Below, piece after piece: positions 1 to 39,598 of a stretch of DNA of 39,598 bases. Below the pieces are notes generated by a model. The model was not told the origin of the DNA. It did no database searches and was given only the letters and a program-made list of their open reading frames with translations. Location of the stretch: IMG/VR virus record IMGVR_UViG_3300008952_000119, positions 1 to 39,598 of that record; one strand, 5' to 3'. Made by a program: the position numbers and the translations under genes. The stretch is from a virus. Numbering within the stretch: the stretch's first letter is position 1; the number at the start of each line of letters is the position of its first letter.

Positions 1-67
1 CGTTGGCATCATCTTCGCTGGTAATGTCGCCAAACTTGCGATCTCCTTTGGAATAATTATAACTCAT
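1..67 (-). CDS. Hypothetical protein, partial (N-terminus only)
   Basis: An open frame begins with ATG at 65-67 and runs off the left window edge after 22 codons (MSYNYSKGDRKFGDITSEDD...). A GGAG ribosome-binding site lies a few bases upstream. The start overlaps the last codons of the upstream gene by 11 nt, the same tight packing seen throughout the window. The visible part is hydrophilic and has no recognisable domain. No function can be assigned. Confidence 0.6.
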   Translation of the reverse strand, partial: MSYNYSKGDRKFGDITSEDDAN

Positions 68-416
68 CTTTTTTCTCTCCGTCGTAAATAGTCTGCTCTC
101 CGTCTTCAAACGTAATGATAGTACCGTTGCCGGGATGGGAAGTAACATGAATTTTGATAAAGTCATCGAAAGCATCAAAGAAAGCTATCGACCCGCGTGG
201 CGCTGGGGTGAGCCAGTGGATCACGGTGTGGCCAGTGGCAAACATTACTCCTTCAATTACTACTCCCTCTCCCGATACTCCTGTTTCATCATGTTGCCGG
301 CACACTGTAAACGCCCGCACTCCTTCGGGGGCGCGGTTGCTTGGTTTTTTAGGCTTTAAATCATCAGGTTCGGTGGCGAGTTCAACAATGGCGTTGGCGT
401 CATCGTTTGGTTGCAT
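57..416 (-). CDS. Hypothetical phage protein, 119 aa
   Basis: The N-terminal 45 residues are polar and probably disordered. A compact beta-rich region follows at about residues 50-105 (GVVIEGVMFATGHTVIHWL, then a central SIAFFDAFDDFIKIHVT). This pattern of a short strand, a W-L-T motif and a second strand recalls small uncharacterised phage proteins seen beside replication or nucleotide genes, but I know no function for it. The ATG at 416 shares bases with the stop codon of the preceding gene (TAATG), so translation is probably coupled. It is not a shadow of another frame, because it fits the continuous minus-strand gene series. Confidence 0.7.
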   Translation of the reverse strand: MQPNDDANAIVELATEPDDLKPKKPSNRAPEGVRAFTVCRQHDETGVSGEGVVIEGVMFATGHTVIHWLTPAPRGSIAFFDAFDDFIKIHVTSHPGNGTIITFEDGEQTIYDGEKKDEL

Positions 417-613
417 TAGCTCTCTCCTTGTGAGTCCGTATCCAACGGTGTTTCTATAGTCGTGTCTGTTGGTTCTGCTGCCATCTGATCTGGAAGTGCG
501 GTGCAGAACCCTTCTTTAAGGGTTCTCAATTGCTCTTTAATAATATTTATGCGACCTTCAATTGTATCTAAGGTATTAAAAATGCCGCTATAGCAGTCTT
601 TTTTCTGTTTCAT
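416..613 (-). CDS. Hypothetical small coiled-coil protein, 65 aa
   Basis: I place the start at the ATG at 611-613, one base after the stop of the protease gene. A TTG four codons further upstream would extend it by four residues, but neither has a good ribosome-binding site, which suggests coupling to the upstream gene. Residues 8-40 form an amphipathic helix with a heptad-like pattern (IFNTLDTIEGRINIIKEQLRTL). The C-terminus is acidic and Thr-rich. No family is recognised. Confidence 0.6.
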   Translation of the reverse strand: MKQKKDCYSGIFNTLDTIEGRINIIKEQLRTLKEGFCTALPDQMAAEPTDTTIETPLDTDSQGES

Positions 614-614
614 G

Positions 615-1394
615 TTAGTCTGCAAATGCTCCTACCGCTTCCCAGTTAATATTAAATAGTGGGATCACCCATATAAAGTTCTCTAAAACCTGTCGTCCGA
701 AATGAGTTTCACCTACTTCTAATGCCATCACCCATCCAATTAGATTCCCACTTGCGGAAAAGACACCAGCACCCGAAGAGCCCGACCATCCATACGAGTC
801 TACGAACAACGCCTCGGTCTCACTATAAGCTACAATTTTACCATCAAAAGTATAGGGGCCGCCATTATTAGGGTAACCTGTATAGTAAATGGTGTTCATG
901 GTAGCCAAGTCGCTGACCCACTCGCTGCGTCTGGGAATATCATATATAATATTGATGGGCACCAGATCGGGAATAGGATCTACTCGAATTATCATATAAT
1001 CGGTTTGAGGATCCCGCAATACATACTGTTTACAAACATACAAGGCGTCTCCCACGATAATTTGCGTGAGGGCGCATGCCTCACCGATGCCATGCGATGT
1101 AGTGAGAATAAAATACTTTCCTTCATAAGTAATATAGGTGCCACTTGACCCTGAAATTCCTCCATCATAAAGGTCAACCGACATTACCTGCACGGCGCTT
1201 TGGCGTGACTTAATGACTGCCTTTTTTTCCTCAAAAGATAAAGTCTCTCCCACATTTACAAGCTTATTAATTTCGCTCTCCGTGGGAAGTGCTATAGATC
1301 GTTGAGCGCTGTCGTATGCTCCGAGGATGCTCGCGGCGCCGATTAAAACACAAAAAATAAATCCTGGAAGCTGTTTTAATGCCTTCTTGAGCAT
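615..1394 (-). CDS. Exported trypsin-like serine protease
   Basis: This 259-aa protein starts with a basic N-terminus and a hydrophobic segment (about residues 10-26) that looks like a signal peptide or signal anchor, so the protease is predicted to act in the envelope or outside the cell. The chymotrypsin-fold triad is visible: H101 in TTSHGIG, D132 in TDYMIIRVD and S207 in GWSGSSGAGVF. The glycines around S207 match the GxSG-G oxyanion signature. Length and spacing fit a minimal S1/HtrA-type catalytic domain with no PDZ domain. An AAGGAGA ribosome-binding site lies 8 nt before the ATG. It follows the 1215-aa protein gene. Its role could be superinfection exclusion, envelope processing or virion maturation; the sequence does not say which. 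Confidence 0.8.
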   Translation of the reverse strand: MLKKALKQLPGFIFCVLIGAASILGAYDSAQRSIALPTESEINKLVNVGETLSFEEKKAVIKSRQSAVQVMSVDLYDGGISGSSGTYITYEGKYFILTTSHGIGEACALTQIIVGDALYVCKQYVLRDPQTDYMIIRVDPIPDLVPINIIYDIPRRSEWVSDLATMNTIYYTGYPNNGGPYTFDGKIVAYSETEALFVDSYGWSGSSGAGVFSASGNLIGWVMALEVGETHFGRQVLENFIWVIPLFNINWEAVGAFAD

Positions 1395-1406
1395 CGATGG
1401 TTCTCC

Positions 1407-4400
1407 TTATACTTGTCTCTGGTAACTCAAGAAAACCGGCACCTCCTCCAGGCCCGACTTTTTAGCGAACCAAAGAAGATCTTCATTTCCTGTTATCTTT
1501 ATTCTCCCGTTTTTTCCTATGGCCACATATACTGGACCTTGTGCGCCGTCTTTGATAAACGCTTGATAGGCTTGTGGATCGTTTAACTGATCCTTTAACC
1601 GTTGGTAAACCGAATCAAAGCGTTGATGTTTAATATCGAAAATATCCATGGGGTAGCGATGGACGCGTGACCGGTACGTCCACAATTCTTCCGTAGGCAA
1701 CATAGTATGATAGCGCATGTCATTTGCGTCCGTAGGAACATCATAGACTTGAACGCCGCCTTCTGCCCAGTCTTGCGTAATATGATCTAAAGTCGGAGTG
1801 GGCGTTGGGCGCGGAGCAGTCGCATTGTCGCGCACATTTCCTAAGTTTCGTGCCAAGCCTCCAAAATTGGAAAGCCCAAACGCACTTCCAAACCCGGATT
1901 CATTAAGGTTCATCTCGCGCACGGTTCGGATAGTGCCTTGCACATTGGTCTTGTGAATGGCACTCCAGTCCACCAGACGCACGCCGGCAATTTGTCTCAT
2001 TTGCGGTAGCAGAACCAAGTCCCGATACTCTACACGACTCTGGGCGCCCACTAATTCAAACTTAATGTCGAAGACGACAAAGGTTTCAGTGGGGGTAATC
2101 TCTCGCTTGCTAGCAGCAATAGGACGCACGGTTGTGACTCCATCAATGCCACGGATCTGGGCGGCAATCTCAGCATCGGTGCCGCCGACGCGGTCAATGA
2201 GGTTGCACCCCACACGAATATTATAGATACGTAGATCATGGGCGGGATCGCGCAGTTTCTCTAATAGTTTCTCAACTCGATCTAGTTGGTTTTCTTCATA
2301 CCGCTCGGACGTCTCAATCCAAGGTGGCAGCTCTTCTGGAAGGTTAATGTTCTCGCGCATAGCTTCCGCGCCCCAATTTGCGCCCACCGATACTGGTTCA
2401 CCAACGGTGCCTCGTAGTGGTGTCGTTGTATGCACTTCGGCTTTTGGTTCGAAGGTAGCAGGTTTTGTGTTGGAAACGCCGGCATAATCGCGAACGATCA
2501 TACCAGTCGCACCTCGATATCGTAACTCCTCTTTTACATCTGCAACCCAGCTAGAAGGCTGCCCAAGCCGGCTCTGATCTCCTATTTGGGGGTTCAGATA
2601 TCTGAGAGCTAGTGATCCTTGTGACATTGGATAGAGATATTTGCGTTCGGCAACAGACCGCTCAACAGCGCCCATTTGATCCCAGCTTGCCTCAATCCAA
2701 GATGCCACCAGCATCCCAGCTTCTGCGTCGGTGTTGCCTTCTTCTGCTTGCTGGCTATAACGCCGGTTAATCACAGCAATCAAGGTTGTAGCACTACTTC
2801 CGTCTTGAATCCTTCTTTTGTTTTTTGCTGCTTCTTCTGCTGCTGCTTCAACCGCATAACTGATCAACTCATTCGCTGCTTCTTTGACTTCATCGGGGTT
2901 GTCGTTAAGATACTTAACGAAGTTTACTGTTCGCTCTATATCCTCGGCTGTATCGTTGGGATCAACGCCGATTGTTAACTTGTAAGAGACTGTTACGCCG
3001 GATAAGCCGCCACCATCGCGATAGTAGTGTGCTCTTGGTTGGATAATGAAGCGCATATCTCGCGCAAGCTCTAATACAGGTGGTATGGCTTTGTATGCTG
3101 CGCCAAAATCAAACTCGCCTTGTTGTGCGGCGGCTCTGTGCTTTTGTGCGTATTGTGCTGTGAGTTGTTGCGCCATTTGCTTGTTGAGATCGTCGCCCTC
3201 AAAACTAAGGTTATGTCGGGTTGTGCCTTGAATGTTTGGAAAGATTTGCCTAAAAACAGTTCTTTCTTCTCGATCAGCGGCATAGTAGAAAATGTCTGGT
3301 GGGAATTCTACATTTGCTTCTATGCTGTGAGCGCGCGCGCCTTCTTCGGTTGCAATTGGGAAGAACCAGAACTCGTGTTCGGATCCTTCATCGTCTTGAT
3401 ATGTTGACCAGTTTTCTAACTCGTCTTCGAGGTTTTTGAGGGTTTCCCTCTCGTGATCCCACGGGGTTTTGATGGCGTAACCTTCTGCTGCTAGTTTTGT
3501 GCGAATGCCTGCGACGATCTCTTTGTATTTGTCTTCGAACTGGAATCTGACTTCTCCTGCAAAATAGCTAAAGTCGTCGGGGTCTTGTGAGGTTTCGCCG
3601 CGAAGCATCATTCTCACGCGGAGGTGTGCGGTGGCTGCTGGTTCAAAATCCAGATCTGTGTTGGCAGGCGCTGGCCCAACGAGCATTGCAACATCATATT
3701 CTACTTCGTTGTCTTCTCCTGGGAGTTCGGATAGTATGTCGTCGATGCCGGATTCGTTCAGAAAATTTCGGGTTCGCTCGCCCCAGCTAGATGCTGGGAT
3801 GAAGTGAAGTTTATCGTTAACCTCGCGATCTTCTTGATCTACGTGTGCTGTCATCGGCACAAAGTCTCCATCAGCATCTACATCTAAGCCTAGCCAGCCA
3901 AGATTAACATCGAATGAACACTCGGCGCCGAAGTCGATATAGGGTTCATTATCATATTCTTCAACATTTGAATATACTGAACAGTTTTCGAGATCGCTGT
4001 ATTCTTGTTCGATGATCGCCAGTTGTTCTGCTATGTCGTTCATGCGATCTTCAAGCGAGCCGTTAAAGTTCACGCTTGGGTTTTCTGATTTGAGATGATC
4101 GATCATATATCGGAACTCGTCGGGATCGTTAGAATGTTCTCCGTTTTCTTCAACATACTCGACGCCAGCATTTTCAATAAACCAGCTAATGTGCTCCCAC
4201 ACAGATTCGGGGGGTGCGCTATTTGACCAACCTTTGATCTGATAGATTGTGTTTTCGAAATCATTATACGCTAGCGTTACATATGATTTAGACTGCTTCT
4301 TTCTTGCTTCCTTCTTGCGAAGGGAAATGAGGGTTCCGCGACTATCAGATCCGCAGTGCCCCATTCGTTCGCCTTCGACTGAGCAGTTTGATGTTTGCAA

Positions 4401-5054
4401 ATCATACCAATAAGAACCATCTTCAAAAGTGTGGATGACTTGATCTGGATCTTCTTGGTTATCTAGGTATTCTTGTGCTTTAGAGAGGGCTTCGTCGATA
4501 TTGCCTCCTTTCACATACTCGTAATTCGTTGGATCTTGATTAAGAAGCGTAAAAACCTCTTCATATTGGCGATAGAAGCGCTCATAAACGCTCTGCAGTT
4601 GAGCTTTTAAAAACTCTTGGCTAGCTTCGACTTGTTCGCTTTTCACGCCGGGCAACTTACTAAGGTTTTTCAACCCTTTCTTAAAGGTTTTTGCCCACGT
4701 TCCGAATGGCTTATCTCTGGTGGTTTGTGTTATATTTTTAATAACAAACATCGCTTTTTCTTTTTCTTCTTTTGACGAATCATCTTGCACGTGAGCGCCA
4801 AAGCGATCCATCAGATGATTAAGAATATTAAATCCGAATTCTTGGGAGCCGGGGGCATCGTGCCTGATAGCAAGGGTGCGAAGGGATGTGTTTTTCCACT
4901 GGTGTCCCATCCAAGTTTTGGCTTTTTCAGATGCGCCTGGGAGGTTGTTCTCGATCCGGTCGATAATTACTTCAGGTAACCCAATGTCTCTCAGCCCTTC
5001 GGTTAGAACCTCTTCGCGCAGATAGTTGAACCATTTATCGGTTGCGTAACTCAT
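1407..5054 (-). CDS. Large multidomain phage protein with PcfJ-like and ParB-like segments, 1215 aa
   Basis: This large protein of unknown function contains several separable segments. Residues 1-60 carry a motif (WFNYLREEVLTEGLRD) that resembles the helical start of several phage structural proteins. Residues 215-300 contain C-S-V-E-G-E-R-M-G-H-C-G, then an ISLR strand and a later Q-x-K-G-W-S-N stretch, a layout like the PcfJ family (EG..M.HC ... G..N). A ferredoxin-like alpha/beta segment (near YNIRVGCNLIDRVGGTD) precedes a Pro-rich linker. The last 75 residues (VYVAIGKNGRIKITGNEDLL to EVPVFLSYQ) look like a ParB/sulfiredoxin-fold domain in which the usual G-x-H-R box reads GNED. The middle is very acidic. 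No sigma70-type promoter precedes it; an ACTATTTAT element lies 21 nt before the start. It may be a virion or ejected protein, which is inference. Confidence 0.75.
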   Translation of the reverse strand: MSYATDKWFNYLREEVLTEGLRDIGLPEVIIDRIENNLPGASEKAKTWMGHQWKNTSLRTLAIRHDAPGSQEFGFNILNHLMDRFGAHVQDDSSKEEKEKAMFVIKNITQTTRDKPFGTWAKTFKKGLKNLSKLPGVKSEQVEASQEFLKAQLQSVYERFYRQYEEVFTLLNQDPTNYEYVKGGNIDEALSKAQEYLDNQEDPDQVIHTFEDGSYWYDLQTSNCSVEGERMGHCGSDSRGTLISLRKKEARKKQSKSYVTLAYNDFENTIYQIKGWSNSAPPESVWEHISWFIENAGVEYVEENGEHSNDPDEFRYMIDHLKSENPSVNFNGSLEDRMNDIAEQLAIIEQEYSDLENCSVYSNVEEYDNEPYIDFGAECSFDVNLGWLGLDVDADGDFVPMTAHVDQEDREVNDKLHFIPASSWGERTRNFLNESGIDDILSELPGEDNEVEYDVAMLVGPAPANTDLDFEPAATAHLRVRMMLRGETSQDPDDFSYFAGEVRFQFEDKYKEIVAGIRTKLAAEGYAIKTPWDHERETLKNLEDELENWSTYQDDEGSEHEFWFFPIATEEGARAHSIEANVEFPPDIFYYAADREERTVFRQIFPNIQGTTRHNLSFEGDDLNKQMAQQLTAQYAQKHRAAAQQGEFDFGAAYKAIPPVLELARDMRFIIQPRAHYYRDGGGLSGVTVSYKLTIGVDPNDTAEDIERTVNFVKYLNDNPDEVKEAANELISYAVEAAAEEAAKNKRRIQDGSSATTLIAVINRRYSQQAEEGNTDAEAGMLVASWIEASWDQMGAVERSVAERKYLYPMSQGSLALRYLNPQIGDQSRLGQPSSWVADVKEELRYRGATGMIVRDYAGVSNTKPATFEPKAEVHTTTPLRGTVGEPVSVGANWGAEAMRENINLPEELPPWIETSERYEENQLDRVEKLLEKLRDPAHDLRIYNIRVGCNLIDRVGGTDAEIAAQIRGIDGVTTVRPIAASKREITPTETFVVFDIKFELVGAQSRVEYRDLVLLPQMRQIAGVRLVDWSAIHKTNVQGTIRTVREMNLNESGFGSAFGLSNFGGLARNLGNVRDNATAPRPTPTPTLDHITQDWAEGGVQVYDVPTDANDMRYHTMLPTEELWTYRSRVHRYPMDIFDIKHQRFDSVYQRLKDQLNDPQAYQAFIKDGAQGPVYVAIGKNGRIKITGNEDLLWFAKKSGLEEVPVFLSYQRQV

Positions 5055-5096
5055 ATAATTTTTACCTCAACATTATAAATAGTTGGTTATTTTACA

Positions 5097-5447
5097 TTAC
5101 TTCCAAAAGAGTTGGACTGCTATAATAAGGCACGACAAGAAGATGCACGTTAAGGTTTTGCTGGTGAACATACTTTCATTTAACAAAGCATACGTTAAAA
5201 TAGGAAACACAAAGTAAGAAGCGGCAAATCCAACAAACCTTGCCGACCACGCTGCACCAGTCTCTTCAAAAATCAACCTAGATGCATGCCAAAAGCATAG
5301 CCCTACAGGAATAGAATAAATCCCTACCGCTACAAATGGCCGGTCACGCCACCACTCCCATACAAATTGGGAATTAAGCTGAAACCATGCACACATATGG
5401 CCTAAAATAAAAAAGCCAATTCCTGCTATCATATTAAAGGTTGGCAA
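5097..5447 (-). CDS. Small four-helix integral membrane protein, TTG start
   Basis: This 116-aa hydrophobic protein has four predicted membrane segments (about residues 5-22, 40-56, 67-88 and 97-114) joined by short polar loops. It looks like a small DMT-type membrane protein; its substrate or partner is unknown. The start is decided by the ribosome-binding site: AAGGAGGTGG at 5451-5460 lies 6 nt before a TTG at 5445-5447, whereas the first ATG (5430-5432) is 21 nt away. The TTG overlaps the stop region of the upstream Dam-like gene by 14 nt. Phage proteins of this type may modify the host membrane or resemble holins; the sequence alone does not show which. Confidence 0.7.
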   Translation of the reverse strand: MPTFNMIAGIGFFILGHMCAWFQLNSQFVWEWWRDRPFVAVGIYSIPVGLCFWHASRLIFEETGAAWSARFVGFAASYFVFPILTYALLNESMFTSKTLTCIFLSCLIIAVQLFWK

Positions 5448-6183
5448 TTACCACCTCCTTGCACTTTTCCGCGGATGTCGTTGCTCGGCCGAATTGATCA
5501 ACCATAATGATGTGTTTTCCTTCGTATAGTTCTAAGAGTTGCGGATGAAAATCATATACAGTTACCCATTTTTTAGATTCTCCCAATAAAAAATCGATTA
5601 ATTTAAGATGCGGGATGGTAGTTTTTTCTAGGGTTCGGCTGTAACGCGGTGACATATCAAAGTTTCCTAGTGGAAACAACAAATAATCCTCGGGATCACA
5701 ACTATAAAACGTTTCCAAAAAAGATGTGGTTTGATGCGTGACGTTGAAATTAGAAATTTTAAAGTTCTCCAGCCGTAATAATGCAGCAGGTGTAAAATTG
5801 TGGAGGCTCATGCCCCCGGAGGAAACAGTACCCCGATCTGAGCATCGATTTAAAAGGAAAAATAAGGCCGCATTAAGGAAAGGGCCCTTTACTTCTCCTA
5901 TCTGTTCTTGCAAAATATAAAAAGCTTTTTCATTCTCCGGCGGAAATAGATTATTAGCAATCTCCGCTATGCGGGCTGGCTCCGAAAGTGCGCATGTCCA
6001 AAAATTATGGACTTCTTTACTAAAAGTATAGGCAGTTAAATGACGATTATAAAAAGCCAAAGGAATTTCGAGTGCGCCGGCAAATAAAAAAAAGGAATGG
6101 ATATTACTTCCTTCGGGTATTATTTCTTTTAACACAGTGAGGCTCTTGGTTGGAGCATCTAAATCTCTCAATAATGTGTTCAT
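5434..6183 (-). CDS. Degenerate D12-class (Dam-like) methyltransferase-fold protein
   Basis: The 249-aa protein follows the segment order of D12-class adenine methyltransferases. It has a glycine motif I-like segment at 32-39 (FLFAGALE, cf. F-x-G-x-G), an FW motif at 61-62, an aromatic/LLNR helix at about 106-113, an RL-E-N helix at about 136-145, a Y-L-L-F strand at 167-170 and a W-V-T-V-Y strand before a LELY helix near 206-220. The catalytic DPPY that should follow the 167-170 strand is replaced by F-P-L-G. I therefore infer that the fold is kept but the methyltransferase chemistry is lost. It overlaps the next upstream gene by 4 nt (ATGA). An unrelated structural protein that happens to share the pattern remains possible. 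Confidence 0.6.
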   Translation of the reverse strand: MNTLLRDLDAPTKSLTVLKEIIPEGSNIHSFFLFAGALEIPLAFYNRHLTAYTFSKEVHNFWTCALSEPARIAEIANNLFPPENEKAFYILQEQIGEVKGPFLNAALFFLLNRCSDRGTVSSGGMSLHNFTPAALLRLENFKISNFNVTHQTTSFLETFYSCDPEDYLLFPLGNFDMSPRYSRTLEKTTIPHLKLIDFLLGESKKWVTVYDFHPQLLELYEGKHIIMVDQFGRATTSAEKCKEVVIANL

Positions 6184-6500
6184 TCTTCTTCATAAGCCAC
6201 CACTTCATCCACAACGGAAGGAAGGGGAGCTTGTGATACGAAGCCCTCATTTTTATAGCTGATATATCCATTTAGAAGCTGCGTTACATCTTGAAAAACA
6301 TAGTCGGCGCGGGCCAGACAGCGGCGCACTTCGCCTATGGCTTCTACATTCGCTAAAGTGGCCAATCGTTCGGCTGAAATCTCGTTAGCTTTTGCCATGG
6401 CTTCGTTTAAATGGTCAAAGGCTTTTTGCGTCAATCGTACCGTTTCGGCTTCTACCTCGTCTATCTCAACATTATATTGGATTGTTACTCGTTGGCTCAT
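6180..6500 (-). CDS. Hypothetical alpha-helical protein, 106 aa
   Basis: The protein begins with a short beta-like strand (RVTIQYNVEID) followed by a long acidic and Ala-rich helical region at residues 15-85 with coiled-coil character (AFDHLNEAMAKANEISAERLATL). The tail is acidic. No family is recognised. It starts with ATG, is 1 nt away from the upstream gene, and its stop overlaps the Dam-like gene start by ATGA, which puts it in the same translational unit. Confidence 0.65.
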   Translation of the reverse strand: MSQRVTIQYNVEIDEVEAETVRLTQKAFDHLNEAMAKANEISAERLATLANVEAIGEVRRCLARADYVFQDVTQLLNGYISYKNEGFVSQAPLPSVVDEVVAYEEE

Positions 6501-6501
6501 C

Positions 6502-6792
6502 TTATCCTCTCAATAATTTAGCGCTACGTTGTAGCTGCTGTTCGACAATATCGGGGGCCCCCACGACTACAATATCTGTGCCAGTGTGGCCTTTATTAAT
6601 GGTTAGTTTAGAAAATCCGTGTTGGGGATCGAGGCCTGGAGCCAATAGGTTCTGTTCATTTAAGTGGCGCATGCGGGCTTCTTCTCTTATCATGATCACA
6701 TGCTCCGGGTTAACTAGTATTTCACGCAATGTGTATTGTTGGTTAGTAGTGACAGCGCCGTTAGCACATACTTCTGTTAACTTAATTAACAT
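6502..6792 (-). CDS. Hypothetical small beta-rich protein, 96 aa
   Basis: The open frame extends further upstream, but the start is best placed at the ATG at 6790-6792. It is preceded by GGAGGA at good spacing and overlaps the upstream gene by only 7 nt. The N-terminus (MLIKLTEVCANGA, then REILVNPEHVIMIREE) has the strand-strand pattern of FlbD-like small proteins, a weak resemblance. The C-terminal third (SKLTINKGHTGTDIVVVG) adds further strands. Function unknown. Confidence 0.6.
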   Translation of the reverse strand: MLIKLTEVCANGAVTTNQQYTLREILVNPEHVIMIREEARMRHLNEQNLLAPGLDPQHGFSKLTINKGHTGTDIVVVGAPDIVEQQLQRSAKLLRG

Positions 6793-6986
6793 TCTTCCTC
6801 CATGGGATAAACATGTCGACTCTGTGCTAGCATTTGTCGCCCCTTCACCCATAGCAAAGCATGGCGGGGATGCTTGGCTCCCAGATAGATAGCTGCTATT
6901 GGTTTTTGTGTAGTGATAACATACGGGTCGTGTTCGTTGAATAACTGAACAGCCTGCGGTATGTAACATAGATCGCCTTCTTTCAT
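6786..6986 (-). CDS. Hypothetical SH3-like small protein, 66 aa
   Basis: I choose the ATG at 6984-6986, which has a GGAG site 8 nt upstream and starts just after the GroEL stop. The longer reading frame would run back into the groEL coding region. The sequence MKEGDLCYIPQAVQLF followed by AAIYLGA and LLWVKGRQM has the strand pattern of small SH3-like barrels common as accessory phage genes. No function is known. It lies directly downstream of groEL and is probably co-transcribed with it. Confidence 0.65.
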   Translation of the reverse strand: MKEGDLCYIPQAVQLFNEHDPYVITTQKPIAAIYLGAKHPRHALLWVKGRQMLAQSRHVYPMEEEC

Positions 6987-6991
6987 TTTCT

Positions 6992-8566
6992 TTACTCCGT
7001 TTGTATAATCCCGAAATTTGTAGTAATCAAAGTGCCAGCGCAACTAGCGGCGTTTTGCAACGCGGTGCGCGTGACCTTCACGGGATCAATTACTCCACTC
7101 TCATATAAATTGGTAAGTTCGCCTTTGCGGAAATCCCATCCGTCACCATCCGGCGCACTTAAAACTTGTTCTACTATTAAATCTGGAGATGCTCCAGCAT
7201 TTAATGCCATTTGTCGAATAGGCTCTTTACACGCCTCTTTAATAATGGAGATACCCAAAGCCTGATCGCTATTGTCCAAGGAGGAGAAGTTAATATCTTT
7301 AGCGGCGCGCAACAACGCGGTGCCTCCTCCAACCACAATCCCTTCGTCTTGGGCTGAGGTAACAGCCTCAAGAGCATCTTCAATACGATGCTTCTTCTCG
7401 GTCATCTCAACTTCCGTGGCTCCTCCGACGCGAATAACTCCCACTCCTGACGCTAGGCGAACAATTCTGGCCTGGATGCTTTCTCCTTCTTGGATTGAAT
7501 CTGTAGCCTTGATAGTTTCTTTGAGGCTCGCGATCTTATTTTCAATCTCTTCGAAGTCAGCGTTTCCACCAATAATCGTCGTAGTATACTTAGTGCTCTC
7601 TATAGAATTTGCACTCCCAAGATGTTGAAGCTTCACATCAGCCAACTTTACGCCGCTTTCGCGAGTAATAAAGGTGGCGCCAACTGACAATGCTAAGTCT
7701 TGCAGTGTGGTGCGGCGCTCCTCTCCATAAGACGGAGCTTTAATTGCAGCGATCTTTAATGTCCCACGCATGGCATTCATAATCATGGCTGCGAGGGCTT
7801 GGCCTTCAATGTCTTCGGAGATAACCACGAGGGGGCGCCCTTCTCTTGCAACGAGTTCTAGCAACGGCAGGATGGGTTCTACATTCGAAATCTTGTAGTC
7901 ACTTACAAAAATCAGGGGCTCCTCATATTTCATGACGGCCCTCCGCTCATCTGTAATGAATGCGCCGGCGCAATATCCTGCGTCAAAGCGAAACCCCTCG
8001 GTAAGATCCAGGGACGTTTCCAGTGAGCGGGATTCTTCTATTGTAATAGATCCATCTTGGCCCACCCGATCCACAGCAAGAGCAATAAGGTCTCCAATTG
8101 TAGAATCATTATTGGCCGAAATAGTTGCGATATGTGCGATATCGTCTGTGCTTGTAACTGGCGTAGCCATGGCTTCCAGGTTCTTTGTAATCTCTTTAAC
8201 TGCAACTTCAATTCCTCTTTGTAGTTCTATAGGCGATACCCCAGTAGCAATGTACCGCTGGGATTCTCGCAAAATAGCGCGAGCCAACACAGTCGCGGTG
8301 GTCGTGCCATCGCCTGCGTCGGTGTTGGTTTGTATGGCGGCCTGTTTAATAACTTGGGCAGCGGCATTCTCAAAGGGGTCGTCTAACGCCACAAAGTGTG
8401 CGACAGTTACGCCGTCCTTTGTAATAAAAGGAGTTCGCCCCTTCTCCTGTAAGAGAACGTTTCGACCGCGTGGACCCAAAGTGGATGCTACGTTATCGGC
8501 CAGGGCGTTCACCCCGTTCATAATCTTCTGCTGTAACTCAGTTTGGCTAGTATAAGCTCTGCTCAA
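6992..8566 (-). CDS. groEL: Phage-encoded GroEL chaperonin (Hsp60)
   Basis: At 524 aa this is a near full-length group I chaperonin. Hallmarks are TLGPRGRNV at 29-37 (ATP binding), D51 in TKDGVTV, D86 in AGDGTTTATVLA, the IEDAL segment holding the ATPase aspartate, GGGTAL, and the C-terminal SAPDGDGWDF and GVIDPVKVTRTAL. The flexible GGM tail of bacterial GroEL is missing; the protein ends in IIQTE. It should form an ATP-driven folding chamber, perhaps for capsid or tail proteins. A perfect consensus promoter lies just upstream, so the gene heads its own transcript. A GroES-like gene exists at 23195-23479, not adjacent. Known parallels are the chaperonins of some large phages. Identification is secure; whether it works with the phage or host GroES is unknown. 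Confidence 0.97.
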   Translation of the reverse strand: MSRAYTSQTELQQKIMNGVNALADNVASTLGPRGRNVLLQEKGRTPFITKDGVTVAHFVALDDPFENAAAQVIKQAAIQTNTDAGDGTTTATVLARAILRESQRYIATGVSPIELQRGIEVAVKEITKNLEAMATPVTSTDDIAHIATISANNDSTIGDLIALAVDRVGQDGSITIEESRSLETSLDLTEGFRFDAGYCAGAFITDERRAVMKYEEPLIFVSDYKISNVEPILPLLELVAREGRPLVVISEDIEGQALAAMIMNAMRGTLKIAAIKAPSYGEERRTTLQDLALSVGATFITRESGVKLADVKLQHLGSANSIESTKYTTTIIGGNADFEEIENKIASLKETIKATDSIQEGESIQARIVRLASGVGVIRVGGATEVEMTEKKHRIEDALEAVTSAQDEGIVVGGGTALLRAAKDINFSSLDNSDQALGISIIKEACKEPIRQMALNAGASPDLIVEQVLSAPDGDGWDFRKGELTNLYESGVIDPVKVTRTALQNAASCAGTLITTNFGIIQTE

Positions 8567-8586
8567 TTTGCACCTCTCTATAATAC

Positions 8587-8615
8587 ATTATAACTTCTCG
8601 ACACAGGAATGTCAA
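8587..8615 (-). promoter_or_regulatory. Consensus sigma70 promoter of groEL
   Basis: On the minus strand TTGACA (8610-8615) is separated by exactly 17 nt from TATAAT (8587-8592), a perfect match to both consensus hexamers. It lies in the 55-nt gap before groEL, and the -10 ends about 20 nt before the start codon, so the leader is very short. An AGAGAGG ribosome-binding site follows. Confidence 0.93.
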
Positions 8616-8621
8616 GCTTTT

Positions 8622-10106
8622 TTATTCAGGCTCGGAATCAGGAGCGCTAATTTGAGTGCGCAACGAATCTTGAATTTGAATTGTGTTCTCGATTGCTTTT
8701 TCCCCAGAACCAATGGCGCGGGATCTCTTTTCAAAAGTGAAATACTTAGTAATGTTTTCAGACAAGTCATGAGTGGCCGTAAACATTGCGGTGAGTTCTC
8801 CATTTAATTTATCCATATGCATTTCTGCGACCGCTTCAATTTGTTCGGGGGAATAAGCAAGAGTGCCTAGTTTCTTATAATCGACAAATCCAAAAGAACT
8901 AAGCTGGGGTGGACTGATCATCCATTGAGTGGTATGGCCCCCAGCTTCCGTCAATAGTGACCATTCTTCTAGAACTATTTCGGTCAAAGATTGTTGCATG
9001 TCTTCTTTATACAGCGCGCGTATTTCTTGTGGAGTGAGTCTCGCACCTTTGCGGCGCTTAGCGTCATAATACCGCTCCACTCGTTGTTTGGTAGTAAGCT
9101 CCTCCTCGCTTGGTGCGCGCATTGCTTGGCGCCATCCCGCATCCTCTGTGTCGGAAGCTTGTGGTGCGGCCGGCCTGTCATCACCAAACGGAGGGGCGTC
9201 GTCTATCCCCAACTCAGCCTGTCTTTTACGGCGCACTCTTTCGGAATATCCAGCCGTATGCTGCAACAACTTATACTTTTCATCCCAGGATGACGTAGCC
9301 TTCAGTTTCTCAATAGACTCTTCCGCAGAAAGCCGCGTCCCTACAATTTTAAACAAGCGGAGGCCCGCTGCTTTGCCGCGGCCTTTGGCCGATAATGTTA
9401 AGGCATCTATAAAATTGTCTTGAGTTAAAGTAAATTCCTCAATCGCAATTTTTTCACCGTCTTTGCGAGCTACCACATAAACCATACGACCGAACTCAGC
9501 TAAGCCATCCACAAGATTAGTATAGCTTCCTTCGATATTGGTTTTTAGGCCCAGTAACTTTAAACTAATAGGCAACGGATCATCACTTTCAGTAAAGGCA
9601 ATCAAGTCTTGAATTGGCAAGTTTCCCTTGGCAGACACTTCCCCTACTTGCTCCCCTTGTAACAACGCTGCGATGAACCCTTCGAACACAAAACCTGCAC
9701 TGGCAGCATTAAAGCTCGTAACAACCGCACTCAGGGATTCGAGAATGATAAGCGAGGAAATAATGCGCCTAGGCGACGTAATTTTATTATCGGGGGCTGC
9801 AATTTGTTGAAGAAAGGCTAGCTTTCCTTGAATAGTCCTTCCTCCTCCGACAACATTAAACAGGCGTTCGATTTGCGCGCGTTCCATCGACTCAGGATCT
9901 CCCCATGCTTCTGTGGGAGTGAATTTGGGCAACACTAATAAAAACTCTTTTCCCTTGGAAACCTTGGTGGACGCTTCGGTCACCACTACGTTATCATATA
10001 CTTGGTCCAATGTTTCCTCAATCAACTGCATAAGAGCCTGCGGATCCATCAGTTGATCCATTGTCTTGTTATATTCTTCTTTTAAAATCTGGGCCAATTC
10101 GGACAT
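8622..10106 (-). CDS. Hypothetical 494-aa protein with possible PD-(D/E)XK-like core
   Basis: No confident family is recognised. The N-terminal 45 residues are helical (ELAQILKEEYNKTMDQLMD...). A central segment at about residues 135-195 reads FVFEGFIAALLQG, then NLPIQDLIAF, then ISLKLLG. The order E...D...(S)xK on strands resembles a PD-(D/E)XK nuclease core with the acidic residue before Lys changed to Ser. From about residue 290 the protein is charged and Pro-rich, then continues with helices that include an LTEIVLEEWSLLTEAGG stretch like those of phage structural or scaffold proteins. It lies between clpP-like and groEL genes and is followed by the groEL promoter. It could be a nuclease or a virion component. 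Confidence 0.7.
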   Translation of the reverse strand: MSELAQILKEEYNKTMDQLMDPQALMQLIEETLDQVYDNVVVTEASTKVSKGKEFLLVLPKFTPTEAWGDPESMERAQIERLFNVVGGGRTIQGKLAFLQQIAAPDNKITSPRRIISSLIILESLSAVVTSFNAASAGFVFEGFIAALLQGEQVGEVSAKGNLPIQDLIAFTESDDPLPISLKLLGLKTNIEGSYTNLVDGLAEFGRMVYVVARKDGEKIAIEEFTLTQDNFIDALTLSAKGRGKAAGLRLFKIVGTRLSAEESIEKLKATSSWDEKYKLLQHTAGYSERVRRKRQAELGIDDAPPFGDDRPAAPQASDTEDAGWRQAMRAPSEEELTTKQRVERYYDAKRRKGARLTPQEIRALYKEDMQQSLTEIVLEEWSLLTEAGGHTTQWMISPPQLSSFGFVDYKKLGTLAYSPEQIEAVAEMHMDKLNGELTAMFTATHDLSENITKYFTFEKRSRAIGSGEKAIENTIQIQDSLRTQISAPDSEPE

Positions 10107-10118
10107 CTCATCTTTTCC

Positions 10119-10760
10119 TTATATAATAATATCAGCAATACCTAGCTCGACTGCTTCTTCTGCTGATAAATAGACATTAACTTTGCGTTCGAGCATCTTT
10201 TTCAATCGTGATTTGGTCAGTTTTGTTTCGGATACTAAACAATCAATGAACATTTGTTGTAGTTGCTCAATGGCTTCCATTTCATTTAACATGTTGTGCA
10301 AGTCTCCTTGGTTGCCTCCGACGACTGAATGGATCATGATCCGACAGTTCTTTGCAATCTTGCGTTCGCCTTCGGTGCCGGCAGCCAAGATTAATACTCC
10401 CGCCGACATTACCTTGCCAAGCCCAACAGTATGAAGAGGCGTGCGTTCACGTACCACCCTCATTACATCATACAGGGCAAACATATCGTCAGCGGAGCCT
10501 CCGTAGGTAGAGATATAAAAATCGATAGGTTCTATATCTTTGGGGTCTTTGTGTTTATTAAGATCATTAGCATACAAAAGCGCATGCACTAATTCTCCTA
10601 TTTTTTCTTCTACTACTTCTGCGAATAATCCTACCATAGGAGCCGCTTCTTGCTCGGGCTCTTTTAATTGCGAAGGATCAAAAAAAATTAAATTCTTTTC
10701 TTCTTCTTCCTCCAAGTCAGTGATAAAGGTGGTGAGCGCTTTCTTAATTCGTTTAATCAT
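10119..10760 (-). CDS. ClpP-like serine protease (paralogue 1, altered triad)
   Basis: This 213-aa protein is of ClpP length and fold. The nucleophile is S119 in GKVMSAGVLILAAG and the base is H144 in RIMIHSVVGG. The glycine-rich strand ISTYGGSADDM precedes them. The acidic triad residue, normally the Asp of the D-x-F-L-S segment, aligns with N195 in NVYLSAEEA, so the triad is Ser-His-Asn. The first 35 residues are a charged, Glu-rich extension. In phages such proteins can be prohead maturation proteases or regulatory proteases; no ClpX/ClpA partner is seen here. The start overlaps the upstream membrane-protein gene by 8 nt. Family membership is clear; activity is uncertain because of the Asn. 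Confidence 0.92.
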   Translation of the reverse strand: MIKRIKKALTTFITDLEEEEEKNLIFFDPSQLKEPEQEAAPMVGLFAEVVEEKIGELVHALLYANDLNKHKDPKDIEPIDFYISTYGGSADDMFALYDVMRVVRERTPLHTVGLGKVMSAGVLILAAGTEGERKIAKNCRIMIHSVVGGNQGDLHNMLNEMEAIEQLQQMFIDCLVSETKLTKSRLKKMLERKVNVYLSAEEAVELGIADIII

Positions 10761-11160
10761 GGGGGCCTCTCATTAAAAACTGTAGGGCGAAATCTTTGTT
10801 GGCTTCTAGGTATCTCATTGCACCTTCCCAATCATTAAAATCCAATATTCGATCAAAAGGAGGAGGGTGCAGTTGCACCAGCATTGTGACGGCTTTCTTC
10901 TTATAGTACGTTAATTCTTCTTCCATCTGATAGGAAAAAGCCGTGATATTGTGGTGGGACTCTTGCGATTCTACCATTTTTTCCATGCGGTAGGCTTTAG
11001 CAAAATAAAAGTCTTCGATTGCTCGGGCAAGAATAGACGTAGCCACCACTTGCGCAGCTTTGATAAGAAGAAGACTAGTACGAGTAGACTTAATAAAGTA
11101 AAGAAGCTTGCAAGTTATGTATCCGAAGATAAAGGTTAATGTAAAGACACCCCATTCCAC
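10753..11160 (-). CDS. Hypothetical membrane-anchored protein, 135 aa, GTG start
   Basis: One N-terminal membrane segment (about residues 3-24, WGVFTLTFIFGYITCKLLYF) is followed by a mostly helical soluble part rich in charged residues. The start is a GTG at 11158-11160, supported by an AGGAG site 6 nt upstream. It is the first gene after a strong promoter and a leader hairpin. It overlaps the ClpP-like gene by 8 nt, so the two are probably made together. No family is recognised. Confidence 0.7.
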   Translation of the reverse strand: MEWGVFTLTFIFGYITCKLLYFIKSTRTSLLLIKAAQVVATSILARAIEDFYFAKAYRMEKMVESQESHHNITAFSYQMEEELTYYKKKAVTMLVQLHPPPFDRILDFNDWEGAMRYLEANKDFALQFLMRGPHD

Positions 11161-11187
11161 TATCGTCTCCTATCGGTAAAACAAATC

Positions 11188-11215
11188 GACCACCAGAGCT
11201 TACACCCTAGTGGTC
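11188..11215 (-). promoter_or_regulatory. Leader mRNA hairpin
   Basis: A 9-bp stem (GACCACTAG pairing with CTGGTGGTC, one G-U pair) encloses a 10-nt loop. It starts directly after the -10 box, so it would form at or near the 5' end of the transcript. A role in mRNA stability or as a protein-binding site is inference. Confidence 0.6.
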
Positions 11216-11244
11216 AATATAACTGCTCGTAAGGTTGTTGTCAA
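11216..11244 (-). promoter_or_regulatory. Sigma70 promoter upstream of the membrane protein/clpP unit
   Basis: TTGACA (11239-11244), a 17-nt spacer and TATATT (11216-11221), with GT directly before the -10. It occupies the 87-nt gap downstream of the acidic protein gene. Confidence 0.9.
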
Positions 11245-11247
11245 GTT

Positions 11248-12087
11248 TTATTTTGCTGTTAAACGATTGAAGATACGTTCAGCCAATTGATTGGCCATAT
11301 CTTCGCTCTTCTGGTCCGCCATCAAGCGCGCTGCTACGCGGCGAGACACTTCAGCTACAATCTCTTCTTGATTAAGCTCTTCCATCTGCGCGCGAGTTTC
11401 ACCAGCGCGACCGGCATCATATGCGCTATCTTGGGTTTGATCACCACACTCTACACGGTTGCCGTCAGAATCATAGCATTTCTTCCCAGCGCGCTGAGTA
11501 CGAGGGGAGCGAGGGTCTGGAGCCTTAGCTGCAGCATACGCCTCATCGATATCCTCTTCCTCTTCCTTCAACCAGCGGCCTGTAGCCTTGTTCGCCACAT
11601 CGCTCCGGTCTTGCTTGCCGGCCTTCGTGGAAGAAGCTGCTCCGGATGCCTTGGGAGTGTTCCAACCCTCCTGATATAAATCAGAGTTGCCGGGTACCTC
11701 TTCTTCGGCGCCAAATTCCATTTCGACGTCATCGCCAGGGCCTTCTAATTCTGCTGCGCCGACTTCAAGTTCTTCTTCACCCCCTTCTTCGCCGTCTACG
11801 CCTAAGTCCATGTCTACGCCATGTTGTTCGCCCCAGTCTTGAATGTGTTGGAGCAAGTCCACAACGAGTTCTTCAGCTTCTCCGCCTTCCTCGCCTTCCA
11901 TACCTGCGTCATCAAGCGGAACCTCGTCCTCAACGGCTCCTACTTCTAATTCATCTTCGACTTCTAATTCGTCTTCTTGTTCATCTAGCGGATTATTGGT
12001 AAAATAATTCTCACTTAATGGAGCGAGATCGGCTAGTTTCATGAATTTCCTAACCTCGCCCTCTGTTAACAGTTTGTTACGAGCCAT
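11248..12087 (-). CDS. Highly acidic protein, probable virion scaffold/structural protein
   Basis: This 279-aa protein opens with a conserved-looking helical motif (LLTEGEVRKFMKLADLAPLSENYF), then has about 110 residues of Glu/Asp/Gly-rich low complexity (repeats around ELEVEDELEVGAVEDE). A charged linker and a C-terminal helix (residues 235-278, QEEIVAEVSRRVAARLMADQ...) end the protein. The short N-terminal motif resembles those of phage virion or prohead core proteins, and the extreme acidity fits a scaffold; both points are inference. No TTGACA promoter precedes it; an ACTATTTAT element lies 39 nt before the ATG, as for the 1215-aa gene. The + strand frame over it is an Arg/Leu-rich artefact. 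Confidence 0.75.
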   Translation of the reverse strand: MARNKLLTEGEVRKFMKLADLAPLSENYFTNNPLDEQEDELEVEDELEVGAVEDEVPLDDAGMEGEEGGEAEELVVDLLQHIQDWGEQHGVDMDLGVDGEEGGEEELEVGAAELEGPGDDVEMEFGAEEEVPGNSDLYQEGWNTPKASGAASSTKAGKQDRSDVANKATGRWLKEEEEDIDEAYAAAKAPDPRSPRTQRAGKKCYDSDGNRVECGDQTQDSAYDAGRAGETRAQMEELNQEEIVAEVSRRVAARLMADQKSEDMANQLAERIFNRLTAK

Positions 12088-12152
12088 TTAATTTTCTCCT
12101 TGAGCATATAGATGCTAACTCAAAAATAAATAGTAATCTCTTTCAATAAAGT

Positions 12153-12172
12153 CCAAAAAAACGAGTTTTTTA
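12153..12172 (-). terminator. Weak A/T hairpin, possible terminator
   Basis: Starting within the stop codon of the upstream gene, the minus strand reads six A, CTCG, then seven T. This can form a 6-bp A-T stem with a four-base loop and a U tract. It is weak and may be only an A/T-rich spacer. Confidence 0.25.
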
Positions 12173-12496
12173 TAAGTCGGGGTGCTCTTTGGCAATCACG
12201 TCAAATATATCTACTAGCTGCTGGTCCGATAATCCTAAGTCCTGCGCCCGTTGTGTGCCGGCATTTCGCAGCCCGGCTGTTTTGGCTTTGCGTACTTTTG
12301 ATTGTGGCTTAACGTCATCAATATAAGACAAAATTCTATCGTCTTCTTCCAGATAAGCTGTGATAAGGTGACGAAAAAAAGCGGATTGCGTCAAGCCGTC
12401 CTGACGCAGTTTTATAATCAATTTTGCTTGGCGGTGGTCGTTGTCTGTAAACACAATCTTCTTGGTTAGTTTGCCATAATCAATCTCATTGGACAT
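12170..12496 (-). CDS. Ribbon-helix-helix-like protein, 108 aa
   Basis: A short strand (KKIVFTDND) followed by two helices (HRQAKLIIKLRQDGLTQSAFFRHLITAYLEED) gives the layout of a ribbon-helix-helix DNA-binding domain at about residues 12-55. A basic linker (KVRKAKTAGLRNAG) and a C-terminal helix follow. I place the start at the ATG at 12494-12496, because the GAGG site is 8 nt away from it but only 2 nt from the ATG at 12502. The start shares bases with the stop of the upstream IMPDH-family gene. A role as phage transcription regulator is plausible but unproven. Confidence 0.65.
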   Translation of the reverse strand: MSNEIDYGKLTKKIVFTDNDHRQAKLIIKLRQDGLTQSAFFRHLITAYLEEDDRILSYIDDVKPQSKVRKAKTAGLRNAGTQRAQDLGLSDQQLVDIFDVIAKEHPDL

Positions 12497-13524
12497 TACC
12501 ATTTCCTCGTTAAAATATGCGTGTTGCTTTCAGACAGGCCCGATGGACTTTGACGAACATATTCAGCCTTAAGCTGCAGTTCTTCTATGGAACGCGCGCC
12601 GGAATATGAAAGTCCCGAACGGATTCCCCGATCCACATCCTCTAGGATAGCCTTCACGCGACCTTGATAAGGCACTCGTGCAGACACGCCCTCAAGAGAG
12701 GTATATTTCCCGCGCCATTCGGTTTGCGCTTCTTTGCTGGCCATGCCTCGATAAGACTTCCACGTACTACCATCAGTATCTCGTTGAATTTCCCCGGGAG
12801 CTTCCGTAGTGCCCGCCAACAAGGAGCCGCACATCACCGCGTCAGCGCCGCATGCCAAAGCTTTTACAATGTCGCCGGAGTTTTTTATGCCGCCATCAGC
12901 TACAATAGTAACGTCTCGGTCTGTTTGAGAACAATCGAGAATCGTTTGCAAGCCGGGGAGACCGTGGCCGGTTTGAATCCGAGTAGAACAGATAGAGCCG
13001 CCGCCAATATTGCAACGTACTGAGTCGGCGCCCCAATCCGCTAGATCATTAATGCCTTCCAGCGTAGCAACGTTTCCTGCCATAATATGAAAGTTGTCTC
13101 CAAAAATTGCTCGCAGGGACTGAAGGGCGCGCTTTACTAAGAGATGGTGACCATGTGCCACGTCAATGCATATAAAGGTTGCGCCGGCATCATAAGCGGC
13201 CGTCGCTCGGTCGATATATTCTCCAGTGACACCCACTGCGGCCCCTACATGGTCAAATTCACTGATAGTGTCGCTAGCGCGCTTAATATAGCGCTGTTGT
13301 TCAATAATGGTATTATATCGGTGTACTACGCCGGCCCCACCATGAGTGGCCATGGCGGTAGCCATGGATGCGCCGGTTACTGTATCCATCGGAGACGATA
13401 GGAGGGGTGCTTTAAGAACAAGGCCGTTTCCCAGATCGGCGGTAATGTCAATTTCGGTGCGCGATTCAATATCAGAGTATTGAGGGACGAGCAGAATGTC
13501 ATCATATGAAAGAGAGTTACTCAT
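12496..13524 (-). CDS. IMP dehydrogenase / GMP reductase family enzyme lacking CBS domains
   Basis: This 342-aa TIM-barrel enzyme carries SYDDILLVP at the N-terminus, the catalytic loop [15 protein letters not shown] with nucleophile C179, [16 protein letters not shown] (phosphate binding), and YRGMAS before the flap, ending with [11 protein letters not shown] and a [11 protein letters not shown] segment. The two CBS domains of bacterial IMPDH are absent (342 versus about 490 aa). The flap between YRGMAS and EG is short, which fits GMP reductase better, whereas the EG-x-x-x-R-V-P-Y segment recalls IMPDH. It therefore adjusts guanine nucleotide pools, but the direction is undecided. The ATG at 13524 is chosen over an upstream start because of an AAAGGA site. 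It is coupled to the thioredoxin gene. Confidence 0.9.
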
Positions 13525-13888
13525 TTTTTCCTTTCTCCACAAATTCTTTAATATCGTTGGTGTAAAACCATGTCATTTTGTTGGGCGGGTCTGGATCTTG
13601 GAGGTGCTGAATACTCAGTCGTTTATCCCCATTTTTTATCATGACGATGCTAGGCACTCCGTGGAATCCTAGGCGCCCTTCAATAGAAAGATCATCTTCA
13701 ATATTGAAAGCGAAAAAATGTAAATTTTCTCCCTCGTCATACTGGTTAGCAATGTCTTCGTAATAATCTTTTAAGCTATGGCAATAATGACAATTGTTGG
13801 CATAAAATTTAACAATGCATGTAGCCGTGTCTTCGAAGCGGCCTTCAATAAGTTTATGAAGCGCTTCTGTTGATAGTCGTTCAACCAT
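13517..13888 (-). CDS. Thioredoxin-like protein
   Basis: This 123-aa thioredoxin-fold protein has the redox motif C33-H-Y-C36 after the strand CIVKFYA and a cis-proline loop GVPSIVMIKNG. The acidic C-terminal helix and length match small phage thioredoxins or glutaredoxin-like proteins. The CHYC dipeptide differs from the CGPC of classical thioredoxin, suggesting a different redox potential. It could reduce the phage ribonucleotide reductase, whose C-terminal Cys pair needs a reductant; this is inference. It overlaps its neighbours by 8 nt on each side. Confidence 0.88.
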   Translation of the reverse strand: MVERLSTEALHKLIEGRFEDTATCIVKFYANNCHYCHSLKDYYEDIANQYDEGENLHFFAFNIEDDLSIEGRLGFHGVPSIVMIKNGDKRLSIQHLQDPDPPNKMTWFYTNDIKEFVEKGKNE

Positions 13889-14138
13889 ATTTCTCTATAA
13901 CCTTTTGTGTTTTTTCTAAGCAGTCCGGACAAAAGAGCCTTACTTGATTTGATTCTTCTCTCACTACCACTTGCCATGATGTTACCATATCTTTATTGCT
14001 CTTGTCAAATGCTTTTTCACAAGTATTGCATGCGGTGGGCAAGTGTTCAAAGAGGAAAATTTTTTGGGAAAGATTCCGCTCGTCTGGGGACAATTTCTTT
14101 TCTACTTTCTTCGCTTTTCTGCGTTGTTTTCTGTTCAT
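13881..14138 (-). CDS. Small zinc-ribbon-like protein, 85 aa
   Basis: A very basic N-terminus (MNRKQRRKAKKVEKK) precedes a pair of CxxC knuckles, CNTC at 37-40 and CPDC at 70-73, separated by 29 residues. This is the spacing of a zinc ribbon. It may bind nucleic acid or protein. No named family is recognised. It overlaps the thioredoxin gene by 8 nt. Confidence 0.7.
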   Translation of the reverse strand: MNRKQRRKAKKVEKKLSPDERNLSQKIFLFEHLPTACNTCEKAFDKSNKDMVTSWQVVVREESNQVRLFCPDCLEKTQKVIEKYG

Positions 14139-14456
14139 TTATAAATTCAATTCTAACCGGGCTGCGTCACTCAAGCGTTCGGGAGTCCAAGGGGGTTCAA
14201 ACACAATATTAATAATCGCCTTATCAATAGATTTTAATTCTTCTATTTTTGTTTTTACTTCCACCGGAAGGCTTTCGGCCACTGGGCAATTGGGAGAGGT
14301 CAAAGTCATCACAATTTCTACTCTTTTATTATCTTGGAGATTGATTTCATAAATCAACCCCAATTCATAAATACTAACCGGAATTTCAGGATCATAAATA
14401 CTCTGTAATACCCTTACAATCTCTTGCGCGCAAAGTGCTGCATTTTCTGTCTCCAT
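14139..14456 (-). CDS. SufT/MIP18-like (DUF59) Fe-S assembly protein
   Basis: Taking the ATG at 14454-14456 (TAATG with the upstream stop), the protein has 105 residues and is a single DUF59 domain. The signature is seen as IYDPEIPVSIYELGLIYEI, MTLTSPNCPVAE with the conserved C57, and the C-terminal FEPPWTPERLSDAARLELNL. Members include SufT and PaaD-like proteins, which help maturation of Fe-S proteins. No other Suf/Isc gene is nearby, so it would act on host machinery. An open frame extends 13 codons further upstream, but that would run into the methyltransferase gene. Confidence 0.9.
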   Translation of the reverse strand: METENAALCAQEIVRVLQSIYDPEIPVSIYELGLIYEINLQDNKRVEIVMTLTSPNCPVAESLPVEVKTKIEELKSIDKAIINIVFEPPWTPERLSDAARLELNL

Positions 14457-14941
14457 TACCGTGTCAACGCTCCCATGCGCGGATAATCGGCCCACCCATC
14501 AGGACGACTTCTAAACACCACCACAGCCGAGGGAAAGGGGGCACTATTGTTACTGTCTCCAAACTTAAGTCGGCCTTTAATGAAGAAAACCATCTCTGCT
14601 TTCATTACATAATTATGCCAATATTTTGTGTCAGTGCGCGCAGGGATCAACATCACTACCTTAGTGTCTGGATCTTGTGCTTCTTCATATCCTTTCTTGA
14701 TCCACTCTTCGATTCCTCGCCCGTAGGGAGGATTGACAAAGACTGTGTGGCCTTGCCAGCTTTTCTCCAAGCCGTTTTCAGTCGGAGTATAGAAGTTGGC
14801 ACACTTAGTGTTGTAAGGGGTGGCGCACGGATCTAAATCAAAAGGCCCAAATCTCCAATCTAGTTTCTTAAAAAAGTCATCGGGAGTTGCCCATTCACCA
14901 GTTGTGCTGGCAAACATTACTTTTTGTGTGGCTTGGTTCAT
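14456..14941 (-). CDS. Phage-type DNA N6-adenine methyltransferase
   Basis: This 161-aa protein matches the phage Dam family (DNA N-6-adenine methyltransferase, PF05869 type). Features are WATPDDFFKKLDWRFGPFDLDPCA near residues 17-40, the YTPTENGL segment, and catalytic N70-P-P-Y73 followed by GRGIEEW. A hydrophobic strand VVMLIPARTDTKYWH and a SAVVVFR strand complete the core. It should modify phage DNA, probably against host restriction. It is intact, unlike the degenerate Dam-like protein at 5434-6183. The start overlaps the dUTPase stop (ATGA). Confidence 0.93.
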   Translation of the reverse strand: MNQATQKVMFASTTGEWATPDDFFKKLDWRFGPFDLDPCATPYNTKCANFYTPTENGLEKSWQGHTVFVNPPYGRGIEEWIKKGYEEAQDPDTKVVMLIPARTDTKYWHNYVMKAEMVFFIKGRLKFGDSNNSAPFPSAVVVFRSRPDGWADYPRMGALTR

Positions 14942-15396
14942 CCTGTACTCCCTAGGGCTCCGTCGCCCCTGTCGCTGATGGTCATCGGATAGTCATTATA
15001 CAGCGCCTCTGTGGCTGTCTCTTGCGGTCGAAAATGTACTACGGGGGTCAGCACCAGTTGTGCAATTTTTGTGCCCGGCGCAACATATTGAGTATTGGAA
15101 CCCACATTGTGAAGGTTAATAAACACCTCTCCTTCGTAGCCTGAATCAACCACGCATGCCCCTACAACAAGGCTGCGCTTTGCAGCCATTCCAGATCGAT
15201 TCTTCACTTCAAGCATATACCCGTGGGGTACTTCAAACTTTAAACCTGTGGATAAAATCCGGCTGTCTCCTGGTTGGAGACGACATTTATCCTCGGTATT
15301 CTCGGGACAGTAATAAACGTCTAAACCCGCATCCGAGGGGTTTGCGCGGGTTGGGGTCGTAACCCCTTCCCGCACCTTTGAGTATCGTATAATCAT
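14938..15396 (-). CDS. dut: dUTP diphosphatase (dUTPase)
   Basis: All five trimeric dUTPase motifs are present in 152 residues: SDAGLDVY (21-28), NRSGMAAKR (66-74) with the catalytic-site serine, GACVVDSGYEGEV (79-91) with the catalytic Asp, PGTKIAQLV (107-115), and the C-terminal RGDGALGSTG (143-152). The enzyme hydrolyses dUTP to dUMP and PPi, keeping uracil out of phage DNA and feeding dTMP synthesis. The C-terminal motif has A-L in place of the usual G-F. The stop overlaps the methyltransferase start by ATGA. Confidence 0.96.
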   Translation of the reverse strand: MIIRYSKVREGVTTPTRANPSDAGLDVYYCPENTEDKCRLQPGDSRILSTGLKFEVPHGYMLEVKNRSGMAAKRSLVVGACVVDSGYEGEVFINLHNVGSNTQYVAPGTKIAQLVLTPVVHFRPQETATEALYNDYPMTISDRGDGALGSTG

Positions 15397-15647
15397 GGGG
15401 TAGGCTTTCCTCCGCTAATCATTTCAAAATTCTCCACCACTTCATCAATGTTAAACTTTCCTTTGTAAAGACGATATGCCTTTACTGCTGCTCTAATCTC
15501 ATCCGTATTGAGCCAGCTATTCTCGCGGTACTCTGACCGCAGGTCGCGACGTTGATCCTTATAGGGTTCCATCGCCTCTTCAATTGCTGCCAGTGAGCGA
15601 ATATACTCCTTGACATATCTCTTTTTCTCTTCGTGTGAATTGGCCAC
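15393..15647 (-). CDS. Hypothetical coiled-coil protein, 84 aa, GTG start
   Basis: A charged helical protein (YVKEYIRSLAAIEEAMEPYKDQRRDLRSEY) followed by WLNTDEIRAAVKAYRLYKGKFNIDE. It has no recognised family. The pattern of Glu/Arg helix, W-L-x-x-x-E-I and Y-R-x-Y-K resembles small phage proteins of unknown function. The GTG at 15645-15647 is supported by AAAGGAGG five nt upstream and is the first start after a strong promoter. It overlaps dut by ATGA. Confidence 0.7.
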   Translation of the reverse strand: MANSHEEKKRYVKEYIRSLAAIEEAMEPYKDQRRDLRSEYRENSWLNTDEIRAAVKAYRLYKGKFNIDEVVENFEMISGGKPTP

Positions 15648-15671
15648 ACTTGCCTCCTTTGTTACTCTATT

Positions 15672-15700
15672 AATATAACAAATAATTCGGTGGATGTCAA
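15672..15700 (-). promoter_or_regulatory. Sigma70 promoter for the dut/methyltransferase/sufT-like/guaB-like operon
   Basis: TTGACA (15695-15700), a 17-nt spacer and TATATT (15672-15677) preceded by GT. It lies in the 59-nt gap downstream of the J-domain gene and would drive the run of overlapping genes from 15647 to about 12170. Confidence 0.92.
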
Positions 15701-15706
15701 GTAGTT

Positions 15707-16396
15707 TTATTCTATAAATCCAAAAAGTTGATGCAAGTATCTTCGCATTAAATCATCTTTTTCATCTGCAGTCTCGCATTCTGCAAACATATAATTGTAA
15801 GTCTGTTTCTCGCTTATAATGTTCTGGTTAACAGTGCCGGCCTCTTTGCGCATCCACCGTACTTGCTCTTTATAGTTGGTAGGGGTCTCAACCCCATATT
15901 GATCCGCGAGATCTAAGAGGACAAAATAACGGCGCTCCTCTAATGCTTTCAGCGCCTTCTTGAACGTCTGCATCTTATGCTCTCTCTCTTCGGGGCTTAA
16001 ATCTTTGGAAAGACGGTCAGGATGAAAATGCATAGCCAATTTTTTGAACACCCGAACAAATGCTTTATGCACTTCGGTTTCTCGTTCAAAATCTTCCACT
16101 TCCTCCATCATGTTCGCAAACTCTTCATTATCTTCTAGAAGCTCATCGTTCTGGCACAAACTTGTTTCACTACTAGACTCCTTGAAGGCGTTGCTGGGGT
16201 TGTCCAAACCGAGCCTTTCATAATGAGCAGCCGTCAAAGCCGCCAAGTCAATATTGTTGCGCTGGCAATACTCTTCATAGTATTGTTGGAATTCAGGGGC
16301 AGTCGTTTTAGTTATCTGGTGGGTCAAGTCAAGTTCCCCATATAGATAACGTAACTCGTTTACTATCTTTTGCCATCGAAGCCGAATTGTAGACAC
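15707..16396 (-). CDS. J-domain (DnaJ-like) protein
   Basis: The 229-aa protein carries a J-domain core in its second half: the helix HKAFVRVFKKLAMHF, the signature H125-P126-D127-R128, then a long helix (PEEREHKMQTFKKALKALEERRYFVLLDLADQYG). J domains stimulate the ATPase of Hsp70, so it probably recruits host DnaK. The N-terminal 100 residues are helical and acidic and have no Gly/Phe or zinc-finger region, so it is not a full DnaJ. A GTG at 16394-16396 with a GAGAGGAT site is the start. It precedes the dut operon promoter and follows the second clpP-like gene. Confidence 0.88.
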   Translation of the reverse strand: MSTIRLRWQKIVNELRYLYGELDLTHQITKTTAPEFQQYYEEYCQRNNIDLAALTAAHYERLGLDNPSNAFKESSSETSLCQNDELLEDNEEFANMMEEVEDFERETEVHKAFVRVFKKLAMHFHPDRLSKDLSPEEREHKMQTFKKALKALEERRYFVLLDLADQYGVETPTNYKEQVRWMRKEAGTVNQNIISEKQTYNYMFAECETADEKDDLMRRYLHQLFGFIE

Positions 16397-16408
16397 ATTT
16401 TATCCTCT

Positions 16409-17014
16409 CTACTTAAAATCAAACTTAACGCGAGCTTCGATCTTTAATGTAGGGATGTGTAGGTGGTTGGTGAGATTGTGCTTTAAGCACTCGTCACCTT
16501 CTAAAAACCAGTCGGCGTGGCCTTTTTCATGAATGATATCCAAAAAATAATCTTCGTGATGGCCACAGTTTTTGGCCATCATCTTATAAACTTTTTGATT
16601 TAATCTCTCGGTCTCTTCTGCGTCTGCTTTAATCTCTTCTACTTTTCCAATAGTCATGGAAGATACATCATGAATCATTAAAGTTGCGTCTGGGTCCATG
16701 TATCGCATTCCGTCTTTGCCGAAACTAAAAAGGATGGCGCCGCATGACATGGCCTTTCCTTGCACTATGGTGGCGACGGAAATGCGTGCATGAGTGATGT
16801 CGGAAATCATCGACATCAAACTATAGACTTGCCCTCCGTAGCTATCAATGATGATAGGCACTACGGGTTGGCCCGTATTGTGGGCTTTGCTCATTTTCTC
16901 TGAGAAGTCTTTGGCTGCAACCTCATCAAACTTTTTAACCCGAATGACAATAGGCAAATCATCAACAAATTCTTTGTCTTTTAACAAGGGGCTGAAGTTG
17001 GTGATGATGTTCAT
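16409..17014 (-). CDS. ClpP-like serine protease (paralogue 2, complete triad)
   Basis: This 201-aa ClpP-fold protein has the nucleophile S90 in GKAMSCGAILFSFG, H115 in TLMIHDVSSM, and D168 in HADWFLEGDEC, which aligns with the ClpP triad aspartate. The strand VPIIIDSYGGQVYSLMSMI carries the expected oxyanion glycines. It is diverged from paralogue 1 at 10119-10760, so the two are not a recent duplication. No Clp ATPase is encoded in the window. Possible roles are capsid maturation or redirecting host proteolysis. It lies 8 nt downstream of the DNA polymerase gene. Confidence 0.93.
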   Translation of the reverse strand: MNIITNFSPLLKDKEFVDDLPIVIRVKKFDEVAAKDFSEKMSKAHNTGQPVVPIIIDSYGGQVYSLMSMISDITHARISVATIVQGKAMSCGAILFSFGKDGMRYMDPDATLMIHDVSSMTIGKVEEIKADAEETERLNQKVYKMMAKNCGHHEDYFLDIIHEKGHADWFLEGDECLKHNLTNHLHIPTLKIEARVKFDFK

Positions 17015-17022
17015 ATTACTAA

Positions 17023-20000
17023 TTACCCCAGCAATCGAAAATTGTGCCGAATAGATCGAGTTGAAAAGCCCCAGTCGGGATCATATTCTAACCGAGACAT
17101 ATAGGGTCGATTAACAAAAATCGTATCCCTATCCGGTCGGACTCCCCAACAGCGAATGCGCGTCAGTTCATTATTACTATCAATTACTTCTATAATCCAA
17201 TAGAGTTTTCCATTCTTAGTTTTGCGTGGAACAATCTTTCTGGGGATAAACCAACACAATTGAATATGCGGATCAAATTCAGAGATGGGAGGCACGAGCT
17301 TGTCTTGTAGCTTCTCAATCGTCTCTGTATTGATAACAAGATTGATAGGAAAGATTCCGGTGAGATCTGTCTTAAATTGAATGATCTCTTCTTCAGTAAA
17401 GTCTCCTTCGGGCTTATATTTCTCCATGTTCTCGACCAACTTCTTCAAGGTCTTGGGTCGGTCCACCACACACGCTGACCAGAAATGCTTTCGGCCGGTA
17501 AAGCGATCATCCATGATGCCGTCCAAGGCACCACCACGACACAGCGCGTCCAGCGCCTTCTTGTTAAACTTGCTGTAGGAGACTCCCTCTCGAAATAACA
17601 AGTCTTCTGCGTTCTTAAAAGGTCGATGGTTTAGAATCTGTTCGATTGCGGCCATCCCGAGTCCCTTAATAGAAGTCAGCGGCTGAATAAGGGTCTTGCC
17701 ATCGGCACTAATCTCCCAGACGGTGCCTGACTTGTTGATATCCAATGGCTCAATTTGAAAGCCGTACTTCTTTGCGATGTTGATGGCTTTTTCTTTTCTG
17801 CTCTCGGGCTCTTTGTCCAAGAAGGCGGCCATCCACTCAGAAGGATAATAATTCCATAGCCACGCACACTGATAAGAGATAATACTATAGCTAACGGCAT
17901 GCGACTTGTTAAAGCCATAGCCGGAGAAATATTCAAACTTATCCCACAGCGCTTCGGCTGCATCCCGAGCGATCCCGTTGGAAACACACCCATCAACAAA
18001 TTTAACACGAAGCTTAGTCTTAATGCCGCCTTTGCCTGTACCTTTCTTGGTCAAAACCTTGCGGAGCATGTTGCCCTCGTCAAGAGTCAGCGCGCCTAGC
18101 TTGTGTGCCAGGAGTGCGATCTGCTCTTGGAAGATGAGAAAGCCAAATGTTTCTTCGGTAATTTCTCTCGCTTCTTCCGACAAATACGATACATATTGCG
18201 GATGGTTCTTTGCTTCTACATAGTCAGCATCGACTCCAGCCGAAAGGGGACCAGGACGGAAGATTGAAGTTACCGCTGAGATATCGATAAGGCTTGTCGG
18301 CTTGGCTCTGGTACAAAAGCCTTGGGCCCCCTGTTCAGTAAACTGGAAGACGCCGGCCCACTTGCCCTCATGAAAGACATTCTCATATACCTCTTGATCA
18401 TCAAAATCCAAGACATCTGGATGGATGTGTTCATTGTAAAATGTCAGTACATCTTCGAACGTAGGATTCTCGATGCCATGATGACGGCGCAAGATATGCT
18501 CAATGCACCCTTCCATCATCTTTAAGGTCGAGAGTCCCAATAGATCAAACTTAATGAAGCCCATGGGCTCCAAGTGACGCACGTTCTGTCCTTCGCTCCA
18601 TGGCGACTGGCGTACCCCTCCCGAATTAATGAGAGGCATATGACGATCTAGATCTTCTGCAATCACAACGCCGCCTGCATGACGGCTGCACGACCGCACC
18701 TGTCCGACCAGCCCTTCAACGCGGGCTTTGACTTCGGGGTAAGTCTGCAAAAACTTCTGGAGGGTGACCGAATACTCCATCACCTCTTCCCAGGTGGGTG
18801 CGTAGACGCCGGCTTTAATCCCGTGCTTCTTTTTAGCCTCTGGCGTAGCCTCTCGAATCATAACGCTTGTTACGTTATTGACCTCTGTAAAGGGGATACC
18901 ATAAAGCTTTGAGATGTCTTTGATGAGCGATCTCAATTGCAAGGTGTTCCAGTTAGAAATGGGAGCTACGCAATCTTCTCCCCACATCTCCACCAACTTC
19001 TCTTTGAGTTCCATACTATCGGATACATCATAATCGATATCCGGATAGTCGGTTGCGTCGGAGCGCAGAAAGCGTGAAAACAGCAAGCCGTACTTAATGG
19101 GGTCGACTTGAGTGATGCCCAGTGTATAGGCCACAAGAGAACCCGCGGCTGACCCTCGGCCCGGGCCAGCGAGCATTCCTTTGGTGGCTTCGTCAGCAAT
19201 AGCCTTCATGGTCAAGAAATACTTGGAAAACCCACGATCATCAATTACATCTAGTTCTCGCTTTAGTCTCGCCAAGTATTCTGGGTTTTCGTTAAGCCCT
19301 TTTTGGCGCAGGCCTTCGAGTGCATAGTTAACTAATGCTTGCGTGGCGGTTGTGCCGGCGGGCACCACAAAATCAGGGAGACGCACCGTGGTATCGGGAA
19401 AAAAGCTTTCGATGCGTTGGTGTGCGATGTGATAGGTTTCGGTAATGCTGTTCATCACCAATTCGTCATCATAATCAAAACCAGCAGTTTCGCAGTAATT
19501 CTGATAACTCTCCCACATTTGGTCGCCGTTCTTGGGATACAATTCGTATCCTATCTCCTCTACACCCTCGGGAAATTCTGCACCCTCACCCCAGGATGGA
19601 GTTCCTTTTCCAAGCCATCCTAGGCGTTTGTATAGCTCTCTATCCTTCCATGCGGTCTGGTTCGGGTAGTGACTGTCGGCTGTGGAAATCAGCTTCATAT
19701 TAAACTCTTCAGAAATTTGAATAATGAGCTGGTTAAGTTCGTGTTGCTCTTTAATGTTGTTCCACTGTAGCTCGCCATACCAGCGATCTCCAAAGACTGC
19801 TTGCATGCGACGTGTTGTCTCCCGCATATCATCGAGGGCCGCTTCACGATCAACACCGGTGCGGTTGCCTTCTTCGTCGTAAGTACCGTTCTCCCAGTAG
19901 TTCCCAGCATAGACTCCGCCTAGACAGGCGGATGCAGCGATGACTCCTTCGCCATACTTCTCAAGCAGTGCATAGTCCATGCGAGGATAGCGATAGAAAT

Positions 20001-20463
20001 TCTCACTTTGATAACTCTCCGAAACGAGTTTGAAAAGGTTGTTCAGCCCTGTTTGGTTTTGTGCCAACAGAATAAGGTGTCGGCGCCGGCGCAGAAGGCC
20101 TTGTACCTTCTTGCTGTCTGTTTCGTCTTCGACAGTGGCGCCTGAAGCGGCGTCCTTCTTGGCGCTGCGGGCGCGCTTCTTGTCTGCCATGGCTCTTTCA
20201 TATTCCTCTCGCCACTCCTCAATGGAAGGAATAAAGTAGGCCTCGACGCCGAAAATCGGTTTAAAGTCCTTCCCCTCTGCCTGCATCTTCTTGGCGTGCA
20301 GAACCTGTCCCGCTAGTCCGTTCATGTTTCCATGGTCGGTGAGCGCTAACGCATCGCTCCCGTTCTCAAAAGCAAAGTCCATATGCGCATCGGGATACCC
20401 GATTGCATCAAAAATGGATCCTGCTACACTGTGGGCGTGTAGCCCTACGAATTTAATCGTCAT
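17023..20463 (-). CDS. dnaE: DNA polymerase III alpha subunit (family C, DnaE-type)
   Basis: At 1146 aa this is a full-length replicative family C polymerase. The N-terminal PHP domain keeps metal-binding motifs (HAHS at 9-12, TDHGNMNG at 42-49, GVEAYF at 72-77, DSHY at 263-266) and contains a basic insertion at about 88-127. The palm begins with AGPGRGSAAGS (432-442), and PDIDYD (474-479) holds the catalytic aspartates. SRHAGGVVIAED, GVFQFTEQGAQGFC and FRPGPL follow. The C-terminal quarter has an OB-like segment. Intact PHP residues suggest possible built-in proofreading, since no epsilon subunit is seen. It has its own promoter inside the end of the upstream gene. A family A polymerase is also present at 32331-33515. 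Confidence 0.97.
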   Translation of the reverse strand: MTIKFVGLHAHSVAGSIFDAIGYPDAHMDFAFENGSDALALTDHGNMNGLAGQVLHAKKMQAEGKDFKPIFGVEAYFIPSIEEWREEYERAMADKKRARSAKKDAASGATVEDETDSKKVQGLLRRRRHLILLAQNQTGLNNLFKLVSESYQSENFYRYPRMDYALLEKYGEGVIAASACLGGVYAGNYWENGTYDEEGNRTGVDREAALDDMRETTRRMQAVFGDRWYGELQWNNIKEQHELNQLIIQISEEFNMKLISTADSHYPNQTAWKDRELYKRLGWLGKGTPSWGEGAEFPEGVEEIGYELYPKNGDQMWESYQNYCETAGFDYDDELVMNSITETYHIAHQRIESFFPDTTVRLPDFVVPAGTTATQALVNYALEGLRQKGLNENPEYLARLKRELDVIDDRGFSKYFLTMKAIADEATKGMLAGPGRGSAAGSLVAYTLGITQVDPIKYGLLFSRFLRSDATDYPDIDYDVSDSMELKEKLVEMWGEDCVAPISNWNTLQLRSLIKDISKLYGIPFTEVNNVTSVMIREATPEAKKKHGIKAGVYAPTWEEVMEYSVTLQKFLQTYPEVKARVEGLVGQVRSCSRHAGGVVIAEDLDRHMPLINSGGVRQSPWSEGQNVRHLEPMGFIKFDLLGLSTLKMMEGCIEHILRRHHGIENPTFEDVLTFYNEHIHPDVLDFDDQEVYENVFHEGKWAGVFQFTEQGAQGFCTRAKPTSLIDISAVTSIFRPGPLSAGVDADYVEAKNHPQYVSYLSEEAREITEETFGFLIFQEQIALLAHKLGALTLDEGNMLRKVLTKKGTGKGGIKTKLRVKFVDGCVSNGIARDAAEALWDKFEYFSGYGFNKSHAVSYSIISYQCAWLWNYYPSEWMAAFLDKEPESRKEKAINIAKKYGFQIEPLDINKSGTVWEISADGKTLIQPLTSIKGLGMAAIEQILNHRPFKNAEDLLFREGVSYSKFNKKALDALCRGGALDGIMDDRFTGRKHFWSACVVDRPKTLKKLVENMEKYKPEGDFTEEEIIQFKTDLTGIFPINLVINTETIEKLQDKLVPPISEFDPHIQLCWFIPRKIVPRKTKNGKLYWIIEVIDSNNELTRIRCWGVRPDRDTIFVNRPYMSRLEYDPDWGFSTRSIRHNFRLLG

Positions 20464-21355
20464 CTAATTCTCCCTCTCTATATGGTAATTTAACATGTTT
20501 ATGGGCCTTTGTCAAGCTATTTGATGGTTTTTGTATAAAGTTTTCAGAACCCATAAATAGTTGATATTGTTGCCATTTTGAGATATCATAGTACCAATCA
20601 AGCTCCTCTCTGTGGGCCCCTTGATCACCCACTTTCGCAAAGATGGTATCAAAAGCAAAGTGGCGTGCAGACCACCTTTCTAAAAGTGGCAATTTTTTTT
20701 GTGGATATTTTTCATCAGGACCGGGGTTTATATATTCGCGGGTAGTAGTTTGATTGACATGTCGTCGACAATGAATATAGTCGTCACCGAACATGGTGAA
20801 AGGAAGAGGAACATTATCTTTGACGGTTTTCCCTTCGTGGGTTAAAAAAAAGTTATTTTCAAAATCTGAAATTTTGCCGCGGAAATTTCTCAGCGAATAC
20901 ACATTATAGGCATTCATCGGAAATGTGACAAAATACTTATGCGGTATCACCCATTTAGATATCATGTTGGCCACTCTCCAGGCTGAATAGACGCCGTATA
21001 GCGCAGACCAGCCATATGAGTCTCGGCGGTCACGATCTTTGGGGTGGATAGGCACATAATATATAGGAATCTCTTTGCGATGTTCACTAGGGAAAACGCT
21101 ATGCTGACGATAAAAATACACGGGGTCATAGGTCCACTCCCCTACTACCTTTTTAATGATGGGCGCAAGGTCATCGTTAGCCACAATCCAAATGGTTTGA
21201 CATCCCGCTACTGCACACTCGAACACGGCTTTTTGTACAGCCGTGAAACCGGGGTCCACCGGCATCAAACAAGACGGTATCTGTAAATCAAAATCAGTTT
21301 GGAGGCCAGCGAGTGGGATGATACCTGCCAAGTGGATGTGTCTGCCATCACTCAT
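20453..21355 (-). CDS. Nucleotidyltransferase-like (GT-A fold) protein
   Basis: The first 75 residues look like a nucleotide-sugar pyrophosphorylase fold: strand HLAGIIPLAG, then IPSCLMP (cf. the P-K-x-L-x-P of the family), an alpha helix with AVQKAVFECAVAGC, and a strand TIWIVANDD. The G-x-G-T-R loop is replaced by AGLQTDF. The remaining 220 residues are aromatic-rich and include ITKY/FVTFPMNAYNVY-type strands and an HFAFDTIF helix. It overlaps the 304-aa gene upstream by ATGA. Substrate unknown; modification of a surface glycan or of the virion is possible. Moderate confidence. Confidence 0.6.
   Translation of the reverse strand: MSDGRHIHLAGIIPLAGLQTDFDLQIPSCLMPVDPGFTAVQKAVFECAVAGCQTIWIVANDDLAPIIKKVVGEWTYDPVYFYRQHSVFPSEHRKEIPIYYVPIHPKDRDRRDSYGWSALYGVYSAWRVANMISKWVIPHKYFVTFPMNAYNVYSLRNFRGKISDFENNFFLTHEGKTVKDNVPLPFTMFGDDYIHCRRHVNQTTTREYINPGPDEKYPQKKLPLLERWSARHFAFDTIFAKVGDQGAHREELDWYYDISKWQQYQLFMGSENFIQKPSNSLTKAHKHVKLPYREGELDDD
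20487..20515 (-). promoter_or_regulatory. Sigma70 promoter of the DNA polymerase III alpha gene
   Basis: TTGACA (20510-20515), a 17-nt spacer and TAAATT (20487-20492) preceded by GT. It is embedded in the last codons of the nucleotidyltransferase-like gene. The -10 is weaker than in the other promoters. Confidence 0.75.
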
Positions 21356-22233
21356 AAGTTATCTAAAAATCTATTGTATCCCAAGCAAGCTGACGGTAAA
21401 GTCTGGAGTAAATCTTCTTCATCAATCTCCGGCACCTCGACCGCTTCGACTGATGGCTGTGGGCGTGCCAGTTGCGGGCTTCTCTCGCGGCCAATGATAG
21501 TCGTTCTAAATTTGTAATATTTGGGGGTACCCGTGGGCGAGTAGCCATTAAACAGTCCTTTCATTCCTCGGCTCTCCATCTCAGCCAGCATTTTAAAGCG
21601 TGCCATCGTTTGACTATGGTCAAATTCTAAAAGTTCGGCTTCAGTGAGATGGGAGACTACACAAGCATCCTTGACCAGAGAATTCCCGTCAATGCGATCT
21701 GTAGGATAAAACCAGATGTGTTTGACAAAATCATCGGGTGTTTCAATGAAATCGATTTCATGCTTGCCTCCGCGATTGAACGCTATCCAATCATAACATA
21801 TGTATAGGGGGTTGGCAACTCTTTTTTGCTTTACCAATCCTGTGCAATGGGGGTCACCAAAATAAAACGCCTTTTCAAATTTGATCTCGGCTATTTTTGA
21901 GTATTCATTAGAGCAGACTAAGGTTTCTCCGTTGTATCGCAAACTCTCGCAGAGGGTACTCAGAGGGGCGCGGCCGGCGAGTGCTGTAAGAAATAATAAC
22001 CTCTCCCACACTAACATTTTGGGAGCTGCAACGTTAATGTTTCCGTTGTGAGTGGTGAGACGGCGTGCGCTGTTATCCAAATGAATACAGGACATATCTA
22101 AGTCGGGGTTCAGATAATCAAACCGAAAGGGCGGCTCGGGATCGGTAAAAAAAATGGGGAGTTTATTATGGAAGGCGTATAAAACTGCCGTTAGAGTACT
22201 CCCGATTACTATCTCTTCATACTCATGAATCAT
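21352..22233 (-). CDS. Hypothetical protein with Rossmann-like N-terminus, about 293 aa
   Basis: After the ATG at 22231-22233 the protein begins MIHEYEEIVIGSTLTAVLYAF, a strand-turn-helix resembling the dinucleotide-binding start of FAD or NAD enzymes (G-x-x-x-x-A). It continues with FFTDPEPPF, where an acidic residue could bind ribose. The C-terminal part has no known motif. A GTG at 22264-22266 with an AGGAGG close by would add 11 residues, but that site is made of Glu codons of the overlapping amidase gene, so I prefer the ATG. The gene is paired with the nucleotidyltransferase-like gene by an ATGA overlap, which suggests a joint function. The assignment is weak. Confidence 0.65.
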   Translation of the reverse strand: MIHEYEEIVIGSTLTAVLYAFHNKLPIFFTDPEPPFRFDYLNPDLDMSCIHLDNSARRLTTHNGNINVAAPKMLVWERLLFLTALAGRAPLSTLCESLRYNGETLVCSNEYSKIAEIKFEKAFYFGDPHCTGLVKQKRVANPLYICYDWIAFNRGGKHEIDFIETPDDFVKHIWFYPTDRIDGNSLVKDACVVSHLTEAELLEFDHSQTMARFKMLAEMESRGMKGLFNGYSPTGTPKYYKFRTTIIGRERSPQLARPQPSVEAVEVPEIDEEDLLQTLPSACLGYNRFLDNL

Positions 22234-23179
22234 CTGCGCAGACTTCGCTCGCGCTACTGTATCCACTAGCCTCCTCTTCTTCTACTTCTTCTAGAAGCGC
22301 TTTAATGTCTAGTCCCGCGCAGTCTTTCTTGGTTTTGGACACATGATAGTGACTGGCAAAGCCTTTGAAATCTCCGTACTTCACATGCTGGGCATAGTTG
22401 TTGTCGGTATTACCAAATTGATTGAGGGGGGCCGCATAGGGAATGTCTAAGCCATTATGAATAGCTTTCCACAATTGTTTGAGCGCTCGGATTTGTACCG
22501 GATAGAACCCCAAAAAAGATTCGAGTTCCTGGCTTTGGCACCGTACCCCTTCTAAGATGGGCCTCTCTCCATGACCGTTTCTTACATACCACTCTTGATA
22601 TTTAGGATAATATGCATTTGAAATTTCCACTCCCACCGAAGCACGATTTGCGCGCTCGCTGCCTGCGTGCCAGCAGCCATGCTGCATATCAATGGTTTGG
22701 TAGATTGTTCCATCATTATCGATGAGAAAGTGCACCGAAATACCGCGATTGTTTAAAACTTTTTGACAGGAGGCGGAACTGAGGCACACGTCCCAGTGAT
22801 TTACAAAGTAGCGAATGGCGCGTGCTGGCCGGCCGCTGTAATCATAGTGTGTTCCTGGATTTGCTTTAAGGCCACCGCTCTCCGACCAAAGCACTACCTT
22901 GTCCCACTCAATAGGAATAAAGTTGCCATTAAAAACGATATAATTGGAATAAGTAGGGGTGTCGGGCTTGTGTTCATCAATGTCTACTTGACGCTCGGTC
23001 CAAATGCGACGAAAAGTCATGGGCCCTACGAGACCATCGGGAGTAAGAGAATGATCACGTTGCCACTTCTTCACTGCTCTGATCAACTTATCATCATAAA
23101 ATTTCTCACCAAACCATGTTGGATCCCAGCCTAAATTAGCTGCAGACGATTCATTATAAAAGTTTTTATCGATTGGCAT
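22223..23179 (-). CDS. N-acetylmuramoyl-L-alanine amidase endolysin
   Basis: This 318-aa endolysin has an N-terminal peptidoglycan-binding domain (about residues 28-60, LIRAVKKWQRDHSLTPDGLVGPMTFRRIW) and a C-terminal amidase_2 domain. Zinc ligands are H128 in FVNHWD, H279 in HYHVSK and C287, at the spacing known from T7 lysozyme. CWHAGS (169-174) and GVEI (183-186) complete the active site. It cleaves the MurNAc-L-Ala bond at lysis. There is no signal peptide, so it needs a holin for release; none is certain in the window. The acidic tail (LLEEVEEEEASG) is unusual. Confidence 0.93.
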   Translation of the reverse strand: MPIDKNFYNESSAANLGWDPTWFGEKFYDDKLIRAVKKWQRDHSLTPDGLVGPMTFRRIWTERQVDIDEHKPDTPTYSNYIVFNGNFIPIEWDKVVLWSESGGLKANPGTHYDYSGRPARAIRYFVNHWDVCLSSASCQKVLNNRGISVHFLIDNDGTIYQTIDMQHGCWHAGSERANRASVGVEISNAYYPKYQEWYVRNGHGERPILEGVRCQSQELESFLGFYPVQIRALKQLWKAIHNGLDIPYAAPLNQFGNTDNNYAQHVKYGDFKGFASHYHVSKTKKDCAGLDIKALLEEVEEEEASGYSSASEVCADDS

Positions 23180-23194
23180 CCCATTCCGACCTCG

Positions 23195-23479
23195 CTATTC
23201 TTTCCCGACAATTCCTATAATATAATTATCTAACACAACATTAATCGTCTGGTTTTTAATATTAATTTCCTCAACCATTGTTTTATCTACTACGATTTGG
23301 CTCCCCACTTCTAGATTTTCCTTGAAGCGTACATCGCTAGCCCAACTAATAATTTCCGCTGTAATATAACGCTCTTCTTTGGGCTTAAAGTCGGCCGGCA
23401 ACATGATACCACTTTCAGTCATGTTCTCGGGGGGTGCGGGGAGTCGAATGGAAACATATCGATTCACTGGGTTAAACAA
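23195..23479 (-). CDS. GroES-like co-chaperonin, TTG start
   Basis: This 94-aa protein has the GroES strand order: NPVNRYVSIRL (first strand), a mobile-loop-like region at about 17-36 containing a hydrophobic G-I-M-L tripeptide (cf. I-V-L in GroES), then ITAEIISWA, LEVGSQIVVDK and DNYIIGIVGKE at the end. It would cap a GroEL ring, like T4 gp31. The start is TTG at 23477-23479 with a near-perfect ribosome-binding site (AGGAGGTGAT) 6 nt upstream, overlapping the stop of the reductase gene. A consensus promoter inside the reductase gene could drive it. Similarity is structural rather than close, so confidence is good but not complete. Confidence 0.85.
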   Translation of the reverse strand: MFNPVNRYVSIRLPAPPENMTESGIMLPADFKPKEERYITAEIISWASDVRFKENLEVGSQIVVDKTMVEEINIKNQTINVVLDNYIIGIVGKE

Positions 23480-23489
23480 ATATCACCTC

Positions 23490-25457
23490 CTAAATTGTGC
23501 ATGTGTCATTTGTACAGAATTTGGTGCCGTTTCCACCCTGTTCGTCATGAATGCGACTAATCGGAGTGATGGCACTTATCATTTTTTCATAAGTCTCTTG
23601 GCTAATAGCCTCATAGGGGGCCTGTTCATACCCTGTTTCCTCATACTTGAGGAAAGAGACAGCCTTCAAGCGCGTTTCATACATTTCGAGAGCATCTTTA
23701 ATTTGGGACGCCTCTTCTTCTTTGAAAGTCACTGTAATGGAAACCGAATTGTCTGCCCAGTAGTGTTGATACTGCGCGGCGATTTCTAGTTGCTCCCACA
23801 TTCCCACGTCTTGTTTTCCTTTAGTAAAGTGGCGTTCGTATACAGGAAACTCTACCACCATCGTGCGCGGAGAATACTTATCCTTTTCTACATTATAGCC
23901 TGACTTCTTAAGTGTGTCAAGAATTTTAGAGTCTTGAGAGAAACGAATACGGCGAATATAATATTCGGCTTCCGGAAAATGAATACCTGGAGTTGATCCA
24001 TTAAGAAGCGAGACCGTCCCCGAGGGCTTAATGGATGTGGTGCGTACAGATTTCGGAATGCATAGCCAGTTAGAATATTCTTCATCTAGTTCATTAATAG
24101 TCTGGTAGGCCGTGTCGCTCCATTGATACATCTGGCGGCGGCCATGCTTAGTGAAGGCCTGGACAACGCCCGACTGGGACAATCCAATACGTCGGTTCTT
24201 AAGCATCTTGGCGTTTGTTTCGGGCCAGTGAGTGTTGGAAAGAGTAATTGTCTTGCCATAGAGGTAGGCGATCTTTAATGTTCTCAAATAATCATCGAGA
24301 TTTTCATGCTTGGCAGGGAAAGTCTCTACAAGACAACAAAGCTCTGCGTCTTCTAGCTGCTGCTCCACGCACGGATTGAAACCGGCGACACTAACATCGT
24401 CTAAACGCACGCCATCCTTAAAGCGCCCACGAGTGCGCGCATTTTCTAACCAAATGTACCCCGGCTCTCCTTTCTTCTGGCTCTGCTGGGCATGCCATGC
24501 ATAGTCCATTCCCACGACCGCATTAAAGGAGTTGTTGGAGCCCCACCTGTGGTGGTACAGCCTTTCATCATCGTTTTTCATTTCGAGATAATGTTTATCA
24601 TCGTGGCGCCCCATAGCCAACGCAGCGGAGCGCCGCACATTACCAGCCACCACACAGCGACCAATAAGATTTTCAGTATCTACAATATCTACGGATGTGA
24701 TAGTCTCATCCAAGCGCTCTCCATAGAGAGCAATTAAATTCTTATGCAACTCTTTAAGCGGGCCTGCTCCACTCGATGTACCACCAAACCCATGAATGGG
24801 TGCTCCCTCGGCACGAATAATAGAATAATCAAACTTAGGCACCTTTCCTCCAAAGAAAAAGCCATCTAAAAGAAGGTGTACAGAATCTACCCATCCTTCC
24901 CGAGAGTCATCAATAACGAGAGTGTCGTTGGTATACTGGGGCTCTTTAATAGTTAGGGTGCCGGCGCCTTCGGTATCAAACCCTACTCCAATCCCCAACA
25001 TCAAAGCATCCATCATCCATGCAAACAAATATCCCCCCTTGGTGGACAAATCTTTAGTGGATCGAAAAGCACAATTAAATAATCCTGCGGCGGTTCTTTC
25101 TTCTACAAACTTCGTACCCATCATCCACAAGCCGCGGCCAGGGGGTGTCCACTTGAGGTTGAACAAACGATCATAGGCTTCTTTGGCTGTACGTTGGGCC
25201 TTTGCATCATTCCATTCGAGACCTAGGTGGAACACATGGGCCTTCTGCATATCAAACATTCCTTCAATGACACGTTTACATGTCTGCCACCACTCCTCGG
25301 ATCCTGTGGCATCAGAATCGAATTCGCTAAGACGACGCGAGTACGTGCGCTTAAAGGTGACATATCCCAACGGACCCCAGGGAACTTCTTTAATTTTATA
25401 AGGCTCCAAGAAGGTGTCGGATAATCTGAATCTACGAATGTTGTCTAATGTTCTCAT
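23490..25457 (-). CDS. nrdJ: Adenosylcobalamin-dependent ribonucleotide reductase (class II, monomeric type)
   Basis: The 655-aa enzyme matches the Lactobacillus-type ribonucleoside-triphosphate reductase. C129 in AGLFNCAF and C374 form the redox pair. NPCVE at 361-365 contains the thiyl-radical Cys C363 and E365. The CVVAGNVRRSA segment (268-278) and PSGTVSLLNGSTPGIHFPEAEYY follow. The C-terminal pair C648/C653 (CTNDTC) would shuttle electrons from thioredoxin. It reduces NTPs to dNTPs without oxygen or an NrdB subunit but needs vitamin B12. It is shorter than the 739-aa Lactobacillus enzyme. It lies 5 nt after the helicase gene. Confidence 0.95.
   Translation of the reverse strand: MRTLDNIRRFRLSDTFLEPYKIKEVPWGPLGYVTFKRTYSRRLSEFDSDATGSEEWWQTCKRVIEGMFDMQKAHVFHLGLEWNDAKAQRTAKEAYDRLFNLKWTPPGRGLWMMGTKFVEERTAAGLFNCAFRSTKDLSTKGGYLFAWMMDALMLGIGVGFDTEGAGTLTIKEPQYTNDTLVIDDSREGWVDSVHLLLDGFFFGGKVPKFDYSIIRAEGAPIHGFGGTSSGAGPLKELHKNLIALYGERLDETITSVDIVDTENLIGRCVVAGNVRRSAALAMGRHDDKHYLEMKNDDERLYHHRWGSNNSFNAVVGMDYAWHAQQSQKKGEPGYIWLENARTRGRFKDGVRLDDVSVAGFNPCVEQQLEDAELCCLVETFPAKHENLDDYLRTLKIAYLYGKTITLSNTHWPETNAKMLKNRRIGLSQSGVVQAFTKHGRRQMYQWSDTAYQTINELDEEYSNWLCIPKSVRTTSIKPSGTVSLLNGSTPGIHFPEAEYYIRRIRFSQDSKILDTLKKSGYNVEKDKYSPRTMVVEFPVYERHFTKGKQDVGMWEQLEIAAQYQHYWADNSVSITVTFKEEEASQIKDALEMYETRLKAVSFLKYEETGYEQAPYEAISQETYEKMISAITPISRIHDEQGGNGTKFCTNDTCTI
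23892..23920 (-). promoter_or_regulatory. Consensus promoter inside nrdJ, upstream of the GroES-like gene
   Basis: TTGACA (23915-23920), a 17-nt spacer and TATAAT (23892-23897), perfect in both boxes. It lies within coding sequence (ILDTLKKSGYN), about 400 nt before the GroES-like start. Whether it is used is unknown. Confidence 0.65.
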
Positions 25458-25462
25458 GCTGC

Positions 25463-26839
25463 TTATTTCCTTTTTAGTTTGGAGTATTTCTCTCGCAATA
25501 ATTCTTGTTGTTGTTTGGTTCCGAGTGCTACTGGTGTGGTTGCAATTGAACTAACACCATTAGGCATCGGCGCCTTGGGAAGGATTTTAATCTTTACATA
25601 CGACGTATCCATAAAGATAGGATAGATGATCCCATCCGGACCGTTCCTATTCTTAGCAATAAAAATCTTTCCTTGGTTGTTTTGTTTGTCTTCAATGGTG
25701 CGCGAGACAGAAAAAATAAAGTCTGCCACGAAACACTTGTTAAAGGCTTCGGAGATTTGCTCCATCGTAATCACTTCTGCGTTTAAGCCAGAACGATTTG
25801 TTTGGGATGCGGTCCAAATAGGGCATTTGAACTCAGTAGATAAAGCACGAAGCTCCTCATAAATAGATTCGAGTTCGTTTCTCTTCTCTTTTCTTACGGT
25901 AACGGGCTTTAAAAGATCTGCGTAGTCCACAATCACAAGCCCAGGATTAATGCCCCGCTTAATCAAGCGAGACAAGTGGGAGCGGATGGTGTTGGTGGTA
26001 GCCGACTTGGTGGGGTACTCTTTAACAATAAGAGAGCCGTCAATATCTTTGATCGCCTCGTACACTTCTTGCTTAAAAGTAATAATATCAGAAAGAGGGT
26101 AGCCAGTCAAACAACTGTCATAACGATTAGCAATGACTGTATCTTGTAGCTCAAGAGTATAGTGGATAACCGTCTTCTCTTGCTTGAGCGCCTGCGTTCC
26201 CAAGTGAACCAGGGCCATTGATTTGCCCGCGCCCGTAGGGGCAATCACCACTCCGAGTTCCCCTTTACCCAGGCCTCCACCACAAAGAGCATCAATTTCT
26301 GTCCATCCTGTGGATACCGGCTTGCGGTGCTTAGGTTGAAATCTTATTTCAAAATCAGCAACATAATCATATCCAAAATTGTTGTCAGATCCAAGCTTGA
26401 GCGCATCATTAATGACCGTAGAGATCTCATCGAAAGAACAATTCTGAAGAAGTCCTACCGAATGCATCATGGCTTCTTTAAGATTCTGTTTGCGACAAAA
26501 TTCCAAGGAGACATCTTTAATGTATTCTGTATCTGTAAGCTCCTGCGCATGAATGCGAGCAAAATATTCTCTAACTTGATTTTGCGTTACCTCATCATCG
26601 TTGTCTAGCTCAGTACGCAGAATAGTAATCATCGCCTCTACAGAAGGATGAGTATTATACTTATCGCGATAGTCGGTAATCTTATTAACAAAAACCCTAA
26701 GATATTCTAGCTCTAAAAACTGAGTATCTAACACTTCGGTGATTTGATCGGCGAAAGGCCGGTCTTCAAAAATCAACTGCACTAAGCCCTCTTGGAAGGC
26801 CTTTCCATACCTTCCAAAGTGTGCATTTTTAGATAGCAT
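25463..26839 (-). CDS. Replicative DNA helicase (DnaB / T4 gp41-like)
   Basis: This 458-aa RecA-fold helicase has Walker A APTGAGKS at 200-207, a catalytic Glu strand (HYTLEL near 227-232), Walker B LVIVDYADLL near 295-304, and an SQTNRSG motif. The N-terminal 160 residues are helical, as in the hexamerisation domain of gp41/DnaB. It would unwind DNA 5'-3' ahead of the phage polymerase. No primase is fused, and none is recognised in the window. It has its own promoter just upstream and an AGAGGG ribosome-binding site. Confidence 0.94.
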   Translation of the reverse strand: MLSKNAHFGRYGKAFQEGLVQLIFEDRPFADQITEVLDTQFLELEYLRVFVNKITDYRDKYNTHPSVEAMITILRTELDNDDEVTQNQVREYFARIHAQELTDTEYIKDVSLEFCRKQNLKEAMMHSVGLLQNCSFDEISTVINDALKLGSDNNFGYDYVADFEIRFQPKHRKPVSTGWTEIDALCGGGLGKGELGVVIAPTGAGKSMALVHLGTQALKQEKTVIHYTLELQDTVIANRYDSCLTGYPLSDIITFKQEVYEAIKDIDGSLIVKEYPTKSATTNTIRSHLSRLIKRGINPGLVIVDYADLLKPVTVRKEKRNELESIYEELRALSTEFKCPIWTASQTNRSGLNAEVITMEQISEAFNKCFVADFIFSVSRTIEDKQNNQGKIFIAKNRNGPDGIIYPIFMDTSYVKIKILPKAPMPNGVSSIATTPVALGTKQQQELLREKYSKLKRK

Positions 26840-26864
26840 AAATCCCTCTTAACTGTGTACTATA

Positions 26865-26892
26865 TATATAACATGGCTGGAGCTAAAGTCAA
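26865..26892 (-). promoter_or_regulatory. Probable sigma70 promoter of the helicase gene
   Basis: TTGACT (26887-26892) and TATATA (26865-26870) at 16-nt spacing, or 18 nt using the shifted TATATA at 26863-26868. It is in the 70-nt gap before the helicase. Confidence 0.7.
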
Positions 26893-26909
26893 TTAAAAAT
26901 CGACTAAAT

Positions 26910-27881
26910 TTAGCTTGGATTGTCAAGACATTCCCTCGCGATTTTGTTTAACGATGTTCTCAAATCTTCCCAATTTAATTCACCAAAACCATCATCGCGC
27001 ATCATCCCAATAATCTCGGTCTTGTTAAAGTCGCACTCAAAATTTTCGATTGATTCTTTGACGTGTGCTTTAGACTGAAAAGACATCTGTGGAGCATACA
27101 ATTGCATCAGGCGATAGTTATGTTCGATGAGCTTCTTGTTCTCCGCGATATTGGTAAAAAACTTGAGCGTACTTTTCGTATTCTCACAGAAATCTACCAC
27201 TTCATCAATGGTATAAGATTTACTGTCGCTTAGAAAGTTTAATCTTTTACTCACAGTCGCAAAGCCGGCGCCTTTAATGCCTGGAAGATTGTCGGAGGTG
27301 TCTCCTACAATAGCTCTAGCGAGAGCCATGTTGGTCGGATGGACTCCAGTTTGTTCAATGATTCGTTTCTTGTTAAGTAATTCGTTTTTGGTGGGACGCA
27401 ACAATACAGTCTCCTCATCACACACCTGCATGAAATCGCGGTCATTAGAGATAATAATTTTTTGCCATCCCTTATAGTAATCCATCTGTGTAATATATGC
27501 AATCACATCATCCGCTTCGATCTCTGGAATCATAAACTGAACGATAGGCATGTTGTTCATATATTCAATGACGCGACTTTGCTGCCACATTTTGTTGTGC
27601 AACTCTTCGTCATCAGTAAGGTTGTGGAATGCGCGATTTAATCGAATCGGCTTTCTGCCTGCCTTATAGTTTTTGTCGATACTCTTGCGCTTTCGTGATC
27701 CGTTAGGACCATCCCACACTACTATGATCTGATCTGGCTTTGTCTCTCGGACATGTCGTTGAAGGATCTTAATGAATCCCTTTAATCCTCCGATAGGATC
27801 CCCGTTAGAGGAAATAGATGGGTCTACAATGTAGGCCCTAAGATACGCATTCAACGCATCTACGATCAATACTCGTTTCAT
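26910..27881 (-). CDS. 5'-3' exonuclease / flap endonuclease (T4 RNase H-like)
   Basis: With the start at ATG 27879-27881 the protein has 323 aa. MKRVLIVDALNAYLRAY carries the first metal-binding Asp, followed by VVWDGPNGSRKRK (D-x-x-x-x-x-x-R/K), IEADDVIAYI, IISNDRDFMQVC and VGDTSDNLPGIKGAG with the helix-3-turn-helix. These are the FEN/5'-3' exonuclease motifs in order. It should remove RNA primers. A longer frame extends 37 codons upstream, but it crosses the promoter region and lacks a ribosome-binding site; GGCGGGG lies 8 nt before the chosen ATG. Confidence 0.93.
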   Translation of the reverse strand: MKRVLIVDALNAYLRAYIVDPSISSNGDPIGGLKGFIKILQRHVRETKPDQIIVVWDGPNGSRKRKSIDKNYKAGRKPIRLNRAFHNLTDDEELHNKMWQQSRVIEYMNNMPIVQFMIPEIEADDVIAYITQMDYYKGWQKIIISNDRDFMQVCDEETVLLRPTKNELLNKKRIIEQTGVHPTNMALARAIVGDTSDNLPGIKGAGFATVSKRLNFLSDSKSYTIDEVVDFCENTKSTLKFFTNIAENKKLIEHNYRLMQLYAPQMSFQSKAHVKESIENFECDFNKTEIIGMMRDDGFGELNWEDLRTSLNKIARECLDNPS

Positions 27882-27896
27882 AGCAAAAGCCCCGCC

Positions 27897-27915
27897 TGTT
27901 ATATATAATATAACA
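27897..27915. promoter_or_regulatory. Perfect palindrome over the exonuclease promoter -10
   Basis: TGTTATAT, a 3-nt centre and ATATAACA form an exact 8-bp inverted repeat that covers the -10 box. It is placed as an operator would be, but it may simply reflect the A/T-rich -10. Confidence 0.45.
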
Positions 27916-27935
27916 TAGCAGGGCCTCAATGTCAA
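27907..27935 (-). promoter_or_regulatory. Sigma70 promoter of the exonuclease gene
   Basis: TTGACA (27930-27935), a 17-nt spacer and TATATT (27907-27912) preceded by GT. It lies in the 61-nt gap after the WXXGXW protein gene. Confidence 0.92.
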
Positions 27936-27942
27936 GCAGTTT

Positions 27943-28263
27943 TTAACGATATCTGCGTGGAGGTGGTGCCGGTCGGCCGCGGCCTCGGACATGGCGCACG
28001 TAAGTATGCGGATGTCGATTAATCATATGACGAGGTACGGTACGCAATTCCCATGACCCATGAATCCAAACGCCTCGGGGGTTGTAATGGCCTTGAACCC
28101 AAACCCAGGCTTTAACCTTAACTGGTTGAGGGTGTGCTTGGGGTGCTGGGCGTGGGGGCGGTGGGCGATGGACTGCTGCCGGTGGCGGGGCTGTGTGAGG
28201 ATGCGCATGTACGGTGCAAGCACTCGTCAGCAATGCAATGCTCGCCATTATAATCTTATTCAT
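27943..28263 (-). CDS. Exported Pro/His-rich WXXGXW-repeat protein, possible lipoprotein
   Basis: The 106-aa protein from ATG 28261-28263 has a signal sequence (MNKIIMASIALLTSACTVHA) with a Cys at 15 that could be lipidated, although T-S-A-C is a poor lipobox. Cleavage after VHA is also possible. A His/Pro-rich linker follows. Then comes W-V-Q-G-H-Y and W-I-H-G-S-W, two copies of the WXXGXW repeat known from bacterial envelope proteins. The end is very basic. Such a protein would sit in the periplasm or outer membrane, so a role in superinfection exclusion or lysis is possible. AGGAG lies 7 nt before the ATG. It overlaps uvsX by 8 nt. Confidence 0.75.
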   Translation of the reverse strand: MNKIIMASIALLTSACTVHAHPHTAPPPAAVHRPPPPRPAPQAHPQPVKVKAWVWVQGHYNPRGVWIHGSWELRTVPRHMINRHPHTYVRHVRGRGRPAPPPRRYR

Positions 28264-29404
28264 TTGAAATCTCCTGTTCTTCATAAGGTTCGTAAAAATC
28301 GTCGGCAGTTCCTTCGCGCCGATCAAATCGTTGAATGACTTCTTCATCCATCAGACGTATGACCTGTTCTCTAAATTCATTATCTGATTTAATAATCTCG
28401 GACCACTTAGAGGGCTGGAACTTTTTTGTGTAGCCGTCTGCAGTCTCTAAAGTATACCATGCACCCTTGGAAGTCAAGTATTCGGATGTCTTGATAGCAT
28501 CGAACCAGCTTTCTTCATCGCGGATGCCAACCTCATCGGTACCCCACATAATACGGAAGGCACAGTTTCTTCCTTGGGTTCCGAACCTAGACTTCTCTAG
28601 TCTAACTTTAACTTCAGATCCAATACGGAAACCTTTATCATCCATCACGAAAGCACTCTTGGCCTTGCGTCCGGTGAGCCAGATGCGCAGCGAATAAGAA
28701 TAGTGCATTGCTTTTCCGCCGGGTGTCATGTAGGGTGTAGTCATGGCAGTGATATGAGCCATGGGCCCACTAGTAATGTTAGTCTTAAGCTGGTTAAGAA
28801 CCAAGAAGGTTGCCTGCTTGTCTGCGATAGGAAGGGTCAGCTTTGACATTCCCTTCGCAAGGATGCGCGCCTTCATTGCCATCGAGGATTGCGGATTAAA
28901 GTCGCCTTCCACATCCGACACTGCGGGAGTGAACGCGAGAGAATCCCAAATCAATAGCAGCTTCTCGTCGGTTGCTCCTAGAAGTTCTTCAATTGTCTCA
29001 AGAACAAACTCGACAGACGATGCCTGAACGTACATTAAGCGCTCTAGGTCGCAGCCTGCTGCCTCCAAAAAAGCAGGGTCGATGGCTGACTCGGAATCAA
29101 AATATACGACGAGCTTATCCATTTTCTGGGCGTTGGCTGCAATCTGTGCGGCCATGTAAGACTTCCCTGTGGAGGTGAGTCCTGCAATCTCTGTAACCTT
29201 GCCGACAGGAATGCCGCCGATGTGTCCCTTGCATATAATACTATCAAGCCAACGCGATCCTGTGGGGATCCATTCTTTGACTTCGGTGGGATTCTCACCC
29301 GTTAAATCGTGCGCAACATTACGTCCCGCTTTTTTATTTACCAAGGTCATGAGATCTTGCATAGATACACGACCAGCCTTGGTTTGTTTTGCCTTTCTTG
29401 GCAT
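28256..29404 (-). CDS. uvsX: RecA/UvsX-like recombinase
   Basis: The 382-aa recombinase has Walker A GLTSTGKS at 75-82, a Walker B strand LLLIWDSLAFTP, the L2-like region LNQLKTNIT through TTPYMTPGGKAMHYSYSLRIWL, and a C-terminal acidic tail (EPYEEQEISNE). The lack of the long C-terminal domain of host RecA and the text of the central motifs fit T4 UvsX better than bacterial RecA. It drives strand exchange in recombination-dependent replication and repair. A weak TTGACG/TAAAGT pair occurs upstream, inside the preceding gene, but I do not call it a promoter. Confidence 0.95.
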   Translation of the reverse strand: MPRKAKQTKAGRVSMQDLMTLVNKKAGRNVAHDLTGENPTEVKEWIPTGSRWLDSIICKGHIGGIPVGKVTEIAGLTSTGKSYMAAQIAANAQKMDKLVVYFDSESAIDPAFLEAAGCDLERLMYVQASSVEFVLETIEELLGATDEKLLLIWDSLAFTPAVSDVEGDFNPQSSMAMKARILAKGMSKLTLPIADKQATFLVLNQLKTNITSGPMAHITAMTTPYMTPGGKAMHYSYSLRIWLTGRKAKSAFVMDDKGFRIGSEVKVRLEKSRFGTQGRNCAFRIMWGTDEVGIRDEESWFDAIKTSEYLTSKGAWYTLETADGYTKKFQPSKWSEIIKSDNEFREQVIRLMDEEVIQRFDRREGTADDFYEPYEEQEISNE

Positions 29405-29423
29405 ACTGCCCTCCTGTTTTAAT

Positions 29424-30608
29424 TTAAAGCTTTATAACTTTACCAGTATCAGACGGAATCGTCAACTGTTTTGGAAAAATAATCTTAGAAAAACCAAACT
29501 TCAATCGACAAGTATTTTTCAAGATATCATTCCACTTTTTTACCTCTTCAACAAAACTATTTCTGTCTTGCTCTAACAAGGTCAAACTCTCTTTAACATT
29601 ATATATGTCACAATAAACAACTATCTCGTAAGAGGAGTCGCCTACGAGAGTTCCATCGTGGTGACTTTCAATTAAAGAAGTAATAATATTTGCTCTAAAG
29701 TTATTGCCGTTAGTGGATGTAAAAGCAAGATATGTTTTCTTATCCTCGTCAAAATGCTCTAAAAATTTCTTTCTTTTTTGCTTATTTTTTCGGCCCATAG
29801 TAACGCCAGGATCATATCCATTTTTAACCAAATCATTAGTCTTATCAGCAAATGTAACTGGTTTGACTTTTGAGTTTGCATCTGTTCCACTTCTTATCCA
29901 TTGGTTACGAATCTTTGTTCTGGTTGCCTTATAGAGAAATTGCTTGGGATGAATATCGTTCATAATATCATCGAATTCTTCTCTTGTTGGAAACTCGCCG
30001 GATGGAACCAAGCCTCCAAAAGTTGGGTCCGCCTTTCTTAGGCCGGCTAGCTGGATAAAAATATCAGTGAGCTTGTAGAAGTTTCCTGCGGGTGGGGGGT
30101 TACATTGAATACGGCCCTTTACCTTAGCATAACTATTCGACACTGGCTTGCCATACGTGCCATCCTTTAGAGCTTCATAAAATTCATTACTAACCACAAA
30201 TGCAAAAAAGCTTTCATCACGTCGCTGATGCAGCAAATAAAAACTTCGGTGATGACCTGTCTCCATGTTCCAAATATTCTGGGTGCCATGGCTAACAAAT
30301 GGAAGATATTCGAGTCCATTTTTCTCAATTAATGGGCCTAGTTCTTCTCTACAATATTTTTCATCAGACACCTTAAGTCGTATTTGCGCCTCGCTAATGT
30401 CATCCTGTGATAACTCAATCATGCCAGTTATAAATCTTCGATAGATTTTATCTCCGATTGGGACGAGTAACAGTTTTGCGTGACATTTCTCATCCACTCT
30501 CGGATCTTTATGGCCTAGGGACATTGCTTTGCGAACGATTGTGTCTTCATTACTAATCAAACCAGCAACATCATCATTTTTCTTTAAAGGTATAACATTG
30601 GTACCCAT
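29424..30608 (-). CDS. ParB/sulfiredoxin-fold protein of unknown function, 394 aa
   Basis: Residues about 85-150 hold a ParB-like core: EELGPLIEKNGLEYLPFV, then ETGHHRSFYLL with the G-H-H-R box typical of ParB N-terminal domains, then FFAFVVSNEF. The other 240 residues include FIQLAGLRKADPTFGG, a Lys-rich loop (GRKNKQKRKKF) and an alternating strand-helix C-terminus (YEIVVYCDIYNV). ParB-fold domains bind or hydrolyse CTP or act as nucleases; which applies here is not visible. The gene sits between ssb and uvsX and looks more A/T-rich than its neighbours. A GGAG site precedes the ATG. It follows a terminator-like hairpin. Confidence 0.65.
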   Translation of the reverse strand: MGTNVIPLKKNDDVAGLISNEDTIVRKAMSLGHKDPRVDEKCHAKLLLVPIGDKIYRRFITGMIELSQDDISEAQIRLKVSDEKYCREELGPLIEKNGLEYLPFVSHGTQNIWNMETGHHRSFYLLHQRRDESFFAFVVSNEFYEALKDGTYGKPVSNSYAKVKGRIQCNPPPAGNFYKLTDIFIQLAGLRKADPTFGGLVPSGEFPTREEFDDIMNDIHPKQFLYKATRTKIRNQWIRSGTDANSKVKPVTFADKTNDLVKNGYDPGVTMGRKNKQKRKKFLEHFDEDKKTYLAFTSTNGNNFRANIITSLIESHHDGTLVGDSSYEIVVYCDIYNVKESLTLLEQDRNSFVEEVKKWNDILKNTCRLKFGFSKIIFPKQLTIPSDTGKVIKL

Positions 30609-30638
30609 TTTAACTCCGTAAATATATAAAATTTAAAG

Positions 30639-30662
30639 TGGCAGACATTTCCCGGTCTGCCA
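30639..30662 (-). terminator. Intrinsic terminator-like hairpin after ssb
   Basis: A perfect 8-bp stem (TGGCAGAC with GTCTGCCA) encloses an 8-nt loop and is followed on the minus strand by an A/T-rich tract beginning ACTTTAAATTTTA. It lies 11 nt after the ssDNA-binding protein gene and may limit read-through from the strong ssb promoter. The T tract is imperfect. Confidence 0.6.
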
Positions 30663-30673
30663 GCGGGGCGAGC

Positions 30674-31441
30674 CTAGCCTGCTACCAGTTCATTAAATGC
30701 ACGATCCACGTCAGTAGTTTCAGTCGTACTATACTTGGTAGTCTCGCGTGAACGTGACTCAGCGGATCCGTCTCCGGCAAGTTGTTCATCGAGAATAGCG
30801 CCGACCTGCTCCGGGCTAAGACGTTCGAATAGACCGTCAAATTCCGGCATGCCATCAAGGAGGGCGGGGATGGCCTCAGTATCCTCAAGCAATGTTGAGG
30901 TATTACGACGCATTTTCAGGCTCGTCTGGGGATAGGCACCGGGCTTGGTGGGCTTGGTGTAGGTAAGAGTAATATCTGTACCCTCCGTAACGTCTGTGAC
31001 GTCCCCATATTCCGGGTCTAAAATGTAGCCAAGAAGAAGTTCGTATGCGGTCTTACCATAACCGTACACCTTGATTCCCTCATCTTCTCGACCACGAACC
31101 ACAACGGGAGAGAAGTAGCGAGTGCGTACAAAGAGTGCCTTTGCAAGCTTCTTGCTTTCCTCATCGTTGCTATCACTTCCTTCTCGCCAAAGCGAAGAAG
31201 CGAATTCACAAATAGGACATTCTTCTCCATAGTTGCGCTTGGGACAGAGGATTCCTCCTCGGTGTTCGCCAACGTTATAGTGAAAGAACATTTCCTTCAA
31301 AGGATCTCCGTCGTTAGTTGGAATGATCCGAATGTCGGTGTCTCCCTCGTCTGGTTTAAACCAAACAGAGTTAGTATCACCCTTGTTTTCGCCGCGCAAA
31401 GTTGCGAGCTTGCGGCGCATAAGCTCCATATCAATTGACAT
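30674..31441 (-). CDS. Single-stranded DNA-binding protein (T4 gp32-like)
   Basis: The 255-aa protein shows the gp32 layout: a basic N-terminal arm (MELMRRKLATLRG) for cooperativity, an OB-fold core with a zinc-type motif C-P-K-R-N-Y-G-E-E-C-P-I-C (residues 66-78), the YFSPVVVRG strand and the VYGYGKTAYELL segment, and an acidic C-terminal tail (TDVDRAFNELVAG) that contacts partner proteins. It binds ssDNA during replication and recombination together with the helicase, UvsX and polymerase genes here. It has a strong promoter, so it is probably abundant. Confidence 0.94.
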   Translation of the reverse strand: MSIDMELMRRKLATLRGENKGDTNSVWFKPDEGDTDIRIIPTNDGDPLKEMFFHYNVGEHRGGILCPKRNYGEECPICEFASSLWREGSDSNDEESKKLAKALFVRTRYFSPVVVRGREDEGIKVYGYGKTAYELLLGYILDPEYGDVTDVTEGTDITLTYTKPTKPGAYPQTSLKMRRNTSTLLEDTEAIPALLDGMPEFDGLFERLSPEQVGAILDEQLAGDGSAESRSRETTKYSTTETTDVDRAFNELVAG

Positions 31442-31467
31442 TATTCAATTTCTCCTTGTGTGAATAA

Positions 31468-31496
31468 AGTATATCACTCTTGCTCTTCTTTGTCAA
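31468..31496 (-). promoter_or_regulatory. Sigma70 promoter of the ssDNA-binding protein gene
   Basis: TTGACA (31491-31496), a 17-nt spacer and TATACT (31468-31473). The -35 lies in the last codons of the tubulin-like gene. An AAGGAG site follows. Confidence 0.9.
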
Positions 31497-32334
31497 GAGT
31501 ATTTTCTTGTATTGCGTTAGTGTGGGCAACGCAGAACCCAAAGTCATCATGTTCTGTTTCATAAATTGCATAAGAAATCTTGCGAAAAGTATTTTTAGGC
31601 TTTTCTTTAAGCTTATCAACCAACTGTTTGTGTAAGCCGCCTTCGGTGGCCAATCTCTCTTCGTTTATACATATATAATAACACAACTCACGGGGGTTGT
31701 CAAGGTCAAAAAGCCATTTTTCTTCTAAAGAATTAACGTCCAACATTCCCAAGGTTCTAATGCGATGGATAGCTGCCGGCTTGGAGACTTGGCCAATTTC
31801 TGGCTCGCTAAATTCAAAGTAGTTTAAATAATGAATAGTGGAAAAGATAAACTCATTCAGCATTTCATAATAGTTTTTAATAGGCACTTCGCCCAAGGCT
31901 TCTTCTAGTTTTAGATTAGATATTAACGTAATCGAACTAAACAATCCCGAACGTGCATACTCCTGGAGCACCCCGAAAGTGACGCGTTCTAAAAGCTGGG
32001 GAGTCCCGGTCAATAACTCGATGTCGGGGCGGATATAAAATAAATCTATTTTTTTATCTTTGATCTGCTCTAGAATTCCTAGGGTATAATTAGAACTCAT
32101 CGATGAGCCCATAACAAATACCTGGACGCGTTCTCTTATATTGGCGAACACTTTCTCTAAATTAGGAATGTTTTCCTCATAAGCTTCGGGGTCGCCAAGC
32201 CTCTTGAGCTTAATTTTAAATTTACTATTGCGGGCCACGTTGGTGTTTAGCGAATAAACTTCATAGTTCTCCATACCAGAAAACTTTTCTGCAATAGCCG
32301 ATGCGGCATTCCCTATTCCAATTACTGAAATCAT
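31474..32334 (-). CDS. Divergent tubulin/FtsZ-like protein with degenerate GTP-binding loop
   Basis: The 286-aa protein follows the FtsZ/tubulin element order. MISVIGIGNAASAIAEKF is the T1 nucleotide loop and helix, YEVYSLNTN (24-32) matches the second strand ending N-T-D in FtsZ, and VQVFVMGSSMSSNYT (70-84) lies where G-G-G-T-G-T-G should be. LFYIRP is the next strand, and RVTFGVLQEYARSGLFSSITLISNLKLEEAL (117-147) resembles the helix and N-x-x-L segment of FtsZ. A helix MLNEFIFSTIHYLN follows at 158-171. The glycine box is degraded, so GTP hydrolysis may be lost or changed. It overlaps the polymerase gene by ATGA. Fold assignment is inference from pattern, not from a search. Confidence 0.72.
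   Translation of the reverse strand: MISVIGIGNAASAIAEKFSGMENYEVYSLNTNVARNSKFKIKLKRLGDPEAYEENIPNLEKVFANIRERVQVFVMGSSMSSNYTLGILEQIKDKKIDLFYIRPDIELLTGTPQLLERVTFGVLQEYARSGLFSSITLISNLKLEEALGEVPIKNYYEMLNEFIFSTIHYLNYFEFSEPEIGQVSKPAAIHRIRTLGMLDVNSLEEKWLFDLDNPRELCYYICINEERLATEGGLHKQLVDKLKEKPKNTFRKISYAIYETEHDDFGFCVAHTNAIQENTLDKEEQE
31675..31703 (-). promoter_or_regulatory. Candidate promoter inside the tubulin-like gene
   Basis: TTGACA (31698-31703), a 17-nt spacer and TATTAT (31675-31680), preceded by GT. It is within coding sequence (LDNPRELCYY). It could be a second promoter for ssb or chance. Confidence 0.45.
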
Positions 32335-33515
32335 ATCTTTAACTCTTGAAGTTCATAATAATTCTTTCCACAATTTAAGTTAACCATAAAGGTGTCCAAA
32401 AGATTATTAGCAAAAATTTCTTTTAGCTGGGGGACTAGTGGGCGGTCTTCGTCTGCGAGATCGATCACCACTTCATCATGCACAATGTGAGAGATAAACG
32501 ACTTCTTTCCTTCTAAGAATACGTCTACTGCGCAGGCACGTTCCAGGACTAAATCGGCTGTAGTGCTTTGAATCAAATAGTTTAAAGCCTTGCGCGGTTC
32601 AACTTGTATACGGCGCTTAAACACTGTCTTAATATACCCTTTATCATACCATTTGTCAAGAACTTTTTCGCGATGATAAATACTAAATTCACTGTTCGCT
32701 GCATCCGGGTTGTAAAGCCATGCAAAAAATTGAGTCTTGGCGTCGTCACGATCTATCTCTCCTTGAATAAGGTTTTTGATATGCCACTCGTGCACGTCTT
32801 CTTGTGGTTGTTTCTCTCCAGCCAACGCGATAAAGGTTCGTACTTCCGCAGCGTTATAATCCAATGACAAAAACCAGTCATTGTGAGGTTTTAACAATTT
32901 TCTAAATTCTTTTTGCGTAGTGAGTACCGGAAAACTTTGTGAATAGGTGGTGAGCCTTCCTGTAACAGTTCCAAATAAATTATAATCTATATAATTGGGC
33001 CCACTTAACAACAGCTTGGCTCTTCTAGAATCACGAGAGGATAAGTGTAGATTTTTACACCCCTCGTTGTTTAAGTTCAAAGGCTGATAGCGTATCTTAT
33101 ATAAAAGCTTTTCAATATTGTGCAAGTGTTCGTAGCATTCAGGTTTTGTGTGCGTCTCAAAAACATACTCCGTAATTTTGTTTTTGATCTCGCAAAACTC
33201 TTTAAGAAAATCTTCCGGGACCAGATCAAAAATGCAGTGGTCTCGCATGCTTACTTTGGCAATCTGAAAAGATTTAATGTAAGCCCTCAACCGTTTTTGT
33301 GCTCTCTTGAGAACGTCTTGGAGTTCCGGCGGGCATACCTGATTCAATGCTAGCCCCTCTGCGTACAACCATGCGTAGTCTGTGGTGGTGTCGACCAACG
33401 ACCCAGAATATTTCCAAGTCTTGGTTAGATTCTCCGGAAAGTTTTCATAATAAAGTTTCCCGTCTGTATAAATGCCTATGCATTCAGATTTGTCATCAAT
33501 AGCCTGAAATATCAT
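32331..33515 (-). CDS. Compact family A DNA polymerase (Pol I-like) without exonuclease domain
   Basis: From the ATG at 33513-33515 the protein has 394 aa. The polymerase motifs are complete: GTVTGRLTT (about 182-190), motif A LSLDYNAAEVRTF with D219, motif B R256-x3-K-x3-F-x3-Y268 (the O-helix spacing of Pol I), the L-N-Y-L-I-Q-S-T-T-A-D-L helix, and motif C H346-D347-E-V. The N-terminal 150 residues are helical; there is no 3'-5' or 5'-3' exonuclease domain. The longer TTG-start frame is rejected because the TTG overlaps the -35 box of the promoter, whose start point would lie inside it. Together with Pol III alpha it may act in primer removal, repair or strand displacement, which is inference. 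Confidence 0.9.
   Translation of the reverse strand: MIFQAIDDKSECIGIYTDGKLYYENFPENLTKTWKYSGSLVDTTTDYAWLYAEGLALNQVCPPELQDVLKRAQKRLRAYIKSFQIAKVSMRDHCIFDLVPEDFLKEFCEIKNKITEYVFETHTKPECYEHLHNIEKLLYKIRYQPLNLNNEGCKNLHLSSRDSRRAKLLLSGPNYIDYNLFGTVTGRLTTYSQSFPVLTTQKEFRKLLKPHNDWFLSLDYNAAEVRTFIALAGEKQPQEDVHEWHIKNLIQGEIDRDDAKTQFFAWLYNPDAANSEFSIYHREKVLDKWYDKGYIKTVFKRRIQVEPRKALNYLIQSTTADLVLERACAVDVFLEGKKSFISHIVHDEVVIDLADEDRPLVPQLKEIFANNLLDTFMVNLNCGKNYYELQELKI
32631..32659 (-). promoter_or_regulatory. Candidate promoter inside the family A polymerase gene
   Basis: TTGACA (32654-32659), a 17-nt spacer and TATATT (32631-32636) within codons for VLDKWYDKGYIK. It could drive the tubulin-like gene, which starts about 300 nt downstream. 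Confidence 0.5.
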
Positions 33516-34716
33516 CCCGCACCAAACGTCTATATCTTTCAATATAACTCGCTGAGCCCCGATAGTCAAATGTTTTATTTAAAATTCTTTCAAATATTAG
33601 CAACGAGGCTCGTACTCCTATCTGTTCGGCAGCCCGCAAGCAATCGTTGATAAGCATCTCGCGCTCATTGATAGAAAATTCAGATTCTTCCTCAAGAAAA
33701 CGGAGATGACAATATATGCGTAAAAAATAAGCTTCATTAAATTCTGCTTGTATCTCTTCTAATGTATAAGACAAGGGAATAACCATTTTGCGACGGACTT
33801 TTCCATTACACTCTTCATAGCTATAAAACGAGCCGTACTTTACCATGTTATATAAACGGAGGAGAATCGAACTAAAGTTTTCAAAATATTTATTGTGCGA
33901 ATGTTCATAATTATTGTGAAGGACTGCGGCGGTTGTAGGAGAATAATATTTAGCCGAGAGTTCTAACATTCCAGGCGCATCAATATCACATACAATGCGC
34001 CAAGGGACGAATTGATCTACCATAAAGCCGTAGTCGTTGCATGCGTTAACATAAAAAGCCCAGTTCTTGCTGTTCACAAATTGATTTATCTTTTCATCGT
34101 CGTTGACAGGATCCAGATCTGCTATCTCAATAGCCAAACCACTCGTCATAATGCTGCAGCGTCGGCTCTTGATATATGCAGGCTTGGTGAAGGGGATCGT
34201 GTGCAATGTTCTTTCAAGATATACCACCAGATGTTGCATGAACTCTTTAAAGTCTCTTACCTTGATCTTATCAGCATCGAAGAGATCTTTCAAGGTGTTT
34301 AAATAAATATCTAAGTAATCGGCGTACAAAGACTCATGACTAACGTGTGCTTTGTGAACCTGCAGGCTGCTCAAGAAAGAATCCTGCGTGTCAATAATGC
34401 CCTTGGCGGCGCATTTCTCAAACTCCAACGCCATTTGTTCAAAAGCATCTACCACGAAGGAAAGAGCTTCATAACTCTGCGAAGCGCCGGCGCTAGAACG
34501 AAAGCCTTTAAAGCCGGCGAACAAAGCGGCTTCGCGGGGATTGCGGGTTTGAATGGGAACAAAGAATCGGTCGACGCGGCCAAAGAGATACTTCTCTCCT
34601 AAGTTGAAATCCACAAGATTCCGGGCCTGTCCCGCTAACTGCATTCTATACATTAAACGCTTCATGAATAATGTTCTGGTTGGTTCGTGGTTTGTGTTGG
34701 TATAAAAAGTTGACAT
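33496..34716 (-). CDS. Hypothetical protein, probable virion-associated, 406 aa
   Basis: No known domain is recognised. The N-terminus (STFYTNTNHEPTRTLFMKRLMYRM) and a basic NLGEKYLFGRVDRFFVPI stretch are followed by a largely helical, aromatic-rich body with many Tyr and Asn. It lies directly downstream of the 1267-aa structural gene (6-nt gap), which suggests a virion or assembly role. It does not resemble the missing exonuclease domain of the next gene's polymerase, so the pair is not a split polA. The end of the gene holds the promoter of the polymerase gene. Confidence 0.7.
   Translation of the reverse strand: MSTFYTNTNHEPTRTLFMKRLMYRMQLAGQARNLVDFNLGEKYLFGRVDRFFVPIQTRNPREAALFAGFKGFRSSAGASQSYEALSFVVDAFEQMALEFEKCAAKGIIDTQDSFLSSLQVHKAHVSHESLYADYLDIYLNTLKDLFDADKIKVRDFKEFMQHLVVYLERTLHTIPFTKPAYIKSRRCSIMTSGLAIEIADLDPVNDDEKINQFVNSKNWAFYVNACNDYGFMVDQFVPWRIVCDIDAPGMLELSAKYYSPTTAAVLHNNYEHSHNKYFENFSSILLRLYNMVKYGSFYSYEECNGKVRRKMVIPLSYTLEEIQAEFNEAYFLRIYCHLRFLEEESEFSINEREMLINDCLRAAEQIGVRASLLIFERILNKTFDYRGSASYIERYRRLVRDDISGY
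33541..33569 (-). promoter_or_regulatory. Sigma70 promoter of the family A polymerase gene
   Basis: TTGACT (33564-33569), a 17-nt spacer and TATATT (33541-33546) preceded by GT, located in the last codons of the 406-aa gene. The expected start point lies about 20 nt before the polymerase ATG at 33515. Confidence 0.78.
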
Positions 34717-34722
34717 AAATTA

Positions 34723-37700
34723 TCACTTCTCCGTCCCAGATCTAGGAATGACATCGGCACCAGACGGCCCTGCAGCAGTCCCGGCGCGGCTGGCGTAAAT
34801 ATCTTCGTTGGGTAGCGAAACGGTGTCTGCCGCAGTACGATCACCAGTAAGATTTGTGGGATCTCCTTGTCCCAGTACGGCCGGTCCGGCTGGCGCGCCG
34901 CCAGCGTGGGGGTCACACTTGGAGGGACGGGGACGGTTGATCGCATATTCCTCATTATAGGCTTCTTGCTCTTCTGCGGTGCGAGTGGTACCAGTTCTTT
35001 CGGCAACCCATTTGGCACTTACGCGACTCTCAGCTTTGCCGGGCCCGAAAGAATGTTCGGAACGATATATCATATAATACCCTCCCACACCAAACTCAGT
35101 TAAATCCATGCGCTTGTCATCTCCTACGCCGGCAGTCTGTGGGGCAAAGCCGCGTGGGTCAACGAAGATGTATTTGCCCGGGAAGGCTCCTACATCTGCG
35201 AAGGTGGTGATGTCGGCATCATAAACTTCTCTCAATTGCTTTAAGCCATCGTAGCCCTCTTGTTCGAATCTCACCTCTTTAAGGCCCGGGGAGGAGGTCT
35301 TTTTAAGATCGATCTTCTTCACAATTCCCACGTCTTCCCCCATGATATAGTGCATGATGCCGCGGCGATGGTCCTCTTCAACATCTCCATTCATTGCTTC
35401 TTTGGGTGTGGTGCGCCCGCCATAGTAAATAAGGTAATTAGTTTCTGTGGGGGGGGGTTCTGCATTGGCATTGAAGCCTCGCGACCCTTCTGGTCCCGCT
35501 ATGTTTAAGACGGGAAAACTCAAATATTGTGAGGGCGAAGCATTTTCGGGGAGAAGATAGGCGCCTGCACCTCCATCAGAAACAATCAATGGCCAATCTT
35601 TCTTTTTAGCTGCTGCTCGGGCCGTCCAAGTATGTGCCGTCAATGTATCTATGCCCTCCCTGAAGTCTGCGGACGCATAATCAGTCAAGGATGTCTGGGA
35701 CATGCGCACGCGTTGTTTGATAGGTACCTTGAAACAGGTATCATCATTCAGGTAGTTGCGAATCAAGACATTAAAGAAATCATTTAAAAACATGGGGAGC
35801 GGGTATACCGATTCTTCTTTTTGCAAAAGCTTTTCGGTGAGCCAGTCAATAAAAAATTTCACTGATACTGGGAGGTCTCCCAATGAGATAAGATATTTTT
35901 GGGAGGGGTCTTTGGGAGACACAATCTCTATAGGCCCCAAGACGGCGCGGAAGTTTTTAAAGTGTTCTTTAAACTTTTCGATCTTTTTCTTTTCTGCCTC
36001 TTCCTCTTCTGCATTGATAGTTCCTTGTTCTTCAAGGGTGTCAATTGTAGAAGGCATCTCTGTTAAATAGTTTTCAATGCCTGCCAAGATTTCATCAACC
36101 AAATTGAAAACATAGAAATAAGGTAATTGTTGTTTTTCGGTGCTATTGAGAACATCGTTGATTCGCTCCGTGCTCCATTGAGGCTCCCCCAATTCGTCTC
36201 CGGATTCGCGTGCGGCTGCCGCGTCATGGATCTCGGCAATCAGATCCTGATCACCAGTCGGTTCCTCACTAATAGTAAATTGGACGGCCGTTTCTCCCAA
36301 ATTGGAAAAAGCGCCCATTTTTTGCCAGCGAATTAATTCGTCATAACTTAAGTTTAGATATCTAATTTTGCCTTGGGCTACCATGTTCCCTAGGAGAGTC
36401 TGTAGGCTAGTGACTTTATCATTTTTAATATTATTCTGCTCGCTCTCTTTAAATTGAGAGATTGCATCGGAGTCACACTCTGCACTCAATCTATTAAATG
36501 TCAATTGGCGTGCGAGCATTCTTCCTCCAATTTCTACATCGGAAAAAATATTGAAAGTACTCTGATCAAAAAAGTCTTCAATGTATGCAAGGTAATTAAT
36601 GGTAAAGGTGACGCGGCCCATTTCATCAAAGGCAAAATCATGAACAGTCGGTGTTAAATTAAGTGTCACATATGAATGTTTAATAGCTTCTTTTAAGCCC
36701 CTCACTTGCCCCCCTGCTTCGGTACCATACATTTGGTCTGCGCCCGTATTCATATTATAAAAATTCCAAAACTCCGCATCATCCATGCCGGGGGGCTCAG
36801 CCCAGCCTACCACTGCTTTTAAGCGAAAGTTTAATTTATCTAGCTCATCATGCGGGTCAGCAAATGCGGCCTGCTGTTCGAATCTCACGCCGCCCCCAGT
36901 TTTGAGAGCCAAATCGATATAACGATAGTTGCCGCGTATCTTTAAGAGTTCATCAAAGTTATTAGCAAAGATTTTTAAAGTAGCTTTGATGCTTTTTTTG
37001 ACTGCGAAGGGATTGCTTCCATCATAAGTAAAACTAAAATCTTTAATACCGACCCCGTAACCTCTCACATCTTTATTCTTTAAAAAGTCGGTGGGCCACA
37101 TGGAGCCATGGCCACCTTCAAAATTAAACTCTTGTTCGAACTCTACTCCATTGGCATCTTCGCTCAATTTAAACAACCGAATCATTGGTTGTAAAGATGA
37201 CAACTGATGGGCGCGTGCTTTAAACAAGGCCAACTGCGTAGGGTATTGAGTAAGCTTGTTCATAAAACTAAAGGTGTCGCCGACTACTTCGAGACACGCA
37301 TTGCCTACATAGTTTTGTACACCTTCCTCGGCGGGGGGCGCCACATAAGGGAGCGGCTTCACTTCCTCTGCAGCAATGTTCTTCCAGCGATAACCCACCA
37401 ATGTGTCCAGGTTGGAGAGGAGAAAACACTGCTCTCTATAGCCGGCGAGATCTAATTCGGGGGCTACGCCGGCCGTGATGGCCAAGGCGGCTTGCGCAAG
37501 CTTCTTGGCCAGTTCGCGTTCAGCTTCAAGCTCGTCCGCCGGAGCTTCAGGATCAAATACTCCATGTTTTCCAGCATCATCTTTAAGTTTATCTTCCTGC
37601 TCTGCTAAATGTTGGTATACACGGAGAGCAAAATAGTCTTTATATTTTTCGAGGGCCCAATCATATGCAGTACGGTAATCACAAGTGGCATCTAACATGC

Positions 37701-38526
37701 ACGTTTTGACTTGCTGGCCCGTTTGGCCGGCGATGCTTTCTTGGGCACTAGTGGTGGTGGTGGTCTCATCTCGAAGCTGAGTTAACGACCTTCCTCCGGC
37801 GCTCCCAGCAGCTTCCCCGGAAGCCACGGCTGCTGCAACTTGTTCCGCTGCTGTCTCTGTCGTCGTAGTCACAAGGGTATCGGTATTCATGCTCGCCATT
37901 TCTGAAACTTGATCTCGGTCTAGATATTGAGCATAGTAAAATGCACCCTCGCTATTAATGCGCGCGTTGTTTTCTCTGAATGCGTCGATGATTCCATAGT
38001 AGACGCGTCGTTCCCATTCGGCGCCTTCACCTATCTTTATCGCTGCCTCAGCCGGAGTTTGCCTATAGGCTCCCACGGTGACTTCTTCGGCCCAATAAAG
38101 GCCACCAGATTGGCGTTCGGTTCCACCCACATCTGTCATGAAATCAGATTCGACCGTTTTAATGGCGGCGCGGGTGACAGCAATGCGGTCGTGCTCGGTT
38201 GAGGTCATCTGATCCAGAAAGCTCTGGTTGAACTCGCCGGGAGGCAGGCCGGCATCTACCCATGCTTGCTCGCCATACACATCACAATGAATAAATTGAA
38301 GGCTCAATTTAAACTGCTTTCCCAACTCGGACTGCGCTTCGATCAGCGTTTGAGCGTGGGCGTCGGAGCTAGCTCGTACATAAGAGTCAGAATTGATCCC
38401 CCATTGCCGCGGGGTCTCCCCGCCAGGGACACCGAGATTACCGTCTAAAACTCCCCCGTCAATAATTCTCTTATCTATGCAGAATTCTTTTCTGAGGCCA
38501 TCAGTAAGCGCTGGTTGGCATGCCAT
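34723..38526 (-). CDS. Large virion structural protein, 1267 aa
   Basis: This long protein lies between a LysM baseplate-type gene and the 406-aa gene, and I infer that it is a tail or baseplate component. Features are an Ala/Thr/Gln-rich low-complexity stretch at about 212-270 (TTTTETAAEQVAAAVASGEAAG), a long charged helical region at about 290-345, and a beta-rich middle with alternating aromatic strands (FSFTYDGSNPFAVKKSIKATLKIFANNF). The C-terminal region has an ASRAGTAAGPSGAD tail. I recognise no enzymatic motif. No promoter of the TTGACA type occurs in or before it. Its reading frame is clean over 3.8 kb. Confidence 0.8.
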   Translation of the reverse strand: MACQPALTDGLRKEFCIDKRIIDGGVLDGNLGVPGGETPRQWGINSDSYVRASSDAHAQTLIEAQSELGKQFKLSLQFIHCDVYGEQAWVDAGLPPGEFNQSFLDQMTSTEHDRIAVTRAAIKTVESDFMTDVGGTERQSGGLYWAEEVTVGAYRQTPAEAAIKIGEGAEWERRVYYGIIDAFRENNARINSEGAFYYAQYLDRDQVSEMASMNTDTLVTTTTETAAEQVAAAVASGEAAGSAGGRSLTQLRDETTTTTSAQESIAGQTGQQVKTCMLDATCDYRTAYDWALEKYKDYFALRVYQHLAEQEDKLKDDAGKHGVFDPEAPADELEAERELAKKLAQAALAITAGVAPELDLAGYREQCFLLSNLDTLVGYRWKNIAAEEVKPLPYVAPPAEEGVQNYVGNACLEVVGDTFSFMNKLTQYPTQLALFKARAHQLSSLQPMIRLFKLSEDANGVEFEQEFNFEGGHGSMWPTDFLKNKDVRGYGVGIKDFSFTYDGSNPFAVKKSIKATLKIFANNFDELLKIRGNYRYIDLALKTGGGVRFEQQAAFADPHDELDKLNFRLKAVVGWAEPPGMDDAEFWNFYNMNTGADQMYGTEAGGQVRGLKEAIKHSYVTLNLTPTVHDFAFDEMGRVTFTINYLAYIEDFFDQSTFNIFSDVEIGGRMLARQLTFNRLSAECDSDAISQFKESEQNNIKNDKVTSLQTLLGNMVAQGKIRYLNLSYDELIRWQKMGAFSNLGETAVQFTISEEPTGDQDLIAEIHDAAAARESGDELGEPQWSTERINDVLNSTEKQQLPYFYVFNLVDEILAGIENYLTEMPSTIDTLEEQGTINAEEEEAEKKKIEKFKEHFKNFRAVLGPIEIVSPKDPSQKYLISLGDLPVSVKFFIDWLTEKLLQKEESVYPLPMFLNDFFNVLIRNYLNDDTCFKVPIKQRVRMSQTSLTDYASADFREGIDTLTAHTWTARAAAKKKDWPLIVSDGGAGAYLLPENASPSQYLSFPVLNIAGPEGSRGFNANAEPPPTETNYLIYYGGRTTPKEAMNGDVEEDHRRGIMHYIMGEDVGIVKKIDLKKTSSPGLKEVRFEQEGYDGLKQLREVYDADITTFADVGAFPGKYIFVDPRGFAPQTAGVGDDKRMDLTEFGVGGYYMIYRSEHSFGPGKAESRVSAKWVAERTGTTRTAEEQEAYNEEYAINRPRPSKCDPHAGGAPAGPAVLGQGDPTNLTGDRTAADTVSLPNEDIYASRAGTAAGPSGADVIPRSGTEK

Positions 38527-38529
38527 TTA

Positions 38530-38868
38530 TTAAACTCCTAATGCTTGCAACGCATCTTTTAGATTGAGAGGGATGAACATAAGACTTCCATTGGGGATGC
38601 TGGCTTCTGTGGGGTATCCATTATACCATGCGATAACCCACCAATAGGTAGAATCGCCATAATATTGATTAGCTAATTTGTATAAGCGATCTCCGTACTT
38701 CCACAGATGTTTGGTGGAGGTGACTCTCGCACGTTGAGCAACAGTAGGCTGCGCCAGAATGGGCGTGGCATATTGACGCACGCTTTTAAGGCGGCGTGAT
38801 TTTCTTAAGGGCTCATAGTATTCGCTTGAGTTAATAAGTATGCGTGAATTTCTATATCGTATGCCCAT
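38530..38868 (-). CDS. LysM-domain baseplate protein (T4 gp53-like)
   Basis: The 112-aa protein is mostly a LysM module in its second half: KYGDRLYKLANQYYGDSTYWWVIAWYN ending SIPNGSLMFIPLN. The W-W-x-I-A-x-x-N pattern is typical of phage baseplate LysM proteins such as gp53 rather than cell-wall hydrolases. The N-terminal 50 residues are basic. It may bind peptidoglycan or contact the baseplate wedge. It is separated from its neighbours by 2-3 nt. Confidence 0.85.
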   Translation of the reverse strand: MGIRYRNSRILINSSEYYEPLRKSRRLKSVRQYATPILAQPTVAQRARVTSTKHLWKYGDRLYKLANQYYGDSTYWWVIAWYNGYPTEASIPNGSLMFIPLNLKDALQALGV

Positions 38869-38870
38869 GA

Positions 38871-39598
38871 TTAATCAATCCCATGTCTTTTTCGCCCGAG
38901 TCGACTGTAGCGACGGCGCTGGCGGTCGGACGGGGAGTCCCCTGCGCGTTGTCGAATGCGGTCTTGGCGTGCTTCCAGACTAAAATAGCCGGCTTCTTCA
39001 TTGTCAGCGACCTGACCGGGTGGTACGGGCTGTTCGTCCGCTTCCTCCGCATCTGCTTCTGTTCCGGGTGCATCCTGGGTGGAGGCCTCAAGACTCTCTC
39101 CGGTGCCATTGCCGCTAGTCGCGCCATCGGCCGATTGGTTCTGATCTGGCGGATCAGGATAGAAACCATCTTCGAGAATATTAACGTTGAAGGGATAAGT
39201 CTTTGAAGCAAAGTCGTTGTCGTCGCCCCAGCCGACAGTGAATTCATGAATGACGTCGAAGGAAAGATTAACCTCGATGAGTTTGGGAAGGATCATGCCT
39301 TTAACTTCGGGTGGTTGAAAGACACCATAGTCGGTGTTCTCTAAATTGTAATTAACGGTTAAGTTTTGGATAACCCCAAGGAGGCCCTGTTTGCCGGCCA
39401 ACGAGAAGTCGCCGAGGTTCATCGGCACCGGTGGCGCGGTACTGGAATTCTTTTCAGTGATGCCGCGCACAGCAGTACTAGGGAGTTGTTTTTGAGTAAA
39501 TCCCAAGACGTTAAGGCGCACAAGCGGAGACCGGGAAATGGTTTGTGCGGGGATGTTGCCAGTACTCACGCTCGAATAGGAAGGGTAAATAAACTGAA
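38871..39598 (-). CDS. Baseplate/tail structural protein, 5' partial
   Basis: The frame is open to the right edge of the window, so the true start lies outside; the GTG at 39569 is only an internal codon. The readable part includes FSLAGKQGLLGVIQNLTVNYNL, a beta-rich LPKLIEVNLSFDVIHEFTVGW segment, a Gly/Glu/Asp-rich disordered linker (about 60 residues, with DQNQSADGATSGNGTGES) and an Arg-rich C-terminus (RQRRRYSRLGRKRHG). The central strand pattern with VIHEF and GW resembles baseplate or tail-tube junction proteins in other phages, and the LysM gene lies just downstream. The exact role is unknown. Confidence 0.75.
   Translation of the reverse strand, partial: QFIYPSYSSVSTGNIPAQTISRSPLVRLNVLGFTQKQLPSTAVRGITEKNSSTAPPVPMNLGDFSLAGKQGLLGVIQNLTVNYNLENTDYGVFQPPEVKGMILPKLIEVNLSFDVIHEFTVGWGDDNDFASKTYPFNVNILEDGFYPDPPDQNQSADGATSGNGTGESLEASTQDAPGTEADAEEADEQPVPPGQVADNEEAGYFSLEARQDRIRQRAGDSPSDRQRRRYSRLGRKRHGID

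What the first reader, a model, noticed from the sequence alone, without database searches (positions are those of the whole stretch)
1407..5054. 1215-aa mosaic protein with PcfJ-like and terminal ParB-like segments
A C-x-x-E-G-x-x-M-x-H-C motif with a following G-W-S-N segment, a ferredoxin-like region and a ParB/sulfiredoxin-type C-terminus are combined in one very acidic protein. I know no phage protein with this exact combination.
Basis: partly seen in the sequence, partly recalled or inferred. Interest (0 to 1): 0.55.

Follow-up and report, generated by a model that had tools for sequence, protein, structure and literature searches.

The report
Swappable phage protein, probably head-packaged
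A large protein family of uncultured, largely marine T4-like viruses of bacteria keeps its start and end but swaps its front domain, and its start resembles the tag that T4 uses to load proteins into its head, so it may be a set of proteins injected into the host with the viral DNA.

Summary
The ORF is real: minus strand, 1215 aa, pI 4.78. It is not a one-off. It belongs to an unnamed family: 144 IMG/VR matches to its N module, of which 80 were fetched, and none in 50,697 named phages at full length. It sits at one conserved locus (TM protein upstream, trypsin-like protease downstream) in T4-type phages of up to about 200 kb. The N module is a remote PcfJ relative by profile comparison and by fold search.

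New here: (1) The family is modular. A conserved leader (M....WF.YL.E) and C module frame an exchangeable front domain. Class I is PcfJ-like, class II is strongly diverged or unrelated, and minimal forms are leader plus C module only. The C-module tree needs 6 class changes, 5 of them forced. (2) The leader resembles a T4 capsid-targeting sequence: aromatic-x2-aromatic, then an [L/I]xE|[G/A] site in 82 of 82 class I proteins. A gp21-type protease is found in a relative, and similar leaders recur on other ORFs of these phages.

Best reading: an internal head protein delivered into the host. Virion presence, cleavage and ejection are inferred, not shown.

The parts
1407..5054 (-). whole CDS, 1215 aa, stop codon included
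   Evidence: colinear ORFs in all 48 loci
4998..5054 (-). leader, residues 1-19 (..DKWFNYLREEVLTE): putative capsid-targeting sequence; predicted cut E19|G20
   Evidence: E19 invariant and G20 at least 90% in 67 rows; [LIVM]xE[GA] in 82 of 82 class I leaders; helix 2-16 of lower confidence, then a break
4458..4997 (-). helical region, residues 20-199
   Evidence: AlphaFold2 model, mean pLDDT 91.5 for residues 1-360
4035..4460 (-). PcfJ-like domain, residues 199-340, acetyltransferase-like (GNAT) topology
   Evidence: profile match, BFVD fold match, VIA Z 5.1-6.7 to acetyltransferases
4350..4385 (-). C224-x2-E227-G-x-R230-M-G-H233-C234-G235 motif
   Evidence: invariant or at least 90% conserved in 67 rows
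4221..4241 (-). QIKGWSN, residues 272-278 (Q, K, G, N invariant)
   Evidence: aligns with the Q..G..N of bona fide PcfJ proteins
2241..4007 (-). middle region, residues 350-938, shared with class II, replaced in group B
   Evidence: profile of residues 350-1215 hits class II ORFs; no hit of group B middles by blastp
1917..2240 (-). ferredoxin-like domain, residues 939-1046 (IRGIxGVTTVR)
   Evidence: Foldseek 2x3d probability 1.00; VIA 3bpd Z 10.6, rmsd 3.1, 89 aligned
1410..1802 (-). ParB/sulfiredoxin-like C-terminal domain, residues 1085-1215
615..1394 (-). conserved downstream neighbour: trypsin-like protease
   Evidence: Pfam PF13365, E 5.2e-9; its cluster is in 35 of 49 loci and next to class II ORFs too
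5097..5447 (-). conserved upstream neighbour: small hydrophobic protein
   Evidence: cluster in 45 of 49 loci

Best explanation
It is a modular internal head (ejection) protein of an uncultured, largely marine T4-like phage clade. Inferred mechanism: the N-terminal leader, about 19 residues, docks the protein to the scaffold core of the prohead like a T4 capsid-targeting sequence. The gp21-type prohead protease cuts after LTE (E19|G20). The roughly 136-kDa mature protein is packed with the DNA and passes into the host at infection. The front domain, PcfJ-like with an acetyltransferase-like fold in class I, acts on a host target and is swapped between phages. The ferredoxin-like plus ParB/sulfiredoxin-like C module is the constant part, perhaps for docking or for handling nucleic acid. 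Shown: family, modules, repeated class switches, conserved leader, PcfJ relationship, ferredoxin-like fold. Inferred: packaging, cleavage, ejection, enzymatic activity, target.
For: (a) Leader: [LIVM]xE[GA] in 82 of 82 class I leaders with varying x (LTEG 51, LDEG 8, LIEG 5, ITEG 5, others 13), and kept in class II and in the two minimal forms as M....W...[LI]. (b) The leader motif framed on two records was applied unchanged to three unseen ones: 10 of 711 ORFs at the N terminus against 4 of 2652 internal windows, p 7e-5; without the two family hits 8 of 709, p 8e-4. (c) The T4-spaced form of the pattern hits 2 of 36 annotated CDS in a T4 stretch, exactly IpII and IpIII; IpI has F..F and a later ITEA, the arrangement of class I. 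(d) Peptidase_S77 (gp21 type), E 3.2e-30, in relative G011; T4 gp23 and gp20 families in 10 of 12 records, the two misses being short. (e) Front domains are exchanged at one locus; the C-module tree needs 6 class I/II changes, 5 forced by starred branches, and the window groups with class II L137 in a starred set of five. [quoted passage not shown] (f) PcfJ relationship.
Against: No proteomics. The gene is not in the head cluster: in G011 the capsid gene is at 134-136 kb and this gene at 183-187 kb. Only 4 of 17 class II leaders have [LIVM]xE[GA] (one of the 17 is not a true N terminus), though 16 of 17 have [LI]xE. LxE is a loose motif. The other leader-bearing ORFs are not known virion proteins. 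The protein is acidic, whereas passages read of PMC9026906 call T4 IpI-III basic. The pattern used was chosen after searches had been seen.
Confidence: 0.55

Rival explanations
1. A non-virion protein made in the infected cell, for example an early anti-defence or host-takeover protein; the leader is an ordinary N-terminal helix.
For: No direct virion evidence; the neighbours (chaperonin, DNA-methyltransferase-like, HAD and cupin genes) are mostly not structural. Swapped front domains fit an arms race without packaging.
Against: The leader and E[GA] site are conserved across classes while the fold behind them changes; similar leaders recur on other ORFs and match T4 internal-protein leaders.
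Confidence: 0.25
2. A structural or scaffold component of head, neck or tail, with the C module as an assembly domain and the front domain as decoration.
For: One copy in each of 11 of 12 records with the N module and 12 of 12 with the C module; large, acidic and conserved; close to an acidic LTEG-leader protein and a ClpP-like protease.
Against: Recurrent replacement or loss of the front domain and 264- to 283-aa minimal forms are unusual for an essential structural part; invariant Cys, His, Glu, Arg, Gln and Lys clusters look like an active site.
Confidence: 0.12
3. A C-terminal-module-driven DNA-partition-like (ParB) or nuclease protein that travels with replicated DNA.
For: ParB-like profile and sulfiredoxin-like fold hints.
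Against: The ParB GERR motif reads GNED; the profile score is only modestly above shuffles; Pfam ParB_N finds nothing in three whole relatives.
Confidence: 0.05

Closest known systems
T4 internal head proteins IpI, IpII, IpIII and Alt (capsid-targeting-sequence proteins)
   Same: short leader with aromatic-x2-aromatic-hydrophobic pattern and [I/L]xE|[A/G]; diverse cargo behind a conserved leader; T4-type portal, capsid and prohead protease in the clade
   Different: 1215 aa and acidic; conserved C module; exchangeable PcfJ-like front; packaging and cleavage untested
PcfJ-like proteins (PF14284)
   Same: EG..M.HC, SLR and Q..G..N segments in the same order; fold match
   Different: MGHCG in place of HCV; below Pfam's cut-off; inside a much larger protein with leader and C module
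Salicola phage SCTP-2 gene 31 product (735 aa, hypothetical)
   Same: shares C...E...MGHCG, S-F-R and MKGYAN segments; its length equals that of the best BFVD match A0A248SJ20, identity of the two inferred from length
   Different: no match to the C module was found; 30% identity over 73% of the 99-aa query, E 0.8
GNAT acetyltransferases
   Same: strand-helix order and alignment over residues 199-340 (VIA Z up to 6.7)
   Different: Q-I-K-G-x-S instead of the (Q/R)xxGx(G/A) signature (recalled); no CoA-binding evidence; Z below 8
Giant-phage ejection proteins (SPN3US, phiKZ)
   Same: internal proteins with propeptides cut after Glu by a gp21 relative (passages of PMC5694885)
   Different: much longer propeptides; no sequence relation tested

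Membership tests
T4-type capsid-targeted internal head protein | short N-terminal leader of the T4 type with a Glu cleavage site | tested here: met
   (pattern only)
T4-type capsid-targeted internal head protein | gp21-type protease and T4-type capsid and portal in the same phages | tested here: met
   10 of 12 records; protease in one relative; the 39.6-kb window itself does not hold these genes
T4-type capsid-targeted internal head protein | present in the virion, cleaved after LxE, ejected into the host | not testable with these tools
   needs proteomics of a cultured member
PcfJ (PF14284) | score above Pfam's gathering cut-off | tested here: not met
   5 of 40 members hit, best E 0.019; 2 of 10 records hit at E 0.0013-0.0017, none over cut-off
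PcfJ (PF14284) | conserved HC, SLR-like and Q..G..N segments in order | tested here: met
   a Planctomycetota PcfJ protein over cut-off is itself found by the family profile
GNAT acetyltransferase | GNAT fold | tested here: inconclusive
   VIA Z 5.1-6.7; 29 of the 50 rows cover residues from about 199 on, all acetyltransferases by title or, for PanZ and AtaT, by recall; Foldseek E above 0.3
GNAT acetyltransferase | (Q/R)xxGx(G/A) acyl-CoA motif (recalled) | tested here: not met
   Q272-I-K-G275-W-S: the last position is Ser
ParB/sulfiredoxin superfamily | ParB/sulfiredoxin fold | tested here: inconclusive
   Foldseek 6ky4 probability 0.98, E 0.19; hhalign 27.2 against at most 18.3 in 20 shuffles
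ParB/sulfiredoxin superfamily | GERR (ParB) signature | tested here: not met
   aligned residues are GNED

The most novel reading that the evidence does not exclude
Uncultured, largely marine T4-like phages carry one dedicated locus for a recombining, capsid-delivered effector: a targeting leader and a constant C module frame exchangeable enzyme-like front domains, one of which is a PcfJ-type domain with an acetyltransferase fold. This would give PcfJ domains a first functional context and make the family a polymorphic injected-effector system built on T4 head assembly.
Probability: 0.3. Interest if true: 0.78.

Novelty: new variant of a known kind. Interest (0 to 1): 0.6.

Why it matters
T4 internal proteins are small and known mainly from coliphages. 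A family with 144 IMG/VR matches to its N module and a swappable front domain would mean that capsid-borne delivery of variable effectors is widespread in uncultured phages. It also gives a sequence rule (leader W..[FY][LIV].E[AGS]) for listing candidate injected proteins in T4-like metagenome phages, and a fold hypothesis for PcfJ, a domain with no solved relative found here.

Tried and rejected
Pfam and PHROGs on the full protein: only weak chance-like hits. PDB by sequence, single protein and profiles: nothing credible. Full-length search in IMG/VR: no pattern match, because patterns were taken over the whole length; the 99-aa motif segment worked. Named phages at full length: none; with the 99-aa segment 4 weak matches at E 0.8 to 10. 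Paralogues in the window: none by profile; only two ClpP-like ORFs match each other. Foldseek of the N model against PDB: no match at E 0.001. VIA top hits on residues 63-165 (8ub7_C Z 8.2 and others) dropped as common helical bundles. The idea that inter-module LxE sites cut the protein into pieces: such sites are scattered and inconsistent, dropped. Class II as an entirely unrelated front domain: softened, because a 21-column C..EG....HC...SRG match to class I scores 55 against at most 18.8 in 10 shuffles; PcfJ against class II gives nothing (13.1). Literature: 'pcfj-like protein' 0 papers, PcfJ with Pfam as whole words 0, PcfJ with phage 24, of which the 15 shown were mostly C. elegans plasmid names by title; no paper on this family came up. 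Not used: padloc and ncbifam libraries, the Rfam scan, RNA models.

Rows dropped before counts: class I/II leader counts leave out ORFs cut at the 5' end and L051; the tree leaves out ORFs with incomplete C modules and identical segments, and two truncated rows carry no class.
Full report
What is there. The ORF lies on the minus strand, 1407-5054, 1215 aa. The window is an IMG/VR record of 39,598 bases. Its other genes include a chaperonin, class II ribonucleotide reductase, DnaB helicase, exonuclease, a UvsX/RecA-like recombinase, a gp32-like protein and DNA polymerase III alpha.

Relatives. The full-length protein found nothing in named phages, and a full-length pattern scan of IMG/VR found nothing either. 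The 99-residue motif segment found 48 IMG/VR loci at 55-79% identity in the best segment. All carry a colinear ORF; those not cut by a locus end run from 960 to 1490 aa. Profiles of the N module (A1) and the C module (A2) found 144 and 91 relatives, of which 80 each were fetched. Among bacterial and archaeal genomes only two loci came up: L050, in a Verrucomicrobiota MAG, a full family member; and L051, in a Planctomycetota MAG, a PcfJ protein.

Locus. Clustering of neighbours gives one gene order around the family gene: acidic protein, membrane protein, ClpP-like protease, variable gene, chaperonin, small genes, methyltransferase-like gene, small hydrophobic protein, family gene, trypsin-like protease (48 loci plus window, some loci truncated). 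Ten of 12 records searched have the T4 capsid and portal families; the two without are short. The nearest named capsid proteins include Flavobacterium phage immuto and Microcystis phage Mel-JY01, at 45-47% identity over 59-66% of the query.

Modules. Of 105 non-redundant ORFs, 59 intact ones hold both N and C modules, one of them (L026) with the N module twice. Sixteen intact ones hold only the C module. Of these 16, 13 are 1293-1685 aa, keep the leader and the shared middle and C regions but have another front domain with a SCH..G....C motif; two (L176, 264-residue frame; L186, 283) are leader plus C module only; one (L187) is a 378-residue fragment with a 3-kb gap to the upstream gene. All sit at the same locus where the flank is held. 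One set of class I proteins (group B) has a middle that shows no blastp match to the window's. On a quick C-module tree of 76 rows the class I/II label needs 6 changes, 5 forced by starred branches, against a shuffled mean of 13.9 (class I label); the window lies in a starred set of five with the class II protein L137. Class switching is therefore recurrent. Whether class II is a replacement or extreme divergence is open: a 21-column C..EG....HC...SRG profile match to class I scores 55 against at most 18.8 in 10 shuffles.

PcfJ. Pfam's PcfJ model reaches 5 of 40 members weakly and 2 of 10 records below cut-off, at the right place. Profile-profile comparison with 12 Planctomycetota PcfJ proteins gives 49.5, E 1.9e-6, probability 89.6, against at most 18.9 in 20 column shuffles; without L246, the PcfJ protein that our own search had also found, 42.1, E 2.6e-5. 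The AlphaFold2 model of residues 1-360 (mean pLDDT 91.5) has no PDB match at E 0.001. In BFVD its best match is a 735-residue protein at E 2.4e-7, followed by several PcfJ-like phage proteins. The length equals that of Salicola phage SCTP-2 gene 31, whose translation carries MGHCG, SFR and MKGYAN. A second look with VIA gives acetyltransferases over residues 199-340 at Z 5.1-6.7. All 29 of 50 rows on that region are acetyltransferases by title or, for PanZ and AtaT, by recall. Z under 8 may be only a common arrangement, so this is a hypothesis.

C module. Residues 939-1046 are ferredoxin-like (VIA Z 10.6 and 10.4). The last 130 residues are ParB/sulfiredoxin-like with weak support and without the GERR residues. 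The model of residues 350-1215 has mean pLDDT 77.2 and pTM 0.51.

Leader. Class I leaders carry [LIVM]xE[GA] in 82 of 82 cases, class II [LI]xE in 16 of 17 and [LIVM]xE[GA] in 4 of 17. In records G001 and G011 a W-based leader motif occurs in the first 45 residues of 3 of 240 and 4 of 245 ORFs, against 0 of 823 and 1 of 918 internal windows; that motif was shaped by looking at these two records. Applied unchanged to three further records it gives 10 of 711 against 4 of 2652, p 7e-5, and without family members 8 of 709, p 8e-4. A stricter pattern with the spacing of T4 IpII and IpIII gives 11 of 1192 non-family ORFs in the five records against 5 of 6702 internal windows, p 1.9e-6; it was chosen after the earlier looks and orthologues are not independent. 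In a 28-kb T4 stretch the strict pattern picks 2 of 36 CDS, IpII and IpIII, and misses IpI, which has F..F and a later ITEA. A T4 record annotates the ten-residue leader of IpII and IpIII as removed. Passages of PMC9026906 place targeting mainly at residues 4 and 7 and processing at 8 and 10 of the IpIII leader. Passages of PMC5694885 describe 10-20-residue T4 leaders and cutting after Glu. Passages of PMC3012670 describe T-even internal proteins as diverse defence proteins with only a conserved targeting sequence. A Peptidase_S77 protein is present in G011 (E 3.2e-30).

Judgement. The family, its modularity, the repeated class switching, the PcfJ relationship and the ferredoxin-like fold are shown by computation. 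Packaging, cleavage, ejection and activity are inferred. Size is not a bar in principle: the abstract of PMC12633501, seen in the listing, describes a virion RNA polymerase of about 3,500 residues that enters the cell. Confidence in the injected internal-protein reading is 0.55.

Noticed in passing
L226:12058-12516 (G011) and G001:98317-98766: A NUDIX hydrolase (PF00293, E 1.8e-17 in G011) starts with the same kind of leader (W..FL.E[GS]), as if it too were a head-targeted enzyme.
   Followed up: partly
L237:2895-3863 (G011); cluster 11 in 29 of 49 loci: A nucleotidyltransferase-like protein (weak Pfam matches) downstream of the family gene begins MSFDKWREFLAEA, another candidate leader.
   Followed up: partly
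window 11248-12087: Very acidic protein with N terminus MARNKLLTEGEVRKFM; its cluster is in 23 of 49 loci and the LTEG resembles the N terminus of the clade's capsid protein (MxxIIxRLTEGVV).
   Followed up: no
window 6992-8566 and 10119-10760: A phage chaperonin (48 of 49 loci) and ClpP-like proteases (47 of 49 loci) are fixed neighbours of the family gene.
   Followed up: no
L026:7425-11897: One family member (1490 aa) carries the N module twice, both with MGHCG and an LTEG/ITEG site.
   Followed up: partly
L186 and L176: Minimal members: leader fused directly to the C module, with no front domain or middle.
   Followed up: partly
L187:2511-5578: The C-module ORF is only 378 aa, with about 3 kb between it and the upstream gene; possibly a frame-broken class II gene or an assembly error.
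   Followed up: no
window 32331-33569 and 33496-34716: Only part of a family A DNA polymerase matches Pfam in the first ORF (residues 302-405) and nothing in the adjoining, overlapping ORF; possibly a split polymerase.
   Followed up: no
L050: A full family member on a contig binned in an Opitutia MAG (Verrucomicrobiota); probably a phage contig, a possible host hint.
   Followed up: no
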